From contig WYAX01000014.1 of assembly GCA_011525625.1 (NCBI GenBank), positions 124,001 through 188,000 on the forward strand: 64,000 nt of DNA. The letters run 5' to 3'. The notes beneath the pieces are model-generated. The model had not been told where the DNA came from, did no database searches, and saw nothing but the letters and a program-made list of their open reading frames with translations. Shown here piece by piece: positions 1 to 64,000 of this stretch (its first letter is position 1; each line of letters opens with the position of its first letter). Made by a program: the position numbers and the translations under genes. This DNA is from Nitrospira defluvii (GTDB lineage Bacteria; Nitrospirota; Nitrospiria; Nitrospirales; Nitrospiraceae).

Positions 1-645
1 CTGGCCGGGGAAGAGGGCGGCGGACAATATGGCTCCACGGTTCTCGGCTGGAAACACCGCAGTTGGATCATCTGTGAATGGCCGTTTCATTTCGGACAGC
101 CGATACCCTGTGCGGTCGGCACCACGTGCTTGTTGCGCTACATTTATGCCGGACGAATCATCGGCTATCGCACCGAGGTGTTGCACTCCCAGCTGCAACC
201 CTTTCCCATGCTCCTCTTGGCGTTTCCCTCGAACATCGAAGCGGTTCCATTGCGTAAACACGGACGCGTATCGGCTCACGAGCCTGTGGTGCTGCTCGAG
301 GTTGCCGGCGGTATCGACGACCGCCGATCCGTACATCAGCCGAGAATCGGCGGGCTGTTGACTGACCTGAGCGCATCCGGCTGCGCCGTCCGCCTCCAGC
401 GGCCGATTCAGGACTTTTTCCCGGGAATGGTGTTGCGCGCAGAATTTGAAATCGTCGGGACCGGTCACGTCAACAATCTGACGGCCCTCGTGCGAAACGT
501 GTCACTGCAAGCGGACGGCACGCACCTGGGCCTGGAATTCCGGTTCGACGGCAGGGAGACGATCGAGTATCGCGGGTGGGGCGGGTCGGTGAAAAAGGCC
601 CTCGAATCCTTCGTGCTTCAGAAACACCCCGCTGAATCCGCCTAG
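1..645 (+). CDS. YcgR-like PilZ-domain protein (5' end outside window)
   Basis: The reading frame is already open at the first base, so the N-terminus is missing. The visible 214 residues start with a YcgR_2-like segment (TVLGWK, then a Trp-rich stretch) and continue into a PilZ-like domain. In that domain, LTDLSASGCAVRL at about residues 119-131 corresponds to the D/NxSxxG motif. PilZ domains bind cyclic di-GMP; YcgR proteins brake the flagellar motor or couple c-di-GMP to motility, which fits the flagellar genes nearby. An internal TTG at base 130 could be taken as a start, but conserved-looking sequence continues upstream of it, so I treat the gene as partial. The RxxxR half of the PilZ motif may be LRKHGRV near residue 87. 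The family is fairly sure; the exact role is inferred. Confidence 0.7.
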   Translation: MAGEEGGGQYGSTVLGWKHRSWIICEWPFHFGQPIPCAVGTTCLLRYIYAGRIIGYRTEVLHSQLQPFPMLLLAFPSNIEAVPLRKHGRVSAHEPVVLLEVAGGIDDRRSVHQPRIGGLLTDLSASGCAVRLQRPIQDFFPGMVLRAEFEIVGTGHVNNLTALVRNVSLQADGTHLGLEFRFDGRETIEYRGWGGSVKKALESFVLQKHPAESA

Positions 646-678
646 ACTGCAGCGGCTGCCGGCGACTAGGTAGTTTTT
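641..678 (+). terminator. Possible Rho-independent terminator after the PilZ gene
   Basis: CCTAG at 641-645 overlaps the stop codon and pairs with CTAGG at 666-670. Between them is a second short self-complementary GC-rich stretch, and TAGTTTTT follows. The stem is short, so this is a weak call. Confidence 0.3.
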
Positions 679-840
679 GCCCGGTTGCGCAGGCCGATTT
701 TTCCTCATCGTCCGACACTCCTCCGTTTTTCCTCACGCATCCCAATACTTCAAGTGGCATGCATCTTGATTAGTCGTTCAATGCCGCCCCTCGTCCTGCG
801 ACGAGGCCGTGCCCGATTCGACGAAGAGGGGACCACGACC

Positions 841-2034
841 ATGACGATTCATGCTCAGCACGCCAAACTTACTCCGCGATGGTGCCTTGCTCAGGACACC
901 ATCGACCGTCAGGACATCGACCGATTGATCGACTGGCTCAAGACCTATCCGCGACTGACCAAAGGGGCGGTGACGCTGGAGTTCGAGCGGCACTGGTCCG
1001 AATGGCTCGGTCGTCCGTATTCCGTTAATTGCAACTCGGGCTCCTCCGCCAACTTGCTCATGTATTACGCCTTGCTGCGTTCGGGAAAGTTGCGCAATAC
1101 GAATGTCATCGTCCCCAGCGTCGGATGGGTCACGTCCATCGCTCCGGCCATGCAGTTCGGCTTTACACCCTACATGTGTGAGGCGGACCCGGACACGTTC
1201 GGACTCGATCTGAACCATCTTGAAGACCTCTTGAAGCGGCATCAGGCGCAGACCGTCTTGTTGGTGCAGGTCCTCGGAGTGCCGCATCGTATGCGTGAAG
1301 TGCAAGCACTGAAGGATCGCTACGGATTTTATTTGCTGGAAGACGCCTGTGCGGCCATCGGAGCCGAATACGAAGGCCGCAAGGTCGGCACGTTCGGCGA
1401 CATAGCCAGCTTTTCCTTTTACTTCGGCCATCAGATGTCCACGATCGAAGGGGGCATGGTGTCCTGCAGCGACCGGCAGTTCGCCGATCTGCTCCTCATG
1501 CTGCGCAGTCACGGATGGAGCAAGGATTTGCCCGGCGCACGGCATGAGGAATTGGTCGAGCAATATGAGATCGACGACTTCCACTCACCCTTCGTGTTCT
1601 ACGAGCCTGGATTCAACCTGCGCTCGACCGACCTCAATGCGTTTATCGGGATCGAACAGGTGCGCAAGCTCGATGGGATGACGGGGCGTCGACAGGCCAA
1701 TCATGATCGGTATCTGCAGCAGTTGGGTGCGCGCTTTTACACGCAACGTCCGCCGCGTGACAGCAAGGTCGCGAGTATTTCTTTCGGGTTGCTGGCCGAT
1801 TCCCCGGAGCAGCGTAAGCGCATCGTTCGCGCCCTGGTTGCCGAAGGGGTGGAAACCAGAATTTTTTCGGCCGGGAATCTGGGCCTGCATCCGTTCTGGA
1901 TGAACCGGTATGGGAAGGCCAGTTTTCCCGTGGCCGATCGGGTCCATCATTGCGGCTTCTTCCTGCCCAATCACGCATCCATGACCGAGCAGGACGTATT
2001 GCACATCTCCCGCATCGTGCTGGAGGCCGCATGA
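841..2034 (+). CDS. DegT/DnrJ/EryC1/StrS-fold enzyme, probable ColD-like NDP-sugar 3-dehydratase
   Basis: This 397-residue protein has the fold-type I PLP enzyme layout: a nucleotide-sugar and PLP-binding region with NSGSSANL near residue 65 and EDACAAIGA near 168. At the position where aminotransferases of this family carry the Schiff-base lysine (S-F-S-x-x-K/H-x-x-x-x-x-EGG), the sequence reads FGHQMSTIEGG, with His197. A His there is the hallmark of ColD (GDP-4-keto-6-deoxymannose 3-dehydratase) and of the E1/RfbH 3-dehydratases, which remove the C3 hydroxyl instead of transaminating. The start at 841 is chosen because GAAGAGGGG lies just upstream; an in-frame start at 685 would add a tail unlike the family. 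It is the first gene of the sugar island that runs towards fliC. The substrate is not known; a keto-sugar attached to GDP or CDP is inferred. Confidence 0.75.
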   Translation: MTIHAQHAKLTPRWCLAQDTIDRQDIDRLIDWLKTYPRLTKGAVTLEFERHWSEWLGRPYSVNCNSGSSANLLMYYALLRSGKLRNTNVIVPSVGWVTSIAPAMQFGFTPYMCEADPDTFGLDLNHLEDLLKRHQAQTVLLVQVLGVPHRMREVQALKDRYGFYLLEDACAAIGAEYEGRKVGTFGDIASFSFYFGHQMSTIEGGMVSCSDRQFADLLLMLRSHGWSKDLPGARHEELVEQYEIDDFHSPFVFYEPGFNLRSTDLNAFIGIEQVRKLDGMTGRRQANHDRYLQQLGARFYTQRPPRDSKVASISFGLLADSPEQRKRIVRALVAEGVETRIFSAGNLGLHPFWMNRYGKASFPVADRVHHCGFFLPNHASMTEQDVLHISRIVLEAA

Positions 2035-2125
2035 GTCGAAACAGGACCGGCAACCGCGTACCGATGCCGCAGCCGGTGACAGGCAAGACAGATCCGTCAC
2101 GTATGCAGAAGGAGCTCGTTCGATT

Positions 2126-3073
2126 ATGACGACGTCATCCCCCCATGTGCTCGTGACCGGAGGGGCCGGCTATCTCGGTTCCGTGCTGACCAGACGGTTG
2201 CTCGATCGCGGCTTTGCGGTCACGGTCCTCGACAATTTCATGTACCGACAAAACAGTTTGATGGACTGTTGCGCGGAAGAATCGTTTCGAGTCGTGCGGG
2301 GAGACTGCCGGGACGAACGGATACTCACGGACCTTCTCCTGGACGCCGACATCATCATTCCATTGGCCGCACTCGTCGGCGCACCGCTGTGCGACCGGGA
2401 TCGCGTCGGGGCCTACACCGTGAATTTCGAAGCAGTGCAGTTGCTGTGCAAATTATCGTCACCGCAGCAACGCATCATTTTCCCCGTCACCAACAGCGGG
2501 TACGGCATCGGTCAACCGGGAGTGCCATGCACGGAGGACTCGCCCCTTCGGCCCATCAGCCTATACGGCGAAACCAAGGTGAAGGCGGAGAGGGTCGTAC
2601 TGGATCGCGGCAATGCCATCACGCTGCGCCTGGCGACGGTATTCGGCGTGTCGCCAAGAATGCGCATGGACTTGCTCGTGAACGATTTTGTCTGGCGCGC
2701 CGTGCATGATCGCGCGGTCGTCGTCTTTGAAGGCCATTGCAAACGGAATTACATCCATATTCGGGATGTCGTGCGAACATTCCTTCACGCAATCGATCAT
2801 TTCGAGCAGATGAACAATCGCCCGTACAATGTGGGACTGGAAGACGCGAACCTCTCCAAACTCGAACTCTGCCGCGAGATCCAACGATTGCTCCCGCAAT
2901 TCGTGTCCTTCGAAGCCCAGATCGGCGAAGACCCGGACAAACGCGATTACATCGTCTCGAATCAGCGTCTGTTGGCGAGCGGTTTTACACCGGAATGGTC
3001 GCTCGAACGGGGAATCCGTGAGCTGATCAAGTGTTACACGATCATCAAAGCGGGACAGTACGCCAATGTGTGA
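2126..3073 (+). CDS. NAD(P)-dependent SDR sugar epimerase/dehydratase
   Basis: This 315-residue extended short-chain dehydrogenase acts on nucleotide sugars. The N-terminal GGAGYLG (residues 12-18) is the dinucleotide-binding glycine motif, and LYGETK near residue 151 is the catalytic YxxxK. The C-terminal half carries the usual substrate-binding pattern (RNYIHIRDV, then YNVG). It lies between the ColD-like dehydratase and the heptose-kinase-like gene. An NDP-sugar 4-epimerase, a 4,6-dehydratase or a reductase are all possible; the sequence alone does not choose between them. Confidence 0.75.
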   Translation: MTTSSPHVLVTGGAGYLGSVLTRRLLDRGFAVTVLDNFMYRQNSLMDCCAEESFRVVRGDCRDERILTDLLLDADIIIPLAALVGAPLCDRDRVGAYTVNFEAVQLLCKLSSPQQRIIFPVTNSGYGIGQPGVPCTEDSPLRPISLYGETKVKAERVVLDRGNAITLRLATVFGVSPRMRMDLLVNDFVWRAVHDRAVVVFEGHCKRNYIHIRDVVRTFLHAIDHFEQMNNRPYNVGLEDANLSKLELCREIQRLLPQFVSFEAQIGEDPDKRDYIVSNQRLLASGFTPEWSLERGIRELIKCYTIIKAGQYANV

Positions 3074-3103
3074 GGCAGGCATGGGCGAAGAGGGGAGGCG
3101 ACG

Positions 3104-4174
3104 ATGATTATCAGCCGAACGCCCTTTCGAATCTCCTTCTTCGGCGGCGGCACTGACTATCCCGTCTGGTTCCGTGAACATGGCGGAGCGGTGCTGGCCA
3201 CCACCATCGATAAGTATTGCTACATCAGTTGCCGGCAACTCCCGCCGTTCTTCGAACATCGCACGCGCATCGCCTATTCACGTATCGAACTGGTGAAGAA
3301 CAATGAAGAGATCGAGCACCCCGCCGTTCGTGGCGTGCTGAAGTATCTCAATATCAATGAGGGCTTGGAAATTCACCATGACGGGGACTTGCCCGCGAGA
3401 ACGGGGTTGGGTTCCAGTTCCTCCTTCACCGTCGGTCTGCTGCACACCTTGTACGCGTTACAACATGTCATGCCGAGCAAGGCGCAGTTGGCCCAGGCGG
3501 CGATTCATGTCGAGCAGGATGTGCTCGGGGAATCCGTGGGCTGCCAGGATCAAGTGCTCGCAGCCCACGGCGGGCTCTGCAAGGCCACATTCTTCCCCAA
3601 CGGAGACATCGGCTACACGCCGATCATCATGCGTCCGGATCGTCTGACGTCGTTTCAAAGTCACCTGCAACTGTATTTCACGGGATTCTCCCGGATCGCC
3701 TCCGAAGTGGCCCGCGAACAGATTGATCGCACCAAACATCGACAGCGAGAACTCTCTACCATGTTGCAGATGGTCGAGGAAGGTATCGCGATCCTGACCG
3801 GTGAAGGTGATCTCGCCGACTTCGGCACCATGCTCCATGAAGCCTGGATGCTCAAACGGCGCCTGACCTCGCGCATCACCACCCCGGCCATCGACGAAAT
3901 CTACACGGCGGCCCGGCAGGCGGGCGCGTTGGGAGGCAAGTTGCTGGGTGCGGGCGGGGGTGGGTTCATGCTGCTCTTTGCTCGGCCTGACGATCACGAA
4001 CGCATTCGAATGGCTCTGCCAGGATTATTACAAGTGCCGTTCAAGTTCGAGGGCTTGGGAACACAAATCGTGTTCTATCAGGAAGATCAGCTGATGTTGG
4101 ACGACGTCTGGGCACAGAGTTCGGCGCAGACTGCATCCCGGCTCAAAGCCGCGCTCATCGGAAAGGCAGCATGA
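3104..4174 (+). CDS. GHMP-family sugar kinase, HddA-like
   Basis: The 356-residue protein opens with RTPFRISFFGGGTDYP, the signature start of D-glycero-D-manno-heptose 7-phosphate kinase (HddA) and related GHMP kinases. The ATP-binding motif LPARTGLGSSSSF is near residues 95-108, and the C-terminal GHMP motif KLLGAGGGGFMLL is near 280. HddA makes heptose 1,7-bisphosphate on the route to GDP-D-glycero-alpha-D-manno-heptose. The next gene overlaps it by four bases and encodes a matching nucleotidyltransferase. The isomerase (GmhA) and phosphatase (GmhB) needed to complete that route are not in the window. GGGAGGCGACG before the ATG is a good ribosome binding site. L-fucose kinase-like alternatives exist, but the N-terminal motif favours heptose kinase. 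Confidence 0.75.
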   Translation: MIISRTPFRISFFGGGTDYPVWFREHGGAVLATTIDKYCYISCRQLPPFFEHRTRIAYSRIELVKNNEEIEHPAVRGVLKYLNINEGLEIHHDGDLPARTGLGSSSSFTVGLLHTLYALQHVMPSKAQLAQAAIHVEQDVLGESVGCQDQVLAAHGGLCKATFFPNGDIGYTPIIMRPDRLTSFQSHLQLYFTGFSRIASEVAREQIDRTKHRQRELSTMLQMVEEGIAILTGEGDLADFGTMLHEAWMLKRRLTSRITTPAIDEIYTAARQAGALGGKLLGAGGGGFMLLFARPDDHERIRMALPGLLQVPFKFEGLGTQIVFYQEDQLMLDDVWAQSSAQTASRLKAALIGKAA

Positions 4175-4953
4175 CCAAGCACCGCATGGCAGACTGCGAT
4201 GTGATCATTCTCTGTGGTGGCCTCGGCACCAGGTTGAAGTCCGTCCTGTCCGATCGTCCGAAACCGATGGCCGATATTCACGGACGGCCGTTCCTGTCGA
4301 TTCTTCTCGACCACTGGTTCAGGCACGGAGCGCGCCGGTTCATTTTCTGCACCGGGTACATGGGCGACTACATTGAAGCGTGGGTCCGCTCGGCGAGTGA
4401 CTCCTATGAGGCCACGTTTGTGCGAGATCCCTATCCTCTGGGTACCGGGGGAGCCATGGCACAGGCCTTCCGGGTAGCGCGCAGCGAACGACTGTTCGTC
4501 ATCAATGGCGATTCCTTCTGCGATGTCGATCCCGCGCGATTGCTCCGCTTTCATCTGATGAAACGCGCGCAGGGGACACTGGTCCTCGCTCGTCCGGATG
4601 GCCGGACCGATGCCGGAGACGTGGTAGTGGGGCATGACGATCGTGTGCTGTCGATGGTGGAAAAACCCGGGTGCGGCCCGACAGGTTATGTAAATGCGGG
4701 CGTGTATGTGTTCGAGCGGTCGGTTGACACACTGTTTCCTGTGCCCCCGGCCTGGTCGCTGGAGCGGGAATTCATTCCGCGGTTGGTTTCAGGGCCTCTC
4801 TACGGATTTGTAACTGCTGGCTCGCTGTTCGATATCGGAACCCCGGAACGGTTGGCGGCGTACGCAGACAGAATGGGCGCATGTCGAACGTTCCTGACAT
4901 CTAAGGAGGAGAAGAATGAAAACGGCACCACTCACATCCACATCACACAGTAA
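4171..4953 (+). CDS. Sugar-1-phosphate nucleotidyltransferase, HddC-like
   Basis: This 260-residue protein has the nucleotidyltransferase pyrophosphorylase signature LCGGLGTRL (residues 14-22) followed by DRPKPM, then GTGGAM near 91 and the metal-binding NGDSF near 111. HddC, which makes GDP-D-glycero-alpha-D-manno-heptose, belongs to this family, as do mannose- and glucose-1-phosphate enzymes. The ATGA overlap with the kinase gene suggests translational coupling and supports heptose 1-phosphate as substrate by context. The last 13 codons overlap the start of the transketolase subunit gene. Confidence 0.7.
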   Translation: MTKHRMADCDVIILCGGLGTRLKSVLSDRPKPMADIHGRPFLSILLDHWFRHGARRFIFCTGYMGDYIEAWVRSASDSYEATFVRDPYPLGTGGAMAQAFRVARSERLFVINGDSFCDVDPARLLRFHLMKRAQGTLVLARPDGRTDAGDVVVGHDDRVLSMVEKPGCGPTGYVNAGVYVFERSVDTLFPVPPAWSLEREFIPRLVSGPLYGFVTAGSLFDIGTPERLAAYADRMGACRTFLTSKEEKNENGTTHIHITQ

Positions 4954-5803
4954 AGCGTCGGAAATGGAAGAGCGGCTGCGACGCAAGGCGCAATGGGTGC
5001 GCTCGACGGTTCTGGAAATGGCCGTGAAGGCGCACAGCGGTCATATCAGTACGGCGTATTCACAAACCGAACTGTTAGTGGCGTTGTACTACGGAGGCCT
5101 CCTACGCTTTGATGCCCGAAACCCGAAGTGGAACGGGCGGGACCGGTTCATTCTCAGTAAGGGGCAGGGGGGAATCGGCCTCTATCCAATTCTCGCGGAT
5201 CTGGGATACTTCCCCCTGTCTGAGTTGGAAAATTTCGCCGGCGTCGGGAATCTGCTGGGTGTTCACGCGGAATGGAATATCCCCGGTATCGAAGTCATCA
5301 CCGGTTCCCTGGGCCACGGCCTTCCGATCGCGACCGGCATGGCCGAGGCGGCCTTGATGAATCGGGATGAACACCTGATCGTCTGCTTCCTCGGGGATGC
5401 AGAGCTGTTCGAGGGGTCCAATTGGGAGGCCGCGATCTATGCCGGCCATCGCGGGTATCGCAATCTTGTCTGCATCGTCGATCGCAATGGACAGGGGGTG
5501 CTCGGTCCGACGGATCCGACGGACCGGCGGCTGGCCGCCGACAATCCGCGCCTCAATCCGCTCGATAAGAAATTCAAGGCGTTCGGATTCGAGACACGTG
5601 AGATCGACGGCCATTCGTTCTCCGAAATATTTGAGGCGCTCCGCGATATGCGATCTTCGAAACGAAAGAAGCCGCTGATGATTATCGCCAACACCCGCAA
5701 GGGGCATGGCGCATCGCTGATGGAGGGGAAGCGCCTGTGGCACTATCGCGTCCCAGAAGGGGCTGACCTTGAACTGACGCGGCGCGACATCAGTCAGATG
5801 TGA
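4916..5803 (+). CDS. Transketolase, N-terminal (thiamine diphosphate-binding) subunit
   Basis: The 295-residue protein matches the PP domain of split transketolases. SLGHGLPIATGMA near residues 126-138 and the thiamine diphosphate motif GDAELFEGSNWEA...VDRNGQ (GDxxxx(N)) near 161-190 are present. AAGGAGGA at 4903-4910 is a strong ribosome binding site and fixes the start at 4916, inside the end of the upstream gene. Its partner follows after 70 bases. Split transketolases move two-carbon ketol units between ketoses and aldoses. Because these two genes sit among sugar-nucleotide genes, they are more likely to build or modify the glycan sugar than to serve the pentose phosphate pathway; that is inference. 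Confidence 0.85.
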   Translation: MKTAPLTSTSHSKASEMEERLRRKAQWVRSTVLEMAVKAHSGHISTAYSQTELLVALYYGGLLRFDARNPKWNGRDRFILSKGQGGIGLYPILADLGYFPLSELENFAGVGNLLGVHAEWNIPGIEVITGSLGHGLPIATGMAEAALMNRDEHLIVCFLGDAELFEGSNWEAAIYAGHRGYRNLVCIVDRNGQGVLGPTDPTDRRLAADNPRLNPLDKKFKAFGFETREIDGHSFSEIFEALRDMRSSKRKKPLMIIANTRKGHGASLMEGKRLWHYRVPEGADLELTRRDISQM

Positions 5804-5873
5804 CCTCATGGCCATTCGAGCGCAAACGACGCGTTGCCTTTCCGGCTCCGCCGATTGCTGAAAGGAAGCATTC

Positions 5874-6890
5874 ATGGGATCGACCAAGTTCATTCTCGGC
5901 ATGCGAGATCAGTTCTTCAACGAATTGTACAAGTTGTTCCAAGAAGACCCTCAGGCGGTCTTTATTACGGCGGATAACGGCGCACCGACACTCGATCAGT
6001 TCGCCCGCGACTTTCCCGATCGCTTCTTCAACGTCGGGATCGCGGAGCAGCAATTGATCGGGATGGCGTGCGGCATGGCCTTCGAGGGGAAGAAAGTATA
6101 CGTCTATGCCATCGCCCCGTTCGTGAGTCTGCGTTGTTACGAGCAGGTCAAACTGGATGTGTGCGCCATGAATCTCCCGATCGTCTTGATCGGCGTCGGG
6201 GCCGGTTATGCCTACGACATCATGGGGCCGAGCCATCACACGGTGGAAGACGTCTCCATCATGCGCGCGTTGCCCAACCTCAAGATCTACAGTATGGCGG
6301 ATGGGAGGAGCGCGGGGGAACTGGCGGCCCTGGTACATCACGACCGATCGCCGCAATATATCCGATTCGATCGCGCGGGGTTGCCGGAGGTGTACGCCGA
6401 GCGGGGAATCGATATCGGCGAGGGGCTGACTCAGCTGCGATCCGGCAGCGATCTGTGCATCGTCACGTCAGGAGTAATGGTGCATCAGGCGTTGACGGCA
6501 GCCGATCTCCTCCATCAGAGCGCAGGGTTGAACGTCGGTGTGATCGATGTATTCCGGCTCAAGCCGCTCAACGGCGAGGCACTCAAGAAGCACCTGCACA
6601 ATGTGGCGCGTGTCGTTACGCTGGAGGAACATCTTTTGGCTGGCGGCCTGGGTAGTCTCGTGGCCGAATGGATGATCGATGAAGATCTTCGCATGCCGAC
6701 GATGAGAATCGGCCAGGACGATCGGTTTGTATTCGATTACGGCGGCCGCAAGGCGATCTGGGAGAAGTACGGCCTGGATGTCGGGGCGGTGGTCGCGAGG
6801 ATCGCCGGCTGGATGCGTGGGGAGTCTGGAAAGGTTGTCAAAGTGCCTCGCCTTGAGGCACACGGGGTCCCGCAGGGGACGGCATACTAA
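5874..6890 (+). CDS. Transketolase, C-terminal (Pyr) subunit
   Basis: At 338 residues this carries the pyrimidine-binding domain and the C-terminal domain of transketolase/1-deoxyxylulose synthase-like enzymes. The conserved Glu of NVGIAEQQLIG (near residues 54-64) activates the thiamine cofactor. The sequence GPSHHTVED near 119-127 matches the family. GAAAGGAAG upstream is the ribosome binding site. With the preceding gene it should form a heterotetrameric enzyme. Its stop overlaps the start of the radical SAM gene by one base, so the operon continues. Confidence 0.85.
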   Translation: MGSTKFILGMRDQFFNELYKLFQEDPQAVFITADNGAPTLDQFARDFPDRFFNVGIAEQQLIGMACGMAFEGKKVYVYAIAPFVSLRCYEQVKLDVCAMNLPIVLIGVGAGYAYDIMGPSHHTVEDVSIMRALPNLKIYSMADGRSAGELAALVHHDRSPQYIRFDRAGLPEVYAERGIDIGEGLTQLRSGSDLCIVTSGVMVHQALTAADLLHQSAGLNVGVIDVFRLKPLNGEALKKHLHNVARVVTLEEHLLAGGLGSLVAEWMIDEDLRMPTMRIGQDDRFVFDYGGRKAIWEKYGLDVGAVVARIAGWMRGESGKVVKVPRLEAHGVPQGTAY

Positions 6891-8440
6891 TGGGAGCGGC
6901 CATGATGCCACAGGCCAGACTGGACGTGCTTCTGGTCAATCCAGGAAGCCGGACCCAGATCTATCAAGCTTTGGGAAGCTCCCTGAGCGCTATTGAGCCT
7001 CCCGTATGGGGCGGGCTCATCGCGACCTTCCTCCGTCGTCGCGGGATAGGGGTTGAAGTGCTCGATGCGAATGCCGAAGACCTGCTTCCGGGGGAAGTGG
7101 CCGCGCGGGTGAAGGAACGATCACCTCGACTTGTTGCGGTGCTGGTCTACGGGCACAATCCTTCTGCGTCTACACAGGTGATGCCTTCAGCCGGAGCAAT
7201 TTGTCGATCGATCAGGGAGCAGGACCTTCCGAGCAAGGTGCTGCTGCTGGGTGGCCATGTCGCGGCGCTTCCGGAACGCACCTTGCGCGAGGAGGCTGCC
7301 GATTTTGTCTGTGACGGCGAAGGACTCTACACCATCACGGACTTGGTGGCAGCTTTGAAGGAACACTCCACCGACTGGAACCGCGTCAGGGGGGTCTATT
7401 ACTGGAGCGATGGAACGATCCGAAGGTCCACTCCTGCGCCTAACATCGAACAGTTGGACGAGGAGATCCCTGGACTGGCCTGGGACCTGCTTCCTATGGA
7501 GCGATATCGCGCTCACAACTGGCACTGTTTCGGCTTTCTCGACCGACGCAGTCCTTATGCGTCGCTCTACACCACTTTGGGCTGTCCCTACCACTGTTCG
7601 TATTGCTGTATTCAAGCTCCGTTCAAGAGCGGAGAAGCGGCGTTAGGGTATCAACGGGAAGTCAACAGCTACCGCTTCTGGTCTCCTCAAACGATCGCGG
7701 CGGACATCGATCGTCTGGTGCTGCAGTACGGTGTGCGCAACATCAAGTTTGCCGATGAAATGTTCGTGCTCAATCGACGGCATGTCATGGAACTGTGTCG
7801 ATTGCTGATCGAGCGCCGATATGACTTGAACATCTGGGCCTATGCCCGCGTGGATTCGGTGAAGGACGGCATGGAGGAGTTGCTCGTCCGTGCAGGAGTG
7901 CGGTGGCTCTGTTTCGGCATCGAGTCGGGGAGTGCGAAAGTCCGCAACGATGTGCTCAAGACGTTTGAGCAGGACCAAATCGCGCGGACCATCCACAGGG
8001 TGAGGGCCGCCGGCATCCATGTGATCGCCAATTACATTTTCGGATTGCCGGAAGACGATCACGACACCATGCAAGCGACGCTCGATCTGGCGATTGATCT
8101 GAACTGCGAATTCGCCAACTTTTATTGCACCATGGCCTATCCAGGCTCGGCACTCTACCGACGAGCCGTAGAGGAAGCGTGGCCGTTACCGAACTCCTGG
8201 ACCGCGTACTCCCAACATGCCGTTGATTCGCTCCCGCTTCCCACGCGCCACCTGTCGGCGAAGGACGTGCTTGCTTTCCGCGACAAAGCGTTCGAGACCT
8301 ATTTCGATCGCCCGGCCTATAGGGCGATGTTGGCGGAGCGCTTCGATGAACAGACCGTGCGCCACGTTCAGGAGATGACATCGCGGAAGTTGGTCCGCCG
8401 GCTGCCTACCGCCGACGCCCATGCGGCACGTACCTTGTAG
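6890..8440 (+). CDS. B12-binding-domain radical SAM protein
   Basis: In 516 residues there is an N-terminal cobalamin-binding-like domain (about 10-150) and a radical SAM domain with the 4Fe-4S motif CPYHCSYC (CxxxCxxC) near residues 237-244. Such enzymes perform methylations, ring contractions or other radical steps on unreactive carbons. No DxHxxG cobalamin motif is visible, so base-off B12 binding is uncertain, as in many members. Position between the transketolase and the glycosyltransferases suggests modification of a sugar or glycan, but the substrate cannot be read from sequence. ATG at 6902 is a possible alternative start. Confidence 0.75.
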   Translation: MGAAMMPQARLDVLLVNPGSRTQIYQALGSSLSAIEPPVWGGLIATFLRRRGIGVEVLDANAEDLLPGEVAARVKERSPRLVAVLVYGHNPSASTQVMPSAGAICRSIREQDLPSKVLLLGGHVAALPERTLREEAADFVCDGEGLYTITDLVAALKEHSTDWNRVRGVYYWSDGTIRRSTPAPNIEQLDEEIPGLAWDLLPMERYRAHNWHCFGFLDRRSPYASLYTTLGCPYHCSYCCIQAPFKSGEAALGYQREVNSYRFWSPQTIAADIDRLVLQYGVRNIKFADEMFVLNRRHVMELCRLLIERRYDLNIWAYARVDSVKDGMEELLVRAGVRWLCFGIESGSAKVRNDVLKTFEQDQIARTIHRVRAAGIHVIANYIFGLPEDDHDTMQATLDLAIDLNCEFANFYCTMAYPGSALYRRAVEEAWPLPNSWTAYSQHAVDSLPLPTRHLSAKDVLAFRDKAFETYFDRPAYRAMLAERFDEQTVRHVQEMTSRKLVRRLPTADAHAARTL

Positions 8441-8502
8441 GACGTCTGCAACCACAGGACAGGATGGAATTCTCCGGCTTCAACCGCCGAGCATGAGGAC
8501 AC

Positions 8503-11500
8503 ATGATGTTAGGACGACGTGATGGAACATGCCAGGGAGCCAGGGCACTTCTCATATTGCTCGATTTTCAGACCTGGGCGACCGCCAGACCCTGGACCTA
8601 TTCCGCCAGTTACGCCGTCCAAGAAGGGTTGGCGGCGAACGGGGTGGAGTGCGTCACCGTTCCGGCCATTGCGGAACATGGCTGCGCGACACCCGCGTCC
8701 TGGGTCTACCATGCGAAGAAGGCGCTGAAGGGCCAGCGGTTCGATCAAGTGTGGTTATGGCTGATCCATACCCCGCTGGATCAGTCGACGCTGGAGTGGG
8801 TCGGTGAACTCGCCCCTGTACGTATAGGAGTCCTGATGGAATCTCTTCGGTACGACGAAGAGGATTACCAATGGGCGCCGAAACTGCGGGCGCGCTTACC
8901 CGAACTGCAGCGGCAACTGCCCTACTTGACCCATGTGCTGACGCCGGATGAGCGAGATGCAGCCGAGTTGGGCGCGCTCGACGGTCCTCGGGTCCTCTGG
9001 TGGCCGCAGATGGTGCTGGAACGGTTTATCACTCCTCCGCCGGGAGTACCCATCCGTACTCAGGCGGTGTTCCACGGCACTCCCTATGGCCGACGGCAAA
9101 CCTGGGTCGGTCATCCCGCGTTGCGCACCCGTTTGCATTGCGCATCTCCGGCAAACCCGCCCAGTCCTAACCAGCGACGATTCGACGAACTGCAGCACAC
9201 CGCCGCACGGTTTCTGGCCGGTGGAGAAACGGTCACCGCTGCGGCAGTGAACGAGTATGCCCAGGCTCTTCGCACAGTACGGTTGGCGGAATTTCGTGAT
9301 TGGATGGCGCACTTGGCTGAATGGCCGGCGATCGTCAACCTGCCCAGCCTGGCGAAATTTTATGGCGGGCGCGTGTTCGAAGGCGTGGCTGCTGGGCGGC
9401 CCGTCATTTCCTGGAACATGCCAGCGCATCCAAAGAATATGGCGCTCTTGGAGCCAGGGCGCGAATGTCTGCTGTTTGATGCCGACCGCCCCGATGACCT
9501 GGCGGCCCAGATCGATCGGATTCTCCGTGATCCTGTCTATGCGCAAGCGATGGCACGTCGGGCACAGGATCGGGTGCGGTGTTGTCATACGGCTGAGCGG
9601 CGAGTCCGGGAGGCCCTGGAGTGGGTGAGTCGGGGTGTGGAGCCCAATTATGGGGTGAGGGAACAGGGAGTTGTTCAGACGTCTCGGATCGCAGAGACAG
9701 AGGACAGGATGGATCAGAATGCGTTTTATGTGAATCTGTTCGTGAATCAACCGGCCTGGTCGACCCCGGAACCTAACCCCGACGAAGCCGCGCGCTGGTC
9801 GAAAATCGCGTCGTTCCTCGAGTATGTGCTCCGTCAGACACGCAAGGAAGATCCGAGTCGTACGCTGCGCATCCTCGATGTGGGGTGTGGCCGCGGGTGG
9901 CTCACGAATCTGGCTACCGCCTATGGCACGTGCGAGGGGATTGAGCCGGTCGCCGGGGTGGTGGAACACGCACGCCGCATGTTTCCGCACATTCGCTTCG
10001 AAGCCGGCACGCCCGATTCCGTCCTGAAGAGACCGGATTTTGCGCCCTATGACGTCGTGCTCTGCTCGGAGGTCATCGAACATGTCCCCCATCCGCAGAA
10101 GCCCGAGTTCGTGAATCAGTTAGCACGCCTGCTGACGCATGACGGGTATCTCATTCTGACGACGCCCCGAGGGGATGTCTGGGAAGAATGGCGCCGGATT
10201 GCCCCGCCGAATCAACCGGTGGAAGATTGGGTCACGGAAGCACAACTGGCCGATCTCTTGTCCAAGGGCGGTTTCCAGCATCTGGGGCTGGAGCGGATTC
10301 CCATTGAGGTGCCGTCTCTTCGCTACATTCCCGCCGCAACGGCCCATGATGCCCGGACACTCGCGCTGCTGCCGATCTATCAAGTCTGGGCCTGTCGGCG
10401 CGCGTCGGCCGGGGGGCGACACCCCCAATCGTTTACGCGGAAACCGATGGTGTCGGTGATCGTGCCGACGTACAACCGTCCGCAGCTCCTGCGTGTGGCC
10501 CTGGAGAGCCTCAATCGCCAGCGCTATCAGGACTTTGAAATCATTGTGGTCAATGACGGCAACATCCCGGTCGAATCGGTCGTTGCGGAGCTGAATCAGG
10601 AGGGCCGGATCACGCTGGTCACTCACGACCGCAATCGCGGCCTGGCTGCCTCGCGCAACACCGGCCTGCGTGTTGCACAGGGGACGTATGTGGCCTATCT
10701 CGACGACGACGATCGGCTGCTTCCCGACCATCTTGGAACGTTGGTCGAGTTTCTGGAACGCGGAACTCATCAGGTCGCCTATACCGATGCCTGGCGTGTC
10801 ACCGAACGAGGCGAAGAAGGGGCGCGAGAGGAAGTCAGCCGGGATCAACCGTATTCCTGTGAGTACGATTTCGGGCGACTGCTGGTGGAAAACTATATTC
10901 CGGTGTTGTGCCTCATGCATCGACGCGCCTGCCTGGAGGAGGTCGGTCTCTTCGACGAAAGCCTCTTCGTGCACGAGGATTGGGATCTCTGGATCAGGTT
11001 GGGCAGTGTCTATCCCTTCGCCCATCTCGCCCGTACGACCGCCGAATTTTCCTGGAGAACCGACGGCACTTCCATGACCAGTCGCGATCACGAGGCCTTC
11101 TGTCGCACCACCGAGATCATTTATCGAAAATACTTTCCCTACGTCGCCGCCCATCCGAAGATGCTCCAAGCACAACGACATCACCTTGCGGAATTAAAAG
11201 GACGTCGCCCGCAGACCACCTACGACTGCTCGATCATTATTCCCGTGTGGAACAACGCCGCGCTGACGCAACAATGCCTCCAGGCCTTGGCCGAAGTGAC
11301 GGACGGCGCGAGTTACGAAGTAGTGGTGGTCGACAACGGGTCGACGGACGGCGTGGAGACGTTTCTCCGCAATCTCGGCGGCGATGTGCAGGTCATCCGA
11401 AACGAGCAGAACCTCGGCTTCTCCAAGGCCTGCAATCAGGGCGCACGCGCGGCGCGCGGTGAATTCCTGGTGTTCCTCAATAACGACACCATTCCGCTCA

Positions 11501-12831
11501 CGGGATGGCTGTCGGCCCTGGTCGAAGAGGCCCGCGCCCATGCCGACGTGGCGGTCGTCGGCAGTAAGTTGTTGTTCGAAGACGGCACGATTCAACATGC
11601 CGGTGTTGCGTTTTCGAGAGAGTGGTTTCTCCCGTACCATCTGTACCGCGGCGGCAACGCCCACGCGGCCTGCGTGTCGCGCCGGCGCGAACTGCAATGT
11701 GTCACGGCGGCCTGCATGCTCGTCCGACGAACCGTCTTCGAACAGGCCGGGGGGTTCGATGAGGGCTACCGGAATGGATTTGAAGACGTCGACCTGTGCC
11801 TGAAGATCAAGAAACTGGCGTGGAAGATCGTCTATCAGCCGAAGAGTGTGCTGTATCACCTGGAGAGCAAAACCCCGGGGCGAAAGGCCCACGAACAGGA
11901 CAACAGTCGCCGACTGCAGGAGCGCTGGGGATCCTGCTGGTGGTTGGCCGATGAAGACCTCCTGCATTTTGAAGACGGCTATGCAATCCACACCTACGTC
12001 AAAGACGGCATGTTGGGATACAGGCTTGAACGGTTGGCGGATGCGCGCACGACGACTGAACGCGCGATGCTGGCGGATATTCAGCGTGCCGCGTTGCGTC
12101 AGGACAGCGACGCGGTGGCCGGCTACCTTCGACGTGTGCAGGAATGGCCGGCCGATGTCTGGATTTTACGCTGGGGTGCGTTGCTGTGCACCGGAATCGC
12201 ACTACCACAGTTGGCCATTCCGTTCTGGGAGCGCATTCTGAGCCTGGAGGAAGATCCCTATGCCAGGATCGGGTTGGCGAAGCACGCGCTGGAGACCGGG
12301 TCGTTCCACGAGGCCGACCGTCATCTGACGGCACTGCTCGAGCATGAGCCGTCGCATGGAGAAGGATGGCTGCTGCGCGGGATCGTCGCGATGCAACGGC
12401 TTGCGTATGCGGACGCGGCACAGTCGTTCACGCAAGCCAAACATTTGGGAGCGGATCAGCGAAAAGCGACCATGGGCGTGGTGATGGCCGCCATCGGCGA
12501 CAATCGGCCTGAGGCGGCGTGGAAGCACATCTGCGAACTCTGTGCGCATGAACCGGACGACGAAGAATGTATGCACTGGCTCCTTCGATGCGGAACGATG
12601 TTGCATCGGTGGAATGAGGTCGGAGCACGACTCTCCGCATACCTCGGTCGCAATCCCGGCAGCCTCGCGATGCGATTTGCCTTCGCCGGCGTCCTCCTGC
12701 GAGCCGGGCGACGCGGAGATGCGCAACGGGAATACGAGTGCCTACGAGCTCTGGCGCCGGACATGGAAGGAATGGACGAATTGGGGCGACAACTCACAGC
12801 ACCGCAGCTGGCACCGGATCATGCGGCCTGA
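8503..12831 (+). CDS. Giant multidomain glycosyltransferase (GT-B, methyltransferase, two GT2 domains, TPR tail)
   Basis: This single frame of 1,442 codons holds several enzymes. Residues about 1-390 are a GT-B glycosyltransferase of CgeB/family 1 type (ECLLFDADRPDDLAAQI near the end). Residues 403-620 form a SAM-dependent methyltransferase with DVGCGRGW and CSEVIEHVPHP. Residues about 645-880 are a GT2 domain (VSVIVPTYN, LDDDDR). Residues about 905-1165 are a second GT2 domain (SIIIPVWNN, LNNDT). The remainder is TPR-like helical repeats. It overlaps the next gene by 11 bases. Similar large fusions lie next to flagellin genes in other bacteria and glycosylate flagellin or surface glycans; that role is inferred here from position. 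The TPR tail could recognise the protein acceptor. Confidence 0.8.
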   Translation: MMLGRRDGTCQGARALLILLDFQTWATARPWTYSASYAVQEGLAANGVECVTVPAIAEHGCATPASWVYHAKKALKGQRFDQVWLWLIHTPLDQSTLEWVGELAPVRIGVLMESLRYDEEDYQWAPKLRARLPELQRQLPYLTHVLTPDERDAAELGALDGPRVLWWPQMVLERFITPPPGVPIRTQAVFHGTPYGRRQTWVGHPALRTRLHCASPANPPSPNQRRFDELQHTAARFLAGGETVTAAAVNEYAQALRTVRLAEFRDWMAHLAEWPAIVNLPSLAKFYGGRVFEGVAAGRPVISWNMPAHPKNMALLEPGRECLLFDADRPDDLAAQIDRILRDPVYAQAMARRAQDRVRCCHTAERRVREALEWVSRGVEPNYGVREQGVVQTSRIAETEDRMDQNAFYVNLFVNQPAWSTPEPNPDEAARWSKIASFLEYVLRQTRKEDPSRTLRILDVGCGRGWLTNLATAYGTCEGIEPVAGVVEHARRMFPHIRFEAGTPDSVLKRPDFAPYDVVLCSEVIEHVPHPQKPEFVNQLARLLTHDGYLILTTPRGDVWEEWRRIAPPNQPVEDWVTEAQLADLLSKGGFQHLGLERIPIEVPSLRYIPAATAHDARTLALLPIYQVWACRRASAGGRHPQSFTRKPMVSVIVPTYNRPQLLRVALESLNRQRYQDFEIIVVNDGNIPVESVVAELNQEGRITLVTHDRNRGLAASRNTGLRVAQGTYVAYLDDDDRLLPDHLGTLVEFLERGTHQVAYTDAWRVTERGEEGAREEVSRDQPYSCEYDFGRLLVENYIPVLCLMHRRACLEEVGLFDESLFVHEDWDLWIRLGSVYPFAHLARTTAEFSWRTDGTSMTSRDHEAFCRTTEIIYRKYFPYVAAHPKMLQAQRHHLAELKGRRPQTTYDCSIIIPVWNNAALTQQCLQALAEVTDGASYEVVVVDNGSTDGVETFLRNLGGDVQVIRNEQNLGFSKACNQGARAARGEFLVFLNNDTIPLTGWLSALVEEARAHADVAVVGSKLLFEDGTIQHAGVAFSREWFLPYHLYRGGNAHAACVSRRRELQCVTAACMLVRRTVFEQAGGFDEGYRNGFEDVDLCLKIKKLAWKIVYQPKSVLYHLESKTPGRKAHEQDNSRRLQERWGSCWWLADEDLLHFEDGYAIHTYVKDGMLGYRLERLADARTTTERAMLADIQRAALRQDSDAVAGYLRRVQEWPADVWILRWGALLCTGIALPQLAIPFWERILSLEEDPYARIGLAKHALETGSFHEADRHLTALLEHEPSHGEGWLLRGIVAMQRLAYADAAQSFTQAKHLGADQRKATMGVVMAAIGDNRPEAAWKHICELCAHEPDDEECMHWLLRCGTMLHRWNEVGARLSAYLGRNPGSLAMRFAFAGVLLRAGRRGDAQREYECLRALAPDMEGMDELGRQLTAPQLAPDHAA

Positions 12832-14014
12832 ATCGCACAGCGCACCACGCCACCTGGTGGTTCAACTGGCCAGACTAGGCGATATCGTGCAAACCCTGCC
12901 TGCACTGGATGCCCTACGGCAGGCGCATCCACATCGCGGACTGGACCTCCTCTGTGCCGCTCCCTTGGCGGCAGTGGCGGCAGGCAGCGGCCTATGCGAT
13001 CGAGTTCTGCCCTGGGATGGTTCCAGGTGGCATGCCTGGGCGACAGGTTGGGCAGACCACGCAGGTGACATGTTGCGCGAGGCGGAGGATTGCATTGCAT
13101 CACTCGGCGCCTTGTCTTATGAGCGAGTCTACACGTTGAATCAACATGCCCGGAGCCGCCTCCTTGCGCAACTCTGTGCCGACCCGATCCGGCGCATGGC
13201 GGACACCGAGACGTGGGAGGAACAGATGCGCCCATGGGCGCAGTATCTCCGTCAGGTGGCGAGGGAACGGGGTAGGAACCGGATCCACCTGGCCGACGCC
13301 TGGTGCGGCATGTGCGGTGTCAGACCGCAAGGCAGGGCCCCGCTCTGCGATCCGAGTGCAGGGAACATTCCACAGGACTTGGCCGCAATCGGTGAGCGGG
13401 AGGGTCTGTGGGTCGCGCTGGCAGTGGGGGCAGGGGAGACGGATCGTTGCGTGCCGACCGGTATGTGGAGTCGATGGATTCAGACATTTCTCTCGCAACG
13501 GGATGACGGGCACGTGGTCCTGATCGGCAGTGGACAGGAACGGGAAGCCGGACAGGCGGTGCTTGAAGGGTTGCCGTCGCTCCTTCAGGGACATGTTTGG
13601 GACTGCACCGGACGGACCACTCTCACCCAGCTGATGGCGGTGTTGCGCCGATGCCATTGGATCGTTGGTGCGGATACGGGCCCCCTGCATGTGGGAACCT
13701 TGGTGGGAGTCCGCGCATTGGGTTTCTATTTTTCCCGTGCCCGCGTTCACGAAACCGGCCCCTATGGCACGGGACATTGGGTCTATCAATCCGCGACGAC
13801 GCAGCAGCCGAACAGCTGGCCGGTTGCGGAAAGCATCGCATTGATCTGCGATGATCGGCAATCACGCTCGGACGATTGGACGTTGTGGAGGAGTCACATG
13901 GATGAGTGGGGCGTCTGGTTCGATGACGGATCGGCATCTCAGGCCTCGGAGGCCACGCGCGCCGCGATGTGGCAATCCCTTTCGCCCGAACTCTGTCGGT
14001 CGACAGCCGCATGA
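12821..14014 (+). CDS. Family 9 glycosyltransferase (heptosyltransferase-like)
   Basis: The 397-residue protein starts with VVQLARLGDIVQTLPALDAL, the typical N-terminus of GT9 enzymes, and has the C-terminal donor-binding motif GADTGPLHVGTLVGV near residues 285-299. GT9 includes LPS heptosyltransferases and autotransporter heptosyltransferases. I chose the ATG at 12821, which overlaps the stop of the preceding gene, because the in-frame sequence from 12542 lies wholly inside the other gene and has no family similarity. Heptose-activation genes upstream make a heptose donor plausible. The acceptor, perhaps flagellin, is inferred. Confidence 0.8.
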   Translation: MRPESHSAPRHLVVQLARLGDIVQTLPALDALRQAHPHRGLDLLCAAPLAAVAAGSGLCDRVLPWDGSRWHAWATGWADHAGDMLREAEDCIASLGALSYERVYTLNQHARSRLLAQLCADPIRRMADTETWEEQMRPWAQYLRQVARERGRNRIHLADAWCGMCGVRPQGRAPLCDPSAGNIPQDLAAIGEREGLWVALAVGAGETDRCVPTGMWSRWIQTFLSQRDDGHVVLIGSGQEREAGQAVLEGLPSLLQGHVWDCTGRTTLTQLMAVLRRCHWIVGADTGPLHVGTLVGVRALGFYFSRARVHETGPYGTGHWVYQSATTQQPNSWPVAESIALICDDRQSRSDDWTLWRSHMDEWGVWFDDGSASQASEATRAAMWQSLSPELCRSTAA

Positions 14015-15828
14015 GCACGTTACACGACAACATCACTCGACTCGCCGCTCGTCACCCGGACCTCGCCGGCTCCGTCACGAACGCGGCCGGTGGGGTGCTC
14101 ACAATCGAACCGGCACGAAGCGGGGCTCCCTCGGCACGGCGTGCAGGACGATGGATTCACAGCGCTTACGATCCGCTGCGTGAGGCGCAGACCTGGGCGG
14201 CGGCCCATGCGTCTGCCTGCCGGCCCGGCGAGACCGTCGTCGTCGCGGGGGTGGGGCTGCTGTATCACGTGGAAGCCTTGCGCCGGGCGCTTTCGCCGGA
14301 GATCGAGCTTGCGGTGCTGGTCCCCGATGTCGACGAATTACAGGATGCGCTCACGGCACGGCCGATCGTGGACTGGTGCGCACAAGTCCACTGGCTCTCC
14401 GGAACAGCAGAAGACATCGCCGAGCAATTACGCCGGAGCGGTCGCCCCCTGCGATGCCTGTCCTATGTGCCGGCGGCATCGGCGAATGCTGAATTTCATC
14501 GAGTCTTTGAGGAAGCGCTGCGCCGCAGCCTGGCAAGACAATCCGGCGGACAGTTGACCATCGCGTTGGTCGGGCCGATTTACGGAGGCTCCCTCCCCAT
14601 CGCGCGTTATGTCAAACGCGCGTTGGAAACGCTTGGGCACACGGTGCAGTGGATCGATCACAGTGTGCATGCCGCCAGTTACGACGTGATGAGCTCGCTG
14701 AAAGACGGGCGGAATCGGCAGGTCATGCAGGGCCGAATGGCGAATCTCCTCAGCCAATGGACCCTCGCGTCACTCGCCGAATCGCCGCCGGACCTTGTCC
14801 TCTCGCTGGCACAGGCTCCGTTGACATTGCCGATGCTGGAACATCTGCGGAAGAAGAAGTTTCTCACCGCAATGTGGTTCGTGGAGAACTACCGCCATCT
14901 GACCTATTGGCAGCAGATGGCACCGGGTTATGAGCACTGGTTCGTCATTCAGAAAGATGCCTGCCTGGAGGCATTTCGACAAGCGGGTGCACGCCACGTC
15001 AATTATCTGCCGATGGCCGCCGACCCGGAGGTGCATCGTCCTTTATCCCTCTCAGAAGACGACCGCCGACTGTTCGGGGCGGACCTGTCCTTCGTGGGTG
15101 CCGGCTATGCGAACCGGCGACGCCTCTTTCCGGCCTTACTGCGCCATCCCTGGTCGTTTAAGTTGTGGGGCAATGAATGGGAGGGGGCGGAGGACCTGCG
15201 ATCCGTGATCCAGTTGAACGGGGCCAGAATCGATACCGCGACCTGCATGAAGGTTTTCAACGCGACGACGATCAATCTCAATCTCCATTCGACGACCGGT
15301 GAAGGACTGGATCCCCAGGCCGATTTCGTCAATCCACGCACCTTTGAATTGGCAGCCTGCGGTGCGTTTCAGTTGGTCGACCATCGGTCATATTTGTCCG
15401 AGTGTTTCACCGAACGGGAAATCCTGTCATTCCGGGATTTCGGCGACGTCCCGGCGACGGTGAGCCAGTGGCTGGGAGATCAGGCTGCTCGGCAGGCCAT
15501 GGCGCATGCCGCACGGGAACGCGTGCTCGCCGGGCATACCTATGTGCATCGCATGCAGGACCTACTGGGTCAGATCGGCTTGTCGCAGCCTGATCGCGTC
15601 GGGGCCATCTTGCGGGGGGAACGGCAGCAGGAGGCCCTGCTCACCCGTTGTGGCGACGATCAGCCTTTGCAGGCCCTGCTCAAAGACTGTCCTTCCGGGC
15701 AACGGATCGAACTAAAAGACGTCGCCGCCCGCATCCGCAGCAAAGGTCCGATCTCCGCCCTCAGGCGCGAGGAACTCATGGTCCTGATGCTGGATGAATA
15801 TCGAAGTGAGACACGTGATTTAGCATGA
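14011..15828 (+). CDS. CgeB-like GT-B glycosyltransferase
   Basis: This 605-residue protein has an N-terminal domain containing SAYDPLREA (near 50), a second domain beginning ALVGPIYGGSLPIARYVKRAL (near 187), and a C-terminal glycosyltransferase region with NPRTFELAACGAFQLVDH. The layout matches CgeB-type proteins (DUF3880 plus Glyco_trans_1-like), common in flagellin glycosylation islands. The start at 14011 overlaps the previous stop as ATGA. It also overlaps the next gene by ATGA, so three glycosyltransferase genes are translationally coupled. Confidence 0.75.
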   Translation: MSTLHDNITRLAARHPDLAGSVTNAAGGVLTIEPARSGAPSARRAGRWIHSAYDPLREAQTWAAAHASACRPGETVVVAGVGLLYHVEALRRALSPEIELAVLVPDVDELQDALTARPIVDWCAQVHWLSGTAEDIAEQLRRSGRPLRCLSYVPAASANAEFHRVFEEALRRSLARQSGGQLTIALVGPIYGGSLPIARYVKRALETLGHTVQWIDHSVHAASYDVMSSLKDGRNRQVMQGRMANLLSQWTLASLAESPPDLVLSLAQAPLTLPMLEHLRKKKFLTAMWFVENYRHLTYWQQMAPGYEHWFVIQKDACLEAFRQAGARHVNYLPMAADPEVHRPLSLSEDDRRLFGADLSFVGAGYANRRRLFPALLRHPWSFKLWGNEWEGAEDLRSVIQLNGARIDTATCMKVFNATTINLNLHSTTGEGLDPQADFVNPRTFELAACGAFQLVDHRSYLSECFTEREILSFRDFGDVPATVSQWLGDQAARQAMAHAARERVLAGHTYVHRMQDLLGQIGLSQPDRVGAILRGERQQEALLTRCGDDQPLQALLKDCPSGQRIELKDVAARIRSKGPISALRREELMVLMLDEYRSETRDLA

Positions 15829-17501
15829 CCCGACAGGTACTCTTGATCAACATCACGCGGATGGGCGATCTCGTGCAAATGGGCACGTTGCTGCAGCGAT
15901 TGCAACACGAGTGGCCCGGGGTCGCGGTGGATCTGGTCGTGGATGACCGCTTCGCTCCCGTCGCCAAATTGCTGCCGCATCTGAGGCATGTCGTCAGCTA
16001 TGACTTCCATCGGTTGGTGGATGACAGCCGGGCCCAAACCACGGACGTCGTGAGCCTCTATCGAGAGATGACACGTTGGGCAGCCCCCTTGATGGAGGCG
16101 GGATACGATCGGGTCGTGAATTTGACCTTCAACCGACGAAGTGGATTGCTGACCTCCTATGTCGGTGCGAAAGACATCCGGGGGATTGCGGCGCCGAAAC
16201 AGGGGGATGTGACCATACACAATCCCTGGATGGCGTATCTGACGGACGTGCATACACAACGGCGATTCAATCAGTTCAACCTGGTGGATATCTATGCATT
16301 AGGAGGAAGCGGGATCGGCCCGTTTGCACCCTTGTCGTTGACGATTCCTTCAGATGTCGCGCAATGGGGGAGAGCGTTCCTCGCGACTCAGACCGAGCAA
16401 GACGTCCCCTGGATGGCGGTGCAAGTCGGCGCGAGTGATCCCATGAAAGCCTGGCGGCCTGAACTCTTCGGCCGGACCCTGGCGTCGCTCAGCCGTCAGG
16501 CCAAGGTCGGCTATGTGTTTATCGGTACCGAGGAGGAACGCAAGGCGATTCGGGTCGCTCAGTCCGTGTATCGGCAGGCAGGCGGAACGGGTCCGCTCTG
16601 CGATGCCGTGGGACGCACCACGTTGCCGCAACTGGCTGCGATCTTAGCGCGCTGTCGCGCGCTCCTCACTAACGACACAGGGCCCATGCATCTCGCCGTC
16701 GGCGTCGGCACACCGGTCATCGATCTCTCGGTCGGGCACGTTGATTTTCGGGAGACCGGGCCCTATGGGCCGGGACACTGGATCGTGCAGCCGGATTTCA
16801 GCTGCGCACCCTGCGGATTCGACCAGGTGTGTTTCCACCATGCATGCAAGGACCGGCTGGATCCCGATCAGATCGCCGGGCTCTGTCTGCACGTCCTGAC
16901 CGGCGCCCTATTTCCGCGCTCGACGACGGGTGTCAGAATCTACCGGTCGTGCGCGGATGACGACGGGCTCGGCAACGTTGAGCTCGTGGCAGGGCAGGAA
17001 GATCCGACGGTCAGCTGGTATGGCCGGTTTTGGCGGCGCTATTGGTTCGAGGAGTTTACGGGTCGGCCCAGTCGGATCCCCGCTGCGACCGCCCTGCCGC
17101 CGGACTTGGCTGAGGCCCGCAGCATGCTGGAACGTCTCACTCCTCTTGCCGCGACCGTGGTCGCGACGGCAGAGGAACTGGCTCGTCTGACGGCGCGGCG
17201 CCCGTTGCCGGTTCGAGCCTTGCAAGAAGCGCAGGCGCGAGAGGTGAAGGCGCGGCAGCACATCGTGGCCCTGAGCATGCAGATGCCGGCAACGGCTTCT
17301 CTGGCTGTGGCGCTGGTTCGGGACACCCACAACGACGAGGGGAGCGAGGTGGGCGAGATGGCGCAAACACGTCTCGCCACGTATCGACGATGGCGAACTC
17401 GCTTGCAGATCGTCGCCTCGCATCTTCGCGCCTTGCATACCCCGTCGAGCACCGCACACACGGAGGCGCGGCGGGCGCTTCCCATGGCACGATCGGCTTA
17501 A
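15825..17501 (+). CDS. Family 9 glycosyltransferase with a C-terminal extension
   Basis: In 558 residues, the first ~370 are a GT9 heptosyltransferase-like enzyme: LLINITRMGDLVQMG at the N-terminus and LTNDTGPMHLAVGVGTPV near 285-302. A cysteine cluster (Cys327, 330, 336 and 341) follows; WaaF-like and autotransporter heptosyltransferases carry cysteine clusters in the same region, where in TibC they bind iron. The last ~180 residues are a helical extension of unknown function. It starts with ATGA overlap and is the last glycosyltransferase before the flagellin genes. Confidence 0.75.
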   Translation: MTRQVLLINITRMGDLVQMGTLLQRLQHEWPGVAVDLVVDDRFAPVAKLLPHLRHVVSYDFHRLVDDSRAQTTDVVSLYREMTRWAAPLMEAGYDRVVNLTFNRRSGLLTSYVGAKDIRGIAAPKQGDVTIHNPWMAYLTDVHTQRRFNQFNLVDIYALGGSGIGPFAPLSLTIPSDVAQWGRAFLATQTEQDVPWMAVQVGASDPMKAWRPELFGRTLASLSRQAKVGYVFIGTEEERKAIRVAQSVYRQAGGTGPLCDAVGRTTLPQLAAILARCRALLTNDTGPMHLAVGVGTPVIDLSVGHVDFRETGPYGPGHWIVQPDFSCAPCGFDQVCFHHACKDRLDPDQIAGLCLHVLTGALFPRSTTGVRIYRSCADDDGLGNVELVAGQEDPTVSWYGRFWRRYWFEEFTGRPSRIPAATALPPDLAEARSMLERLTPLAATVVATAEELARLTARRPLPVRALQEAQAREVKARQHIVALSMQMPATASLAVALVRDTHNDEGSEVGEMAQTRLATYRRWRTRLQIVASHLRALHTPSSTAHTEARRALPMARSA

Positions 17502-17547
17502 TTGATCACCACGACGTGTAGGTCACGTTCTCCAAAGGAGTCGCATC

Positions 17548-18090
17548 ATGCAGATTACACTTGATGACCAACAATGGCAGGTACCGGACGACAGTTCGCT
17601 GTTGACGGTGTTGGCATTCGTCAGCGACAAGGCACACGAGCAACACCGCATTGTGACCTCCTTGACGGTCGGCGGCAAAACCATCAGCGATCGGGATCTC
17701 GATCACATTTTGCTGAATCGACGCGCGCAGGACGCGGGCGCAGTGGTGGCCGTGTCTCAATCGCTCCATACCATCATCGCCGACGCTAAACAGGCTATCG
17801 AAAGATTTGCCGCTCAATTGCGTGCCGATGGACAGGGGTTGCTTGCGCCGTTGCGCTCCGGCGCCGCTCAAGTGCGATGTATCGATGCCTGGCTCGGGCG
17901 GCTGGCCGACTATACCGAAATGTTGGAGGCCGGTCAGGCCCAGGGTGTCTCTGGACTCTCGTCAGGACCGCTACTGCCGTGGATCGAAGCATTGCTGGGC
18001 GCGCGAACGGGAGCCGACTCAATTCGTGTTGCAGACTTGCTGGAATATGAATTGTTGCCCAGGCTGACCGAGGACCGTCTCGCCGCTTAG
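17548..18090 (+). CDS. Hypothetical protein upstream of flagellin
   Basis: I do not recognise this 180-residue protein. AAAGGAG precedes the ATG at a good distance. It has an N-terminal part rich in beta-strand-like sequence (MQITLDDQQWQVPDD), then a mostly helical middle, and no signal peptide or membrane segment. Near residue 145 it reads SGPLLPWIEALL; the PilZ protein at 21827 has the similar GSPLLPWVSKI. Placement between the glycosyltransferases and fliC suggests a flagellin export, secretion or glycosylation accessory, but nothing in the sequence proves it. Confidence 0.65.
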   Translation: MQITLDDQQWQVPDDSSLLTVLAFVSDKAHEQHRIVTSLTVGGKTISDRDLDHILLNRRAQDAGAVVAVSQSLHTIIADAKQAIERFAAQLRADGQGLLAPLRSGAAQVRCIDAWLGRLADYTEMLEAGQAQGVSGLSSGPLLPWIEALLGARTGADSIRVADLLEYELLPRLTEDRLAA

Positions 18091-18168
18091 TATCCGTTGT
18101 TGTCCGATACGACACAGCCACGGGGAATGTATCCCGTTGCAGACGTGTGCTCCAGCCCCTCACGCACT

Positions 18169-18195
18169 TAAGTCTTGCTCGTCGATTACCGATAA
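18169..18195 (+). promoter_or_regulatory. Sigma-28 (FliA)-type promoter of fliC
   Basis: TAAGTCTT, an 11-base spacer and ACCGATAA closely follow the enterobacterial FliA consensus TAAAGTTT-N11-GCCGATAA, with 7 of 8 matches in the -10 element. Transcription would start near 18202, leaving a leader of about 120 bases before the fliC ATG. Confidence 0.75.
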
Positions 18196-18325
18196 GGGGC
18201 ACAGCAATACGGTAACGAGGCCAGGGGAGATGTGGCCACATCTTCACGACACCGGGTTACCACGTCGTCGGCACGGACGCTGGCGATCCCGAGAGTAGTG
18301 CGGAAGCTTCAGGAGGAAGTAGGTC

Positions 18326-19153
18326 ATGGCATTAGTAGTCAATACCAACGTTGCGTCACTGGCAGCCCAGCGGAACCTGTCGGTCAACCAGGCTCAATTG
18401 GGCCGTTCGGTTGAACGGTTGTCGTCAGGTTTGCGGATCACCCGTGCAGCGGACGACGCGGCCGGATTGGGCGTGTCCGAAACATTGCGGGCGCAGATTC
18501 GTAGTATCAATCAGGCCAATCGGAACGCCGGAGACGGCATCAGCTTGACGCAGGTTGCAGACGGCGCGGCAGCGACGATCGGCAGCTTGTTGTCTCGTAT
18601 GCGTGAATTGGCGACTCAGTCGGCCAGCGGAACGCTGGGCACGACCGAGCGCTCGTACCTGGACCAGGAATTTGTGGCGTTGCGATCGGAAATCGACCGG
18701 ATTTCGACGACCACGGAATATAACGGTCAGCCGCTTCTGAGCGGAAGCAGCAACACGTTTGAGGTCTTTATCGGTTTCAAGAGCGGTTCCGGCAATTCGC
18801 TGAATGTGGTGTTGGACGACCTCGATGTGGCGGCAACCGGCTTGACCGGTGCGAGCGTGTCGACGGCGGCCGCTGCGCAATCGATGCTGGCCAAGATCGA
18901 CAGCGCGATCAGCGCTGTGGCTACCGCCCGCGCGAATTACGGGTCTATTCAAAGCCGGTTCGAAGTCGCGATTCAGAATTTGACGGTCACGGCTGAGAAC
19001 TTCACGGCGGCAGAATCCCGAATCCGGGATGCGGACATTGCCCAAGAGACATCTGTGTTCACGAAGAACCAGATCCTCACTCAATCCGGCATCGCGATTT
19101 TGGCGCAAGCCAATTCGCTGCCACAGCAAGCGTTGGCGCTGCTGCGAGGATAA
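18326..19153 (+). CDS. fliC: Flagellin
   Basis: The 275-residue protein has the conserved N-terminal D0/D1 helices (ALVVNTNVASLAAQRNL, then SSGLRITRAADDAAGL) and the C-terminal helix ending ANSLPQQALALLRG. The middle is very short, so the filament subunit is nearly D0/D1 only, with a small hypervariable loop that is Ser/Thr/Gly-rich (LSGSSNTF and the following stretch). Those residues are candidates for O-glycosylation by the island upstream. AGGAGG lies 8-13 bases before the ATG. Export is by the flagellar type III system, with FliS as chaperone. Confidence 0.95.
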   Translation: MALVVNTNVASLAAQRNLSVNQAQLGRSVERLSSGLRITRAADDAAGLGVSETLRAQIRSINQANRNAGDGISLTQVADGAAATIGSLLSRMRELATQSASGTLGTTERSYLDQEFVALRSEIDRISTTTEYNGQPLLSGSSNTFEVFIGFKSGSGNSLNVVLDDLDVAATGLTGASVSTAAAAQSMLAKIDSAISAVATARANYGSIQSRFEVAIQNLTVTAENFTAAESRIRDADIAQETSVFTKNQILTQSGIAILAQANSLPQQALALLRG

Positions 19154-19166
19154 GGCATCACCCGTC

Positions 19167-19196
19167 GGATAGCCCTCCCGTGAGGGGGGGCTATCC
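19167..19196 (+). terminator. Strong hairpin between fliC and flaG
   Basis: A 13-bp stem (GGATAGCCCTCCC at 19167-19179 with GGGGGGGCTATCC at 19184-19196, one G-T wobble) encloses the loop GTGA. No T-run follows, so it is not a textbook terminator. It may partly stop transcription or protect the 3' end of abundant fliC mRNA. Confidence 0.6.
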
Positions 19197-19220
19197 ACGG
19201 ATTGATCCTAGGAGGGTAAT

Positions 19221-19586
19221 ATGCTCCCAGAGGTTTCGAACGTCAAAGACCTCTCCGCCGCCGCCATCCATGCGAATCAGCATGGACCGCAACCTTCTGC
19301 AGAAAAGAAAGTTGAGGTACGCACGCCTGAACCTGAACCGGAGCCAGCGAAGGCCGAGGGGAAGGCAAAAGACTTGGAACAGGCCCTGTCACGGGTCCGC
19401 GAGGTGTTCCAAAAAGCAGATTCCAGATTGGAGTTTACGGTCGATCCGGATCTGGATCGGGTGGTGGTCAAGGTTATGGACGGGGACTCCGGCACCGTCA
19501 TCCGCCAGATTCCGCAACAGGAAGTGATTGATCTGGCTAAGAGGCTGGAGACGCCCACCGGGCTGCTCTTGCACCACAAGGTGTAG
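19221..19586 (+). CDS. flaG: FlaG family protein
   Basis: The 121-residue protein has an acidic, Pro/Glu-rich linker (PEPEPEPAKAEG) and the C-terminal FlaG domain: LEFTVDPDLDRVVVKVMD followed by VIRQIPQQEVIDLAKRL. FlaG proteins affect filament length and lie between fliC and fliD in many genomes, as here. CTAGGAGGG precedes the ATG. Confidence 0.9.
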   Translation: MLPEVSNVKDLSAAAIHANQHGPQPSAEKKVEVRTPEPEPEPAKAEGKAKDLEQALSRVREVFQKADSRLEFTVDPDLDRVVVKVMDGDSGTVIRQIPQQEVIDLAKRLETPTGLLLHHKV

Positions 19587-19613
19587 CCTGCTTCGCGACA
19601 TGAAAGGGATGTC

Positions 19614-21008
19614 ATGGCGATCAGTTTCGGCGGGTTAGGTAATGGCGTGGACTTTGGCCAGGTCGTCACTGAGCTGGCTAAAGTCCAACGCTTACCCATC
19701 GACGCCCTCACGGCGAAGCAGAAAGACCTGCAGACCAAACTGACGGATTACGGGACTCTCGGCAATAAGCTCCTCGCGCTGCAAAGTGCAGCCAACGCGC
19801 TCCGGCTCCCGAGCAGTTTCGATCGTACGACGACCACGGTCAACGATGAGACCGTGCTGACGGCGCAAGCCGGCGCCGGCGCGGCGACCGGCAGCTATAG
19901 CATTCAAGTGTCACAGCTGGCAAAAGCCAATCAGATCACCAACAAAGCCGCCAAGGCCGTGGCCGACACCACCAGCGCCATCGTATCCGGCGGCACGGGA
20001 ACATTTACGTTTAAGGTCGGCAGCGGGAGCGATCAGACCGTCACCCTCGCCGATGGCGCCACCCTCGATGACCTACGTTTTGCTATCAACGATCTCGGAG
20101 CCGGGGTCACCGCCTCCGTCATCAATACGGGAACCACGGCAAGCCCGGCCTATCGTTTAACATTGACGGCTACCGCGTCCGGCACAGGCAACACCATTTC
20201 GGTCGTCACCGATACCACCGGCCTGGACTTCACCAACACCAGCGGCACCGGCGGCAGCGATACGCTGCAGGCTGGACAGAACGCCATCGTGGTGATCGGC
20301 GACCCGAGCGAGACGACGATTTCCATCGAGCGTGAATCCAACGTCATCAGCGACGCGATTCCGGATGTGACCCTGACGTTAAAGTCCAAGACCGTCGCAA
20401 CACCGACGCCAGAGCCGGTCACGGTCAATATCACCACCGATCCCGACAGTGTGAAGACGAATATCAAGGCCTTGGCGACTGCCTACAACGATGTGGTGAA
20501 GTTCGTCAATGAGCGTACGACGTATGACATCACCACCAAAACCGGCGGCATCTTTTTTAATGAAGCGACCGCCAAAAGCGTGTTGAGTCAGATACGCACC
20601 GCCATCTCGGGCGAGGTGCCGGAACTGTCCACCTACAAGACTTTAGGCGCGGTGGGTTTTAAGACGGAGCGCGACGGGACCATCACCATCGACGACGCGA
20701 AGCTGGATACCGCCCTCGCGAGCAACTACTCCGCAACCAAGGCCCTGTTTATCACACAAACGACATCGAGTGGAGTGGCCGACCGAATCGTGAAGGCCGT
20801 CGACGTTCTGGACAGCATCGACACCGGGTCGTTTACCATCCGAAAAAACTCGATCACCAGCCAGATCAGCAGACTGACCGCGGAAATCGGTCGAAAAGAA
20901 GATCTTGCCGCGCAATACGAAGAACGGCTTCGCATTCAATTCGCATCTCTCGACGGTCTCTTGCAAAAGCTCCAAGGACAATCCAATGCGCTCCAGGCGC
21001 TGCAATAA
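19614..21008 (+). CDS. fliD: Flagellar filament capping protein
   Basis: At 464 residues this has the FliD N-terminal domain (SFGGLGNGVDFGQVVTELAK), a central Thr/Gly/Ala-rich region with repeats of beta-strand type, and the C-terminal coiled-coil domain (YEERLRIQFASLDGLLQKLQ). FliD caps the growing filament and helps flagellin subunits fold into place. The order fliC-flaG-fliD-fliS is the standard late flagellar operon. Confidence 0.93.
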   Translation: MAISFGGLGNGVDFGQVVTELAKVQRLPIDALTAKQKDLQTKLTDYGTLGNKLLALQSAANALRLPSSFDRTTTTVNDETVLTAQAGAGAATGSYSIQVSQLAKANQITNKAAKAVADTTSAIVSGGTGTFTFKVGSGSDQTVTLADGATLDDLRFAINDLGAGVTASVINTGTTASPAYRLTLTATASGTGNTISVVTDTTGLDFTNTSGTGGSDTLQAGQNAIVVIGDPSETTISIERESNVISDAIPDVTLTLKSKTVATPTPEPVTVNITTDPDSVKTNIKALATAYNDVVKFVNERTTYDITTKTGGIFFNEATAKSVLSQIRTAISGEVPELSTYKTLGAVGFKTERDGTITIDDAKLDTALASNYSATKALFITQTTSSGVADRIVKAVDVLDSIDTGSFTIRKNSITSQISRLTAEIGRKEDLAAQYEERLRIQFASLDGLLQKLQGQSNALQALQ

Positions 21009-21022
21009 CGCATAGGGTCAAC

Positions 21023-21415
21023 ATGATCGCTACCGCTGCCAACGCGTACCAACAAACGCACGTCATGACCGCCAACCGGGTGCAACTGATCGTGTTGCTC
21101 TATGACTCGGCCATTCACTCCATGGAACTCGCCCGGGAGGCGATTCTCACGAACAATTACAAAGATAAAGCCAGGTTCCTGGACCGCAGTATCGCCATCG
21201 TCGGAGAATTATCCAGCGTCTTGGATTTCGAGCGGGGCGGGGAGATCGCCGTCTCGTTGCATCGCTTGTACGACTATATGGTGCAGCAATGTATTCAGGC
21301 GAATCTGCGACACAACGGCAAACAGCTGGACGGGCCCATTCGCTGCTTGACCACATTGCGCGAAGGCTGGCAAGTCGTGGCTCGGCAGGAATCGGTGACG
21401 CATGTCGGTGGGTAG
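21023..21415 (+). CDS. fliS: Flagellin export chaperone
   Basis: The 130-residue protein has the FliS N-terminus (ANAYQQTHVMTANRVQLIVLLYDSAIHSM). It binds the C-terminal helix of flagellin in the cytoplasm, preventing polymerisation and guiding export. The 3' end overlaps the start of the next small gene by 14 bases. Confidence 0.92.
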   Translation: MIATAANAYQQTHVMTANRVQLIVLLYDSAIHSMELAREAILTNNYKDKARFLDRSIAIVGELSSVLDFERGGEIAVSLHRLYDYMVQQCIQANLRHNGKQLDGPIRCLTTLREGWQVVARQESVTHVGG

Positions 21416-21746
21416 TTCTCCCCGGACAACTCCTCGTGACGACCTTCACACTATCGAGCAGCTGAGCGGGCAAGCGCTTGAGGCCGCCCGGTGCGGCGAT
21501 TGGGACCGGGTGGATGCCTGTTACGAAGCGCGAGCCCTCAAAATGGCCTCATGCGAGATCGATCGTGCAAGCGCGCAACGAATGCTGGCGGTCGATGACG
21601 AGGTGCGTGCGGCGATTCTCGTCGCGCAAGCCGGCCTTGCGAGTTTGCTGGCCGATGCGGCTCGGGCACGCCGACACCTGCGTAAACTTCGCGAATCTCA
21701 TGGACAACCTGAGACCGGGCATGGAATTCTTCACCATGAGGTCTGA
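21402..21746 (+). CDS. Small helical protein in the FliT position
   Basis: This 114-residue protein is almost entirely helical, with the pattern of a short antiparallel coil (ALEAARCGDWDRVDACYEAR, then a second Ala-rich helix). Directly after fliS this is where the FliT/FlgN-type chaperone for FliD is usually found. Sequence similarity to FliT is too weak for me to call it outright. It overlaps fliS, so translation is probably coupled. Confidence 0.6.
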   Translation: MSVGSSPRTTPRDDLHTIEQLSGQALEAARCGDWDRVDACYEARALKMASCEIDRASAQRMLAVDDEVRAAILVAQAGLASLLADAARARRHLRKLRESHGQPETGHGILHHEV

Positions 21747-21826
21747 AGCCGCCACGATCGCGTCTCACCGCCACTCACTCACAGCCCGCAGCCAGTGATG
21801 GCGTCACTCTCTCTCAGGAACCGGGT

Positions 21827-22414
21827 ATGCCGAACATCCATTCCATGTTGAATAGTGAAGAACGTCGCGAATGGTTGCGCATCGAGGATCGGTTGCTGCT
21901 CGAGTATCGACGCGTCGATGAGACGGCCGACGCGATGAATGCGTATCTGCCGCCCGCCACGGAGGATACGATCACCACGGCGGTGTCCAAGCCGACGCTC
22001 GACCTGTTGATACGGGGAGGGGAAACGTTTGCGGGATCTCCGCTACTGCCGTGGGTATCGAAAATCGATTGGATGCTGGAGACCATTCTGAAATCGCTGG
22101 TGAAGAGTCACCCGGGGAGTGTGGCGATCGCCAGACTGACCGAGGTCGACATCAGCGCCGGCGGTGTGGGATTTCATACGCCGCGCCGGTTTGAAGCGGA
22201 CGATGTGCTGGTGATCAAATGTATTCTCCCGCCGTTCAGCATGATCGAAACGAGCGCCCGTATCATTCGCGTCACGTCCCTCAACACAGACCCCGCCCAA
22301 TACCACGTCGCCACGCAGTTCATCGAATTAGGGGCAGACGAGCAGGAACTCATTATCCGGCACATTCTTCAAGTACAGGCCGAACGACTGCGGGCAAGAA
22401 AAGCCGCTCACTGA
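21827..22414 (+). CDS. PilZ-domain protein
   Basis: The 195-residue protein begins with an Arg-rich segment (ERREWLRIEDRLLLEYRRV, residues 11-29) and carries a C-terminal PilZ domain with EVDISAGGVGF near 104-114, matching D/NxSxxG. This split arrangement resembles PilZ variants that control flagella or type IV pili. Cyclic di-GMP binding is likely but not certain, because the RxxxR part is far from the DxSxxG part. It follows the fliS operon after 80 bases and converges with the ATPase gene on the other strand. Confidence 0.7.
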   Translation: MPNIHSMLNSEERREWLRIEDRLLLEYRRVDETADAMNAYLPPATEDTITTAVSKPTLDLLIRGGETFAGSPLLPWVSKIDWMLETILKSLVKSHPGSVAIARLTEVDISAGGVGFHTPRRFEADDVLVIKCILPPFSMIETSARIIRVTSLNTDPAQYHVATQFIELGADEQELIIRHILQVQAERLRARKAAH

Positions 22415-22433
22415 TTCCGGTCGCGGAACGTCG

Positions 22434-23381
22434 TCAGGAAGGGATGGGACTGTGCGCGGCCGGTTCAGGTTCGGCGGCAGGATCTACGGGCGTCTCGACG
22501 CGACGTGCCATCGAAGCGAGCAACGCGTCCGCCGCCTGAGTGAGGGCGAGCGAAGCGGGCGCCGTCGGCTCACATTCGACGACCGGTAGAAAGCTGCGGA
22601 CGGCACGCGTCACGGCCGGATCATCGGGAATTTCCCCCAGCGTCGTCAGGTCGCCCCCGACGTATTCCTGCAGCAATTTCTTCAAGTGCAAGACGTTCAC
22701 GCGAGACTTGCCTGACACTCGATTGACGATCAAGTGCGGTTGGAATCCTTGCAGGGTGCGGCTGGCCACCTCGCGGGCATTGGGATCCGTCTCGCCGACG
22801 GCCTGAATCACTTCATCGATGCTTGAAAAGTCCCGTTCGGAGAGGGCCTCGCTGACGGCATCGCGAGACAGAAACGCCGACAGCACACGCCGAATGGCCG
22901 CGAGCTTGATAAAGCGGTACAGGTCAAGAACTGAGGTGGGGTCGGGGGTCGCAACCGTCACGTAATGGTCGGCCATGAGAAAAAAATCGAGGGCGTGGTA
23001 ACTGGTGCCGGCACCGATGTCGACCACGATCACATCCGCCTGCAACTGAGCGAAGTGACGAATCAGCCGTTTTTTCTTGGCGTAGGGCAGATTGGCCGTG
23101 GCGAGCGTATCGCCGGTGCCGGGCAGCAACTGCAGAAAAGGGTGCGCCGAAATCGGTTGCAGCACCTCGTCCAACCGCTCAACGCGCCGGTCGATAAAAT
23201 CGGTCAGCGTGCGAGGCGGATTTAACATGCCGAACAGAATATGCGCGTCGGCGCCTCCCACGTCCAGGTCGGCGAGGACGACGCGTTTCCCCCGTTTCGC
23301 CATCAACATGGATAAATTGGCGGCGATAATGCTCTTTCCGACACCGCCTTTGCCTGACCCGATCGATACAATCGTTGCCAT
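22434..23381 (-). CDS. MinD/ParA-family ATPase, FlhG-like
   Basis: The 315-residue protein has a deviant Walker A motif GKGGVGKS (residues 9-16), ADLDVGGADAH as switch I and VVDIGAGTS as Walker B. An Ala/Pro-rich tail ends the protein. FlhG/FleN proteins set flagellar number together with FlhF; no flhF lies in this window. Being within a flagellar locus favours FlhG over chromosome or division functions. No other gene here shares its strand and operon. Confidence 0.7.
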   Translation of the reverse strand: MATIVSIGSGKGGVGKSIIAANLSMLMAKRGKRVVLADLDVGGADAHILFGMLNPPRTLTDFIDRRVERLDEVLQPISAHPFLQLLPGTGDTLATANLPYAKKKRLIRHFAQLQADVIVVDIGAGTSYHALDFFLMADHYVTVATPDPTSVLDLYRFIKLAAIRRVLSAFLSRDAVSEALSERDFSSIDEVIQAVGETDPNAREVASRTLQGFQPHLIVNRVSGKSRVNVLHLKKLLQEYVGGDLTTLGEIPDDPAVTRAVRSFLPVVECEPTAPASLALTQAADALLASMARRVETPVDPAAEPEPAAHSPIPS

Positions 23382-23533
23382 TCGGATTGCTCTCTCACCG
23401 TGGGTTGTGGATGTGGCTGCTGCCGTCGGCCATTGGGATCGCAGGCCTAAGCAGAAGAAAGCCTGAGATCTGTCCCGCTCGATGGCCTCATCTCATGAAG
23501 CCTATTTAACCCCATCGCTCACGAACCGGCAAC

Positions 23534-23561
23534 TAAAGTTTGAGACGGCGCACACCGATAC
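23534..23561 (+). promoter_or_regulatory. Sigma-28-like promoter before the HTH gene and cheR operon
   Basis: A perfect TAAAGTTT -35 element is followed by 12 bases and ACCGATAC (one base longer than the usual 11-base spacer). The predicted transcript starts near 23568, only a few bases before the ATG at 23572. Confidence 0.6.
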
Positions 23562-23571
23562 CATATCCGTT

Positions 23572-23802
23572 ATGAACGACGCTATTGCGACAACAACCAG
23601 CGTAAGCCTCGACGGTGCATTGCCTTCGGAAAGCGAGATTCTCACCGTCTCTGAGGTGGCACGGTTCCTACGAGTGCCGAAATCTACGGTGTATAAGCTC
23701 GCGCGCCTCGGCGAGTTGCCTGCTTCCAAAATTGGAAAGCATTGGCGGTTTATTCGACGTGACATTCACGAATGGATGCACGGCCGGACCCAGCACAACT
23801 GA
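23572..23802 (+). CDS. Excisionase-type helix-turn-helix DNA-binding protein
   Basis: The 76-residue protein contains a single MerR/Xis-type winged HTH: LTVSEVARFLRVPKSTVYKL, then LPASKIGKHWRFIRRDIHEW. This is the DNA-binding domain found in many small regulators as well as phage excisionases. It heads the chemotaxis operon, so a regulator of that operon is likelier than a mobile-element function; no integrase is nearby. The start is uncertain: an in-frame ATG at 23482 exists, but its extra residues look non-coding and the sigma-28-like promoter lies inside them. Confidence 0.65.
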   Translation: MNDAIATTTSVSLDGALPSESEILTVSEVARFLRVPKSTVYKLARLGELPASKIGKHWRFIRRDIHEWMHGRTQHN

Positions 23803-23911
23803 TCTCCCTCGGAGACAGAGGGTTCGGGATGCGGAAGTCGATCTCCGACCCGGGCCTGTGAGGCCAGGGCGGATCCGCGTATCAGGGCGCACGGTTCACA
23901 CGAGGTCATCA

Positions 23912-24775
23912 ATGGCTGACAGCAATGCCGTAAAAAAGACAGACGCGCTCGTCCCGAAACTTATTCCCGACACGTTTAAACAGTTGCGGGACCTTATCTA
24001 CGAGAAGACGGGCATCTATTTTCAGGACAATAAGACCTATCTGCTCGAAAGCCGGCTGTTACCTCGCTTGAAAGCCTGTCGCTGTCTGACCTTCGAAAGC
24101 TATCTCAACTTTCTACGATTTGACGCGTACCGTGACCGTGAAGTCACCGAGCTCTACACGGTGATCACGACCAATGAGACCTATTTCTTTCGCGACGAAG
24201 CTCAATTGGACAGTTTCATGAAGGTCATGATCCCGGAAGTGATGAAAACGAACGCGGGTACCAAGCAAATACGTATTTGGAGCGCCGCCTGCTCCACGGG
24301 AGATGAGCCCTATACGCTGGCTCTGCTGCTCAAAGATTACCCGCCCCTCTCCGGGTGGACGATCGACATACTGGCCACGGACATCAGTGAGAACGTGTTG
24401 AACGTGGCTCGAAGCGCGACCTATGGTTCCCATTCGCTTCGCAAGGTTCCGCCGGCCATGCTGGCGCGGTACTTCACCGGCAAGAAAGAAGAGCTCACGC
24501 TCGTGCCGCAAGTGAAAGACATGGTGCGGTTCATGAACGTGAATCTCTACGATCGTCCCCGGTTAAAGCTCATCCGCGGAATCGATATCATCTTCTGCCG
24601 CAATTGCCTTATCTATTTCGACGAAAAAGCCAAAGCCCAAATCGTCTCGGATCTCCGCGACGCCTTGCGCCCGAAGGGGTACTTGATGATCGGCTTTTCG
24701 GAAACCCTGCACGACACCACCGGGCTCTTTAAGACCATTCACGCAGGCCGATCAGTGATTCACGAGAAACAGTAA
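23912..24775 (+). CDS. cheR: Chemotaxis protein methyltransferase CheR (system 1)
   Basis: The 287-residue protein has the all-alpha CheR N-domain (FKQLRDLIYEKTGIYF) and the SAM-binding domain with IWSAACSTGDEPYTLA near residues 120-135 and FCRNCLIYFD near 229. It methylates glutamates on chemotaxis transducers. The ATG at 23912 fits a GAGG ribosome binding site and the usual family length; an in-frame start at 23615 would run through the HTH gene. It is followed 12 bases later by cheY. Confidence 0.92.
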   Translation: MADSNAVKKTDALVPKLIPDTFKQLRDLIYEKTGIYFQDNKTYLLESRLLPRLKACRCLTFESYLNFLRFDAYRDREVTELYTVITTNETYFFRDEAQLDSFMKVMIPEVMKTNAGTKQIRIWSAACSTGDEPYTLALLLKDYPPLSGWTIDILATDISENVLNVARSATYGSHSLRKVPPAMLARYFTGKKEELTLVPQVKDMVRFMNVNLYDRPRLKLIRGIDIIFCRNCLIYFDEKAKAQIVSDLRDALRPKGYLMIGFSETLHDTTGLFKTIHAGRSVIHEKQ

Positions 24776-24787
24776 GGAGGATACCGC

Positions 24788-25168
24788 ATGCCAGCCGATC
24801 CAAACATGAAGATTCTTGTCGTCGACGACATGTCAACGATGCGGAGGATTGTGAAGAACATCCTGAAACAACTTGGTTTCAACAACCTGGAGGAAGCCGA
24901 AAACGGCCAGGATGCGTTGACCAAGTTACATGCCGATACCTACGGGTTCGTGGTCTCCGACTGGAATATGCCCGTCATGATGGGCATCGACATGCTTCGA
25001 GCTATTCGCGCCGACGAGAAGCTGAAAAAGATCCCGGTGCTGATGGTCACTGCCGAAGCGCAGAAAGAGAATCTCATGGAGGCCGTCCAGGCCGGCGTCA
25101 GCAACTACGTCGTCAAGCCGTTCACCGCAGAGACGATGCAAGACAAAATCAACAAGATCTTCAAGTAA
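24788..25168 (+). CDS. cheY: Chemotaxis response regulator CheY (system 1)
   Basis: A single receiver domain of 126 residues. Asp15 and Asp16 in LVVDDMS form the acidic pocket; Asp58 in VVSDWNMP is the phosphoacceptor; Thr in MVTAEA and Lys in VVKPFT complete the site. This WNMP variant is typical of CheY that binds the flagellar switch. AAGGAGG is placed well before the ATG. The phosphatase CheZ is the next gene. Confidence 0.93.
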
Positions 25169-25194
25169 TCGGCTCTTAACCGGTGAGGACGACG

Positions 25195-25845
25195 ATGGCA
25201 CAACCACGCGTGACGCCAAAAGCGCAAGAGGCGCTGGATGAGGACGAGCAGACAGGAAAGGCACCCGATGCCAAGCTGTATGAGGAGCTTGGGGAGTTAG
25301 CCCGGTTCATCGATACGACGATGAAAACCCTCTCCGAGTTCAGCGCCCCGGTCAATGCATCGACGGAACAGTTGCCGCAAGCGCAGACCCATCTCCTGAA
25401 TCTCAAAACGCAGACCGAACAGGGCACGCATCGAGTAATGCTGGAGGTGGAAGCCATTCAAGAGAACCACGTGCAGGCCAACAAGATGCTGAAGGACATC
25501 GCACAGGCACTCCAGCACGCGAGCGTAGACCCCGGCCTTATTCAACAGATGCACGCATTGGGACAGACGCTCGGACAGAACGACAAGCGCCTGCTCGACA
25601 TCATGACGGCCCTGTCGTTCCAAGATTTGGTGGCACAGAGCGTCAATAAACTCGTCACGATTCTGGATGAAGTCGAACACAGATTGCTTCAATTGGTCGT
25701 GGTCTTCGGGCCCTATCAAAAGCAGGCAGCCAAGACCGATCAGAGCAAGGCCAGTGAAATGCTGAAGCAGTTGGAAGCGACCAAGAATACCTCCATGGAC
25801 CAGGATCTCGCCGACGAGATTCTGAAGCAATTCGGTTTTAACTGA
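25195..25845 (+). CDS. cheZ: CheY-P phosphatase CheZ
   Basis: The 216-residue protein is helical, with the long hairpin of CheZ. ALSFQDLVAQSVNKL contains the catalytic DxxxQ pair, Asp144 and Gln148 (Asp143/Gln147 in E. coli). The C-terminal peptide DEILKQFGFN is the CheY-binding tail. The GTG at 25183 is also in frame, but GGTGAGGA sits at the right distance for the ATG at 25195. CheZ removes phosphate from CheY-P to reset the motor signal. Confidence 0.85.
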   Translation: MAQPRVTPKAQEALDEDEQTGKAPDAKLYEELGELARFIDTTMKTLSEFSAPVNASTEQLPQAQTHLLNLKTQTEQGTHRVMLEVEAIQENHVQANKMLKDIAQALQHASVDPGLIQQMHALGQTLGQNDKRLLDIMTALSFQDLVAQSVNKLVTILDEVEHRLLQLVVVFGPYQKQAAKTDQSKASEMLKQLEATKNTSMDQDLADEILKQFGFN

Positions 25846-25853
25846 GGTGGGCT

Positions 25854-27734
25854 ATGAGCGATGAAATGCAGGAAATACTCAACGACTTTCTGACCGAATC
25901 GAACGAGATGCTCGAGGTCCTCGATCAGCGGTTTGTCACGTTGGAGTCCGACCCCACCAACACCGACCTGCTGAATGAAATCTTTCGTGCGATGCATAGT
26001 ATGAAAGGCTCGGCGGGATTCCTCGGGTTCAACCATTTGGTCGACGTCGCGCATCGCGGGGAAAATATTCTGAACAAGCTTCGGCAGGCCGAAATGGCGG
26101 TCAGCCCGGCGATCATCAGCGTCATTCTCGAAACGGTCGATGTCATCAAAGCCATCATGGCCGACATTAAAGACTCCGGAATGGACAGTCACGTGCCGAC
26201 CGGTGCCATCTCCGCGAAGCTCGACGATATCCTGAACGGAGATCCGACCGCGGCAGCGGCTCCGATCGCGGCATCACCCAAAACCGAGACGGCCGCTCCG
26301 ACGGCATCTGACGCTGCTCCAGGCCCCCCTCCACAGACCATCGGCGAGATCCTGGTCAACGACGGATTGGCATCGAAAGAACAAGTCTTCGATGCGCTGA
26401 CCGCTCAACAGCATCAGGCAGAACCGAAGACGCCGTTAGGTGAGATTTTGCTTCAGGCGAAGGCGATCACCGAGCGGGCGCTGGATCAGGCGCTGCACAA
26501 ACAGGAGAAACAGCCGAAGCCGGTGGAGGAGGACGCGACCATCCGGGTGGAAACCAAACGGTTGGACAGCGTCATGAATCTCGTCGGTGAGCTGGTGTTG
26601 GGGCGCAATCGTCTCATCAAGATCGGTACTCAGTTGGAGCAGCAGCATGAATCGGATCCCCAGGTCCGGGTGCTCAGCGAAACGCTTGCACAACTCAACT
26701 TGGTGACGACCGATTTGCAATTGGCCGTCATGAAGACCCGCATGCTGCCTATCAAGAAGGTCTTCGCCAAACTCCCTCGCATGGTACGTGACCTGTCCCA
26801 GAAGCTGAACAAACAAGTCCGGCTCGAGATGCATGGTGAGGAAACCGAACTCGATAAGTCCGTCGCCGACGAAATCGGCGATCCGCTGGTACACCTGGTC
26901 CGCAACGCCATCGATCACGGCATTGAAACGCCGGCAGAACGGCAAGCCAAGGGAAAGACCGGGGAGGGACTGCTGACGATCGCCGCCAGCCAAGAAGGCA
27001 ACAGCATCGTCATTCGTATCAATGACGACGGACGAGGGATTCCAGTCGAGAAGATCAAAGCCAAGGCGTTAGGCAAAGGTCTGGTCAGCGAAGCGGAGCT
27101 CGCGACCATGGAACATCGTGAAATCCTGAATCTGATTTTCCTGCCCGGATTCAGCACAGCCGAGCAGGTCACGGATGTGTCGGGCCGCGGCGTCGGCATG
27201 GATGTCGTGCGTACCAATATCCGGAAGATCAACGGCAGCGTGGACTTGGAGTCGGAACCGGGAAAGGGCAGCCAGATCATCATCAAGCTGCCGCTGACGA
27301 TCGCGATCATCCAGGCCCTGATGGTCGAAGTCGAACGATCGATTTTCGCCATTCCATTGAGCACCGTGATCGAAGCCGTGCGCATTTCCCGAAGCGATAT
27401 CAAGACGATCAACGGACGGGAAGTGTTGCACTTGCGCGATCGCGTCCTGCCGCTTATTCGCTTGGCGCAGGAGTTTGACATTCCGACGGATGCCGATCGC
27501 GAGCGGTTCTACGTCGTGGTGGCCGCATTGGGAGATCGACGCATCGGGGTGGTCGTCGATGAACTGCGTTCGCAGGAAGAAGTCGTCATCAAGTCGATTT
27601 GGGATTACCTGGAAACCGTCAAAGGCGTATCCGGCGCCACCATCACCGGTGAAGGAAAAGTGGTGCTCATTTTGGATACGTCCGAATTGGTACAGAACGC
27701 GCAGGCCTGGCACAACCCGGGCATCGCCGCGTGA
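25854..27734 (+). CDS. cheA: Chemotaxis histidine kinase CheA (system 1)
   Basis: The 626-residue kinase has an N-terminal Hpt domain with His48 (FRAMHSMKGSAGF), the dimerisation helix pair after residue 225, the HATPase domain (HLVRNAIDHGIE, DDGRGI, GVGMDVV) and a C-terminal CheW-like domain. There is no receiver at the end. Between Hpt and dimerisation, residues about 160-220 carry two GEIL-type helical repeats in place of a recognisable P2 domain; see the finding on MshEN-like repeats. It sits 8 bases after cheZ. Confidence 0.93.
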   Translation: MSDEMQEILNDFLTESNEMLEVLDQRFVTLESDPTNTDLLNEIFRAMHSMKGSAGFLGFNHLVDVAHRGENILNKLRQAEMAVSPAIISVILETVDVIKAIMADIKDSGMDSHVPTGAISAKLDDILNGDPTAAAAPIAASPKTETAAPTASDAAPGPPPQTIGEILVNDGLASKEQVFDALTAQQHQAEPKTPLGEILLQAKAITERALDQALHKQEKQPKPVEEDATIRVETKRLDSVMNLVGELVLGRNRLIKIGTQLEQQHESDPQVRVLSETLAQLNLVTTDLQLAVMKTRMLPIKKVFAKLPRMVRDLSQKLNKQVRLEMHGEETELDKSVADEIGDPLVHLVRNAIDHGIETPAERQAKGKTGEGLLTIAASQEGNSIVIRINDDGRGIPVEKIKAKALGKGLVSEAELATMEHREILNLIFLPGFSTAEQVTDVSGRGVGMDVVRTNIRKINGSVDLESEPGKGSQIIIKLPLTIAIIQALMVEVERSIFAIPLSTVIEAVRISRSDIKTINGREVLHLRDRVLPLIRLAQEFDIPTDADRERFYVVVAALGDRRIGVVVDELRSQEEVVIKSIWDYLETVKGVSGATITGEGKVVLILDTSELVQNAQAWHNPGIAA

Positions 27735-27825
27735 ACAACTGATGGCGCAGGGGTTGTGATCTATAGGGAACCATCGGCGGCGCGCTAAGGTCACACAGAG
27801 GGCGACGCGCGAGATCGGAGGAAGT

Positions 27826-28809
27826 ATGTCCACACTCATCAATGAAATCGATGCCAGGACCAGGCTGGCCGGCGCCAACCAAATGGAGCTGTTGCTCTTC
27901 AAGCTGGGCACCAACGAAATCTTCGGGATCAACGTCTTCAAAGTGCGCGAGGTGATGAAGCTCCCGGAACTGACCCAGATACCGGAAGCCGACAGTCGCA
28001 TCGTGGGCATGGCCAATATTCGAGGCATCATGGTGCCGGTCGTAGGGCTCAAGCGGAGCCTCGGCCTGGGAACGGAGAATGACCTGCCGGGAGACGTCGG
28101 GTCGGGGTCGAATCCGTACCTGATCGTTTCCGAATACAACGGCAGCTTGCAAGGTTTCCTGGTGGCGGGCGTCGATCGGATCATCCGCTTCTCCTGGTCG
28201 GCCATTAAGACGCCGCCGGCCATCGTGAGAGAAAACAACAAAGGGGCGGTCACCGCGGTGACGATGTTGGAAGACGGTCGCATGGTGCTCATCCTCGATG
28301 TGGAAAAGGTCTTGAACGATATCTGCCCTCGCACGGACGACGATGTGTTCGCCAGCATGACGATCGCTCCGGAACTGCGTTCGAAATGTGTGTTGTTCGC
28401 GGACGATTCGTCCGTGGCCCGAATGCAGATTCGCAAGGCGCTCGACCGTCTCTCGATGTCGTATGTGATCGCCACGACCGGCGGAGAAGCTTGGCAGAAG
28501 CTGCAAGCCCTGGCTGATCAGGCCACGGCCGAGGGGAAAGAGCGGGTCGATCAGATCCAGTGCATCCTCAGCGACATCGAGATGCCGGAGATGGATGGAT
28601 TTACCCTGACGAAACACATTCGCGCCGATCCGAGACTGGCGCACCTGCCTGTGATGCTCCACTCTTCCCTGACCGGAGCCTGCAACATGGAGAAGGGACG
28701 CACGGTCGGCGCGACAGACTACATCACGAAATTTGACGCCAAAATGCTGGGTGAGAAACTGGCACTCCATATTCACAACGTCAACCAGCAGGTGAAAAAA
28801 GCGGCCTGA
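27826..28809 (+). CDS. cheV: CheV-type chemotaxis coupling protein (CheW domain plus receiver)
   Basis: In 327 residues a CheW domain (residues about 20-165, IFGINVFKVREVMKLPELTQIP) is joined to a receiver domain with VLFADDSSVARM and phosphoacceptor Asp in ILSDIEMPEMDGF. CheV couples transducers to CheA and, through its receiver, acts in adaptation or as a phosphate sink. CGGAGGAAG precedes the ATG. Confidence 0.9.
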   Translation: MSTLINEIDARTRLAGANQMELLLFKLGTNEIFGINVFKVREVMKLPELTQIPEADSRIVGMANIRGIMVPVVGLKRSLGLGTENDLPGDVGSGSNPYLIVSEYNGSLQGFLVAGVDRIIRFSWSAIKTPPAIVRENNKGAVTAVTMLEDGRMVLILDVEKVLNDICPRTDDDVFASMTIAPELRSKCVLFADDSSVARMQIRKALDRLSMSYVIATTGGEAWQKLQALADQATAEGKERVDQIQCILSDIEMPEMDGFTLTKHIRADPRLAHLPVMLHSSLTGACNMEKGRTVGATDYITKFDAKMLGEKLALHIHNVNQQVKKAA

Positions 28810-28891
28810 GTACCGGCCCCGAAGACCGCGGCCTGAGCAAGAGCCGATTCAAGCTTTTGCCGGAGACGGCCGATGTATCGGGAAAGACCCT

Positions 28892-29989
28892 ATGGCACTA
28901 CCACTCACACAGCCGCAGAGCACCGCGAACCCGGTTCGCGTCCTGGTCGTCGACGATTCCGCCTTCATGCGGAAAAGTCTGACCACGATGCTGGAAGAAG
29001 GGAAGCAGATTCAGGTGGTGGGGGTGGCACGTAACGGCGAGGAAGCGGTCCAGCAGGTGCAACAATTGAAACCCGACGTCGTCACGATGGACGTGGAAAT
29101 GCCGGGAATGACGGGGCTCCAAGCGCTGCAGCAGATCATGATGAAGAATCCCGTCCCGGTCATCATGGTGAGTTCCGTCACGGTGGAAGGCGCGCAGGAG
29201 ACGTTACAGGCACTGGAATGGGGCGCGGTCGATTTCATCCCCAAACAATTAGACGGTGTGGCCTCCAAAATCGCAGAGATCCAGAAAATACTGGTCCCCA
29301 AAGTCCTGGCGGCACGATATGCGGGCAGCAAACTGAAACGGCTCACGATCACGGGAACGGCCAAAGTGGCTGTGTCTTCGGCCAAGGCGTTAAGCAGTCG
29401 ATCCGTCTCCGTGACGCGCGGCACCAAACTGATTGCCATCGGTTGTTCCACGGGCGGTCCCCAAGCCCTGTTTGAAATTATCCCGACGATTCCCGCCGAT
29501 TGTCCGGCCGGCATCGTCATCGTGCAACACATGCCCAGTTCGTTTACCAAACCCTTCGCCGAACGCTTGAACAACCTCTGTGCATTGGAAGTCCGGGAAG
29601 CGGTCGACGGCGATGAAATCAAGCCGGGACGGGTGTTGGTCGCTCCTGGCGGCATGCAGTTCCGGATCGTGAAGAAGACCATTACGACCTCCGTGGTGAA
29701 GTTGTCGCCGAATTACGAAAAACATCCCCATGCGCCCTCCGTCGACATCATGTTGCAATCCGTCGCCGCGTTGTTCGGAGAACGGAGTATCGGCGTGATT
29801 TTGACCGGCATGGGACATGACGGACTGGAAGGCATGAAAGCCATCAAGGCCGCAGGAGGTCGAACCGTGGCGCAGGACGAAGCGTCGAGTGTGGTCTACG
29901 GCATGCCGAAAGCCGTGGTCGAAGCAGGTTGTGCAGAGAAAGTGGTGTCGCTGTCGAAAGTCATCGGCGAGATCATGAACATGGTGTGA
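28892..29989 (+). CDS. cheB: Protein-glutamate methylesterase CheB (system 1)
   Basis: The 365-residue protein has a receiver domain (VVDDSAFMRKSL, phosphoacceptor in TMDVEMPGM) followed by the CheB methylesterase domain: SerTHis-Asp elements are in IGCSTGGPQAL, IVQHMPSSFT and TGMGHDGLEGM. It removes methyl groups from transducers, opposing CheR. It lies between the CheV gene and the haem-motif transducer. Confidence 0.92.
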   Translation: MALPLTQPQSTANPVRVLVVDDSAFMRKSLTTMLEEGKQIQVVGVARNGEEAVQQVQQLKPDVVTMDVEMPGMTGLQALQQIMMKNPVPVIMVSSVTVEGAQETLQALEWGAVDFIPKQLDGVASKIAEIQKILVPKVLAARYAGSKLKRLTITGTAKVAVSSAKALSSRSVSVTRGTKLIAIGCSTGGPQALFEIIPTIPADCPAGIVIVQHMPSSFTKPFAERLNNLCALEVREAVDGDEIKPGRVLVAPGGMQFRIVKKTITTSVVKLSPNYEKHPHAPSVDIMLQSVAALFGERSIGVILTGMGHDGLEGMKAIKAAGGRTVAQDEASSVVYGMPKAVVEAGCAEKVVSLSKVIGEIMNMV

Positions 29990-30040
29990 AACACATTGTC
30001 GAGTCAACCGTTCACGCATGGAGAGGGAAGAGGAGGAGTT

Positions 30041-31726
30041 ATGGGGAGCATGATGAAGCATATGTCGATCGGGCCTAAATTCATTTTATCGATCTCGCTG
30101 GTAGCCGTCTTGGTGATCTCGCTTGGGCTTGTAGTCCTGTATCAGCAGGAAGAAAGTAAAATCGACACCCTATTGACCAGTCGAATGAATGTCGTCAGCA
30201 CGCAAATCATGATCAGCCGCGCATACATCACTCAGAACTATGTCGCCAAGATCAAGAAATCCAAGGCCGGTAATGAAATTCAAGTCGTCAAGGACCATAC
30301 GAGCGTGGCCGATGCGATTCCGTTCCCTGCGACGGCCGTTCGTGAAATGGGTGAGGAGGCCAACCGCACCGGACTGTACAACGTTCGCCTCATCAGCCAG
30401 AACCCCATGAACCCTTCAAACACACCGAAGGACAATTTTGAGAATGAAGCAATCAGGGCGATCATGGCCGGGGCTGAGTCCTATGCGCGCCGAGATGAAA
30501 TGAACGGCGTGCCGACCTTCCGTCGTGCCACCGTGGATAAAGCCACCTCGACCGCGTGCCTGAGCTGCCATACCAATAGTCAGGTCGGCGATGTGCTGGG
30601 CATGCTGAGCATGTCGGTGCCGATGACCGAGGCGATTGCCTTGTCGAACCGCTCCATGTGGCAGACCGGCGGCTTAATGGGCGCCATCGTCGCCATCATC
30701 CTTGCCGTCACCTATATGCTCCTCCGCAACATCGTCCTACAACCGATGGCCAAGATGAGTGAGATTTCCCGCGACATCGCCAAGGGCGAAGGCGATCTCA
30801 CCAAGCGCGTGCCGGCCGATGGCCACGACGAAATCGCGCAGATGGGCAAATACTTCAACGAGTTCATCGAGAAGTTGCAGCACATGATCAAGAAAGTCGC
30901 GCACGTGACGGACAAAGTGGCTTCGGCCTCGGTCGAACTGTCTGCCACTGCCGAGGAAATCTCGAAGGGCACCGATACCTTGACGTCACGTGCCTCCCAG
31001 ACCGCCGCTGCGGTGGAAGAAATGAACGCGACGGTCGGACAGGTTGCGCAGAATTCCGGCAAAGCCGCCAGCTTGGCGCAGGACACGGTCAAGACGGCAC
31101 AAGAGGGTGGAACGGTCGTGTCGAGCACCATCTCGGGCATGCAGCAGCTGTCGGAAGCGGTCTCGAACTCCGCGACGATCATTTCCGATCTCGGCAAGTC
31201 GTCCGATCAGATCGGCGAAATCGTGCGGACGATCGAAGATATCGCCGACCAGACCAACTTGCTGGCCTTGAACGCCGCTATTGAGGCGGCCAGAGCCGGT
31301 GAACAGGGCCGAGGATTCGCGGTGGTCGCCGACGAAGTCAGAAAGCTGGCGGAGCGGACAACCAAAGCCACGAAGGAAATCGGCGATATGATCCGTCAAA
31401 TCCAGCAGGATACGCGCGGAGCCGTCGATTCCATGCAGCAGGGGACGCAAAAAGTCACGGCAGGTGTGGATCTGGTCAACAAGACCGGTGAAGCGCTGTC
31501 CCAGATCGTCCGCATGGTGTCCGAGAGCGCGGACATGATCAGGCAGATTGCCGTGGCATCGGAAGAACAGTCGGTCGCGACGCAGCAAATCGCCAGCGAC
31601 ATCGAAAACGTGGCGAAGGTCACGAAGGAGTCGTCGTCGGGTGCGCATGAGTCCGCCAAGGCCAGCCAGGACTTGAGCCAGTTGGCGGTGGAATTGCAGG
31701 GAATCGTGGGTGGATTCAAGCTCTAG
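30041..31726 (+). CDS. Methyl-accepting chemotaxis protein with a haem c-type (CxxCH) sensor domain
   Basis: The 561-residue transducer has two membrane segments (about residues 12-34 and 210-232), a periplasmic domain of DUF3365/Tll0287 type between them, a HAMP domain and a cytoplasmic signalling domain with the hairpin tip [25 protein letters not shown] (split here as [13 protein letters not shown] and [12 protein letters not shown]). The periplasmic part contains ACLSCHTN: Cys173, Cys176 and His177 form a c-type haem-attachment motif. DUF3365 domains are known haem sensors, so redox or gas sensing is likely. The start at 30041 has AAGAGGAGG upstream. Confidence 0.88.
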
Positions 31727-31753
31727 GCCGCCAACCACGAGAAGGAGCCCAGC

Positions 31754-32272
31754 ATGAGTGCGACTACACAAGCAGTGCCATCCCACTACCAGGCGGCCGC
31801 AGAACAACCTGCGGACCGTCTGGGGGATCGGGCCGGTGACGATCTGTTGCAGTTCGTCATCTGCCTGATCGGGAATGAGGAGTTTGCCGTCGATGTGCTG
31901 AGTGTGCAGGAAATCAATCGAATCGTCGAGGTCACGCGGGTGCCGAAGACCCCGTCCTATGTGGAAGGGGTCATCAATCTTCGTGGACGCATCATTCCGG
32001 TACTGGACCTCCGAAAGCTATTTGGCCTCAACGGAGGGAAACAAACCACCCAAACCAGAATCGTCGTGGTGTCGGTGCAGTCTCGTCTGGTGGGGTTGAT
32101 TGTGGATTCGGTGGAAGAAGTCCTGCGTGTGCCGAGAAGTGCCATTGAGCCGCCGCCCTCGGTCGGTACCATGGCTGGGGCTGAGTTCACCCAGGGAGTC
32201 GGTCGTATCGACGACCGGCTCCTGATCTTGGTGGATCTGAACCGGTTATTGCTGGCTAAAGGGGCTGCCTGA
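31754..32272 (+). CDS. cheW: Chemotaxis coupling protein CheW (system 1)
   Basis: A single CheW domain in 172 residues: FVICLIGNEEFAVDVLSVQEI and then VINLRGRIIPVLDL are the diagnostic motifs. It links the transducer just upstream to CheA. AGAAGGAG precedes the ATG. It is the last gene of the system 1 operon before a small gene on the opposite strand. Confidence 0.92.
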   Translation: MSATTQAVPSHYQAAAEQPADRLGDRAGDDLLQFVICLIGNEEFAVDVLSVQEINRIVEVTRVPKTPSYVEGVINLRGRIIPVLDLRKLFGLNGGKQTTQTRIVVVSVQSRLVGLIVDSVEEVLRVPRSAIEPPPSVGTMAGAEFTQGVGRIDDRLLILVDLNRLLLAKGAA

Positions 32273-32314
32273 CGCAATCCGGGGCGAGGGAGTGGGTAGG
32301 GAGGAGTGCACCGT

Positions 32315-32557
32315 TCAGGAGCCATGCGCATCGGAAGCGTCTGTCGGAGAGGGGCCTCGGCCGTTTCTCGCGTCGAGGACCCTTTCCAGCAACTGGATCG
32401 ACTCTGTCAACACATCCGATGCGCAACTCAGTGTGACATGAAATTGTTGCATGGCTTCCGGCCACCGTCCCTCCTTCTGCAGGACCTGAAACTTTCGATG
32501 TTGTTCGTCGAGGATGGCCTGTTTGGCCTCAAGCATCAAGCTGTCTGCTGGACCCAC
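32315..32557 (-). CDS. Small helical protein, minus strand between cheW and motA
   Basis: This 80-residue frame fills the gap between cheW and motA. A GTG start at 32557 lies seven bases after GGAGG within GGAGGTGAT, a perfect complement to the 16S anti-Shine-Dalgarno end. The product is helical, with EAKQAILDEQHRKFQVLQKEG and then LTESIQLLERVLDARNG, suggesting a two-helix coil. No family is recognised. It converges with cheW and diverges from motA. A regulator or flagellar chaperone is possible; ribosome binding site and composition are the only support. Confidence 0.55.
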   Translation of the reverse strand: MGPADSLMLEAKQAILDEQHRKFQVLQKEGRWPEAMQQFHVTLSCASDVLTESIQLLERVLDARNGRGPSPTDASDAHGS

Positions 32558-32696
32558 GACATCACCTCCATGAAAGACGTTGTCGACAAGCCGCACGCTA
32601 TCAAAAGTATTTCGAGGCGCGCAATCCCACCATTCCGGTTTCATACGGGTACTTTTGAGGCACGTCGGCCGCATGGGGCACCGAGGTAACTGAACC

Positions 32697-33467
32697 GTGG
32701 ACATCGCAACAATCCTGGGCATTGTCGTCGCCATCGGATCGATCATCGGCGGCCAAGCACTCGAAGGCGGGCACCTCAGCTCCATTCTGCAGCTGACGGC
32801 CTTCATCATCGTTGCCGGTGGAACCCTCGGCGCCTGCTGTGTGCAAAACCCCTTGTCCGTCGTCATTAAGGCCTTGAGCGGCGTGACGCTCGTCATTACC
32901 AACCCGCCGCACGACGTGAAGGGCACGATCACCCAGATTCTCGATCTCGCCAATGTGGCCCGCAAACAGGGATTGCTCGCCCTGGAAGGGAAGCTCAAGG
33001 ACCTGCACGACCCCTTTTTCAAGAAGGGGATTCAACTGATTGTCGACGGCACCGACCCCAAGCTGTTGCAGGAAATCCTGGAGATCGAGGTGGAACATCA
33101 CGAGGAGGAAGGCGTCCACGCGGCGAAGGTGTGGGAGGCCGCCGGCGGATATGCGCCGACAGTCGGGATTCTCGGAGCCGTGCTCGGGCTGATTCACGTG
33201 ATGGAGAATCTGGCCGATCCGTCGAAACTCGGCGGCGGCATTGCGGTGGCGTTCGTCGCCACCGTCTACGGCGTCGGCCTGGCGAACCTGTTCTTTCTGC
33301 CCATCGCCAACAAAATGAAGTTCAAACTGAAAGAAGAGGCCGGTTTGCGCACGATGGTGATTTTAGGACTTGTCGGACTGGCTCAGGGCGAAAACCCCAG
33401 GCTGCTACAGGAGAAGCTCGAGAGTTTCCTCCCTCCCCACGAACGCACCAAAGAAGACAAGAAATGA
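32697..33467 (+). CDS. motA: Flagellar motor stator protein MotA
   Basis: The 256-residue protein has four membrane segments: two near the N-terminus and two after residue 150 (PTVGILGAVLGLIHVM is the conserved third segment). The long cytoplasmic loop between them is charged, as in MotA/PomA, and contacts FliG. Start is GTG with CGAGG upstream. MotB follows, giving the ion-driven stator. Confidence 0.9.
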   Translation: MDIATILGIVVAIGSIIGGQALEGGHLSSILQLTAFIIVAGGTLGACCVQNPLSVVIKALSGVTLVITNPPHDVKGTITQILDLANVARKQGLLALEGKLKDLHDPFFKKGIQLIVDGTDPKLLQEILEIEVEHHEEEGVHAAKVWEAAGGYAPTVGILGAVLGLIHVMENLADPSKLGGGIAVAFVATVYGVGLANLFFLPIANKMKFKLKEEAGLRTMVILGLVGLAQGENPRLLQEKLESFLPPHERTKEDKK

Positions 33468-33541
33468 CACGATCTGTCTGTTCCGGTGCATCGACAGGAC
33501 GGCCTTCCACAACGCGCGTGTAATGTGTCACGGCTGACGTC

Positions 33542-34321
33542 ATGGCCAAAAAGAAACACGAAGAACATGAGAATCACGAACGGTGGCTGGTGTCCTATGC
33601 GGACTTCATCACGCTGCTGTTCGCGTTTTTCGTGGTGATGTATTCGGTCTCTTCGGTGAACGAGGGAAAATATCGGACGGTCAGCGACTCCATCAAAGCC
33701 GCGCTGAACCCGGTCAACAGTACCCCTACCAGCCGACTCCCGTTTGCGGTCGGCGACGCTAAGCCGAAAATGATCAATACCGACATGGCCAGCGCCAATG
33801 AGCCGGTCATTCGACGGATGAAGGAGATACTGAAAAAGATTCACCCCTCGCTGGCACTTGAGATGCCGGACATCAAGATCGTGGAAACCGGCAACGGGAC
33901 CATCATGATTTCCCTGCCCGAATCCATTCTCTTTGCCAGCGGGGAGGCGCGCGTTCGACCGGAAGCCTTACCGTTTCTGAAGGCCCTGGCGCAGATTCTG
34001 ATCGAAATGGATCGCCATGTCCGAATCCTCGGCCATACGGACAATGTCCCGATCCGAACGGCTCAGTTCCCGTCGAACTGGGAACTGTCGGCCGTACGCG
34101 CCGTCATGGTGGTGAGAATATTCTCAGAGTTATATGAGGTGCCGATTTCGCATCTCTCCGCGACCGGATTTGCCGAATCAAAGCCTGTGGCCACGAACGA
34201 TACCCCTGAAGGACGGACCAAGAACCGGCGGGTAGAAATCATCGTGTTGGAGAAAACTCTTACGGAAGAATCGCTCGATTCACTGCTACCAGGGGAACCC
34301 CCTCCGGCGCTCCCGTTTTGA
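33542..34321 (+). CDS. motB: Flagellar motor stator protein MotB
   Basis: The 259-residue protein has a single N-terminal membrane segment preceded by WLVSYADFITLLFAFF; Asp21 is the conserved ion-binding residue. The C-terminal OmpA-like peptidoglycan-binding domain shows LGHTDNVPI and the region NWELSAVRA. It anchors the stator to the wall. The spacing of 74 bases from motA is normal for the pair. Proton use is likely but not certain from sequence. Confidence 0.9.
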   Translation: MAKKKHEEHENHERWLVSYADFITLLFAFFVVMYSVSSVNEGKYRTVSDSIKAALNPVNSTPTSRLPFAVGDAKPKMINTDMASANEPVIRRMKEILKKIHPSLALEMPDIKIVETGNGTIMISLPESILFASGEARVRPEALPFLKALAQILIEMDRHVRILGHTDNVPIRTAQFPSNWELSAVRAVMVVRIFSELYEVPISHLSATGFAESKPVATNDTPEGRTKNRRVEIIVLEKTLTEESLDSLLPGEPPPALPF

Positions 34322-34392
34322 ACCGACCGATCGGTGATGAATGAGACCGCTGGGCCAATCAAGGATGAGCCTTACGGGCAGACCCTTACGAG

Positions 34393-34420
34393 TAAAGAAT
34401 CTCACAACACCGACCGATAC
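34393..34420 (+). promoter_or_regulatory. Sigma-28-like promoter of chemotaxis operon 2
   Basis: TAAAGAAT is followed by 12 bases and ACCGATAC, the same -10 octamer and spacer as the promoter at 23534. The transcript would start near 34427 and carry the STAS gene and the second cheA operon. GAAAGGAAC before 34465 is the ribosome binding site. Confidence 0.6.
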
Positions 34421-34464
34421 AGCGTTACGCGGGGAAGCGTGTACCTCTCGAAAGGAACCTTTGT

Positions 34465-34695
34465 ATGACTCTCAAGCCGGCTGGTGATCTGACGATATTC
34501 GAGGTCGGAACATTGTGCGATGAGCTCAAACAAGCGGCCGCAGCTCATCCTCAGGTCGAATTGGATCTTTCCGAAGTCGACAAACTCGATGCCTCCGCGA
34601 TTCAACTGCTGCTTGCCGTTCGCCAATCGGAACAGTTCGTCCTGACGGGGATCACTGAGTCCATGCGTGCGCGAATGGCCGACATGGGTGCATAA
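34465..34695 (+). CDS. STAS-domain protein
   Basis: The 76-residue protein is a minimal STAS (SpoIIAA-like) domain. [10 protein letters not shown] (Leu41-Leu50) replaces the usual DSxGLG loop, with Ser44 as the likely phosphorylatable residue. STAS proteins switch partners with anti-sigma kinases. As the first gene of the second chemotaxis operon it may link that operon to the RsbW-like kinase at 46968. It is shorter than usual for the family. Confidence 0.75.
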
Positions 34696-34733
34696 CATCC
34701 GGACCGCATGAGTCCGTACGGGAAGAGCGACCA

Positions 34734-35852
34734 ATGATTCTCGACTGGTTATACGTCGTAGCTGCGTTTTGTGCCGGGGCCTCCTTGTCCTGGGTCTGGT
34801 GCCGGCGACGAAGTGCCTCGTGCACGCCCCAGACCCACGTCACGCAAGAGGACAGGCTGAAGGAGCAGGCGGAGCGCACCGTACTGTGGGAGCAGCTGGG
34901 CCATTCGATGATGCCGCTCGTGCTGGTCCTGAATGCGCAGATGAAGAGCGTCATTCATCAAACCGAAGAGGCCGCAACCGACCTCGGCCAACGATTCAGC
35001 ACGATTGCCTCCCGTGCCACGGCACAGGGCAATGACTTTATGACCCTCTACGGCGGCGGTGGCGAACTCAACCTCGATACCGTGCTGAAAACCACGGATA
35101 CCATGCTCGAAGGGTTTGTCAGCGACGTCATGAAGTCGTCGGAAATGGCCCTGAACATCGCGACCATCATGGACGAGGTCGAGCGCAGCACGAAGGCGAT
35201 TACCGGCATGATCGGCGAAATTCAGTTCATCGCGGATCAGACACGACTACTCGCACTGAATGCCGCGATCGAAGCCGCGCGAGCGGGTGAACATGGACGC
35301 GGGTTTGCAGTGGTCGCCGACGAGGTCACCAAACTCGCCAATCGGTCGGGCCAAGCCGCGAGCAGCATCAATGCCATGGTGAAGGACGTGCAACGAAGCA
35401 CGACCCACGCGATGAGTACCGTGGAGAGCCTGGCGTCCGTAGACCTCAGCAAAACGCTCTCCATCAAACATCGCCTCGATCAAATGACCCGCACCCTCGC
35501 CGAACGAAACAAGACTCTACATTCCGCCATCATGAACTCGAAGTCCCACGCGGACGAACTCGCCCAGGACGTCGGCAAAATCATCATGGCCCTGCAATTT
35601 CAGGACATCACGCGGCAGAAGCTTGAACATGTGATCGAGCCGCTCACCGAGGTGCGCGAGGTGATGGATGCGCTGATTCAAGGTCAGGCGCCCGACCAGG
35701 TTGCTGCCAAGTTGGATTTCCTCGCGAGGCTCGACAAGAGTTACACGATGGAAGAAGAACGTGCGCTGTTTCATCGATCGACGAATGGGCAGTTTGCACA
35801 AGTTTCACAGGCCGTCGCCCCAGCAGAAGATGCCAATGTCACCCTGTTTTAA
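34734..35852 (+). CDS. Transducer-like protein with MCP signalling hairpin and a CheZ-like FQDxxxQ motif
   Basis: The 372-residue protein has one N-terminal membrane segment (about 4-22) and no periplasmic sensor or HAMP domain. The MCP hairpin tip [19 protein letters not shown] is near residues 181-199. After it, [10 protein letters not shown] contains Asp291 and Gln295, the DxxxQ arrangement found in CheZ (compare ALSFQDLVAQ in the CheZ at 25195). It could be a transducer that also dephosphorylates the CheY of system 2, which has no cheZ of its own. That activity is inferred. Confidence 0.7.
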
Positions 35853-35889
35853 GTAACGCCCGATCATCAGAGTCATGAAGGAGTGCGTC

Positions 35890-36261
35890 ATGCCGAAAAC
35901 AGTCTTAGTGGTCGACGATTCACCGACGATGCGCCAGATGGTGGCGTTTACCCTGAGTAGCGCCGGCTACCAGGTCGTAGAGGCCGGCAACGGTAAGGAG
36001 GCCGTCGGCAAGGTCAACGGCGGGACCAAACCGGACCTGGTCGTCACCGACTTGAACATGCCGGAGATGGACGGCATCTCCCTGATCAAGGAAATCCGGA
36101 AGATGCCGGCGCTCAAATTCACGCCGATCCTGATGCTCACTACGGAGGCCTCGGACGACAAGAAGAAAGCCGGGCAGGCGGCGGGCGCGACCGGCTGGAT
36201 TGTGAAGCCGTTTAATCCCGAGCAGATGATGGCGGTGATCAAGAAAGTGTTGCCCGGCTGA
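35890..36261 (+). CDS. cheY: CheY-like response regulator (system 2)
   Basis: A stand-alone receiver of 123 residues. Asp9 and Asp10 (LVVDDSPTM), phosphoacceptor Asp54 (VVTDLNMPEMDG), Thr in MLTTEA and Lys in IVKPFN are intact. AAGGAG at 35878 fits the ATG at 35890. DLNMPEMDG is typical of CheY proteins outside the motor-binding clade, so this may be a phosphate sink or a motor-binding CheY; unresolved. Confidence 0.88.
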   Translation: MPKTVLVVDDSPTMRQMVAFTLSSAGYQVVEAGNGKEAVGKVNGGTKPDLVVTDLNMPEMDGISLIKEIRKMPALKFTPILMLTTEASDDKKKAGQAAGATGWIVKPFNPEQMMAVIKKVLPG

Positions 36262-36328
36262 TGGGCAGCCTCTCGGAACACATTGCGGCGTCGATGAGAC
36301 GACCTGCAGCGACCGGCGTGGAGAGACC

Positions 36329-38437
36329 ATGAGCACAGACCTTTCTCACTTCAAAGATGCCTTTTTCGAAGAGTCGCAGGAACACCTGACGACGATTGAA
36401 GAAGGATTGCTCCAGCTCGAACAACGTCCGGGAGATATCGACCTCCTGAACCGCATATTCCGCGGTGCGCATTCGATCAAAGGCAACAGCGGCATGTTCG
36501 GCTTCACGGCCGTCTCCCAATTCACGCACAAGATGGAGTCGGTCCTGGACCAGCTTCGCAGCAGTCAGATGGTCGTGACGGTCGAAGTCACCGACCTCTT
36601 GTTGCAATCGCTCGATTGCCTGAAAACGTTGATCGATTGCGCCAAATCGGGGGAGGCGCCGAACGACGAATTGGTGTCCGGGTTAGGCGGACGGCTCGAG
36701 GCGTGTCAGAACGGAGGGACGGCTACGAACACCGTGGCTGGGGCGGCTCCACCGATACCCCCACGGGCAACGAGCGAACATCACTACACGCTCACCTGGG
36801 TCCCCCCTCAATACCTCTTTCAGCGCGGGTTGGATCCCACCCAGTTCATCAAAGAACTGGGAGAGCTGGGCCGCGTGAAGATTGTGTCGCTCGACACGAG
36901 CCGATTGCCCAAGCTCAAAGAGTTGGATCCCGAACAATGCTATCTGGGCTGGGCGCTCGAACTGGATACGGTCAAGGACGTGACAGTCATCGAGGCGGTG
37001 TTTGATTTCGTGCGGGAAGACAGCACGTTGACCATCGTCGATCAGCCGCCGGCCGTCGCTTCATCGAACGACCAAAAGCCCTTGGGGGAAATCCTTGTCG
37101 AAAGCGGCGTCGTGTCCCAGACCGAGCTGAACCAGGCCCTGTCTCAACAAAAGCGAGTCGGGGAGATTCTGGTCGAACAGAAAGCCGCGACCCCCGAGCA
37201 AATCTCGGAAGCCTTGAAGAAACAATCCGATAACGCACCGGCGAAAAAAACGGAAACGCCTTCCATACGCGTCGATACCGTCAAAATCGACCGCCTGATC
37301 AATCTGGTTGGGGAACTCGTCATTACGCAGTCCATGTTGAGCGATCTCGGCTCTCGCTTCGAGATGAGTCAACTGCCGGTCCTGCTCGAACGGGTGGCGC
37401 AACTGGAACGGAATACGCGCGAGATTCAAGAGCGGGTCATGGGAATTCGGATGGTGCCGATCGGCAATGCCTTCAGTCGGTTCCCTCGCCTCGTCCGCGA
37501 CCTGTCCGGAAAGGCCGGTAAGAAAATACACCTCATTCTGTCCGGCGAAGAGACTGAACTCGATAAGACAGTCATCGAATCCATCGGTGACCCGCTGACG
37601 CACCTGGTGCGGAATTCAGCCGACCATGGCCTCGAAACCCCGGCCGAGCGCGTGGCAGCGGGAAAACCTGAACAGGGCATCATCCGCCTCAACGCGTTTC
37701 ATGAAGGCGGCAATATCTGCATCACGGTGGAAGACGACGGACGTGGGCTGAACAGAGAGAAGATCCTCGCGAAAGGTGTGAAGCAGGGATTGATTGCGGA
37801 GTCGGACAAATTATCCGACGAGCAGATCTGGATGCTCATCTTCAAACCGGGATTCTCCACCGCCGACAAGGTCACGGACGTGTCCGGCCGCGGCGTCGGC
37901 ATGGACGTGGTCAAGCGGAACATCGAAGGTCTGGGCGGCACCGTCAGCATCAAAACGACGGCAGGGAAGGGCACCACCTTCACCCTGAAGCTGCCGCTCA
38001 CGTTGGCGATCATCGAAGGGATGACGGTCCGGGTAGGCAAGGACACCTATATCGTTCCGCTGCTGTCCATTCTTGAATCGATTCAGCCGAAGCGGGAGAT
38101 GATCAAAACCATCGTGGGCAAAGGGGAGTTGGTCAATGTTCGGGGCACCTATCTTCCTCTCATGCGCCTGTACGACGTGTTTCGGCTGGAACCGGAGTTG
38201 TCGGATCCGACCAAGGCGATCTTGTTGATACTGGAGACCGAGGGCGAGCGGGTCGCCGTGATGGTCGACGAAATTCTCGGGCAGCAGCAGGTGGTCATCA
38301 AGAGCATGGAGCAGAACTTCAGAAAGATCGAAGGCGTCGCCGGCGCCACGATTCTCGGGGACGGCACGGTCGGGTTCATTCTGGATGTCCGCGGATTGCT
38401 CAATATCTCTCGGAACGGGACGGCACAGGCGGCGTAG
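36329..38437 (+). CDS. cheA: Chemotaxis histidine kinase CheA (system 2)
   Basis: The 702-residue kinase has Hpt with His48 (FRGAHSIKGNSGMFGF), a P2-like domain from about 150 to 235 (YTLTWVPPQYLF...GLDPTQFI), two GEILV repeats (residues about 250-300), then dimerisation, HATPase (HLVRNSADHGLE, DDGRGL, GVGMDVV) and CheW-like domains. It is longer than the system 1 CheA because P2 is kept. The GEILV repeats are shared by both kinases; see the finding. CheW follows. Confidence 0.92.
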   Translation: MSTDLSHFKDAFFEESQEHLTTIEEGLLQLEQRPGDIDLLNRIFRGAHSIKGNSGMFGFTAVSQFTHKMESVLDQLRSSQMVVTVEVTDLLLQSLDCLKTLIDCAKSGEAPNDELVSGLGGRLEACQNGGTATNTVAGAAPPIPPRATSEHHYTLTWVPPQYLFQRGLDPTQFIKELGELGRVKIVSLDTSRLPKLKELDPEQCYLGWALELDTVKDVTVIEAVFDFVREDSTLTIVDQPPAVASSNDQKPLGEILVESGVVSQTELNQALSQQKRVGEILVEQKAATPEQISEALKKQSDNAPAKKTETPSIRVDTVKIDRLINLVGELVITQSMLSDLGSRFEMSQLPVLLERVAQLERNTREIQERVMGIRMVPIGNAFSRFPRLVRDLSGKAGKKIHLILSGEETELDKTVIESIGDPLTHLVRNSADHGLETPAERVAAGKPEQGIIRLNAFHEGGNICITVEDDGRGLNREKILAKGVKQGLIAESDKLSDEQIWMLIFKPGFSTADKVTDVSGRGVGMDVVKRNIEGLGGTVSIKTTAGKGTTFTLKLPLTLAIIEGMTVRVGKDTYIVPLLSILESIQPKREMIKTIVGKGELVNVRGTYLPLMRLYDVFRLEPELSDPTKAILLILETEGERVAVMVDEILGQQQVVIKSMEQNFRKIEGVAGATILGDGTVGFILDVRGLLNISRNGTAQAA

Positions 38438-38494
38438 GCGACAGGCGGTTGAACCATGGCGACGACGACTTCACGAACAGGGTGGGAGGACACG

Positions 38495-39004
38495 ATGGCA
38501 GATCAGGAATCCACGAACAAAGAATTGAATCATCAGATGGGGATCAGCACCGACGGTAGTCAGTTCCTGACGTTTCAGCTCGGCGAAGAACTGTACGGCG
38601 TCGATATTCTCCGCGTGCAGGAAATCAAGGGGTATACGGCAGTCACGCGTATTCCCAATACCCCGTCCCACATCAAAGGCGTGTTGAACCTCCGTGGAAC
38701 CATCGTGCCCATTGTGGAGCTCCGCACGAAGTTCGGGATGCCGACAATCGAATACACCATGTTCACCGTGATCGTGGTCGTGGTCGTAAAGGAAAAAATC
38801 ATGGGACTCGTCGTGGATGCGGTCTCCGACGTGCTCGATATCGATAAGAAAGATATTCAGCCCGCGCCGCAATTCGGCGCGCAAGTCGATGTCAGTTTCC
38901 TGAACGGCATCGGCAAAGCCGGCGACAAGCTGGTCGCGTTACTCGACATGGATCGCCTGCTGACCGACGGAGACATGACGGAATCCGAGAAAATTGCCGC
39001 TTAA
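38495..39004 (+). CDS. cheW: Chemotaxis coupling protein CheW (system 2)
   Basis: A CheW domain in 169 residues (FQLGEELYGVDILRVQEI, then VLNLRGTIVPIVEL). The start at 38495 has GGGAGGA at 9-15 bases; an in-frame ATG at 38456 lacks one and would add 13 residues unlike the family. It links CheA of this cluster to the globin transducer next door. Confidence 0.9.
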   Translation: MADQESTNKELNHQMGISTDGSQFLTFQLGEELYGVDILRVQEIKGYTAVTRIPNTPSHIKGVLNLRGTIVPIVELRTKFGMPTIEYTMFTVIVVVVVKEKIMGLVVDAVSDVLDIDKKDIQPAPQFGAQVDVSFLNGIGKAGDKLVALLDMDRLLTDGDMTESEKIAA

Positions 39005-39029
39005 CCATCGCACCCAGGGAGACTAAGAC

Positions 39030-41348
39030 ATGGGATTAAACATTGAACTGTTGGAATCGAGCTTCAAACTGGTGGCGCCCCAGGGCGACGCGTTGGTGAC
39101 CCGTTTTTATGAACGGCTGTTCGAAAAGTATCCGGTCGTGAAGCCGCTGTTCAAAAACGCGTCGATCAGCGAACAGAAGAAAAAGCTACTGGCCTCCCTG
39201 GTCCTGGTCATCCAGAACCTGCGTCATCCGGAAAAACTCACCCCGGTCCTGCAGGACATGGGAGCCCGACACGTCGGATACGGCGCCAAGCCGGCCTACT
39301 ACGACGCGGTCGGGGAGAATCTGCTCGCGGTCTTGGGCGAATTTGCCGGAGAGGCCTGGACGCCTGAGGTCAGTCAAGCCTGGACGGACGCCTACGCAGC
39401 CATCAAGACCATTATGCTCGAGGGAGCAAAACGCGGACACCACACACAAGGAGAGAAGAAGATGAGTAAGGCACCGGCAAAGACGAAGACGAAAGCGCCA
39501 GCGCAGGCCGATATGAGCGGCTTTTACCTGGGCGCACTCGAACAATCACAGAACAACATTCTGCTCTGCGATCGCAATCTGGTCATCACCTATGCCAATT
39601 CCACGGCGAAGAAAACACTCGTGGCCTTGGAGCCGGAAATTAAGAAGGTGTTGCCGAAGTTCAACGTGAATACGGTGGTGGGCACCTGCATCGACGATTT
39701 CCATCTGGATCCCAGCAAGCAGCGAAAGATTTTGGCAGACCCCGCGAACATGCCGCACAAGGCGGACATCCAAATCGGTCCATTGACGCTGAGTTTGTTG
39801 GTCACCGCCGTGATGAGTCCGGACGGGGACTATCTCGGGAATGCCTTGGAGTGGGCGGATGTCACTGAGAAGCGAAAAATGGAGCAACAGGCTTTGGCGA
39901 TGAGCAAGTCGCAGGCCGTGATCGAATTCAACCTGGACGGAACGGTCGTTACCGCCAACGACAATTTCCTGGCCTGCCTCGGCTACACGTTGGATGAAAT
40001 CAAGGGGAAACATCACCGGTTGTTTGTCGACCCGACCTATGCCAACAGCCTGGAGTACCAAGCGTTTTGGGCCAAGCTGAATCGTGGTGAGTTTGACACC
40101 AACTCCTACAAGCGGATCGCGAAGGGCGGGAGAGAGATCTGGATTCAAGCCACCTACAATCCCATCTTCGATGCCAGCGGCAAGCCGTACAAGGTCGTCA
40201 AGTTCGCCAGCGACATCACCGCGCAGAAACAGTCCCAATTCGAAATGGAGAAACTTGTCACCGAAGCCCAGAACGTCCTCGGTCGCCTGGCCAACAACGA
40301 CCTCACGCAGGAAATGACCGAGACCTATCGCGGCGATCTGGATAAAGTGAAGTGCAGCATCAATGCGGTGGTTCAGAACCTCACGCAAACCATCACCTCC
40401 GTGCGCGAAGCCGTCCAAGCCGTGTCGTCCGGTGCGGAGCAGATCACCAAGGGCAATGAAGATCTCTCGCAGCGCACGTCGGAACAGGCTAGCGCGTTGG
40501 AAGAGACGTCCGCTTCCATGGAAGAAATGACCTCTACCGTCAAACAGAATGCCGATAATGCCAAGCAGGCGAACCAGCTGGCCATCGCGGCGCGCGACAT
40601 CGCCGACAAGGGCGGATCCGTCACGGTCCGTGCGGTGGAAGCCATGGGGGAGATCAACAAGAGCAGCAAGAAGATCGCGGACATCATCACCGTGATCGAC
40701 GAGATCGCCTTCCAGACCAATCTGCTGGCATTAAACGCCGCGGTGGAAGCGGCCCGAGCCGGGGAGCATGGCCGGGGCTTTGCGGTGGTGGCGGCGGAAG
40801 TCCGGAACTTGGCCCAGCGGTCGGCGACCGCAGCCAAAGAAATCAAAGGATTGATCAACGAGTCGATCCAACGTGTCAGCGACGGCAGCGAGTTGGTGAA
40901 CCAATCCGGCAAGACGCTGGAGGAGATCGTGAGCTCAGTGAAGCGGGTCACGGACATCATCGCGGAGATCACGGCCGCATCCCAGGAACAGGCCCAGGGG
41001 ATCGACCAGGTCAACAAGGCCATCATGCAGATGGACGAGACCACCCAGCAGAACGCGGCGCTGGTGGAGGAAACCACCTCGGCCAGCCAATCCATGAAGG
41101 ATCAGGCCAAGGAACTGATGAGCCAGATGGACGTGTTCGTCGTCAATGCCTCCGAAGACCATGCGTCTGCGCGCACAGCAACGCCTTCGGCGAGGACTGT
41201 AGCCAAGCCGGCGGTGAGCGTCACAAAGCCGGGCTTGAAGAAGCCGAGCTTCTCGGCGAGGCCGGCGGAGACCAAAAAGCCTGTGGGTGTCGCCGCCGGG
41301 AACGGCCACGATCGCCACAAGAAGGATGACGACTTCGAAGAGTTCTAG
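39030..41348 (+). CDS. Globin-PAS-PAS methyl-accepting chemotaxis protein (soluble)
   Basis: The 772-residue protein has no membrane segment. Residues 1-142 are a bacterial globin of the flavohaemoglobin/neuroglobin-like kind: [18 protein letters not shown] includes His81 as the proximal haem ligand. Two PAS domains follow (about 160-275 and 285-400), then a long MCP signalling domain with [16 protein letters not shown] and [13 protein letters not shown] Lys/Pro/Ala linker ends in DDDFEEF, whose last five residues resemble an aromatic CheR-docking pentapeptide. An internal ATG at 39462 (Met145) follows AAGGAGAG and could give a globin-less form. Oxygen, NO or CO sensing in the cytoplasm is the likely role. 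Confidence 0.88.
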
Positions 41349-41356
41349 CATCCCGT

Positions 41357-41391
41357 CCGTGCGGGTGGGTACATATTGCCCACCTGCACGG
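41357..41391 (+). terminator. Terminator hairpin after the globin-MCP gene
   Basis: A 13-bp stem with one G-T pair (left arm 41357-41369, right arm 41379-41391) encloses a 9-base loop; TTCCCTC follows and a run of six T lies at 41410-41415. It separates this operon from the sigma-28-like promoter at 41452. Confidence 0.6.
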
Positions 41392-41451
41392 TTCCCTCAC
41401 GTGACGCGCTTTTTTCGCAACTCCCGCCAACAATTTCAGCGTGATCCCCCT

Positions 41452-41478
41452 TAAGAAACAGCTTCACGCAACCGATAA
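41452..41478 (+). promoter_or_regulatory. Sigma-28-type promoter before the DUF420/cheR-cheD-cheB operon
   Basis: TAAGAAAC, an 11-base spacer and ACCGATAA have the same geometry and -10 octamer as the fliC promoter. The transcript would start near 41485, about 70 bases before the DUF420 ATG. Confidence 0.65.
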
Positions 41479-41555
41479 GTGAAGGTGCGGGTGTATTCAT
41501 GCCGGACCCGCTTCGACGGCTCCGGTCGATTTCACCACTAGCCCAAGGACGAATC

Positions 41556-42017
41556 ATGGACTTCAAAACCATCCTCTGGTATCTCGTCCTCACTAGTTTG
41601 ACCGTGGCCTATCTCGTCGTGTTGGCCGGCGTGCGGGCCGCCAAATCCCACGATGTTTCGCACCATTCCCATCGCATGATCGTCGGATGCACCATCGTCG
41701 GAATCTGGCTTGTCGCGTACGTGCTCAAACAAGCTCTGTTCGGACGGGAGTCGTTCAAAGGCCCGGAGACCGACTATTGGTCCCTCTACGTCCCCATCTT
41801 CGTCACCCATATGTTGCTGGCCGTCTCGACGATCGTCCTCGGTGCGTACAACCTCTACATGGGACTCCATCGCCTCCGGTTCGGCAGTGTGGGAGCCATG
41901 GTTGCCGGTATGACGACGCATCGACGCATGGGCAACGCACTTGTGTGGACGTTCAGCGGCACGATGATTACCGCCTATCTGGTCTATCTGATGTTATTTG
42001 TGTGGTATCGGAGCTAA
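41556..42017 (+). CDS. DUF420-like membrane protein
   Basis: The 153-residue protein has four predicted membrane helices (about 5-25, 42-60, 78-98, 130-150). Several His residues lie at membrane edges (HDVSHHSHR at 32-40, VTHMLL, THRRMG), as in DUF420 proteins, which are suspected haem-binding relatives of cytochrome oxidase assembly proteins. AAGGA precedes the ATG. It is the first gene after a sigma-28-type promoter and just before cheR. Its role in chemotaxis is unknown; redox sensing is speculation. Confidence 0.7.
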   Translation: MDFKTILWYLVLTSLTVAYLVVLAGVRAAKSHDVSHHSHRMIVGCTIVGIWLVAYVLKQALFGRESFKGPETDYWSLYVPIFVTHMLLAVSTIVLGAYNLYMGLHRLRFGSVGAMVAGMTTHRRMGNALVWTFSGTMITAYLVYLMLFVWYRS

Positions 42018-42021
42018 TACG

Positions 42022-42840
42022 ATGGAATACGCGATCTCGAAGCAGGAATACGAAAAGATCCGCACGTTGCTGTACGACGAAAGCGGCATCTCGCTGGGGG
42101 ACAGCAAGCAGTCCCTGGTGGTCTCTCGCCTGACCAAACGGCTCCGTGACCTCCATATGGATAGTTTTGCCTCTTACTACCAGTATGTGACGCAGGACCA
42201 AAGCGGCGAAGAGTTCACGCGCATGCTGGATCTCCTCTCGACGAACAAGACGGATTTTTTCCGCGAGCCCAAACATTTCGATTTTCTGCGTGAACGCATC
42301 CTGCCCACCCTGGAAAAAGAAAAACAAATCCGGATTTGGTCCTCCGCCTGTTCGACCGGCGAAGAACCGTACACCATCGCCATGACCCTGTATGAAAGCG
42401 TCCGTGCCCCGGAGCAGTGGAACTTTCAGGTCCTCGCGTCGGATATCTCCACTCGCGTCTTGGCGCATGCCGCCAAGGGACTGTATGCGGAAGAGCGGGT
42501 ACGCGAGGTTCCGGCGGAGATCGTGAAGCGGCATTTCCTTCATGGGCGAGGAGACAGTGCCGGGCTCGTGAAGGTCAAGCCGCATCTTTCTGCAATCATC
42601 AAGTTCCGGCGGTTGAACCTGATGGACGATCGGTTCCCCATCAAGGCGCCGCTCGATCTGATCTTCTGCCGGAACGTGATGATTTACTTCGATCGTCCGA
42701 CGCAGGAACGCCTGGTGAACAAGTTCTATCACCATCTCAAGCCGGGCGGATACTTGTTCATTGGACACTCAGAAAGTTTGCAGTGGGTGTCCCATCCTTT
42801 CAAAACGATCGCCCCGACCATCTACTGGAAGGAAGCTTGA
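42022..42840 (+). CDS. cheR: Chemotaxis protein methyltransferase CheR (system 2)
   Basis: The 272-residue protein has the CheR N-domain (YEKIRTLLYDESGISL) and SAM-binding domain with IWSSACSTGEEPYTIA near residues 104-119 and FCRNVMIYFDRPTQ. The start at 42022 directly follows the DUF420 stop. CheD and CheB follow, completing the adaptation set for the transducers of system 2. Confidence 0.92.
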   Translation: MEYAISKQEYEKIRTLLYDESGISLGDSKQSLVVSRLTKRLRDLHMDSFASYYQYVTQDQSGEEFTRMLDLLSTNKTDFFREPKHFDFLRERILPTLEKEKQIRIWSSACSTGEEPYTIAMTLYESVRAPEQWNFQVLASDISTRVLAHAAKGLYAEERVREVPAEIVKRHFLHGRGDSAGLVKVKPHLSAIIKFRRLNLMDDRFPIKAPLDLIFCRNVMIYFDRPTQERLVNKFYHHLKPGGYLFIGHSESLQWVSHPFKTIAPTIYWKEA

Positions 42841-42845
42841 GAACG

Positions 42846-43463
42846 ATGCCTGTCATCGACACCGACACATTTTCCCATATTCGCCGGATGCAGGATCGCC
42901 GGTTTCCTCACGAAATCGCCTGCATTCTACCGGGTGAGTTTTTCGTGAGCCGGGAACCGATGGTGGTCTATACCGTCCTCGGTTCCTGTATTTCCGCCTG
43001 CATTCGCGATCCGATCGTCGGTGTCGGCGGCATGAACCACTTTATGCTTCCCGCGCCGAAAGAACATCAATCCGGAGATTCCTGGGGCGGGGAGTCGACA
43101 CGGTATGGCTCGTTCGCGATGGAGCAACTGATCAACGAAATCCTGAAGCGCGGCGGGCTGAAGCATCGACTGGAAGTGAAACTGTTCGGCGCCGGAAGAA
43201 TCTACGAAGGCAATATCGATGTCGGTGCACGTAATACCGAATGGGTCCTGCAATTTCTGAAGACAGAAGGCTACACCGTCGCTAAGAGCGATCTCGGCGA
43301 CGTGTATCCCCGGAAGGTGTATTACTTCACGGATTCCGGGCGCGTGCTGATGAAAAAGATCGAACGGGTCAAGAATCGGACGATTTACGAGCGGGAGTCC
43401 GAGTACCAACACCGGATCGCAGAGGAGCCGACGACGCAACAGGGCGATATCACGCTCTTCTAA
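42846..43463 (+). CDS. cheD: Chemoreceptor glutamine deamidase CheD
   Basis: The 205-residue protein has the CheD catalytic Cys48 in [11 protein letters not shown] and His65 in GMNHFMLP. An N-terminal extension of about 30 residues precedes the domain. CheD deamidates receptor glutamines and, with CheC in some species, takes part in adaptation. No cheC is seen in this window. The ATG at 42846 follows the cheR stop by 5 bases. Confidence 0.9.
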
Positions 43464-43525
43464 CTGTGGGCCCGGAGTGGCACCTTGTCCCGCAGGCACA
43501 CCACAAGAGATGGAGATGTTCGGCA

Positions 43526-44575
43526 ATGAGTAAGATTCGAGTGCTGACGATCGACGATTCCGCGTTGATGAGGCAAGTGTTGGCTGAGCTGCTGTCGAAA
43601 GATCCCGACATCGAGGTCATCGGCAGCGCACCGGATCCCTATGTCGCCAGAGAGAAGATCAAGGCGCTCAATCCCGATGTGCTGACCCTGGATGTGGAAA
43701 TGCCGAAGATGGACGGCTTGACCTTCCTGGAAAAGCTCATGCGGGGACGTCCCACGCCGGTGATCATGGTCAGTTCATTGACCGAGGCCGGCTGCGAGAC
43801 CACACTCCGCGCGCTGGAGCTCGGGGCGGTGGACTTTATCACCAAACCGAAGATCGATCTTCGCCAGGGCATGGACGATATTGCCGCCGACTTGATCGCC
43901 AAGGTCAAAGGCGCAGCCACCGCGTCGCTCCGACAGACGCCCGCGGCAGGCGCACAGACTCCTGTGAGGCCGACCGCCCTGAACTCGGCCATGATCAAGA
44001 CAACCGATATGATTATCGCGATCGGATCGTCAACCGGCGGGACCGAAGCCGTGAAGGAGGTGTTGCAGGTGCTGCCACCCAATACCCCTCCGATACTGAT
44101 CACGCAACATATGCCTGAAAAGTTCACGAAAACCTGGGCCGATCGCATGAACGAACTCTGCCGCATCTCCGTGAAGGAGGCCGAAGACGGCGACAGTGTG
44201 TTGCCCGGTCATGCGCTGATTGCACCCGGCAACTACCACATGACCTTGGTTCGCAGCGGTGCGCGGTATTCGGTGCGCATCAATCAGAACGAGCCGGTGA
44301 ACCGCCATCGCCCCTCGGTCGACGTCATGTTCGACTCCGTCGCGCAGTATGCGGGCGGGAATTCGGTGGGTGTGATCCTGACCGGGATGGGCGGGGACGG
44401 CGCGAAGGGGTTACTCAAGATGAAGGAAGCCGGGGCCTATACCATCGCGCAGGATGAGGCTTCGTGCGTCGTCTTTGGGATGCCCAAAGAAGCTATTAAG
44501 CTGGGGGCGGCCGACGTCGTGCGCCCGCTCAAAGACATTGCCGCAACCGTGCTGACTCATGTCGCCCGTGCCTGA
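43526..44575 (+). CDS. cheB: Protein-glutamate methylesterase CheB (system 2)
   Basis: In 349 residues: a receiver domain ([12 protein letters not shown]; phosphoacceptor in [11 protein letters not shown]) and a methylesterase domain ([33 protein letters not shown]). The start at 43526 is set by the beginning of the receiver domain; upstream in-frame codons back to 43466 lack similarity. Note TGMGGDG where CheB of system 1 has TGMGHDG; both are normal variants. Confidence 0.92.
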
Positions 44576-44604
44576 TCGTTCACTTTTTCCAAAGAGGAGC
44601 CGGA

Positions 44605-44943
44605 ATGAAAATCACGAAAGAAGTCAATAATCGCAAGGTCACCTTGAAGCTGGAAGGCAACTTTACCTACACCCAGCGAAAACCGTTTCAGGAAATGCTG
44701 AAATCGGTCGCCGTCGATGGGGTCGACCAGATCGTGATCGAGCTTTCCCAAGTAGCATTCCTCGACAGCGCGGCATTGGGGCTGCTGATGATTTCTCACC
44801 GGCAGTTGCAGGCAGAAAAGCGCACGTTGTCCCTGGCCTACCCTCAGCCCACGGTCCGGCAGATTATCGAGTTGGCCAATTTGCACAAGACGATCCCGCT
44901 GATCGATGCGGACGCTCCGTCGACGATTAAGAAGAGCGCCTGA
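44605..44943 (+). CDS. STAS-domain anti-anti-sigma factor-like protein A
   Basis: The 112-residue STAS protein has VAFLDSAALGLLM with Ser55 at the phosphorylation site of SpoIIAA/RsbV proteins. AAAGAGGAG precedes the ATG. With the following STAS protein, phosphatase and kinase-like genes it completes a partner-switching set placed in the chemotaxis operon. Confidence 0.85.
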   Translation: MKITKEVNNRKVTLKLEGNFTYTQRKPFQEMLKSVAVDGVDQIVIELSQVAFLDSAALGLLMISHRQLQAEKRTLSLAYPQPTVRQIIELANLHKTIPLIDADAPSTIKKSA

Positions 44944-44974
44944 GGCTAATCTGCCGTCATGGAAGGAGCCGGGC

Positions 44975-45325
44975 ATGCAGATTACTGAACGGCGTGTCGG
45001 GAATGCCGTCATTCTCGATCTGGTCGGGGAGCTGACCTACGCCAACCGCGCTACCTTCAAGGGGGCGGTCGATCGCGTGAAATCGAGCGGGTGCCGCCAG
45101 GTGATTTTCAACATGCACGGGGTTCGATTTTTGGATAGTTCCGCGCTCGGGACCCTGGCGCTCGTGGCGCAAAGCCTGAGCGGCACGCCGGGACGGATCG
45201 CGCTGTTGAACCCCCAAAGTTACGTGAAAGAGATCATTACGTTGGCCAATCTCCATCAGATGTTGCCCGTTTATCACTCGGAACAGGACGCGATTGCGGC
45301 AACGAATCTGCCCGCGGCCGGTTGA
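44975..45325 (+). CDS. STAS-domain anti-anti-sigma factor-like protein B
   Basis: This 116-residue STAS protein has VRFLDSSALGTL with Ser55 as the predicted target of an RsbW-like kinase. AAGGAG at 44962 supports the ATG at 44975. It is clearly related to the preceding STAS protein, including the parallel ENVTLANLH-like end (TLANLHQMLPVY against ELANLHKTIPLI), so the two look like a tandem duplication that diverged. Confidence 0.85.
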   Translation: MQITERRVGNAVILDLVGELTYANRATFKGAVDRVKSSGCRQVIFNMHGVRFLDSSALGTLALVAQSLSGTPGRIALLNPQSYVKEIITLANLHQMLPVYHSEQDAIAATNLPAAG

Positions 45326-45346
45326 ACAGTCCCAGGAGCAGTTTAC

Positions 45347-46612
45347 GTGGGTGAGCCCGCACCGCAGATGACACCATCGGTCGAGGTCGTGACGGTTCCC
45401 AAACCGGCACCGGTGATTTTGCTCGTCGACGACGACGAAATCACCAGAATCGGCATGGCCGGTCGATTGAAACGCTTGGGGTATCGTGTGATCGAAGCCG
45501 TCGATGGTAGCGCCGGCTTAACCGCGATCCGCGCGCACCGTCCGGACTTGGTGATCCTCGATTGGATGATGCCGGGCATGGACGGTCCCAGTGTCTGTGA
45601 AGCGATCCGTGCGGACCCGGAGTTACGATCGAGTCAGGTCGTCCTCATGACCGCGCACGATCGGCCCGAACAGATTGCTGAAGGCCTCTCGCGCGGCGCC
45701 GACGATTTCCTCAGCAAAGCCGCCAGCAAGCAGGAAGTCCTGGCGCGGGTGCAGGCCAGCATACGGTCCAGCGCCCTGGTTCGTGAGATCGAGCGCACCC
45801 GCGACGATCTAGACCGTTCGCACAAATTGCTCTCCGCCAAGCAGCATGAGTTGGAGAGCGAACTCCAATCAGCTGCCGCCTTCGTCCGAGCGCAACTCCC
45901 GTTGCCGGGGATTCCGGCGCCGGGCATCGCCATGCACTGGGCCTATCAACCGTCCCTCGCCTTGGGCGGAGATCTCTTCCAGGTCTGTGCCTGGGGGACG
46001 GACGCGCTCGGGCTTTACATTCTCGATGCATCCGGCCACGGGGTCGCCGCAGCGCTGCGCGCGGTGGGACTCATGAGTTTTCTCCGTGAAGACAATCTCG
46101 TGAAAGCCGTGGGCAGCTTCGATCCCGGAGCGATCATCAACGAAGCCAACCGCCGTTTTCCGTTAAGCCAGGACGGGGAGTACTTTACTCTGTGGGTGGG
46201 CCGCCTCGATCTCACGTCATATGAATTGTCGTATGCCACGGCGGGCCATAGCGGCGCATTTCTGCATGCCACCAACGGTGACTCCCGATGGCTGGCCTCC
46301 GCGAGCCTGCCGTTGGGATTCGATCCAGCCTCGACCTTCGAAAGCGCCCGCACACAGTTACAACCGCACGACCGCCTCTACCTGTTAAGCGACGGAATCT
46401 ACGAGGCGCCGTCGACGACCGGTGAACTCTGGGGCAAGCCCCGCCTGCAAGCCACACTCGAAGAGCATCGCTCCTCCGGCCTGGTTCACAGCATCACGGA
46501 AACCATGGCCATCGCTCATCAATGGCTAGGCGGAGACATCTTTCCCGACGATGTCGCGCTACTCGGGCTGGAAATCCAAGACCGGTCGACCGCGCACAAG
46601 GGGAGGGCCTAG
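45347..46612 (+). CDS. Receiver-PP2C (RsbU/SpoIIE-type) serine phosphatase
   Basis: The 421-residue protein has an N-terminal receiver with VDDDEITRIG and phosphoacceptor Asp72 (ILDWMMPGMDG), a coiled linker, then a PP2C/SpoIIE domain with GGDLFQV, LDASGHGVAAAL and PDDVALLGLEI as metal-binding motifs. When phosphorylated such proteins dephosphorylate STAS partners. The start is a GTG after CAGGAG. It is the obvious phosphatase for the two STAS proteins upstream, and HsbR of Pseudomonas has the same layout. Confidence 0.87.
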   Translation: MGEPAPQMTPSVEVVTVPKPAPVILLVDDDEITRIGMAGRLKRLGYRVIEAVDGSAGLTAIRAHRPDLVILDWMMPGMDGPSVCEAIRADPELRSSQVVLMTAHDRPEQIAEGLSRGADDFLSKAASKQEVLARVQASIRSSALVREIERTRDDLDRSHKLLSAKQHELESELQSAAAFVRAQLPLPGIPAPGIAMHWAYQPSLALGGDLFQVCAWGTDALGLYILDASGHGVAAALRAVGLMSFLREDNLVKAVGSFDPGAIINEANRRFPLSQDGEYFTLWVGRLDLTSYELSYATAGHSGAFLHATNGDSRWLASASLPLGFDPASTFESARTQLQPHDRLYLLSDGIYEAPSTTGELWGKPRLQATLEEHRSSGLVHSITETMAIAHQWLGGDIFPDDVALLGLEIQDRSTAHKGRA

Positions 46613-46971
46613 TGGAATATCAAACGATCATGGACCTGACCGCCGCGCTCGATCGGTTGGACGGGGACCAGGAGCTCTTTCTGACGCTGGCCGGTCTGTT
46701 CGTGGAACGGACCCCGCCGGCGCTCGCCGCCATTCAGGCGGCGACGACCGCAGGCGATCTCCCGACTCTGATCAAGGAAGCCCACAAGTTGAAGGGGTCG
46801 GCCATGGAGTTCTGTGCCAAACCGACGGTGGCCTCCGCAGCCCACCTCGAAGAAGCCGCGCGCAAGGCCGCCGTACAGGAACTTGCCGCACTGGTCGAAC
46901 AGGTGCAGGCAGAAGCGGGACGCCTCACGGCGGCGCTGGTGACGCTCATCGAAAAGGGATGTCCCACATGA
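46612..46971 (+). CDS. Histidine phosphotransfer (Hpt) protein
   Basis: The 119-residue protein is a stand-alone Hpt domain with phosphorylatable His58 in KEAHKLKGSAMEF. The GTG start overlaps the preceding TAG stop (TAGTG). It may shuttle phosphate from CheA or another kinase to the receiver of the phosphatase just upstream or the receiver protein just downstream. Partner choice is not evident from sequence. Confidence 0.85.
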   Translation: MEYQTIMDLTAALDRLDGDQELFLTLAGLFVERTPPALAAIQAATTAGDLPTLIKEAHKLKGSAMEFCAKPTVASAAHLEEAARKAAVQELAALVEQVQAEAGRLTAALVTLIEKGCPT

Positions 46972-47867
46972 CCGTGCCGGGATCTTTCCCTTCCCTCTTG
47001 GCCGTCGTCCCCGATTCCGAGGTCTTGGCCCTCATCCTGGAACAGGCACAGGCTCGCGACATCTCTGTCGTCACCGCTCCGGACCCGAGGGCGGCGCTCG
47101 CCATGGTGGAGATGACACGACCCGAGCTCGTCATCACCGACCTGTTCTTGCCGGAACGCACCGGGATCATGCTCGTTCAGGAAATTCGCAAACGATGTGC
47201 CACCACGGTGAGTATCGCCTCGGCCGACACCGCGGATGAGGGGAGCGTCCTCGAGGCCATGCGTGCCGGCGCCACAGACTACGTTCCTCGACCGACCGGT
47301 GCCAAGGAAATCGGACTGGCGTTGGATCGAGCGATCCAACGACTCCCCCGCCCGGTGGACGCGATACCGGGCATCGAGCAGGTGGACTACCGTCTGACCA
47401 TCGGCACCGATCCCCACCACGTCGAAGCCTGCGTGACCTGGTTGATCGAGCAAACAGCCAATAAGCTCCCGGAATCCCAGCGACTGCACCTCCGGGCCAC
47501 ACTGATCGAACTCATCGTCAACGCCGTGGAACATGGCAGCCTGGAAATCCAGTATCAGGAGAAACACCAGGCGCTCAGCACCGACCGATTTGACGCCCTG
47601 ATCGAGGCGCGCCGGCGTGACCCGCGCTTCGCCGAGCGTCGCGTGGTCGTTCGGGCCGGGCACGACCTCCGCCGCCGCCGACTCCACTACGCGATTGCGG
47701 ATGAGGGGAACGGGTTCACCTGGGACCGCTTTCTCACGAAGAGCGACCAGCCCTGCGACAGCCGTGACGCCAATGGACGCGGGGTCTTTCTCGCCAAGGC
47801 GTTCTTCCCCGATTTGACCTATAACGAACGCGGCACGCAGGTGACCTTCTCCGTACCGCTGCCGTAA
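46968..47867 (+). CDS. Receiver-HATPase protein (RsbW-like anti-sigma/serine kinase)
   Basis: In 299 residues a receiver-like domain (phosphoacceptor Asp58 in VITDLFLPERTG) is joined to a HATPase_c_2 domain with N-box IELIVNAVEHG and G-boxes IADEGNGFTW and DANGRGVFLAKAFF. The receiver is degenerate: the N-terminal acidic pair is reduced to a lone Asp16 (VVPDSE), and the usual Lys-Pro is Arg-Pro. The ATPase part has an insert of about 35 residues. It probably phosphorylates the STAS proteins. It overlaps the Hpt gene as ATGA. Confidence 0.82.
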   Translation: MTVPGSFPSLLAVVPDSEVLALILEQAQARDISVVTAPDPRAALAMVEMTRPELVITDLFLPERTGIMLVQEIRKRCATTVSIASADTADEGSVLEAMRAGATDYVPRPTGAKEIGLALDRAIQRLPRPVDAIPGIEQVDYRLTIGTDPHHVEACVTWLIEQTANKLPESQRLHLRATLIELIVNAVEHGSLEIQYQEKHQALSTDRFDALIEARRRDPRFAERRVVVRAGHDLRRRRLHYAIADEGNGFTWDRFLTKSDQPCDSRDANGRGVFLAKAFFPDLTYNERGTQVTFSVPLP

Positions 47868-47951
47868 GCACCGCCGCTCGCTGACTTGACGCGTCTCCGC
47901 CCCGCAGTTTATCTTTCACCCCCTGAGACCCGCGATTCACCCCGATTCACC

Positions 47952-48203
47952 ATGAGGCTCCGCATGATTCGTCCCGCTCACCTCGTGCTCTCCTGTGTCC
48001 TCCTGTCTGTCTTGACCGGTTGCGTCGGCGCGGAGTGGGTCCATCCGACGCGCCCGAAAGACCAGTACGCCCAGGACTACAACAAGTGTCAGGCCGACAC
48101 CCTTCGCGATCCCAAGCTACAGCAGGGCATCCAACTGCTGATCATTCAAGCCACGGAACGGTGTCTACAGAAACAAGGGTGGAGGCTCGTCGAAAAAGAG
48201 TAA
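47952..48203 (+). CDS. Small lipoprotein
   Basis: The 83-residue protein has an N-terminal signal peptide with lipobox LLSVLTGC (Cys at about residue 24); an inner ATG at 47964 could also be used. The mature part is short, charged and contains two further Cys (KCQADTL, ERCLQKQ) that could form a disulfide. No family is recognised. It stands alone between the chemotaxis operon and wecB. Confidence 0.7.
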   Translation: MRLRMIRPAHLVLSCVLLSVLTGCVGAEWVHPTRPKDQYAQDYNKCQADTLRDPKLQQGIQLLIIQATERCLQKQGWRLVEKE

Positions 48204-48300
48204 CCGTTCATCGCGTCGCTCCTGCCACCGGCCGACCGCGTCCTCACACACTCTCCCTGCCCATGGCGATCCGTCTTGTCCGTCCTCACCGTCCTTTTTG

Positions 48301-48329
48301 TTGACGACTCGCCCGAGGTCCGCTATGTA
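48301..48329 (+). promoter_or_regulatory. Sigma-70-type promoter of wecB
   Basis: TTGACG, a 17-base spacer and TATGTA. Transcription would begin near 48336, about 43 bases before the wecB ATG. Confidence 0.55.
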
Positions 48330-48378
48330 ATGAGGAGAGCCGGACCGCCATCGCAATACCATAACTGGAAGCCTACCC

Positions 48379-49482
48379 ATGAAGCGTATTGACCTGATCG
48401 CCGGAGCACGACCGAATTTCATGAAAATCGCGCCGATCATCGACGCGTTGCATGCCGCACAAAAGCGAGGCGGGGACGCCCTGCGCTACCGACTGATTCA
48501 CACCGGCCAGCATTACGACAAGGCCATGTCGGGCAGTTTCTTCGAGGAACTGGGCATTCCCGATCCCGACATTAACCTGGAGGTGGGGTCGGGAACCCAG
48601 GCCGAGCAGACCGCGGGCATCATGGTGGGCTATGAAAAGGTGCTGGCGAAAGACACGAGCGATCTCTGCCTGGTGGTGGGGGATGTGACCTCGACCATGG
48701 CCTGTTCGATCGTGGCTCGAAAAATGGGCATACCGGTCGCCCATGTCGAAGGCGGCATCCGCTCACACGACTGGACCATGCCGGAAGAGATCAATCGCGT
48801 GGTGACCGACTCGATCACCAATTGGTTTTTCACCACCAGCGATACGGCCAACGACAACTTGCGCCGGGCCGGTGTCCCCGAGGACCGTATCTTTTTCGTG
48901 GGCAACACCATGATCGACACCTTGCTCAAGCACGAGGGGCGGTTGCGGCCGCCGGCCTGCTGGGCAACCCTCGCGCTGAAACCGCAGCAGTACTGCGTGG
49001 TGACGCTGCATCGTCCGGCGAACGTGGACGGTGAGCACAAGTTGCTCGCCCTATTACAGGCCATTGCGGACGGCACCCAGGGCCTGCCGGTCGTCTTTCC
49101 CGTGCACCCGCGTACCGCCAAAAATCTTCGTGAAGCGGGCCAGGCACTCCCGTCGATGCACTACGTCGATCCGTTGGGCTATCTCGAGTTTAACTACCTC
49201 GTGAAACATGCCCGTGGCGTCATTACCGATTCGGGCGGAATCACGGAAGAAACGACCGTGCTGGGCGTGCCCTGCTTGACCTTGCGCGACAACACCGAGC
49301 GGCCCGAGACCGTGACGCTCGGCACCAACGAACTCATCGGCACCGACCCCGGCAAACTTCCGCCGGCCCTGACACGTTTGATGGCCGGGCAGTGGAAGAA
49401 AGGGGCGATTCCACCGAAATGGGACGGGAAAGCAGCGGAGCGGATCGTCGCCCAACTAGAGCGGCTGCTTCTCCCATTATGA
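48379..49482 (+). CDS. wecB: UDP-N-acetylglucosamine 2-epimerase (non-hydrolysing)
   Basis: The 367-residue protein matches WecB: IAGARPNFMKIAPI at the N-terminus, HTGQHYDKAMSGSFFEELGI, VEGGIRSHDW and TDSGGITEE in the catalytic cleft. It interconverts UDP-GlcNAc and UDP-ManNAc for surface polysaccharide. Its last 102 bases occur twice more downstream (50914 and 52270). The present C-terminus may therefore have been rebuilt by an insertion; the frame is intact. Confidence 0.92.
   Translation: MKRIDLIAGARPNFMKIAPIIDALHAAQKRGGDALRYRLIHTGQHYDKAMSGSFFEELGIPDPDINLEVGSGTQAEQTAGIMVGYEKVLAKDTSDLCLVVGDVTSTMACSIVARKMGIPVAHVEGGIRSHDWTMPEEINRVVTDSITNWFFTTSDTANDNLRRAGVPEDRIFFVGNTMIDTLLKHEGRLRPPACWATLALKPQQYCVVTLHRPANVDGEHKLLALLQAIADGTQGLPVVFPVHPRTAKNLREAGQALPSMHYVDPLGYLEFNYLVKHARGVITDSGGITEETTVLGVPCLTLRDNTERPETVTLGTNELIGTDPGKLPPALTRLMAGQWKKGAIPPKWDGKAAERIVAQLERLLLPL
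49381..49482 (+). repeat. wecB 3'-end repeat, copy A (inside intact wecB)
   Basis: Last 34 codons of wecB. Copies B (50914-51015) and C (52270-52370) match it along the full length; the similarity of A and B continues with no gap to base 49679, offset exactly 1,533. Confidence 0.85.
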
Positions 49483-49565
49483 GTATATTCCAATGCTCAC
49501 CGGCAGACGAGAAGCGTGAAAAGAGAGTAGGTGCATGATTCGCACGAGCAGTGCCTATTATCCGC

Positions 49566-49814
49566 ATGTGGAGTGCGAGGGAAGTTGAAGGGCTGATCTG
49601 ACGCATGGCGAAGCCGTATCCCGCTGTGCTCATCACCAGTGCAAGACAGACCGGCAAGACATCGCTGCTGCGGTATCTCAACGTCCGCCTCGATCAGGAT
49701 CGCTCGCCAGGCCGCTTTCTCTTGACCGGCTCGCAAATATTCCCGTCGATGCATGGCCTGCCCGAGAGCGGTGATCAGAGTTCACGCCACTGGCCTAACC
49801 CGGTTTATTCATGA
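49566..49814 (+). pseudogene. Decayed AAA+/DUF4143 ATPase fragment
   Basis: This is a broken copy of the ATPase at 51099. Alignment is colinear at an offset of 1,533 bases from before the ATG at 49566 to 49679. A TGA interrupts the frame in the 12th codon; an in-frame ATG at 49605 reopens MAKPYPAVLITSARQTGKTS (Walker A). At 49679 exactly 144 bases are missing relative to the other copy, and the fragment runs out of similarity near 49765. The rest of the gene is gone. Confidence 0.85.
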
Positions 49815-49944
49815 CGGTTTGTCGCACAATTGCTGAGTCAGTGTTGGCATCCCCGGCCCGACGACGAGCAGGCCGTTGAAAAATCTTTCGAGTACCCGTG
49901 AATGCTGGTATCACGAATAGGCACGGACCGTCTCATAACCCCGT

Positions 49945-50189
49945 GCAGGATGGTAAAAGGCCGTCCGGCAAGGCCGCAGCGAGGTCCGCGACTCGACGAA
50001 GAAGGAACGTCCCATCTGCGGACGGGCGCAAGTCGATGACCGCCTCGTGTCCCATAGGCGAATCGCACCCTGTGCGATACGGTGAGCCTCTGAGATTCAC
50101 GACGCGCGGGACGTGTGTGAACGCCGCCGAGCCGGTGAGACGGCCGTGGCGTGCAAGAATGCCGCTGGTAGACTTTTTCAGCATCCTGC
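49945..50189. repeat. MITE-like element with imperfect terminal inverted repeats
   Basis: The left end GCAGGATGGTAAAAGG and the right end, read as its complement GCAGGATGCTGAAAAAG, are imperfect inverted repeats about 245 bases apart. A related left-end-like string, GCAGGCCGTTGAAAAA, lies at about 49869. The inside holds no convincing gene. The stretch 49815-50328 is otherwise empty. Confidence 0.55.
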
Positions 50190-50328
50190 CAGGTTGAGCC
50201 GTGCGGTCGGATGCTGGCGAGTGGGTAAGTAGCCCTGTCTTGGTGCGGAGTCGGGAGGGCCTCGAAAAGTACAAGGGCAGTACGTTTCCCTTCTCGCGCC
50301 GGCAGGCGTACACAATCCCGGCAACTCC

Positions 50329-50357
50329 TTGACGTACATACATGGTGTATGTACACT
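50329..50357 (+). promoter_or_regulatory. Promoter and inverted-repeat operator of brnTA
   Basis: TTGACG (50329-50334), 17 bases and TACACT (50352-50357) form a sigma-70-type promoter. Between and overlapping them is a perfect 8-bp inverted repeat, GTACATAC and GTATGTAC around ATGGT (50334-50354), the probable autorepression site for the BrnT-BrnA complex. Confidence 0.6.
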
Positions 50358-50654
50358 CTGCTCGTGAGTTTTGAATGGGACGAAGCCAAACGAACCACGA
50401 ACCTTGCCAAACATGGCATCGACTTTCTGGACGTCCCGGAGATCTTCACCGGCCCCATGGTGGTAGGCCCGGACGTTCGAAACGACTACGGCGAATCCAG
50501 AAAAATCGGCTTCGGGTTCATTCGTGGCCGGCTCATGGCGGTGGTATTTACGGAGCGCGCGAGGGTCATTCGCATCATCTCCGCACGAAAGGCAAATACC
50601 CGTGAAGAAGCACGCTACAAAAAAGCGTTCGAGGACAAACTGGGCAGCAATTGA
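50349..50654 (+). CDS. brnT: BrnT family ribonuclease toxin
   Basis: The 101-residue product has the BrnT hallmark FEWDEAKRTTNLAKHGIDF near its N-terminus and ARVIRIISARKA with the conserved basic residues near the C-terminus. BrnT is a RelE-fold mRNase. The ATG at 50349 overlaps the operator; a GTG at 50364 starts precisely where most family members do (VSFEWD), and would be nearly leaderless from the promoter. Either start leaves the domain whole. The antitoxin gene overlaps its 3' end by 53 bases. Confidence 0.85.
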   Translation: MYTLLVSFEWDEAKRTTNLAKHGIDFLDVPEIFTGPMVVGPDVRNDYGESRKIGFGFIRGRLMAVVFTERARVIRIISARKANTREEARYKKAFEDKLGSN

Positions 50655-50868
50655 CGCGCTCCAGGACAAGGAGATTGATACCTCCGACATCCCGGAACAG
50701 GGAAACATCTTCTTCAAACGCGCCGTGCTCAGGCTCCCCGAACCGAAGACTGCAGTTACCATCCGCTTGGATCGTGAGGTCTTGGATTGGTTCAAAGCAA
50801 AAGGGCCCGGGTATCAAACGCGAATCAACGCGCTCCTGCGAGCCTACATGCACGCGCATCGATCGTGA
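50602..50868 (+). CDS. brnA: BrnA family antitoxin
   Basis: The 88-residue protein has a basic N-terminus, then a ribbon-helix-helix-like C-terminal domain (VTIRLDREVLDWFKAKGPGYQTRINALLRAYM) split as VTIRLDREVLDWF and KAKGPGYQTRINALL. BrnA neutralises BrnT and represses the operon. I take GTG 50602 as start, because the in-frame sequence upstream from 50524 lies inside brnT and does not resemble BrnA. Its 3' end is 46 bases from wecB repeat copy B. Confidence 0.83.
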   Translation: MKKHATKKRSRTNWAAIDALQDKEIDTSDIPEQGNIFFKRAVLRLPEPKTAVTIRLDREVLDWFKAKGPGYQTRINALLRAYMHAHRS

Positions 50869-50913
50869 CAGGTGTGCACTGCCTGCAAACCTTTGCGAGA
50901 CATTTCGCGATTG

Positions 50914-51015
50914 ATGGCCGGGCAGTGGAAAAAGGGCGCCATTCCTTCCACGTGGGACGGGAACGCGGCAGAGCGGATCGTCGCCCAACTAGAGCGGCTG
51001 CTTCTCCCATTATGA
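50914..51015 (+). repeat. wecB 3'-end repeat, copy B
   Basis: 102 bases ending in a stop codon encode the same C-terminal 34 residues as wecB, with a few substitutions (PSTWDGN in place of PPKWDGK). The similarity reaches back about 30 bases more. It is not attached to an epimerase gene. Confidence 0.85.
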
Positions 51016-51098
51016 GTATATTCCAATGCTCACCGGCAGACGAGAAGCGTGAAAAGAGAGTAGGTGCATGATTTGCACCATCAGTGCAAATTATCCGC

Positions 51099-52257
51099 AT
51101 GTGGATTGCGAGGGAAGTTGAAGGGCGTATTCGGCGCATGGCGAAGCCGTTTCCCGCTGTGCTCATCACCGGCGCGAGACAGACCGGCAAGACCTCTCTG
51201 CTGCGGCATCTCTATCCCCGTACCTCCTATCTGACTCTCGATCTCCCGGCGAATGCGGAAGCCGCGCGCACCGCACCAGACGAGTTGCTCAAGGCCTATC
51301 CGCCACCGGTGATCATCGACGAAATTCAGTATGCGCCGTCGCTGCTGCGGCATCTCAAAGTCCACATCGACCAGGATCGCTCACCCGGCCGCTTTCTCTT
51401 GACCGGATCGCAAGTATTCCCGCTCATGCATGGCGTGTCGGAGAGCTTGGCGGGGCGCTGCGCGGTGCTGAATCTGCATACACTCGCGAGGGCCGAATTG
51501 CTCGCGGCAGGCCATGCGATCGAGGAGTGTCGCTACCTGTTTCTCGGCGGATATCCCGAGCTGCACCTTGGGACCGATCCTGACCTGTGGTTTCCCGCCT
51601 ACGTCGCCACCTATCTTGAACGCGATGTGCGCAACGTGCTGCGTGTTGCGGACCTTCCGGAGTTCAATCGGTTTCTGCGCGCCTGTGCGCTGCGGACGTC
51701 TCAGATGATCAATTACTCCGACCTTGCACGAGATACCGGCATTGCTCCCAATACCGCACGTAAATGGGCAGGGCTGCTTCAGACATCGGGAGTGGTGACC
51801 ATGATCGAACCGTATTTCGGCAATCGCACCAAGCGGCCGATCAAAGCGCCCAAGCTCGCATTCCTCGACACCGGTCTGGCGGCATTTCTCGCAGGATTTC
51901 GTTCGGCACGGGAGCTGACGGCATCCACGCTCGCCGGGGCATTCTGGGAGTCGTATGTCTTTGGCCAGATTCTTCGACAAGCGGCCAGCCGCGCCGGTCG
52001 GTTACTGGCGCACTGCGGGAGGGCCGGAGGTGGATGTGGTGATCGATCGCGCCGGTGCCCTCACCGCGGTCAAATGCAAATGGAAAGAGCATCCGGGGCC
52101 CGCGGACGCCGACGGGCTCAAAGCTCTAGAGGCCGCTGAGCCAGGACGAGTGAAGCAGAAGATGATCGTGTGTCGCACGAAAGCAGCCTATCGACTCCCC
52201 GATGGAACCTGGGTCGTGCCCCCCTCCGATGCGCTGAAGCGGTTGACCGTAACGTGA
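51099..52257 (+). pseudogene. AAA+/DUF4143 ATPase, frameshifted
   Basis: An almost complete ATP-binding protein of the AAA_14/DUF4143 family: Walker A GARQTGKTSLL near residues 22-32, Walker B VIIDEIQYAP near 69-78, then the DUF4143 part. Between about 51966 and 52008 the frame changes by one base: the C-terminal VGYWRTAGGPEVDVVIDR motif is only read in another frame that runs to 52257. The frame from the ATG ends at 52139 with an Arg/Gly-rich nonsense tail. It is a pseudogene or a sequencing error. GTG 51084 is an alternative start. Confidence 0.8.
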
Positions 52258-52269
52258 GGTCGGAGTGTG

Positions 52270-52370
52270 ATGGCCGAGCAGTGGAAGAAGGGCGCCATTC
52301 CTTCGAAGTGGGATGGGAACGCGGCAATCCGATTGTGGAGCACCTGGCCCGGCTGCTGAACGCCGGCTGA
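52270..52370 (+). repeat. wecB 3'-end repeat, copy C
   Basis: The third copy, 101 bases, starts MAEQWKKGAIPSKWDGNAA and has lost one base after that, which shifts the frame; restored, it would read IVEHLARLLNAG. It is the most divergent copy and may be the original, oldest end of wecB. The stretch 52371-52561 holds no gene. Confidence 0.75.
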
Positions 52371-52490
52371 TTCAAGTGAGGCCGGGCGGCATCGGAACGC
52401 CCCGGGCGCCCGGCAGATTCTCTCTCCCCCCTTCGCATCTATGCGCACCCTCACTCGGCATCCGAGACATCCCGGAGCGTACTGACAGGG

Positions 52491-52508
52491 TCGTCGGCTC
52501 GCCGACCG
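52491..52508 (+). repeat. 18-bp hairpin repeat, left copy (flanks vapBC)
   Basis: TCGTCGGCTCGCCGACCG contains the inverted repeat GTCGG-CTCG-CCGAC. The right copy lies at 53336. Confidence 0.5.
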
Positions 52509-52561
52509 ACAAGGGGTCCGACGCCATGGTGATCGCCCGTCTCATCACGCGCTCACATCCC

Positions 52562-52593
52562 TTGCGCGCTGCAATGACTTACGATACAGTAAG
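52562..52593 (+). promoter_or_regulatory. Promoter and small operator-like repeat of vapBC
   Basis: TTGCGC, 17 bases and TACAGT form a possible promoter. CTTAC and GTAAG (52578-52582 and 52589-52593) flank the -10 as an inverted repeat, as expected of a VapB operator. Confidence 0.45.
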
Positions 52594-52620
52594 GAATATC
52601 TTTTCTTGTAAGGAGCTCCG

Positions 52621-52860
52621 ATGTCCACATCGACGTTGACGAGCAAAGGGCAAACCACGATACCGAAAGACGTTCGAGAACGGCTCAATCTCCAGCCGGG
52701 AGACCGCCTGGAATTTGTGATCGATGAAGACGGCCGCGTAGTGCTGCTCCCGGCCAGCATCGACGCTTCGGCGTTAACCGGTATCCTGAAGGCGCCGGCT
52801 CGTCCGGTGAGTGTGGAAGACATGAACCGAGCGATTCGTAAACGAGGAAGCCGCCGATGA
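52621..52860 (+). CDS. vapB: AbrB-type antitoxin VapB
   Basis: The 79-residue protein has the AbrB/MazE swapped-hairpin domain STLTSKGQTTIPKDVRERL and LQPGDRLEFVIDEDGRV. The C-terminal tail would bind the toxin. AAGGAG precedes the ATG, and the 3' end overlaps vapC as ATGA. Confidence 0.88.
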   Translation: MSTSTLTSKGQTTIPKDVRERLNLQPGDRLEFVIDEDGRVVLLPASIDASALTGILKAPARPVSVEDMNRAIRKRGSRR

Positions 52861-53252
52861 TCGGTCTCGACACGAACGTCCTAGTCAGACATCTCGTGCA
52901 AGATGAACCGAGTCAATCGCGTAAAGCCACACACGTGATCACGAAGCAATGTACGCGTGACGATCCAGGGTTCGTCAATCGCGTCGTCCTCTGTGAGTTG
53001 GTATGGGTGTTGGAAAGTGCCTATGGGTATTCCAAGGACACCATTGTGGCCGTGTTAGAGAAACTGTTGCAGACCGCCCAGTTGAAAGTCGAAGACCCGC
53101 AGACGGCATGGACGGCATTTCGCATGTATCAGTCAGGAAAGGCCGACTTCGCTGACTGCCTACTGGGTGCCACGAACCGACTCCGCGGATGCGACGAGAC
53201 CGTCAGCGTCGATCAAGCCGCGGGCAAACTCGATGGGTTCCGGCTTCTTTAG
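52857..53252 (+). CDS. vapC: PIN-domain ribonuclease toxin VapC
   Basis: The 131-residue protein has PIN-domain acidic residues Asp5 (GLDTNVLVRH), Glu in LCELVWVL and Asp in KADFADCLLGATN. VapC toxins cleave tRNA or rRNA; here it pairs with the overlapping vapB. All active-site acids are intact, so it may be functional. Confidence 0.88.
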   Translation: MIGLDTNVLVRHLVQDEPSQSRKATHVITKQCTRDDPGFVNRVVLCELVWVLESAYGYSKDTIVAVLEKLLQTAQLKVEDPQTAWTAFRMYQSGKADFADCLLGATNRLRGCDETVSVDQAAGKLDGFRLL

Positions 53253-53335
53253 CAAGTGGATGAACCGCTATCGTGTCTCGCCGGAAAAACGGCCGCATTC
53301 AACGTTGTAGATGGCCCCGGCACGCGCCCGCCGGA

Positions 53336-53353
53336 TCGTCGGCTCGCCGATCG
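53336..53353 (+). repeat. 18-bp hairpin repeat, right copy (flanks vapBC)
   Basis: TCGTCGGCTCGCCGATCG differs from the left copy at 52491 by one base. It sits 83 bases after vapC. The remaining sequence 53253-53442 holds nothing else I can support. Confidence 0.5.
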
Positions 53354-53442
53354 GCCTGAAGTGCCGGCAGGGTCTCGACATCGACACGGCAGGAGGGGTG
53401 GTCGCGACGTCCTGTGCCAAAACCGGGTGATGGCGCAGTGCG

Positions 53443-55314
53443 TTACATCAGGCGGATGCGCGTCATAAATTCATGAGGGAGCGCACCCTGGTGCTCGACG
53501 CGGATCGTCGTGATCGGCTCTTTGCTCCCATAGAGACTGGATCTCCAACCGGCCATCGGCTGGAGGGAGCCCGTATAGAGTCGGCTCGCCCCTCCCTCAA
53601 TGGTCATGAAGATCGGCCGTTCCAATCCTTCCAAGCGGTAGCCCCCATCGACTGGAACGACGCGGCAGCCGACATGCCAGTTCAGTTCGAGATGGTGCGT
53701 GCCGCTGCCGGTGAGCCAATCCCAAATCATCCACGATCCGGGCGGTTCATACGACACCCCGCGCAAATGGGTCACGCCGAACCGGTTCTTGTATCCATAC
53801 TGTCTGGCGATAACCGTGATCTTCCCTTCCGGCGTCTCCTCCCGATAGACCAAGTGCGTGTCGAACGGATGCGACCACGTCAGCGCACTCTCCGGCACCG
53901 CTTGATCCGCGCCGTCCACCGTCACGGTGTTGTGCCCGCGTGTACCGCGGAAATACGCACGCCATGCCTCATCCCCAAGGTACGTATAGGAACCGGGATC
54001 GATCAAGATGTCCTGCGAGCCGATCTGGAGCACCATCGAGAGGGCATCGGCATGGCCATGCGCATAGCGCGGCGGCATCCCGAGCGGCCCGTGATCGACA
54101 ATGGCCCGCTGGGAATCACGACCGCGAATAATCGAATAGCCCGAGAGATGGAACGTCGTCAAAGCGGCGGTCTGTTTCCGTCCGGGAGTCCGGAAGCGAA
54201 GATACGGCGACAGGGCCGTTTCGCAGTCACCGTCGCCGATGGCAGGCAATCGGTCGTCGGCCGGCATGCGAAACTCAGCGAGAAACGCGCGGCTGCGGTC
54301 GAAGGCCTGGCGGATCTTCTCAGGAAGCGGTCGTTGCTGGTGATCCAGTAACGCGACGATGAGCCCGTACAGGTCGCTGCTGAAGTGGAGATACCCGAGC
54401 CCCTGCTCCTGACTGCCGCCGTCCTGGCTGATGTGCCGCGGCGTGTCTTCCTCTAACAGATACAGGCCGAAGGCCAGCCAGCGCTCCGCCTGTTCCAGTT
54501 CCGTGAAGAGGCTGCCGGCATGGATCAGCGCGGCAGCGCCCGCCAGGGTTTCGTGCGGAATCGGTGAACGCAGGGCCAGACGCTTCCGAATCAATTCCGC
54601 ATGTCCCGACACCAGCGTGAGCAACGCGCTCCACACGGCTTGAGGCTGTTGCATCCAGGGACGAATCAAGTCCAGCGCGTAACAGCCGGCAAGCAGACGC
54701 AAGGCGCATTCCATGGGTGAGACGTAATGCACGCCGATCAGCAGGGGATTGGCCGAGACCCAGGAGAGCAATTGTGTTTCCACGGCCGCAACCGCGCGCG
54801 CTCGAACGGAGGGATCGGCCTTTTGAGCGATCAATGCCAGCGTCACGAGGTGCTGCAGCCGTGAGGGTTCCCACACCACGCGGACATCTCCGCACTGGTT
54901 TCCTGTGTCAACCGGGATGCCGGGAAAGAAACGCCGGGGCCAGGTCCGCCCCGTATCCGGGGCCTGATGCCAGCACGCCCCATCCGCCGTCCAGTGCCAG
55001 GGGAGACCGAACACCGACAGGCGGCCGCTCAGTAGCTCGTCGGCCGACGCGGGATCGAGGTCGCAGTGCCAGGGCAGGGAAGGCAGGACCGGATAGGCGC
55101 TCCGGCAAAACGACGAGGCCGCAATGTCCTGTTCGGTAAACGAGCGGGATAACCAACGGCTGCCCAGTTGCTGTTGCAGTCGGAACAGGGAGAAGAGGCC
55201 TCGTTCCTTCGCCCCTTGCCACCAATCCTCAGGGCGTCCGGCCGCTAGCGCCTTGGCTGACGCCTCAAGGCGGCGAGGAAACAGATTCGACTTGAACGAG
55301 ACCGTAACACGCAA
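53443..55314 (-). CDS. Heparinase II/III-family protein
   Basis: The 623-residue protein has an N-terminal all-alpha toroid domain (SSRAFLAEF-like helices to about residue 350) and a heparinase II/III domain from about 380, with RYAHGHADALSMVLQ containing the likely catalytic His/Tyr region and GTRGHNTVTVDGADQ. No signal peptide is visible. Such proteins in polysaccharide loci act as lyases or in glycan turnover. The start is TTG at 55314, with GGTGGAGG eight to fifteen bases before it. It points away from gmd. Confidence 0.8.
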   Translation of the reverse strand: MRVTVSFKSNLFPRRLEASAKALAAGRPEDWWQGAKERGLFSLFRLQQQLGSRWLSRSFTEQDIAASSFCRSAYPVLPSLPWHCDLDPASADELLSGRLSVFGLPWHWTADGACWHQAPDTGRTWPRRFFPGIPVDTGNQCGDVRVVWEPSRLQHLVTLALIAQKADPSVRARAVAAVETQLLSWVSANPLLIGVHYVSPMECALRLLAGCYALDLIRPWMQQPQAVWSALLTLVSGHAELIRKRLALRSPIPHETLAGAAALIHAGSLFTELEQAERWLAFGLYLLEEDTPRHISQDGGSQEQGLGYLHFSSDLYGLIVALLDHQQRPLPEKIRQAFDRSRAFLAEFRMPADDRLPAIGDGDCETALSPYLRFRTPGRKQTAALTTFHLSGYSIIRGRDSQRAIVDHGPLGMPPRYAHGHADALSMVLQIGSQDILIDPGSYTYLGDEAWRAYFRGTRGHNTVTVDGADQAVPESALTWSHPFDTHLVYREETPEGKITVIARQYGYKNRFGVTHLRGVSYEPPGSWMIWDWLTGSGTHHLELNWHVGCRVVPVDGGYRLEGLERPIFMTIEGGASRLYTGSLQPMAGWRSSLYGSKEPITTIRVEHQGALPHEFMTRIRLM

Positions 55315-55664
55315 TGCCTATCCTCCACCATGGCGCGCGCAGACAGATCCATCTTCAAGACCCCGTCCATCCGGCCCTGGTGGACACCGGTCGTAAGGAG
55401 GAAACAGTACCTTCGTTCGACGCATTGGTCAATGCCGAATTATCACGTACAGGGGGTCGCTGAAAGCACTACGTAGATGCAACGGGACCTGCATCAGGTT
55501 GCGACACGGAGTCGGAGAACAGGACGGTCCAGCCATTTGGCCCTCACACCTTTTTGTAAAAATATGCTAAGAGAAGACGATTCGCCAAACAGCACTTCCC
55601 TGAGTAGAACTACAAACCAAGTACGGACGGCGTGGCCGCGCCAAGACAAGGAGTCGCCCCACAC
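55315..55664. other. Intergenic region between the heparinase-like gene and gmd
   Basis: The 350 bases separate divergent genes and should hold their promoters. AAGGAG at 55647 is a ribosome binding site for gmd. I see no well-spaced -35/-10 pair; TTTTTGTAAAAATATGCTAA near 55551-55570 is the only AT-rich core. Confidence 0.5.
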
Positions 55665-56675
55665 GTGAAAAAAGCATTGATCACCGGCATCAGCGGGCAA
55701 GACGGCTCCTATCTCGCAGAGTTCCTGTTGGCGAAAGGCTATGAAGTGCATGGGATTATCCGCCGGTCGAGTTCGTTTAACACCGGGCGCATCGATCCCA
55801 TCTATCAAGACCCGCATGTGCCCGATGCGCGCCTCAAACTGGTGTATGGCGACCTCAACGACGCGAGTTCGTTGAACAGAATCCTCCGGACGATTCAACC
55901 CGACGAAATCTACAATCTGGGGGCCCAAAGCCATGTCCGGGTCAGTTTCGATGTGCCGGAATACACGGCGGAGATCACGGCGCTGGGGACAGTGCGTTTG
56001 CTGGAAGCCATTCGGGAGTCCGGAATCCAGCCCAAGTTCTATCAAGCCTCCTCCAGCGAAATGTTCGGCAAGGTGCAGGACATTCCCCAACGCGAGACCA
56101 CACCGTTTTACCCGCGCAGTCCCTATGGCGCGGCCAAGGTCTATGCGCACTGGATCACGGTGAACTATCGCGAGGCCTACAATCTCTTTGCCTGTAGCGG
56201 CATTCTCTTCAATCACGAGTCCCCGCGGCGGGGAGAGACCTTCGTCACAAGAAAGATTACTCGCGCCGCAGCGCGCATCAAACTGGGTGTGCAGAAGGAA
56301 TTGTTCCTCGGCAATCTCGACGCCAAGCGAGACTGGGGATTTGCGGGGGACTACGTGCAAGCCATGTGGATGATGCTGCAAGCCGAGCAGCCGGACGACT
56401 ATGTCATCGCGACCGGGGAGACCCATACGGTCCGGGAGTTTCTCGACCGCGCGTTCGGCCATGTGGGGTTGAATTGGCACGACTATGTGAAGATCGATCC
56501 GCGCTACTACCGGCCGACAGAGGTCGACCTCCTTATCGGCGATGCCGCGAAGGCCAAACGCACGCTGGGGTGGGAGCCGAAAGTTTCGTTTGAAGAGTTG
56601 GTGACCATGATGGTCGACGCGGACATGCGCGCAGAGCGGCAGACGTTGGAAGGGACGAGAGGAGTTCCGAGCTAG
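55665..56675 (+). CDS. gmd: GDP-mannose 4,6-dehydratase
   Basis: The 336-residue SDR enzyme has [15 protein letters not shown] (residues 8-22), [18 protein letters not shown] and YGAAK as Yxxx[17 protein letters not shown] is diagnostic of Gmd. It makes GDP-4-keto-6-deoxymannose, precursor of GDP-fucose, rhamnose or perosamine. The GTG at 55665 gives the family start KKALITG; the GTG at 55632 is less likely. Confidence 0.93.
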
Positions 56676-57033
56676 AGGCCTATGGGAGGCAGGCGGGAAA
56701 TGCTTTGCATGATGCGAACGATACATTTTCCTATTCGAAAAGCTTGGGTGTGAGGGTTGAGCTGGATCTATAGAGGAACGGGGAGATGTTGGATGTAATA
56801 TAGTCTGTTCTGGACGCTGTATCCGGACCTATTCCTGATAATTTTTTGTTGCTTCCAAACGTAAAATCCTTGAAGGTATCTGAACTGCTCTGCTTGCTTC
56901 GTCACTCCGAAATGTTTTCGGTCGTTATTCGTACATTTATGAGGAGGGCGGGGCATCTAAGCAGAAAAGGTTATCCATTTTGAATACCAATTACACTGGT
57001 CCGGATAGATGGTTGAGACAATGAGATAGAACA
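56676..57033. other. AT-rich gene-free stretch at the composition boundary
   Basis: About 358 bases after gmd with lower GC than the preceding genes. A 62-codon minus-strand frame (56768-56956) has no ribosome binding site or protein-like pattern. No terminator or insertion element is evident. Confidence 0.5.
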
Positions 57034-57870
57034 ATGACCGACTATTTACATATAGGAACTGTTCCCTGGACAGACGAAGATATGCGCAAATCGCTGAAAG
57101 AGTTTAGCGAGATATATGAAAGAAGGCCGATGCGCGACAACACAGGCGGGATGCAGGCTCCGCACATGTTTTTGTCATGGTTTGTGCTAAAAACCCTTAG
57201 GCCCAAAACAATAATTGAAAGTGGTTTATGGCTTGGACAAGGTACATGGTTCTTCGAGCAGGCATGCCCTGGTGCACAGCTCCATTGCATAGATATCAAT
57301 TTGGACCGCGTTCAATACAGATCTAAAGGGGCAATATACTATAACCGCGACTTTTCGATGATCGACTGGAGCAGTGTTTCGGCACAGGAAACCGTGCTGT
57401 TCTTCGATGACCACCAGAATGCCTATCAAAGGGTTATGACTGCAAAATGGTTCGGATTTGTTCACTTGCTGTTTGAAGACAATTATCCACCATCCCGTGG
57501 TGACTGTTACTCTCTCAAAAAAGTGTTTTCGCACGCCGGTTTTGCGCCTATTTCGTCAGAGGAGAATTCCCTCAGCTCTGCAATCAAGGGGAAACTGGCG
57601 TCTTTGTTCAGACCCGTGGCATCACCTGTAGCAATAAACTATGTGCAGCCGAATACTGTCGATGCTCAGTATTTGAGAGGAAATATCGAAACGTATCATG
57701 AGTTACCCCCTGTCTTTAAAACCACTAACACTCGGTGGGGAGATCTTTGGGATGAGCACACATATCCCACCCCCACGCCTCTTTTGTCCTCAGTCGAAGA
57801 ACCGTACCAACAGGTTTTCCTTGACGAAGCAGCGTCCTACACTTGGATGAGCTACGTGAAATTGAAATAG
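57034..57870 (+). CDS. SAM-dependent methyltransferase-like protein
   Basis: The 278-residue protein has IIESGLWLGQGTWFFEQA near residues 62-79 as a class I methyltransferase glycine loop and IDINLD as the acidic loop binding SAM. The second half has no recognised domain. It is the first gene of the AT-rich block, whose codon use differs from the chemotaxis genes. A sugar O-methyltransferase role fits the neighbours. No clear ribosome binding site precedes it, so the start is less sure. Confidence 0.6.
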   Translation: MTDYLHIGTVPWTDEDMRKSLKEFSEIYERRPMRDNTGGMQAPHMFLSWFVLKTLRPKTIIESGLWLGQGTWFFEQACPGAQLHCIDINLDRVQYRSKGAIYYNRDFSMIDWSSVSAQETVLFFDDHQNAYQRVMTAKWFGFVHLLFEDNYPPSRGDCYSLKKVFSHAGFAPISSEENSLSSAIKGKLASLFRPVASPVAINYVQPNTVDAQYLRGNIETYHELPPVFKTTNTRWGDLWDEHTYPTPTPLLSSVEEPYQQVFLDEAASYTWMSYVKLK

Positions 57871-57908
57871 GACTGGCAAATAATTCTTCTCACCTATCGT
57901 GTGGCCCA

Positions 57909-58640
57909 GTGAAACAAATTATCAAATCAGTATTGAACTCGTTGGGTTTAGACGTAAGGCGACAGAAATTTAATCCCGATCACACGTTGCTCGGATTGAG
58001 GAAGTTGCCTATCAAAACAATAATCGATGTGGGCGCGAATACTGGCCAGTTTGCAAAAAATATCTCTCGGCTCTTTCCCGATGCGGAGCTTATCTGCTTC
58101 GAACCTTTGCCCGTTCCTTTTCGCGAGCTAGAGACTTGGGCACGGCGAAAGAGACGTGTTCATGCTCTTAATGTGGCGATCGGCGAGGCGGAAATGGAGA
58201 TGGACATGTTTTATCACGTCGACCACAGTACGTCCTCATCCTTGTTAGCCTCCACGGATCTGAACCAACGTCTTTTTCCATTCATCCAGCAGCAGGTGAA
58301 AGTTCCTATAAGAGTAACGACCCTCGACACTGCTCTTAACCCATTACAAGTCCCTATAGTTCCAGATGTTCTCATAAAGCTCGATGCTCAAGGATATGAA
58401 GATCGTATTCTGAAGGGTGGCCCAACTTCGTTCGGTCATGCGGCAGCGTGCATTGTGGAGGTGTCCGTAGAACGCTTATACAAAGGGCAGGCAGGTTTCA
58501 AGGATCTTGTCGTAATGTTGGATGGTCATGGGTTTGAGTATGTCGGCAACTTGTCCCAGTCATACGCCGAAGATGGGCACGTCATCTTCTTTGATGCTCT
58601 ATTCATCGAGCAAAAACATCTCGATAAGCTTGCGACATAA
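57909..58640 (+). CDS. FkbM-family methyltransferase A
   Basis: In 243 residues: IIDVGANTGQFAKNI (near 39-53) and CFEPLP as the SAM site, then VLIKLDAQGYEDRILKGG, the FkbM C-terminal motif. FkbM proteins O-methylate sugars or natural products. GTG 57909 is selected because FkbM proteins often begin with a short basic helix (KQIIKSVLNSLG); a TTG at 57843 would overlap the previous gene. Ribosome binding site is weak. Confidence 0.75.
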   Translation: MKQIIKSVLNSLGLDVRRQKFNPDHTLLGLRKLPIKTIIDVGANTGQFAKNISRLFPDAELICFEPLPVPFRELETWARRKRRVHALNVAIGEAEMEMDMFYHVDHSTSSSLLASTDLNQRLFPFIQQQVKVPIRVTTLDTALNPLQVPIVPDVLIKLDAQGYEDRILKGGPTSFGHAAACIVEVSVERLYKGQAGFKDLVVMLDGHGFEYVGNLSQSYAEDGHVIFFDALFIEQKHLDKLAT

Positions 58641-58664
58641 ATTCTTGAACGATTAGGAAGTGGG

Positions 58665-59606
58665 ATGTCTCGCCATCAGATCCGAAAAGTTCTCATCGAT
58701 CATCCTTTTCTGAAAACAGTGCTTCGTCCTGCGCTTGCCGTGAGGAGATACTGGTTGGCCAAAGAACGGTCTTACAAAGAGATCGTGCATAAGCGTCTGC
58801 AGAGTATTCTTGTCGAAGACCCGGTCATTCACATCGATCAGTTTGAAGGCAGCTTTGGACTTGACGTTCGTTCCGACCTCTTTGCCAGACAGATACTTGA
58901 CGAGAATTACGAGTCGGAATTGATTCCGTATTGTCGACAGTTCGTGGATCCTGCAAGAGATGCGATCGATGTGGGGGCCAATGTAGGATTTTATTCTGTC
59001 TTCTTCGCTAAATTGATTCAAAGCCAGCAGAGGGTGCTGTCCGTGGAACCTACGGTGAACACACTACGGAGGCTGTATCGCAACCTTCAACACAATGGTG
59101 TCCGAGATAAGGTTGTCGTATACGAAGGGGTCGTTTCAAACTTTGAAGGGGCAATGCAGATCAATGTCATTGACGGCAAAGAAGAATATTCCACTGTGGG
59201 AAATCTCAAGCACCCCTCAGTCAAAGGAATGACTTATCTGACTCATGAGGTGAAGAGTGCTACGCTTGATGCACTCGTGGCGCAGCACTCGTTAGATCCA
59301 GGTTTCATCAAAATTGATGTCGAAGGAGCAGAGGAGCGGGTAATCGAGGGTTGCAAAAAGACTATGGAGATCCATCGGCCAGTGATTCTTTCTGAACTCT
59401 CCGATAGTCTCCTAAAAGCAAATGGAGCTTCCGCTCAAAAGGTAATCAGGCTCATTCAACAGTACGACTATGTGGTTGTTGACCCCTGTTTTCCGGCTTG
59501 CGTACCAGGGGCTAGGGAGCAGGGCGACATTTTATGTATTCCCAAGGAGCGGGAGCTTAAGATCTGCGAAGTTGCTATAAGAGAACGCGCATTACCTTCG
59601 CCATAG
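58665..59606 (+). CDS. FkbM-family methyltransferase B
   Basis: The 313-residue protein carries AIDVGANVGFYSVFF near 105-119, SVEPT, and FIKIDVEGAEERVIEG near 212-227, the FkbM motifs. An N-terminal extension of about 90 residues precedes them. It is related to the preceding gene but not a recent copy. Two FkbM enzymes suggest two methylated positions in the glycan. Confidence 0.82.
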   Translation: MSRHQIRKVLIDHPFLKTVLRPALAVRRYWLAKERSYKEIVHKRLQSILVEDPVIHIDQFEGSFGLDVRSDLFARQILDENYESELIPYCRQFVDPARDAIDVGANVGFYSVFFAKLIQSQQRVLSVEPTVNTLRRLYRNLQHNGVRDKVVVYEGVVSNFEGAMQINVIDGKEEYSTVGNLKHPSVKGMTYLTHEVKSATLDALVAQHSLDPGFIKIDVEGAEERVIEGCKKTMEIHRPVILSELSDSLLKANGASAQKVIRLIQQYDYVVVDPCFPACVPGAREQGDILCIPKERELKICEVAIRERALPSP

Positions 59607-59648
59607 GGCCATCGTCACGACTTCTCTACTCTCGGTCTGCGAAGCATC

Positions 59649-61163
59649 ATGGATAAGCCCAACGTATTCCGCAACGCGATAATGGCAACCATCCAGGTCA
59701 CAGTCGCGGGGCTGGTGATGTTGGCCATGTATCGCTTCTTGCTCGGCACAATCGGGATCGACAAGATTGGAGTCTGGTCACTCGTGCTCGCCACCACCAG
59801 CATGACGCGAATCAGCGAGCTTGGGTTTTCAGGCAGCGTGGTGAAATTTGCCGCCAAGCATCTGGCCTTACAGGAGGAGAAGCAAGCTGCGGAGGTGATC
59901 GAAACGGCAGCTATCTCGGTCGCTGTGATATTGGGATTCTTCTTATCAGGGTTATACCCAGCGCTGGCTTTCCTCGTAGGTAACCTTGTGCCGGCCAACC
60001 TGCTGGCTGATGCACTGGTTGTGTTGCCATATGCGGTCGTGTCCTTATGGCTCCTAGTCATTGCGTCAGTATTTCTTGCGGGGCTGGACGGCATACAACG
60101 AGCTGATTTGCGGGGTCTGATTATTGTGTTGGGCCAACTGGTCTATTTGTGCATGGTCTATTGGCTGGTCCCAACTAATGACATGAAAGGCCTCGGAATC
60201 TCGCACATGGCTCAAGCTGCTTTTGGTCTGGTGGCAGCGTGGGTGGCACTTAGAGGCAAGATTAGCGGATTGGGACCTTTTCCCTGTCGATGGTCATCGA
60301 CTGCATTTCGAGAAATGTTCGGCTACGCAATTAATTTTCAAATCAATGGTATCGCACAGTTACTCTTTGAGCCGACGACTAAAGCATTGTTGAGTAGATT
60401 TGGAGGCGTCTCGTGGGTCGGCTACTATGAAATGGCAAACCGCATGATCATGCAGGTCCGTTCACTGCTTGTTGCGGCCAATCAGGTTGCCGTGCCGGTC
60501 GTTGCTTATCTACTGGAAAAAGATTCTTCTCGTGTTTCCGCTGCATACAAACGGTGCTACGAGGTGATGTGGTACTTGTCCGTGCCCGTGTACTCACTAT
60601 TGTTATTGTTCATTCCCACCATATCAGACCTATGGATCGGGCGATATGAAACACTGTTTGTCTCATTTTCCTTCATACTTCTCGCAGGCTGGTTCTTCAA
60701 TACCGTGACGGCACCGGCGTACTTTTCTTATGCGGGCATAGGGCGACTCCGTTGGAATACGATGGCTCATTTGCTGATGGGAACACTCAATGTATTACTT
60801 GGCTATCTCTTGGGCACATTAATGAATGGTTTTGGAGTGGTGATCGCTACCGCCTGTGCCTTGGTTGCGGGCAGCATTATCCCCATCGCCGCCTTTCATA
60901 GAGAGTATAAGATTTCACTACGTGATCTTCTTCCGAAAGAATCGCGGACGATGACTTTCGCATGTCTCGCTGCAAGTACCGGAGGACTGCTCGTGTTCTA
61001 CAGAATGCGCGAGACCGCATCTTCAACCGCTGTATCCTTGGTGGTTGCTGCCACCTTCCTCCTGGCTGTCGGCCCCCTGATGTGGCAGCACAAGATGCGA
61101 AGCTTCCTCACCGCCGGCATCTGGGCCTTCTGCATGCGGAAGGTACCCGGGGGAAGCAATTGA
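59649..61163 (+). CDS. Polysaccharide flippase, Wzx-like
   Basis: At 504 residues with about 12-14 membrane helices, this matches the MATE/MOP flippase family (Polysacc_synt). It begins with NVFRNAIMATIQVTVAGLV and has charged loops between hydrophobic stretches. Wzx proteins move lipid-linked sugar repeat units across the inner membrane. It belongs with the gmd/glycosyltransferase locus. No Wzy polymerase is visible before the window ends. Confidence 0.85.
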   Translation: MDKPNVFRNAIMATIQVTVAGLVMLAMYRFLLGTIGIDKIGVWSLVLATTSMTRISELGFSGSVVKFAAKHLALQEEKQAAEVIETAAISVAVILGFFLSGLYPALAFLVGNLVPANLLADALVVLPYAVVSLWLLVIASVFLAGLDGIQRADLRGLIIVLGQLVYLCMVYWLVPTNDMKGLGISHMAQAAFGLVAAWVALRGKISGLGPFPCRWSSTAFREMFGYAINFQINGIAQLLFEPTTKALLSRFGGVSWVGYYEMANRMIMQVRSLLVAANQVAVPVVAYLLEKDSSRVSAAYKRCYEVMWYLSVPVYSLLLLFIPTISDLWIGRYETLFVSFSFILLAGWFFNTVTAPAYFSYAGIGRLRWNTMAHLLMGTLNVLLGYLLGTLMNGFGVVIATACALVAGSIIPIAAFHREYKISLRDLLPKESRTMTFACLAASTGGLLVFYRMRETASSTAVSLVVAATFLLAVGPLMWQHKMRSFLTAGIWAFCMRKVPGGSN

Positions 61164-61184
61164 ATCGGTGTTTCGTCAAAATCC

Positions 61185-62387
61185 ATGAACATTCTAATCA
61201 TAGAGCCTTTCGCGAGCGGCCATCATGGGAAATACCTCCAATGGATCGCGAGTGTTATTCTTGCGCGTGGACACCACATCCAACTTGGCATTTTCAAAGA
61301 AAGTCTGGACCATCCTTCGGTGCGGGAACTGCTCTCGTCGTGCGGGCCTAAGCTTTCCGTGATTAGCGCGCCCACACAGCCATATGCAAGCGTGGAAGGA
61401 AGGGTCTGGAGCATGGGCAGGGAAATGCTGAAGTTTCGACGGATCATGGGTAATTTTTATCTTAAGGGTGTTCGACGTGAACGAGTCGATTTGGTGCTCT
61501 TGCCGTACCTGGATTATTGCACCTACGCTCTTGCCCTTCTGGGGTCTCCTTTTGGACGGACCGCTTGGAGCGGGATCGTTATGCGGCCCTCGTTTCACTT
61601 TTCTTCTATGGGTGTCACGGCTCCAGAAACACGCAGCGACCCGTGGAAAGAACGACTCTTTCACCGACTTTTGAGCAGCCGTCATCTACGGGCGCTGTTT
61701 ACGATAGACAAGACGTTGCAGGAATACATCCACGGTTCGGGGCGCCCACATGCCTCGCGGCTTCACTATATTCCCGACGCGACCGAACCAATGCCGGCGA
61801 TGAACCGTCAGCAGGCAAGACAGCTGTTAGGGATACCGATGGCCGGAAAGGTCATACTCGTCTATGGTGCGCTCTCTTCTAGAAAAGGTATTGACGTGCT
61901 TCTTCAGGCAACTGAGAGCGACGCCTTTCCATCGAATGTTCATATCGTATTGAGCGGTGAGCAGCCGGTGGAGGTCGAGGCCATCCTACAATCGGCAACC
62001 GCTCGCCGATTGCGCCTGGATTACCGGTTACATGAAATCAAACGGTACGTAACTAATGAGGAATCAGCCGCGGTATTCTCGGCCGCGGACTTCGTCTGGG
62101 TTGGGTATCGTCGTCACTATTTAATGAGCGGGCTACTCGTTCAGGCAGCTTCTGCTGGGTTACCCGTAATCGCGTGCGAAGAAGGTCTTATTGGATGGTT
62201 AACAAGGCGATACAGAGCTGGGATAGTAGTATCCACCTCCAGCCCGCCCACGATCGCTCGAGCAATAATGGAGCTTTGCAATAACCCTGACCTCGCGCTG
62301 GAATATGGCGAGAATGGCCGCCTGGCCTATGCGTCGCATACGCAAGAGAACGTGGGACGGATCATGCTCGATGCGATTGAGGTATAA
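61185..62387 (+). CDS. Family 4 glycosyltransferase
   Basis: The 400-residue GT-B enzyme has an N-terminal acceptor domain (ILIIEPFASGHHGKYLQWI) and a C-terminal donor domain starting near residue 225 (VILVYGALSSRKGIDVLLQA). The usual C-terminal E-x7-E region is represented by ASAGLPVIACEEGLIGWL. It probably adds a sugar to the lipid-linked unit exported by the flippase upstream. Confidence 0.82.
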   Translation: MNILIIEPFASGHHGKYLQWIASVILARGHHIQLGIFKESLDHPSVRELLSSCGPKLSVISAPTQPYASVEGRVWSMGREMLKFRRIMGNFYLKGVRRERVDLVLLPYLDYCTYALALLGSPFGRTAWSGIVMRPSFHFSSMGVTAPETRSDPWKERLFHRLLSSRHLRALFTIDKTLQEYIHGSGRPHASRLHYIPDATEPMPAMNRQQARQLLGIPMAGKVILVYGALSSRKGIDVLLQATESDAFPSNVHIVLSGEQPVEVEAILQSATARRLRLDYRLHEIKRYVTNEESAAVFSAADFVWVGYRRHYLMSGLLVQAASAGLPVIACEEGLIGWLTRRYRAGIVVSTSSPPTIARAIMELCNNPDLALEYGENGRLAYASHTQENVGRIMLDAIEV

Positions 62388-62391
62388 CCGC

Positions 62392-64000
62392 ATGCACAAG
62401 TACCAAGCCGGTCTGTTGAGTGCCCTGCTAGCAAGCATCATTGCGATAGACCTATCATTCGCGGAAAGCGCCAACCTCATACTTTTTGTGTCTCCTCTCG
62501 TCGGTGCGGACAGTAATGCTGGCACTGAGGAAAAGCCCTTTGCGAGTCTTGAACGAGCGCGGAATGTTCTTCGCGAAATAAAAAGGAACAACAGAGGCAA
62601 ATTGCCCGTCGGCGCCACTGTTATGTTGCGAGAGGGCACCTACCACATGACGCAAACCTTTGTCCTAACCCAGGAGGACTCGGGCACGCACGATGCCCCA
62701 ATCGTCTATCAGGCGTATGGTGGAGAAGAGGTCAGACTCTCGGGTGGCTCAGCCGTTCCCTTTGAGCGCTTTCAACCTGTGTCAAGCACAGATGAACTCA
62801 GCCAAATTGATGGCGAGGCTCGAGACCATGTCCTACGCACGAACCTGAAAGACCTGGAATTTGCACGCTCAATCGAGTCACGTTGGGACAGAAGCCTACC
62901 AGGCAAACCGGAAGGAGTGGCGCCCGAAGAATTTGTTTTTGATGATGAGGCGATGCAACTTGCTCGTTGGCCCAACAACGGGTGGGCAAGAATCTCGCAG
63001 GTGGTTACTCCGGGTTCGGTAGCACGAGGTGGATCTTCAATAGAGCAACCTGCGAGCTTGCGAGTGGACACAGAACGCCTCTCGGGATGGACTAATGCAG
63101 ATGTTTGGCTAAGAGGATTTTGGAAATGGGATTATTTCGATGAATCGCTTGCGATCAAGTCCATTTATCCCGCGGATCGACTATTGACTCTTGACGGATC
63201 CACTCTCTACGGAATCAAAGCTGGCGCTCGATTCTTTGCATTCAATATTCTGAGAGAACTCGATCAGGAGGGAGAGTACTTCATAGATCGCGAGAGAGCT
63301 GTTCTGTTCTTCTGGCCGCCACAGCGCCCCTCGAAATGGCGAGGGAGACTCACTCTGCTGCCGGTGCCGGTGCTCTCCTTAAGCGGAGCATCCTACATCA
63401 CATTTCGCGGCGTGGTCATTGAGGAAGGAAGAGCCGATGCTGTTCACGTCCAAGGAGGGCAAGGGAACCACATCGTCGATTGCACTATTCGGAATTTCGG
63501 AAAAGATGGCGTCGTTATTACCGGGGGCCAAGAGCATGAGGTTTCAAATTCCAGCATCTACAATATCGGGCTGCGTGCCGTCGCCATCTCAGGAGGAGAC
63601 CGCAAAAAACTGACGCCATCCCGACATCGGTTGGCCGACAATCACATCCATCATTATGGTCGCCGAGGGACAACCTATCCCGGCGTCGATATGGACGGGG
63701 TAGGAATCCATGTCGTACACAATTCGATTCATGATGCTCCTCATACGGGGATACAGTTCATGGGAAACGACCATGTGATCGAACTGAATGAGATTCACCA
63801 CGTTTGCTCGGAGACTTCAGATGCCGGCGCGATCTATACCGGCCGTGATTGGACGGTCCGCGGAAACCTCATTCGCCACAATTTTATCCACGACGTTGTG
63901 GGAATGGATAGCAAGGGCGATGTCAGCGCTGTCTATCTTGATGATCTGGCGAGCGGCACATCAACGACAGGTAACGTATTGGCACGTGTGCGTCAAGGAG
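62392..64000 (+). CDS. Secreted right-handed beta-helix protein (3' end outside window)
   Basis: The frame from ATG 62392 stays open to the end of the window, 536 residues. A signal peptide (MHKYQAGLLSALLASIIA, likely cut after SFA) leads into GTEEKPFASLERARNVL, the typical entry to parallel beta-helix proteins, and later repeats such as NHIHHYGRRG, NSIHDAPHTG and NEIHHVCSETSDAGAIY. This is the architecture of polysaccharide lyases, epimerases and NosD/pectate lyase-like proteins. Catalytic residues cannot be identified on this fragment. By context it processes or trims the surface glycan. Confidence 0.8.
   Translation, partial: MHKYQAGLLSALLASIIAIDLSFAESANLILFVSPLVGADSNAGTEEKPFASLERARNVLREIKRNNRGKLPVGATVMLREGTYHMTQTFVLTQEDSGTHDAPIVYQAYGGEEVRLSGGSAVPFERFQPVSSTDELSQIDGEARDHVLRTNLKDLEFARSIESRWDRSLPGKPEGVAPEEFVFDDEAMQLARWPNNGWARISQVVTPGSVARGGSSIEQPASLRVDTERLSGWTNADVWLRGFWKWDYFDESLAIKSIYPADRLLTLDGSTLYGIKAGARFFAFNILRELDQEGEYFIDRERAVLFFWPPQRPSKWRGRLTLLPVPVLSLSGASYITFRGVVIEEGRADAVHVQGGQGNHIVDCTIRNFGKDGVVITGGQEHEVSNSSIYNIGLRAVAISGGDRKKLTPSRHRLADNHIHHYGRRGTTYPGVDMDGVGIHVVHNSIHDAPHTGIQFMGNDHVIELNEIHHVCSETSDAGAIYTGRDWTVRGNLIRHNFIHDVVGMDSKGDVSAVYLDDLASGTSTTGNVLARVRQG

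Follow-up and report, generated by a model that had tools for sequence, protein, structure and literature searches.

Within a 64-kb window of the Nitrospira defluvii genome (the whole stretch of DNA analyzed, to which all coordinates refer), a gene for a membrane-anchored chemoreceptor encodes the complete active-site signature of the CheY phosphatase CheZ. Judged from its sequence and gene order, this protein is a McpA-like receptor of an F7-type chemosensory system, an identity that the original prediction had missed; the named members of this group were compared by description only. We see about an even chance that it is a tethered CheZ-like phosphatase for CheY2, the CheY of its own operon. 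These features suggest that one protein could both relay the chemotaxis signal and end it, and if this is true, an output-ending enzyme can be part of a receptor. The receptor group is known already, and the CheZ-type site in it is apparently new, since no report of such a site in McpA-like receptors was found in open-licence PubMed Central papers. The gene and the parts of its product are:

34734 to 35852, + strand: McpA-like receptor with CheZ-type motif, 372 amino acids, ATG start (open reading frame, PF00015, F7-type gene order)
34743 to 34799, + strand: single membrane anchor, approximately residues 4 to 22, followed by CRRR (hydrophobic N-terminal stretch read by eye)
35154 to 35591, + strand: MCP signaling hairpin, residues 141 to 286 (Pfam MCPsignal, PF00015)
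35589 to 35618, + strand: CheZ-type signature A286-x-x-F-Q-D291-x-x-x-Q295, residues 286 to 295 (conservation, signature count, profile-profile match to CheZ)
35742 to 35762, + strand: conserved YTMEEER, residues 337 to 343 (Y337, T338, M339, E342, and R343 nearly invariant in alignment A1)
35835 to 35849, + strand: C-terminal tail NVTLF, possible CheY docking peptide (L371 and F372 nearly invariant in alignment A1)

The protein had been described as a receptor hairpin with one membrane anchor and no sensor or HAMP domain, and this description holds. In Pfam, the MCP signaling domain alone exceeded its cut-off in the receptor (107.1 bits versus 34.6, with the receptor hairpin tip present), no sensor or HAMP domain reached its cut-off (HAMP_2, 15.4 versus 24.3), and a single hydrophobic stretch was read by eye at the N terminus. 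An Rfam search of the 64-kb window returned zero matches.

The signature AXXFQ-DXXXQ is complete in the receptor (A286, F289, Q290, D291, and Q295), with the codons for D291 at 35604 to 35606 and for Q295 at 35616 to 35618. In the available excerpt of an Azorhizobium CheZ study, AXXFQ adjoining DXXXQ is a conserved feature of CheZ (PMC7750401). The original prediction had placed a CheZ-type DxxxQ at Asp291 and Gln295 and had pointed to its mirror, ALSFQDLVAQ, in the CheZ of the same window. Both motifs are where it put them, and the numbering Asp144/Gln148 for the window CheZ is correct for a start at ATG 25195 (D148/Q152 from GTG 25183).

Conservation of the signature was followed in a 42-row alignment made up of the window receptor, 37 Nitrospirota sequences, and relatives from Vibrio, Sphaerotilus, Methylobacterium, and Methylosinus. 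D291, Q295, Q288, and F289 were present in 42 of 42 rows, which counts for a phosphatase role, with the limit that these are not 42 independent cases because many rows are closely related. Q290, R294, and E298 were present in 41 rows; the divergent Vibrio row, ALQFTDIIVQ, has lost these three and kept the other four. A paralogue at L100 (G123:C24) stands outside the alignment, as the regular expression excludes S at F289; it reads SLQSQDVTRQ and keeps D and Q (DVTRQ) despite this change. A C-terminal alignment of 22 rows had nine invariant columns, six in the motif (Q, F, Q, D, R, and Q) and three immediately after it (E, V, and L). The motif lies 115 residues past the hairpin tip in 40 of 45 sequences, and the Methylosinus and Methylobacterium copies keep it although their receptor tip is divergent; both observations also favor a phosphatase role. 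The CheD consensus does not fit residues 286 to 295, and the motif is presumably not a site for CheD or for methylation.

Wider sampling of Proteobacteria gave single finds only, from Sphaerotilus, Methylobacterium, and Methylosinus, together with three Vibrio records whose receptor sequence is the same, and a scan of viral contigs (80 retained loci) gave ordinary receptors and zero further members of the motif-bearing family. The Methylobacterium (L189:4674-5957) and Methylosinus (L190:4929-5960) relatives are on plasmids and retain QFQDxxRQ and an IELF tail with a divergent tip; the Methylosinus protein seems to lack a membrane anchor. The Sphaerotilus relative, also on a plasmid (L106:3725-5854), lies between two CheY-like genes that, like CheY2, are of GATGW type.

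After identical and near-identical open reading frames were merged, the pattern [AS]xxFQDxxxQ was found in 71 of 11,708 distinct frames, from loci chosen partly because they encode such receptors or CheZ: 42 were receptors with an MCP tip, 29 were CheZ, and none was anything else, in line with a phosphatase role. A functionless short motif arising by chance in a coiled coil was rejected on these counts and on the 42-of-42 conservation, and we consider it highly improbable. DxxxQ is common in receptor arms (somewhere in the equivalent arm in 72 of 117 other receptors), but chance would have to account for invariance across two phyla, a near-constant register, and a full signature seen in no other frame examined.

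The D/Q pair alone says little, because ordinary receptors share it at the same distance from the tip. D and Q lay at the identical distance in 18 of the 117 other receptors, which counts against a phosphatase role; we take these to be the long-arm 40H class. Among 75 ordinary receptors aligning without gaps, to a model built from those 18 and therefore favoring them, D was found in 29 and Q in 32 at the motif positions. DxxxQ was accordingly rejected as sufficient evidence. The CheZ likeness originally claimed thus stands in part: the bare DxxxQ is not diagnostic, whereas the AXXFQ context, the fixed register, the invariance, and a profile-profile match uphold it. Long-arm receptors differ from the McpA-like family in that they lack FQ before the D, vary at D and Q, and have no CheZ profile match, and F at the position of F289 occurred in none of the 75. 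In these alignments, what is special to the family is that D and Q are fixed together with F289 and Q290.

These comparisons bear on a noncatalytic explanation, in which a long-arm receptor has inherited D291 and Q295 with its coil, the two are fixed along with Q288, F289, R294, and E298 because this surface binds CheR, CheD, CheB, CheY, or a neighboring dimer, and the CheZ likeness is coiled-coil convergence. The D/Q pair of ordinary receptors favors it, as do R294 and E298, which are conserved as much as Q290 yet are not CheZ residues. Against it, the CheZ-specific neighbors F289 and Q290 are fixed in the family, and the Vibrio copy loses R294 and E298 and keeps D and Q. We regard it as rather unlikely.

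Profile comparisons provide the sharpest contrast with ordinary receptors. Using hhalign, a C-terminal profile of the receptor family matched CheZ with 95.9% probability (score, 59.8), favoring a phosphatase role, whereas globin receptors from the sampled regions gave 5.7%, heme receptors gave 0.6%, and receptors that share the DxxxQ register gave only 0.3%, which argues against inherited coil residues as the source of the likeness. With the motif masked, the family value fell to 37.6%. Using a home-made CheZ profile, the 29 first-found relatives of the receptor scored 15.3 to 46.4 bits; among the matches listed, three of four ordinary receptors scored 6.3 to 7.7, and all reversed or shuffled sequences scored 6.3 or less. 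After the same merging of identical or near-identical frames, medians were 26.9 for 45 motif-bearing sequences versus 6.8 for the 117 other receptors, sorted by a pattern that presupposes the motif, and 38 of the 45 scored above the best control receptor (19.7). Two results on this profile count against a phosphatase role: the Vibrio member scored only 6.1, and masking the motif lowered the median to 7.0 versus the control 6.8. There is therefore no strong CheZ similarity beyond the motif, as the noncatalytic explanation would have it. The likeness between receptor arm and CheZ helix may reflect either shared ancestry or convergence.

Pfam CheZ (PF04344) scored 20.2 bits on the receptor, under its cut-off of 30.7, and every receptor-family member listed was under this cut-off; both results weigh against a phosphatase. 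NCBIfam Phos_CheZ scored 24.9 on the window receptor versus a cut-off of 350; it matched 15 of 27 family members with E values up to 0.1 (best, 3e-6), which weighs in favor. Against PDB sequences, the C-terminal profile ranked E. coli CheZ (1kmi) fifth, at a nonsignificant E value of 0.15, with profile positions 56 to 102 aligned on residues 130 to 176 in the D143/Q147 register. On the whole, the CheZ resemblance as read from sequence is stronger than originally stated. The receptor is like E. coli CheZ and the window CheZ in carrying AXXFQ-DXXXQ on a long helix and in its C-terminal F, and unlike them in that the motif is fused to a receptor hairpin and membrane anchor and in falling below the Pfam and NCBIfam cut-offs.

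In CheZ, Q147 enters the CheY active site, positioned with D143, and the C-terminal peptide binds CheY. In two AF2 models of the receptor (mean pLDDT, 71.8 and 70.6), the D/Q pair belongs to a long predicted helix; after it come a short linker, two short helices that include YTMEEER, and a disordered tail. Their pTM values of 0.34 and 0.33 are low, and therefore no tertiary claim is made from them; in a structural search, CheZ was not among the 50 matches listed. A short peptide, as a rule with F as its last residue, closes both the receptor and CheZ, and the distance from Q to the C terminus is 77 residues in the receptor versus 54 to 72 in 25 CheZ sequences. A CheY-binding peptide of the DDLLxxFGF kind found in CheZ is not in the receptor, whose tail is EDANVTLF, and 11 of 40 distinct family members have the motif but no such tail, which counts against a phosphatase role. 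A C-terminal CheY-binding region is marked in CheZ in the excerpt of PMC7750401.

The receptor gene opens a second set of chemotaxis genes (system 2), contiguous in the window with system 1:

25183 to 25845, + strand: cheZ of system 1, the only full CheZ match of its genome (PF04344, 69.4 bits; own-genome search)
35875 to 36261, + strand: cheY2, proposed substrate (PF00072; directly 3' of the receptor gene)
36329 to 38437, + strand: cheA2 (domain searches)
38456 to 39004, + strand: cheW2 (domain search)
39030 to 41348, + strand: globin-PAS receptor, Aer2-like, tail DFEEF (domain search, tail sequence)
41499 to 42017: DUF420 gene, between the globin-PAS receptor and cheR2
41998 to 42840, + strand: cheR2 (domain search)
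42417 to 43463, + strand: open reading frame holding cheD (CheD is residues 210 to 314; the real start is further in)
43466 to 44575, + strand: cheB2 (domain search)
44906 to 47867, + strand: STAS, REC-SpoIIE phosphatase, and REC-HATPase genes, probable output branch (domain search)

Proximity to cheY2 favors CheY2 as substrate. Across 37 Nitrospirota regions, cheY2 lies directly downstream of the receptor gene in 32 of 37 copies; of the others, one is cut off by the end of its contig and four break the adjacency rule, L078 only through a stop-to-stop cheY2 frame that overlaps the receptor gene; cheY2 adjoins there as well. CheY2 has N two places past the phosphorylation Asp and E two after the conserved T, as in E. 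coli CheY. These two positions set the rate of self-dephosphorylation, and the pair in CheY2 is not one that makes it fast.

System 2 was correctly described as having a CheY and no cheZ: cheY2 follows the receptor gene, and domain searches found no cheZ in the operon from 34734 to 44575. The original prediction had taken this absence as a reason why the receptor may hydrolyze CheY-P; it does not show that system 2 requires a further phosphatase, because the CheZ of system 1 could serve both CheYs; the genome has three CheA, one CheZ, and no CheC or CheX match, and this one CheZ might serve more than one CheY. True CheZ exceeds the cut-off in 39 of 41 other receptor-bearing genomes, which counts against a phosphatase role; in G294 and G219, no CheZ was found besides the receptor's own weak match, which counts for it.

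Assignment to the McpA-like group follows because gene order, the NVTLF tail, and the DFEEF-tailed Aer2-like receptor fit the available parts of Ortega et al. 2020 (PMC7184735). A Vibrio replicon has the order cheY-cheA-cheW-cheW-Aer2-type receptor (tail DEWEEF)-cheR-cheD-cheB-McpA-like relative-SpoIIE-like phosphatase, and its relative matches the window receptor at an E value of 1.3e-29. The stage 1 F7 order in those parts, read from cheY onward, agrees with this replicon and puts the McpA-like receptor at the same position. They also describe a McpA C terminus without the CheR-tether pentapeptide -x-[HFYW]-x(2)-[HFYW], having valine at the second position; the receptor's last five residues, NVTLF, likewise have V there and so lack the pattern, and the DFEEF tail of the globin-PAS receptor fits the Aer2 tether pattern of the same source. 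The receptor shares its F7-type operon place with CttP/McpA/PA0180 (Pseudomonas aeruginosa), VCA1088/Mlp44 (Vibrio cholerae), and SO_2117 (Shewanella oneidensis), and shares with the McpA-like receptors of PMC7184735 the membrane stretch, the lack of a ligand domain, and the valine in place of the CheR-tether aromatic. It differs in that a CheZ-type signature is unmentioned for the group in the available parts of that paper, and one Vibrio relative does carry the signature.

Published locations of McpA-like receptors make the flagellar CheY1 of system 1 a possible substrate. The receptor would then be a phosphatase or CheY-P binder for CheY1, not CheY2, and would link the two systems. In the available parts of PMC7184735, PMC7534058, and PMC9855816, such receptors are reported from the P. 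aeruginosa flagellar array (F6), and in S. oneidensis one is reported with CheA3 and increases swimming when overproduced; systems 1 and 2 are neighbors in the window, and 10 sampled Nitrospira-family regions contain a true cheZ along with the receptor gene. System 1, however, already has CheZ, the receptor gene stands beside cheY2/cheA2 also in genomes with no system 1 gene near, and the V. cholerae relative Mlp44 is assigned to System III in the part of a 2025 review at hand (PMC11940527). We consider CheY1 an improbable target.

If the receptor is instead a phosphatase for CheY2, the hairpin would place it in or beside the receptor array, and the anchor would hold the putative active site at the membrane. 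D291 and Q295, if exposed, would do to CheY2-P what D143 and Q147 do to CheY-P in E. coli CheZ, and the disordered stretch ending in NVTLF could dock CheY like the CheZ C-terminal peptide. The system 2 signal would thus be ended close to CheA2, in an operon without cheZ. In the available parts of PMC7184735, McpA-like receptors co-evolve with F7 systems and are dispensable for F7 array formation, their C terminus is strikingly conserved with its role called unclear, and F7 stages 1 and 2 have cheY and no cheZ. A CheZ-type site would be a concrete answer to both puzzles, the conserved C terminus and the cheY without cheZ. More tentatively, and less likely than not, McpA-like receptors as a whole could be receptor-phosphatase hybrids that supply the CheZ missing from F7-type systems of two phyla; this would explain the conserved C terminus and the usual place beside cheY; CheZ helix and receptor arm would then share ancestry, CheZ deriving from the arm or the reverse.

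Several further features of these loci were recorded. The globin-PAS receptor (39030 to 41348) is Aer2-like and a candidate for sensing oxygen in the F7-type system, and within the window's taxonomic order F7-type clusters repeatedly contain the DUF420 gene. The STAS, REC-SpoIIE, and REC-HATPase genes after cheB2 suggest that system 2 drives a partner-switch (anti-sigma) output instead of, or in addition to, the flagellum. Both CheA proteins (36329 to 38437 and 25854 to 27734) match an NCBIfam c-di-GMP-binding motif related to MshE (49.1 and 42.9 bits; cut-off, 38). In Nitrospirota outside the window's order (L038-L048, L051, L052, L056, L059, L060, and L062-L067), one protein of ~400 to 525 amino acids begins with a CheW-like domain, read from the sequence, to which CheZ is fused C-terminally. 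This would put a phosphatase on the array adaptor, another route for tethering CheZ.
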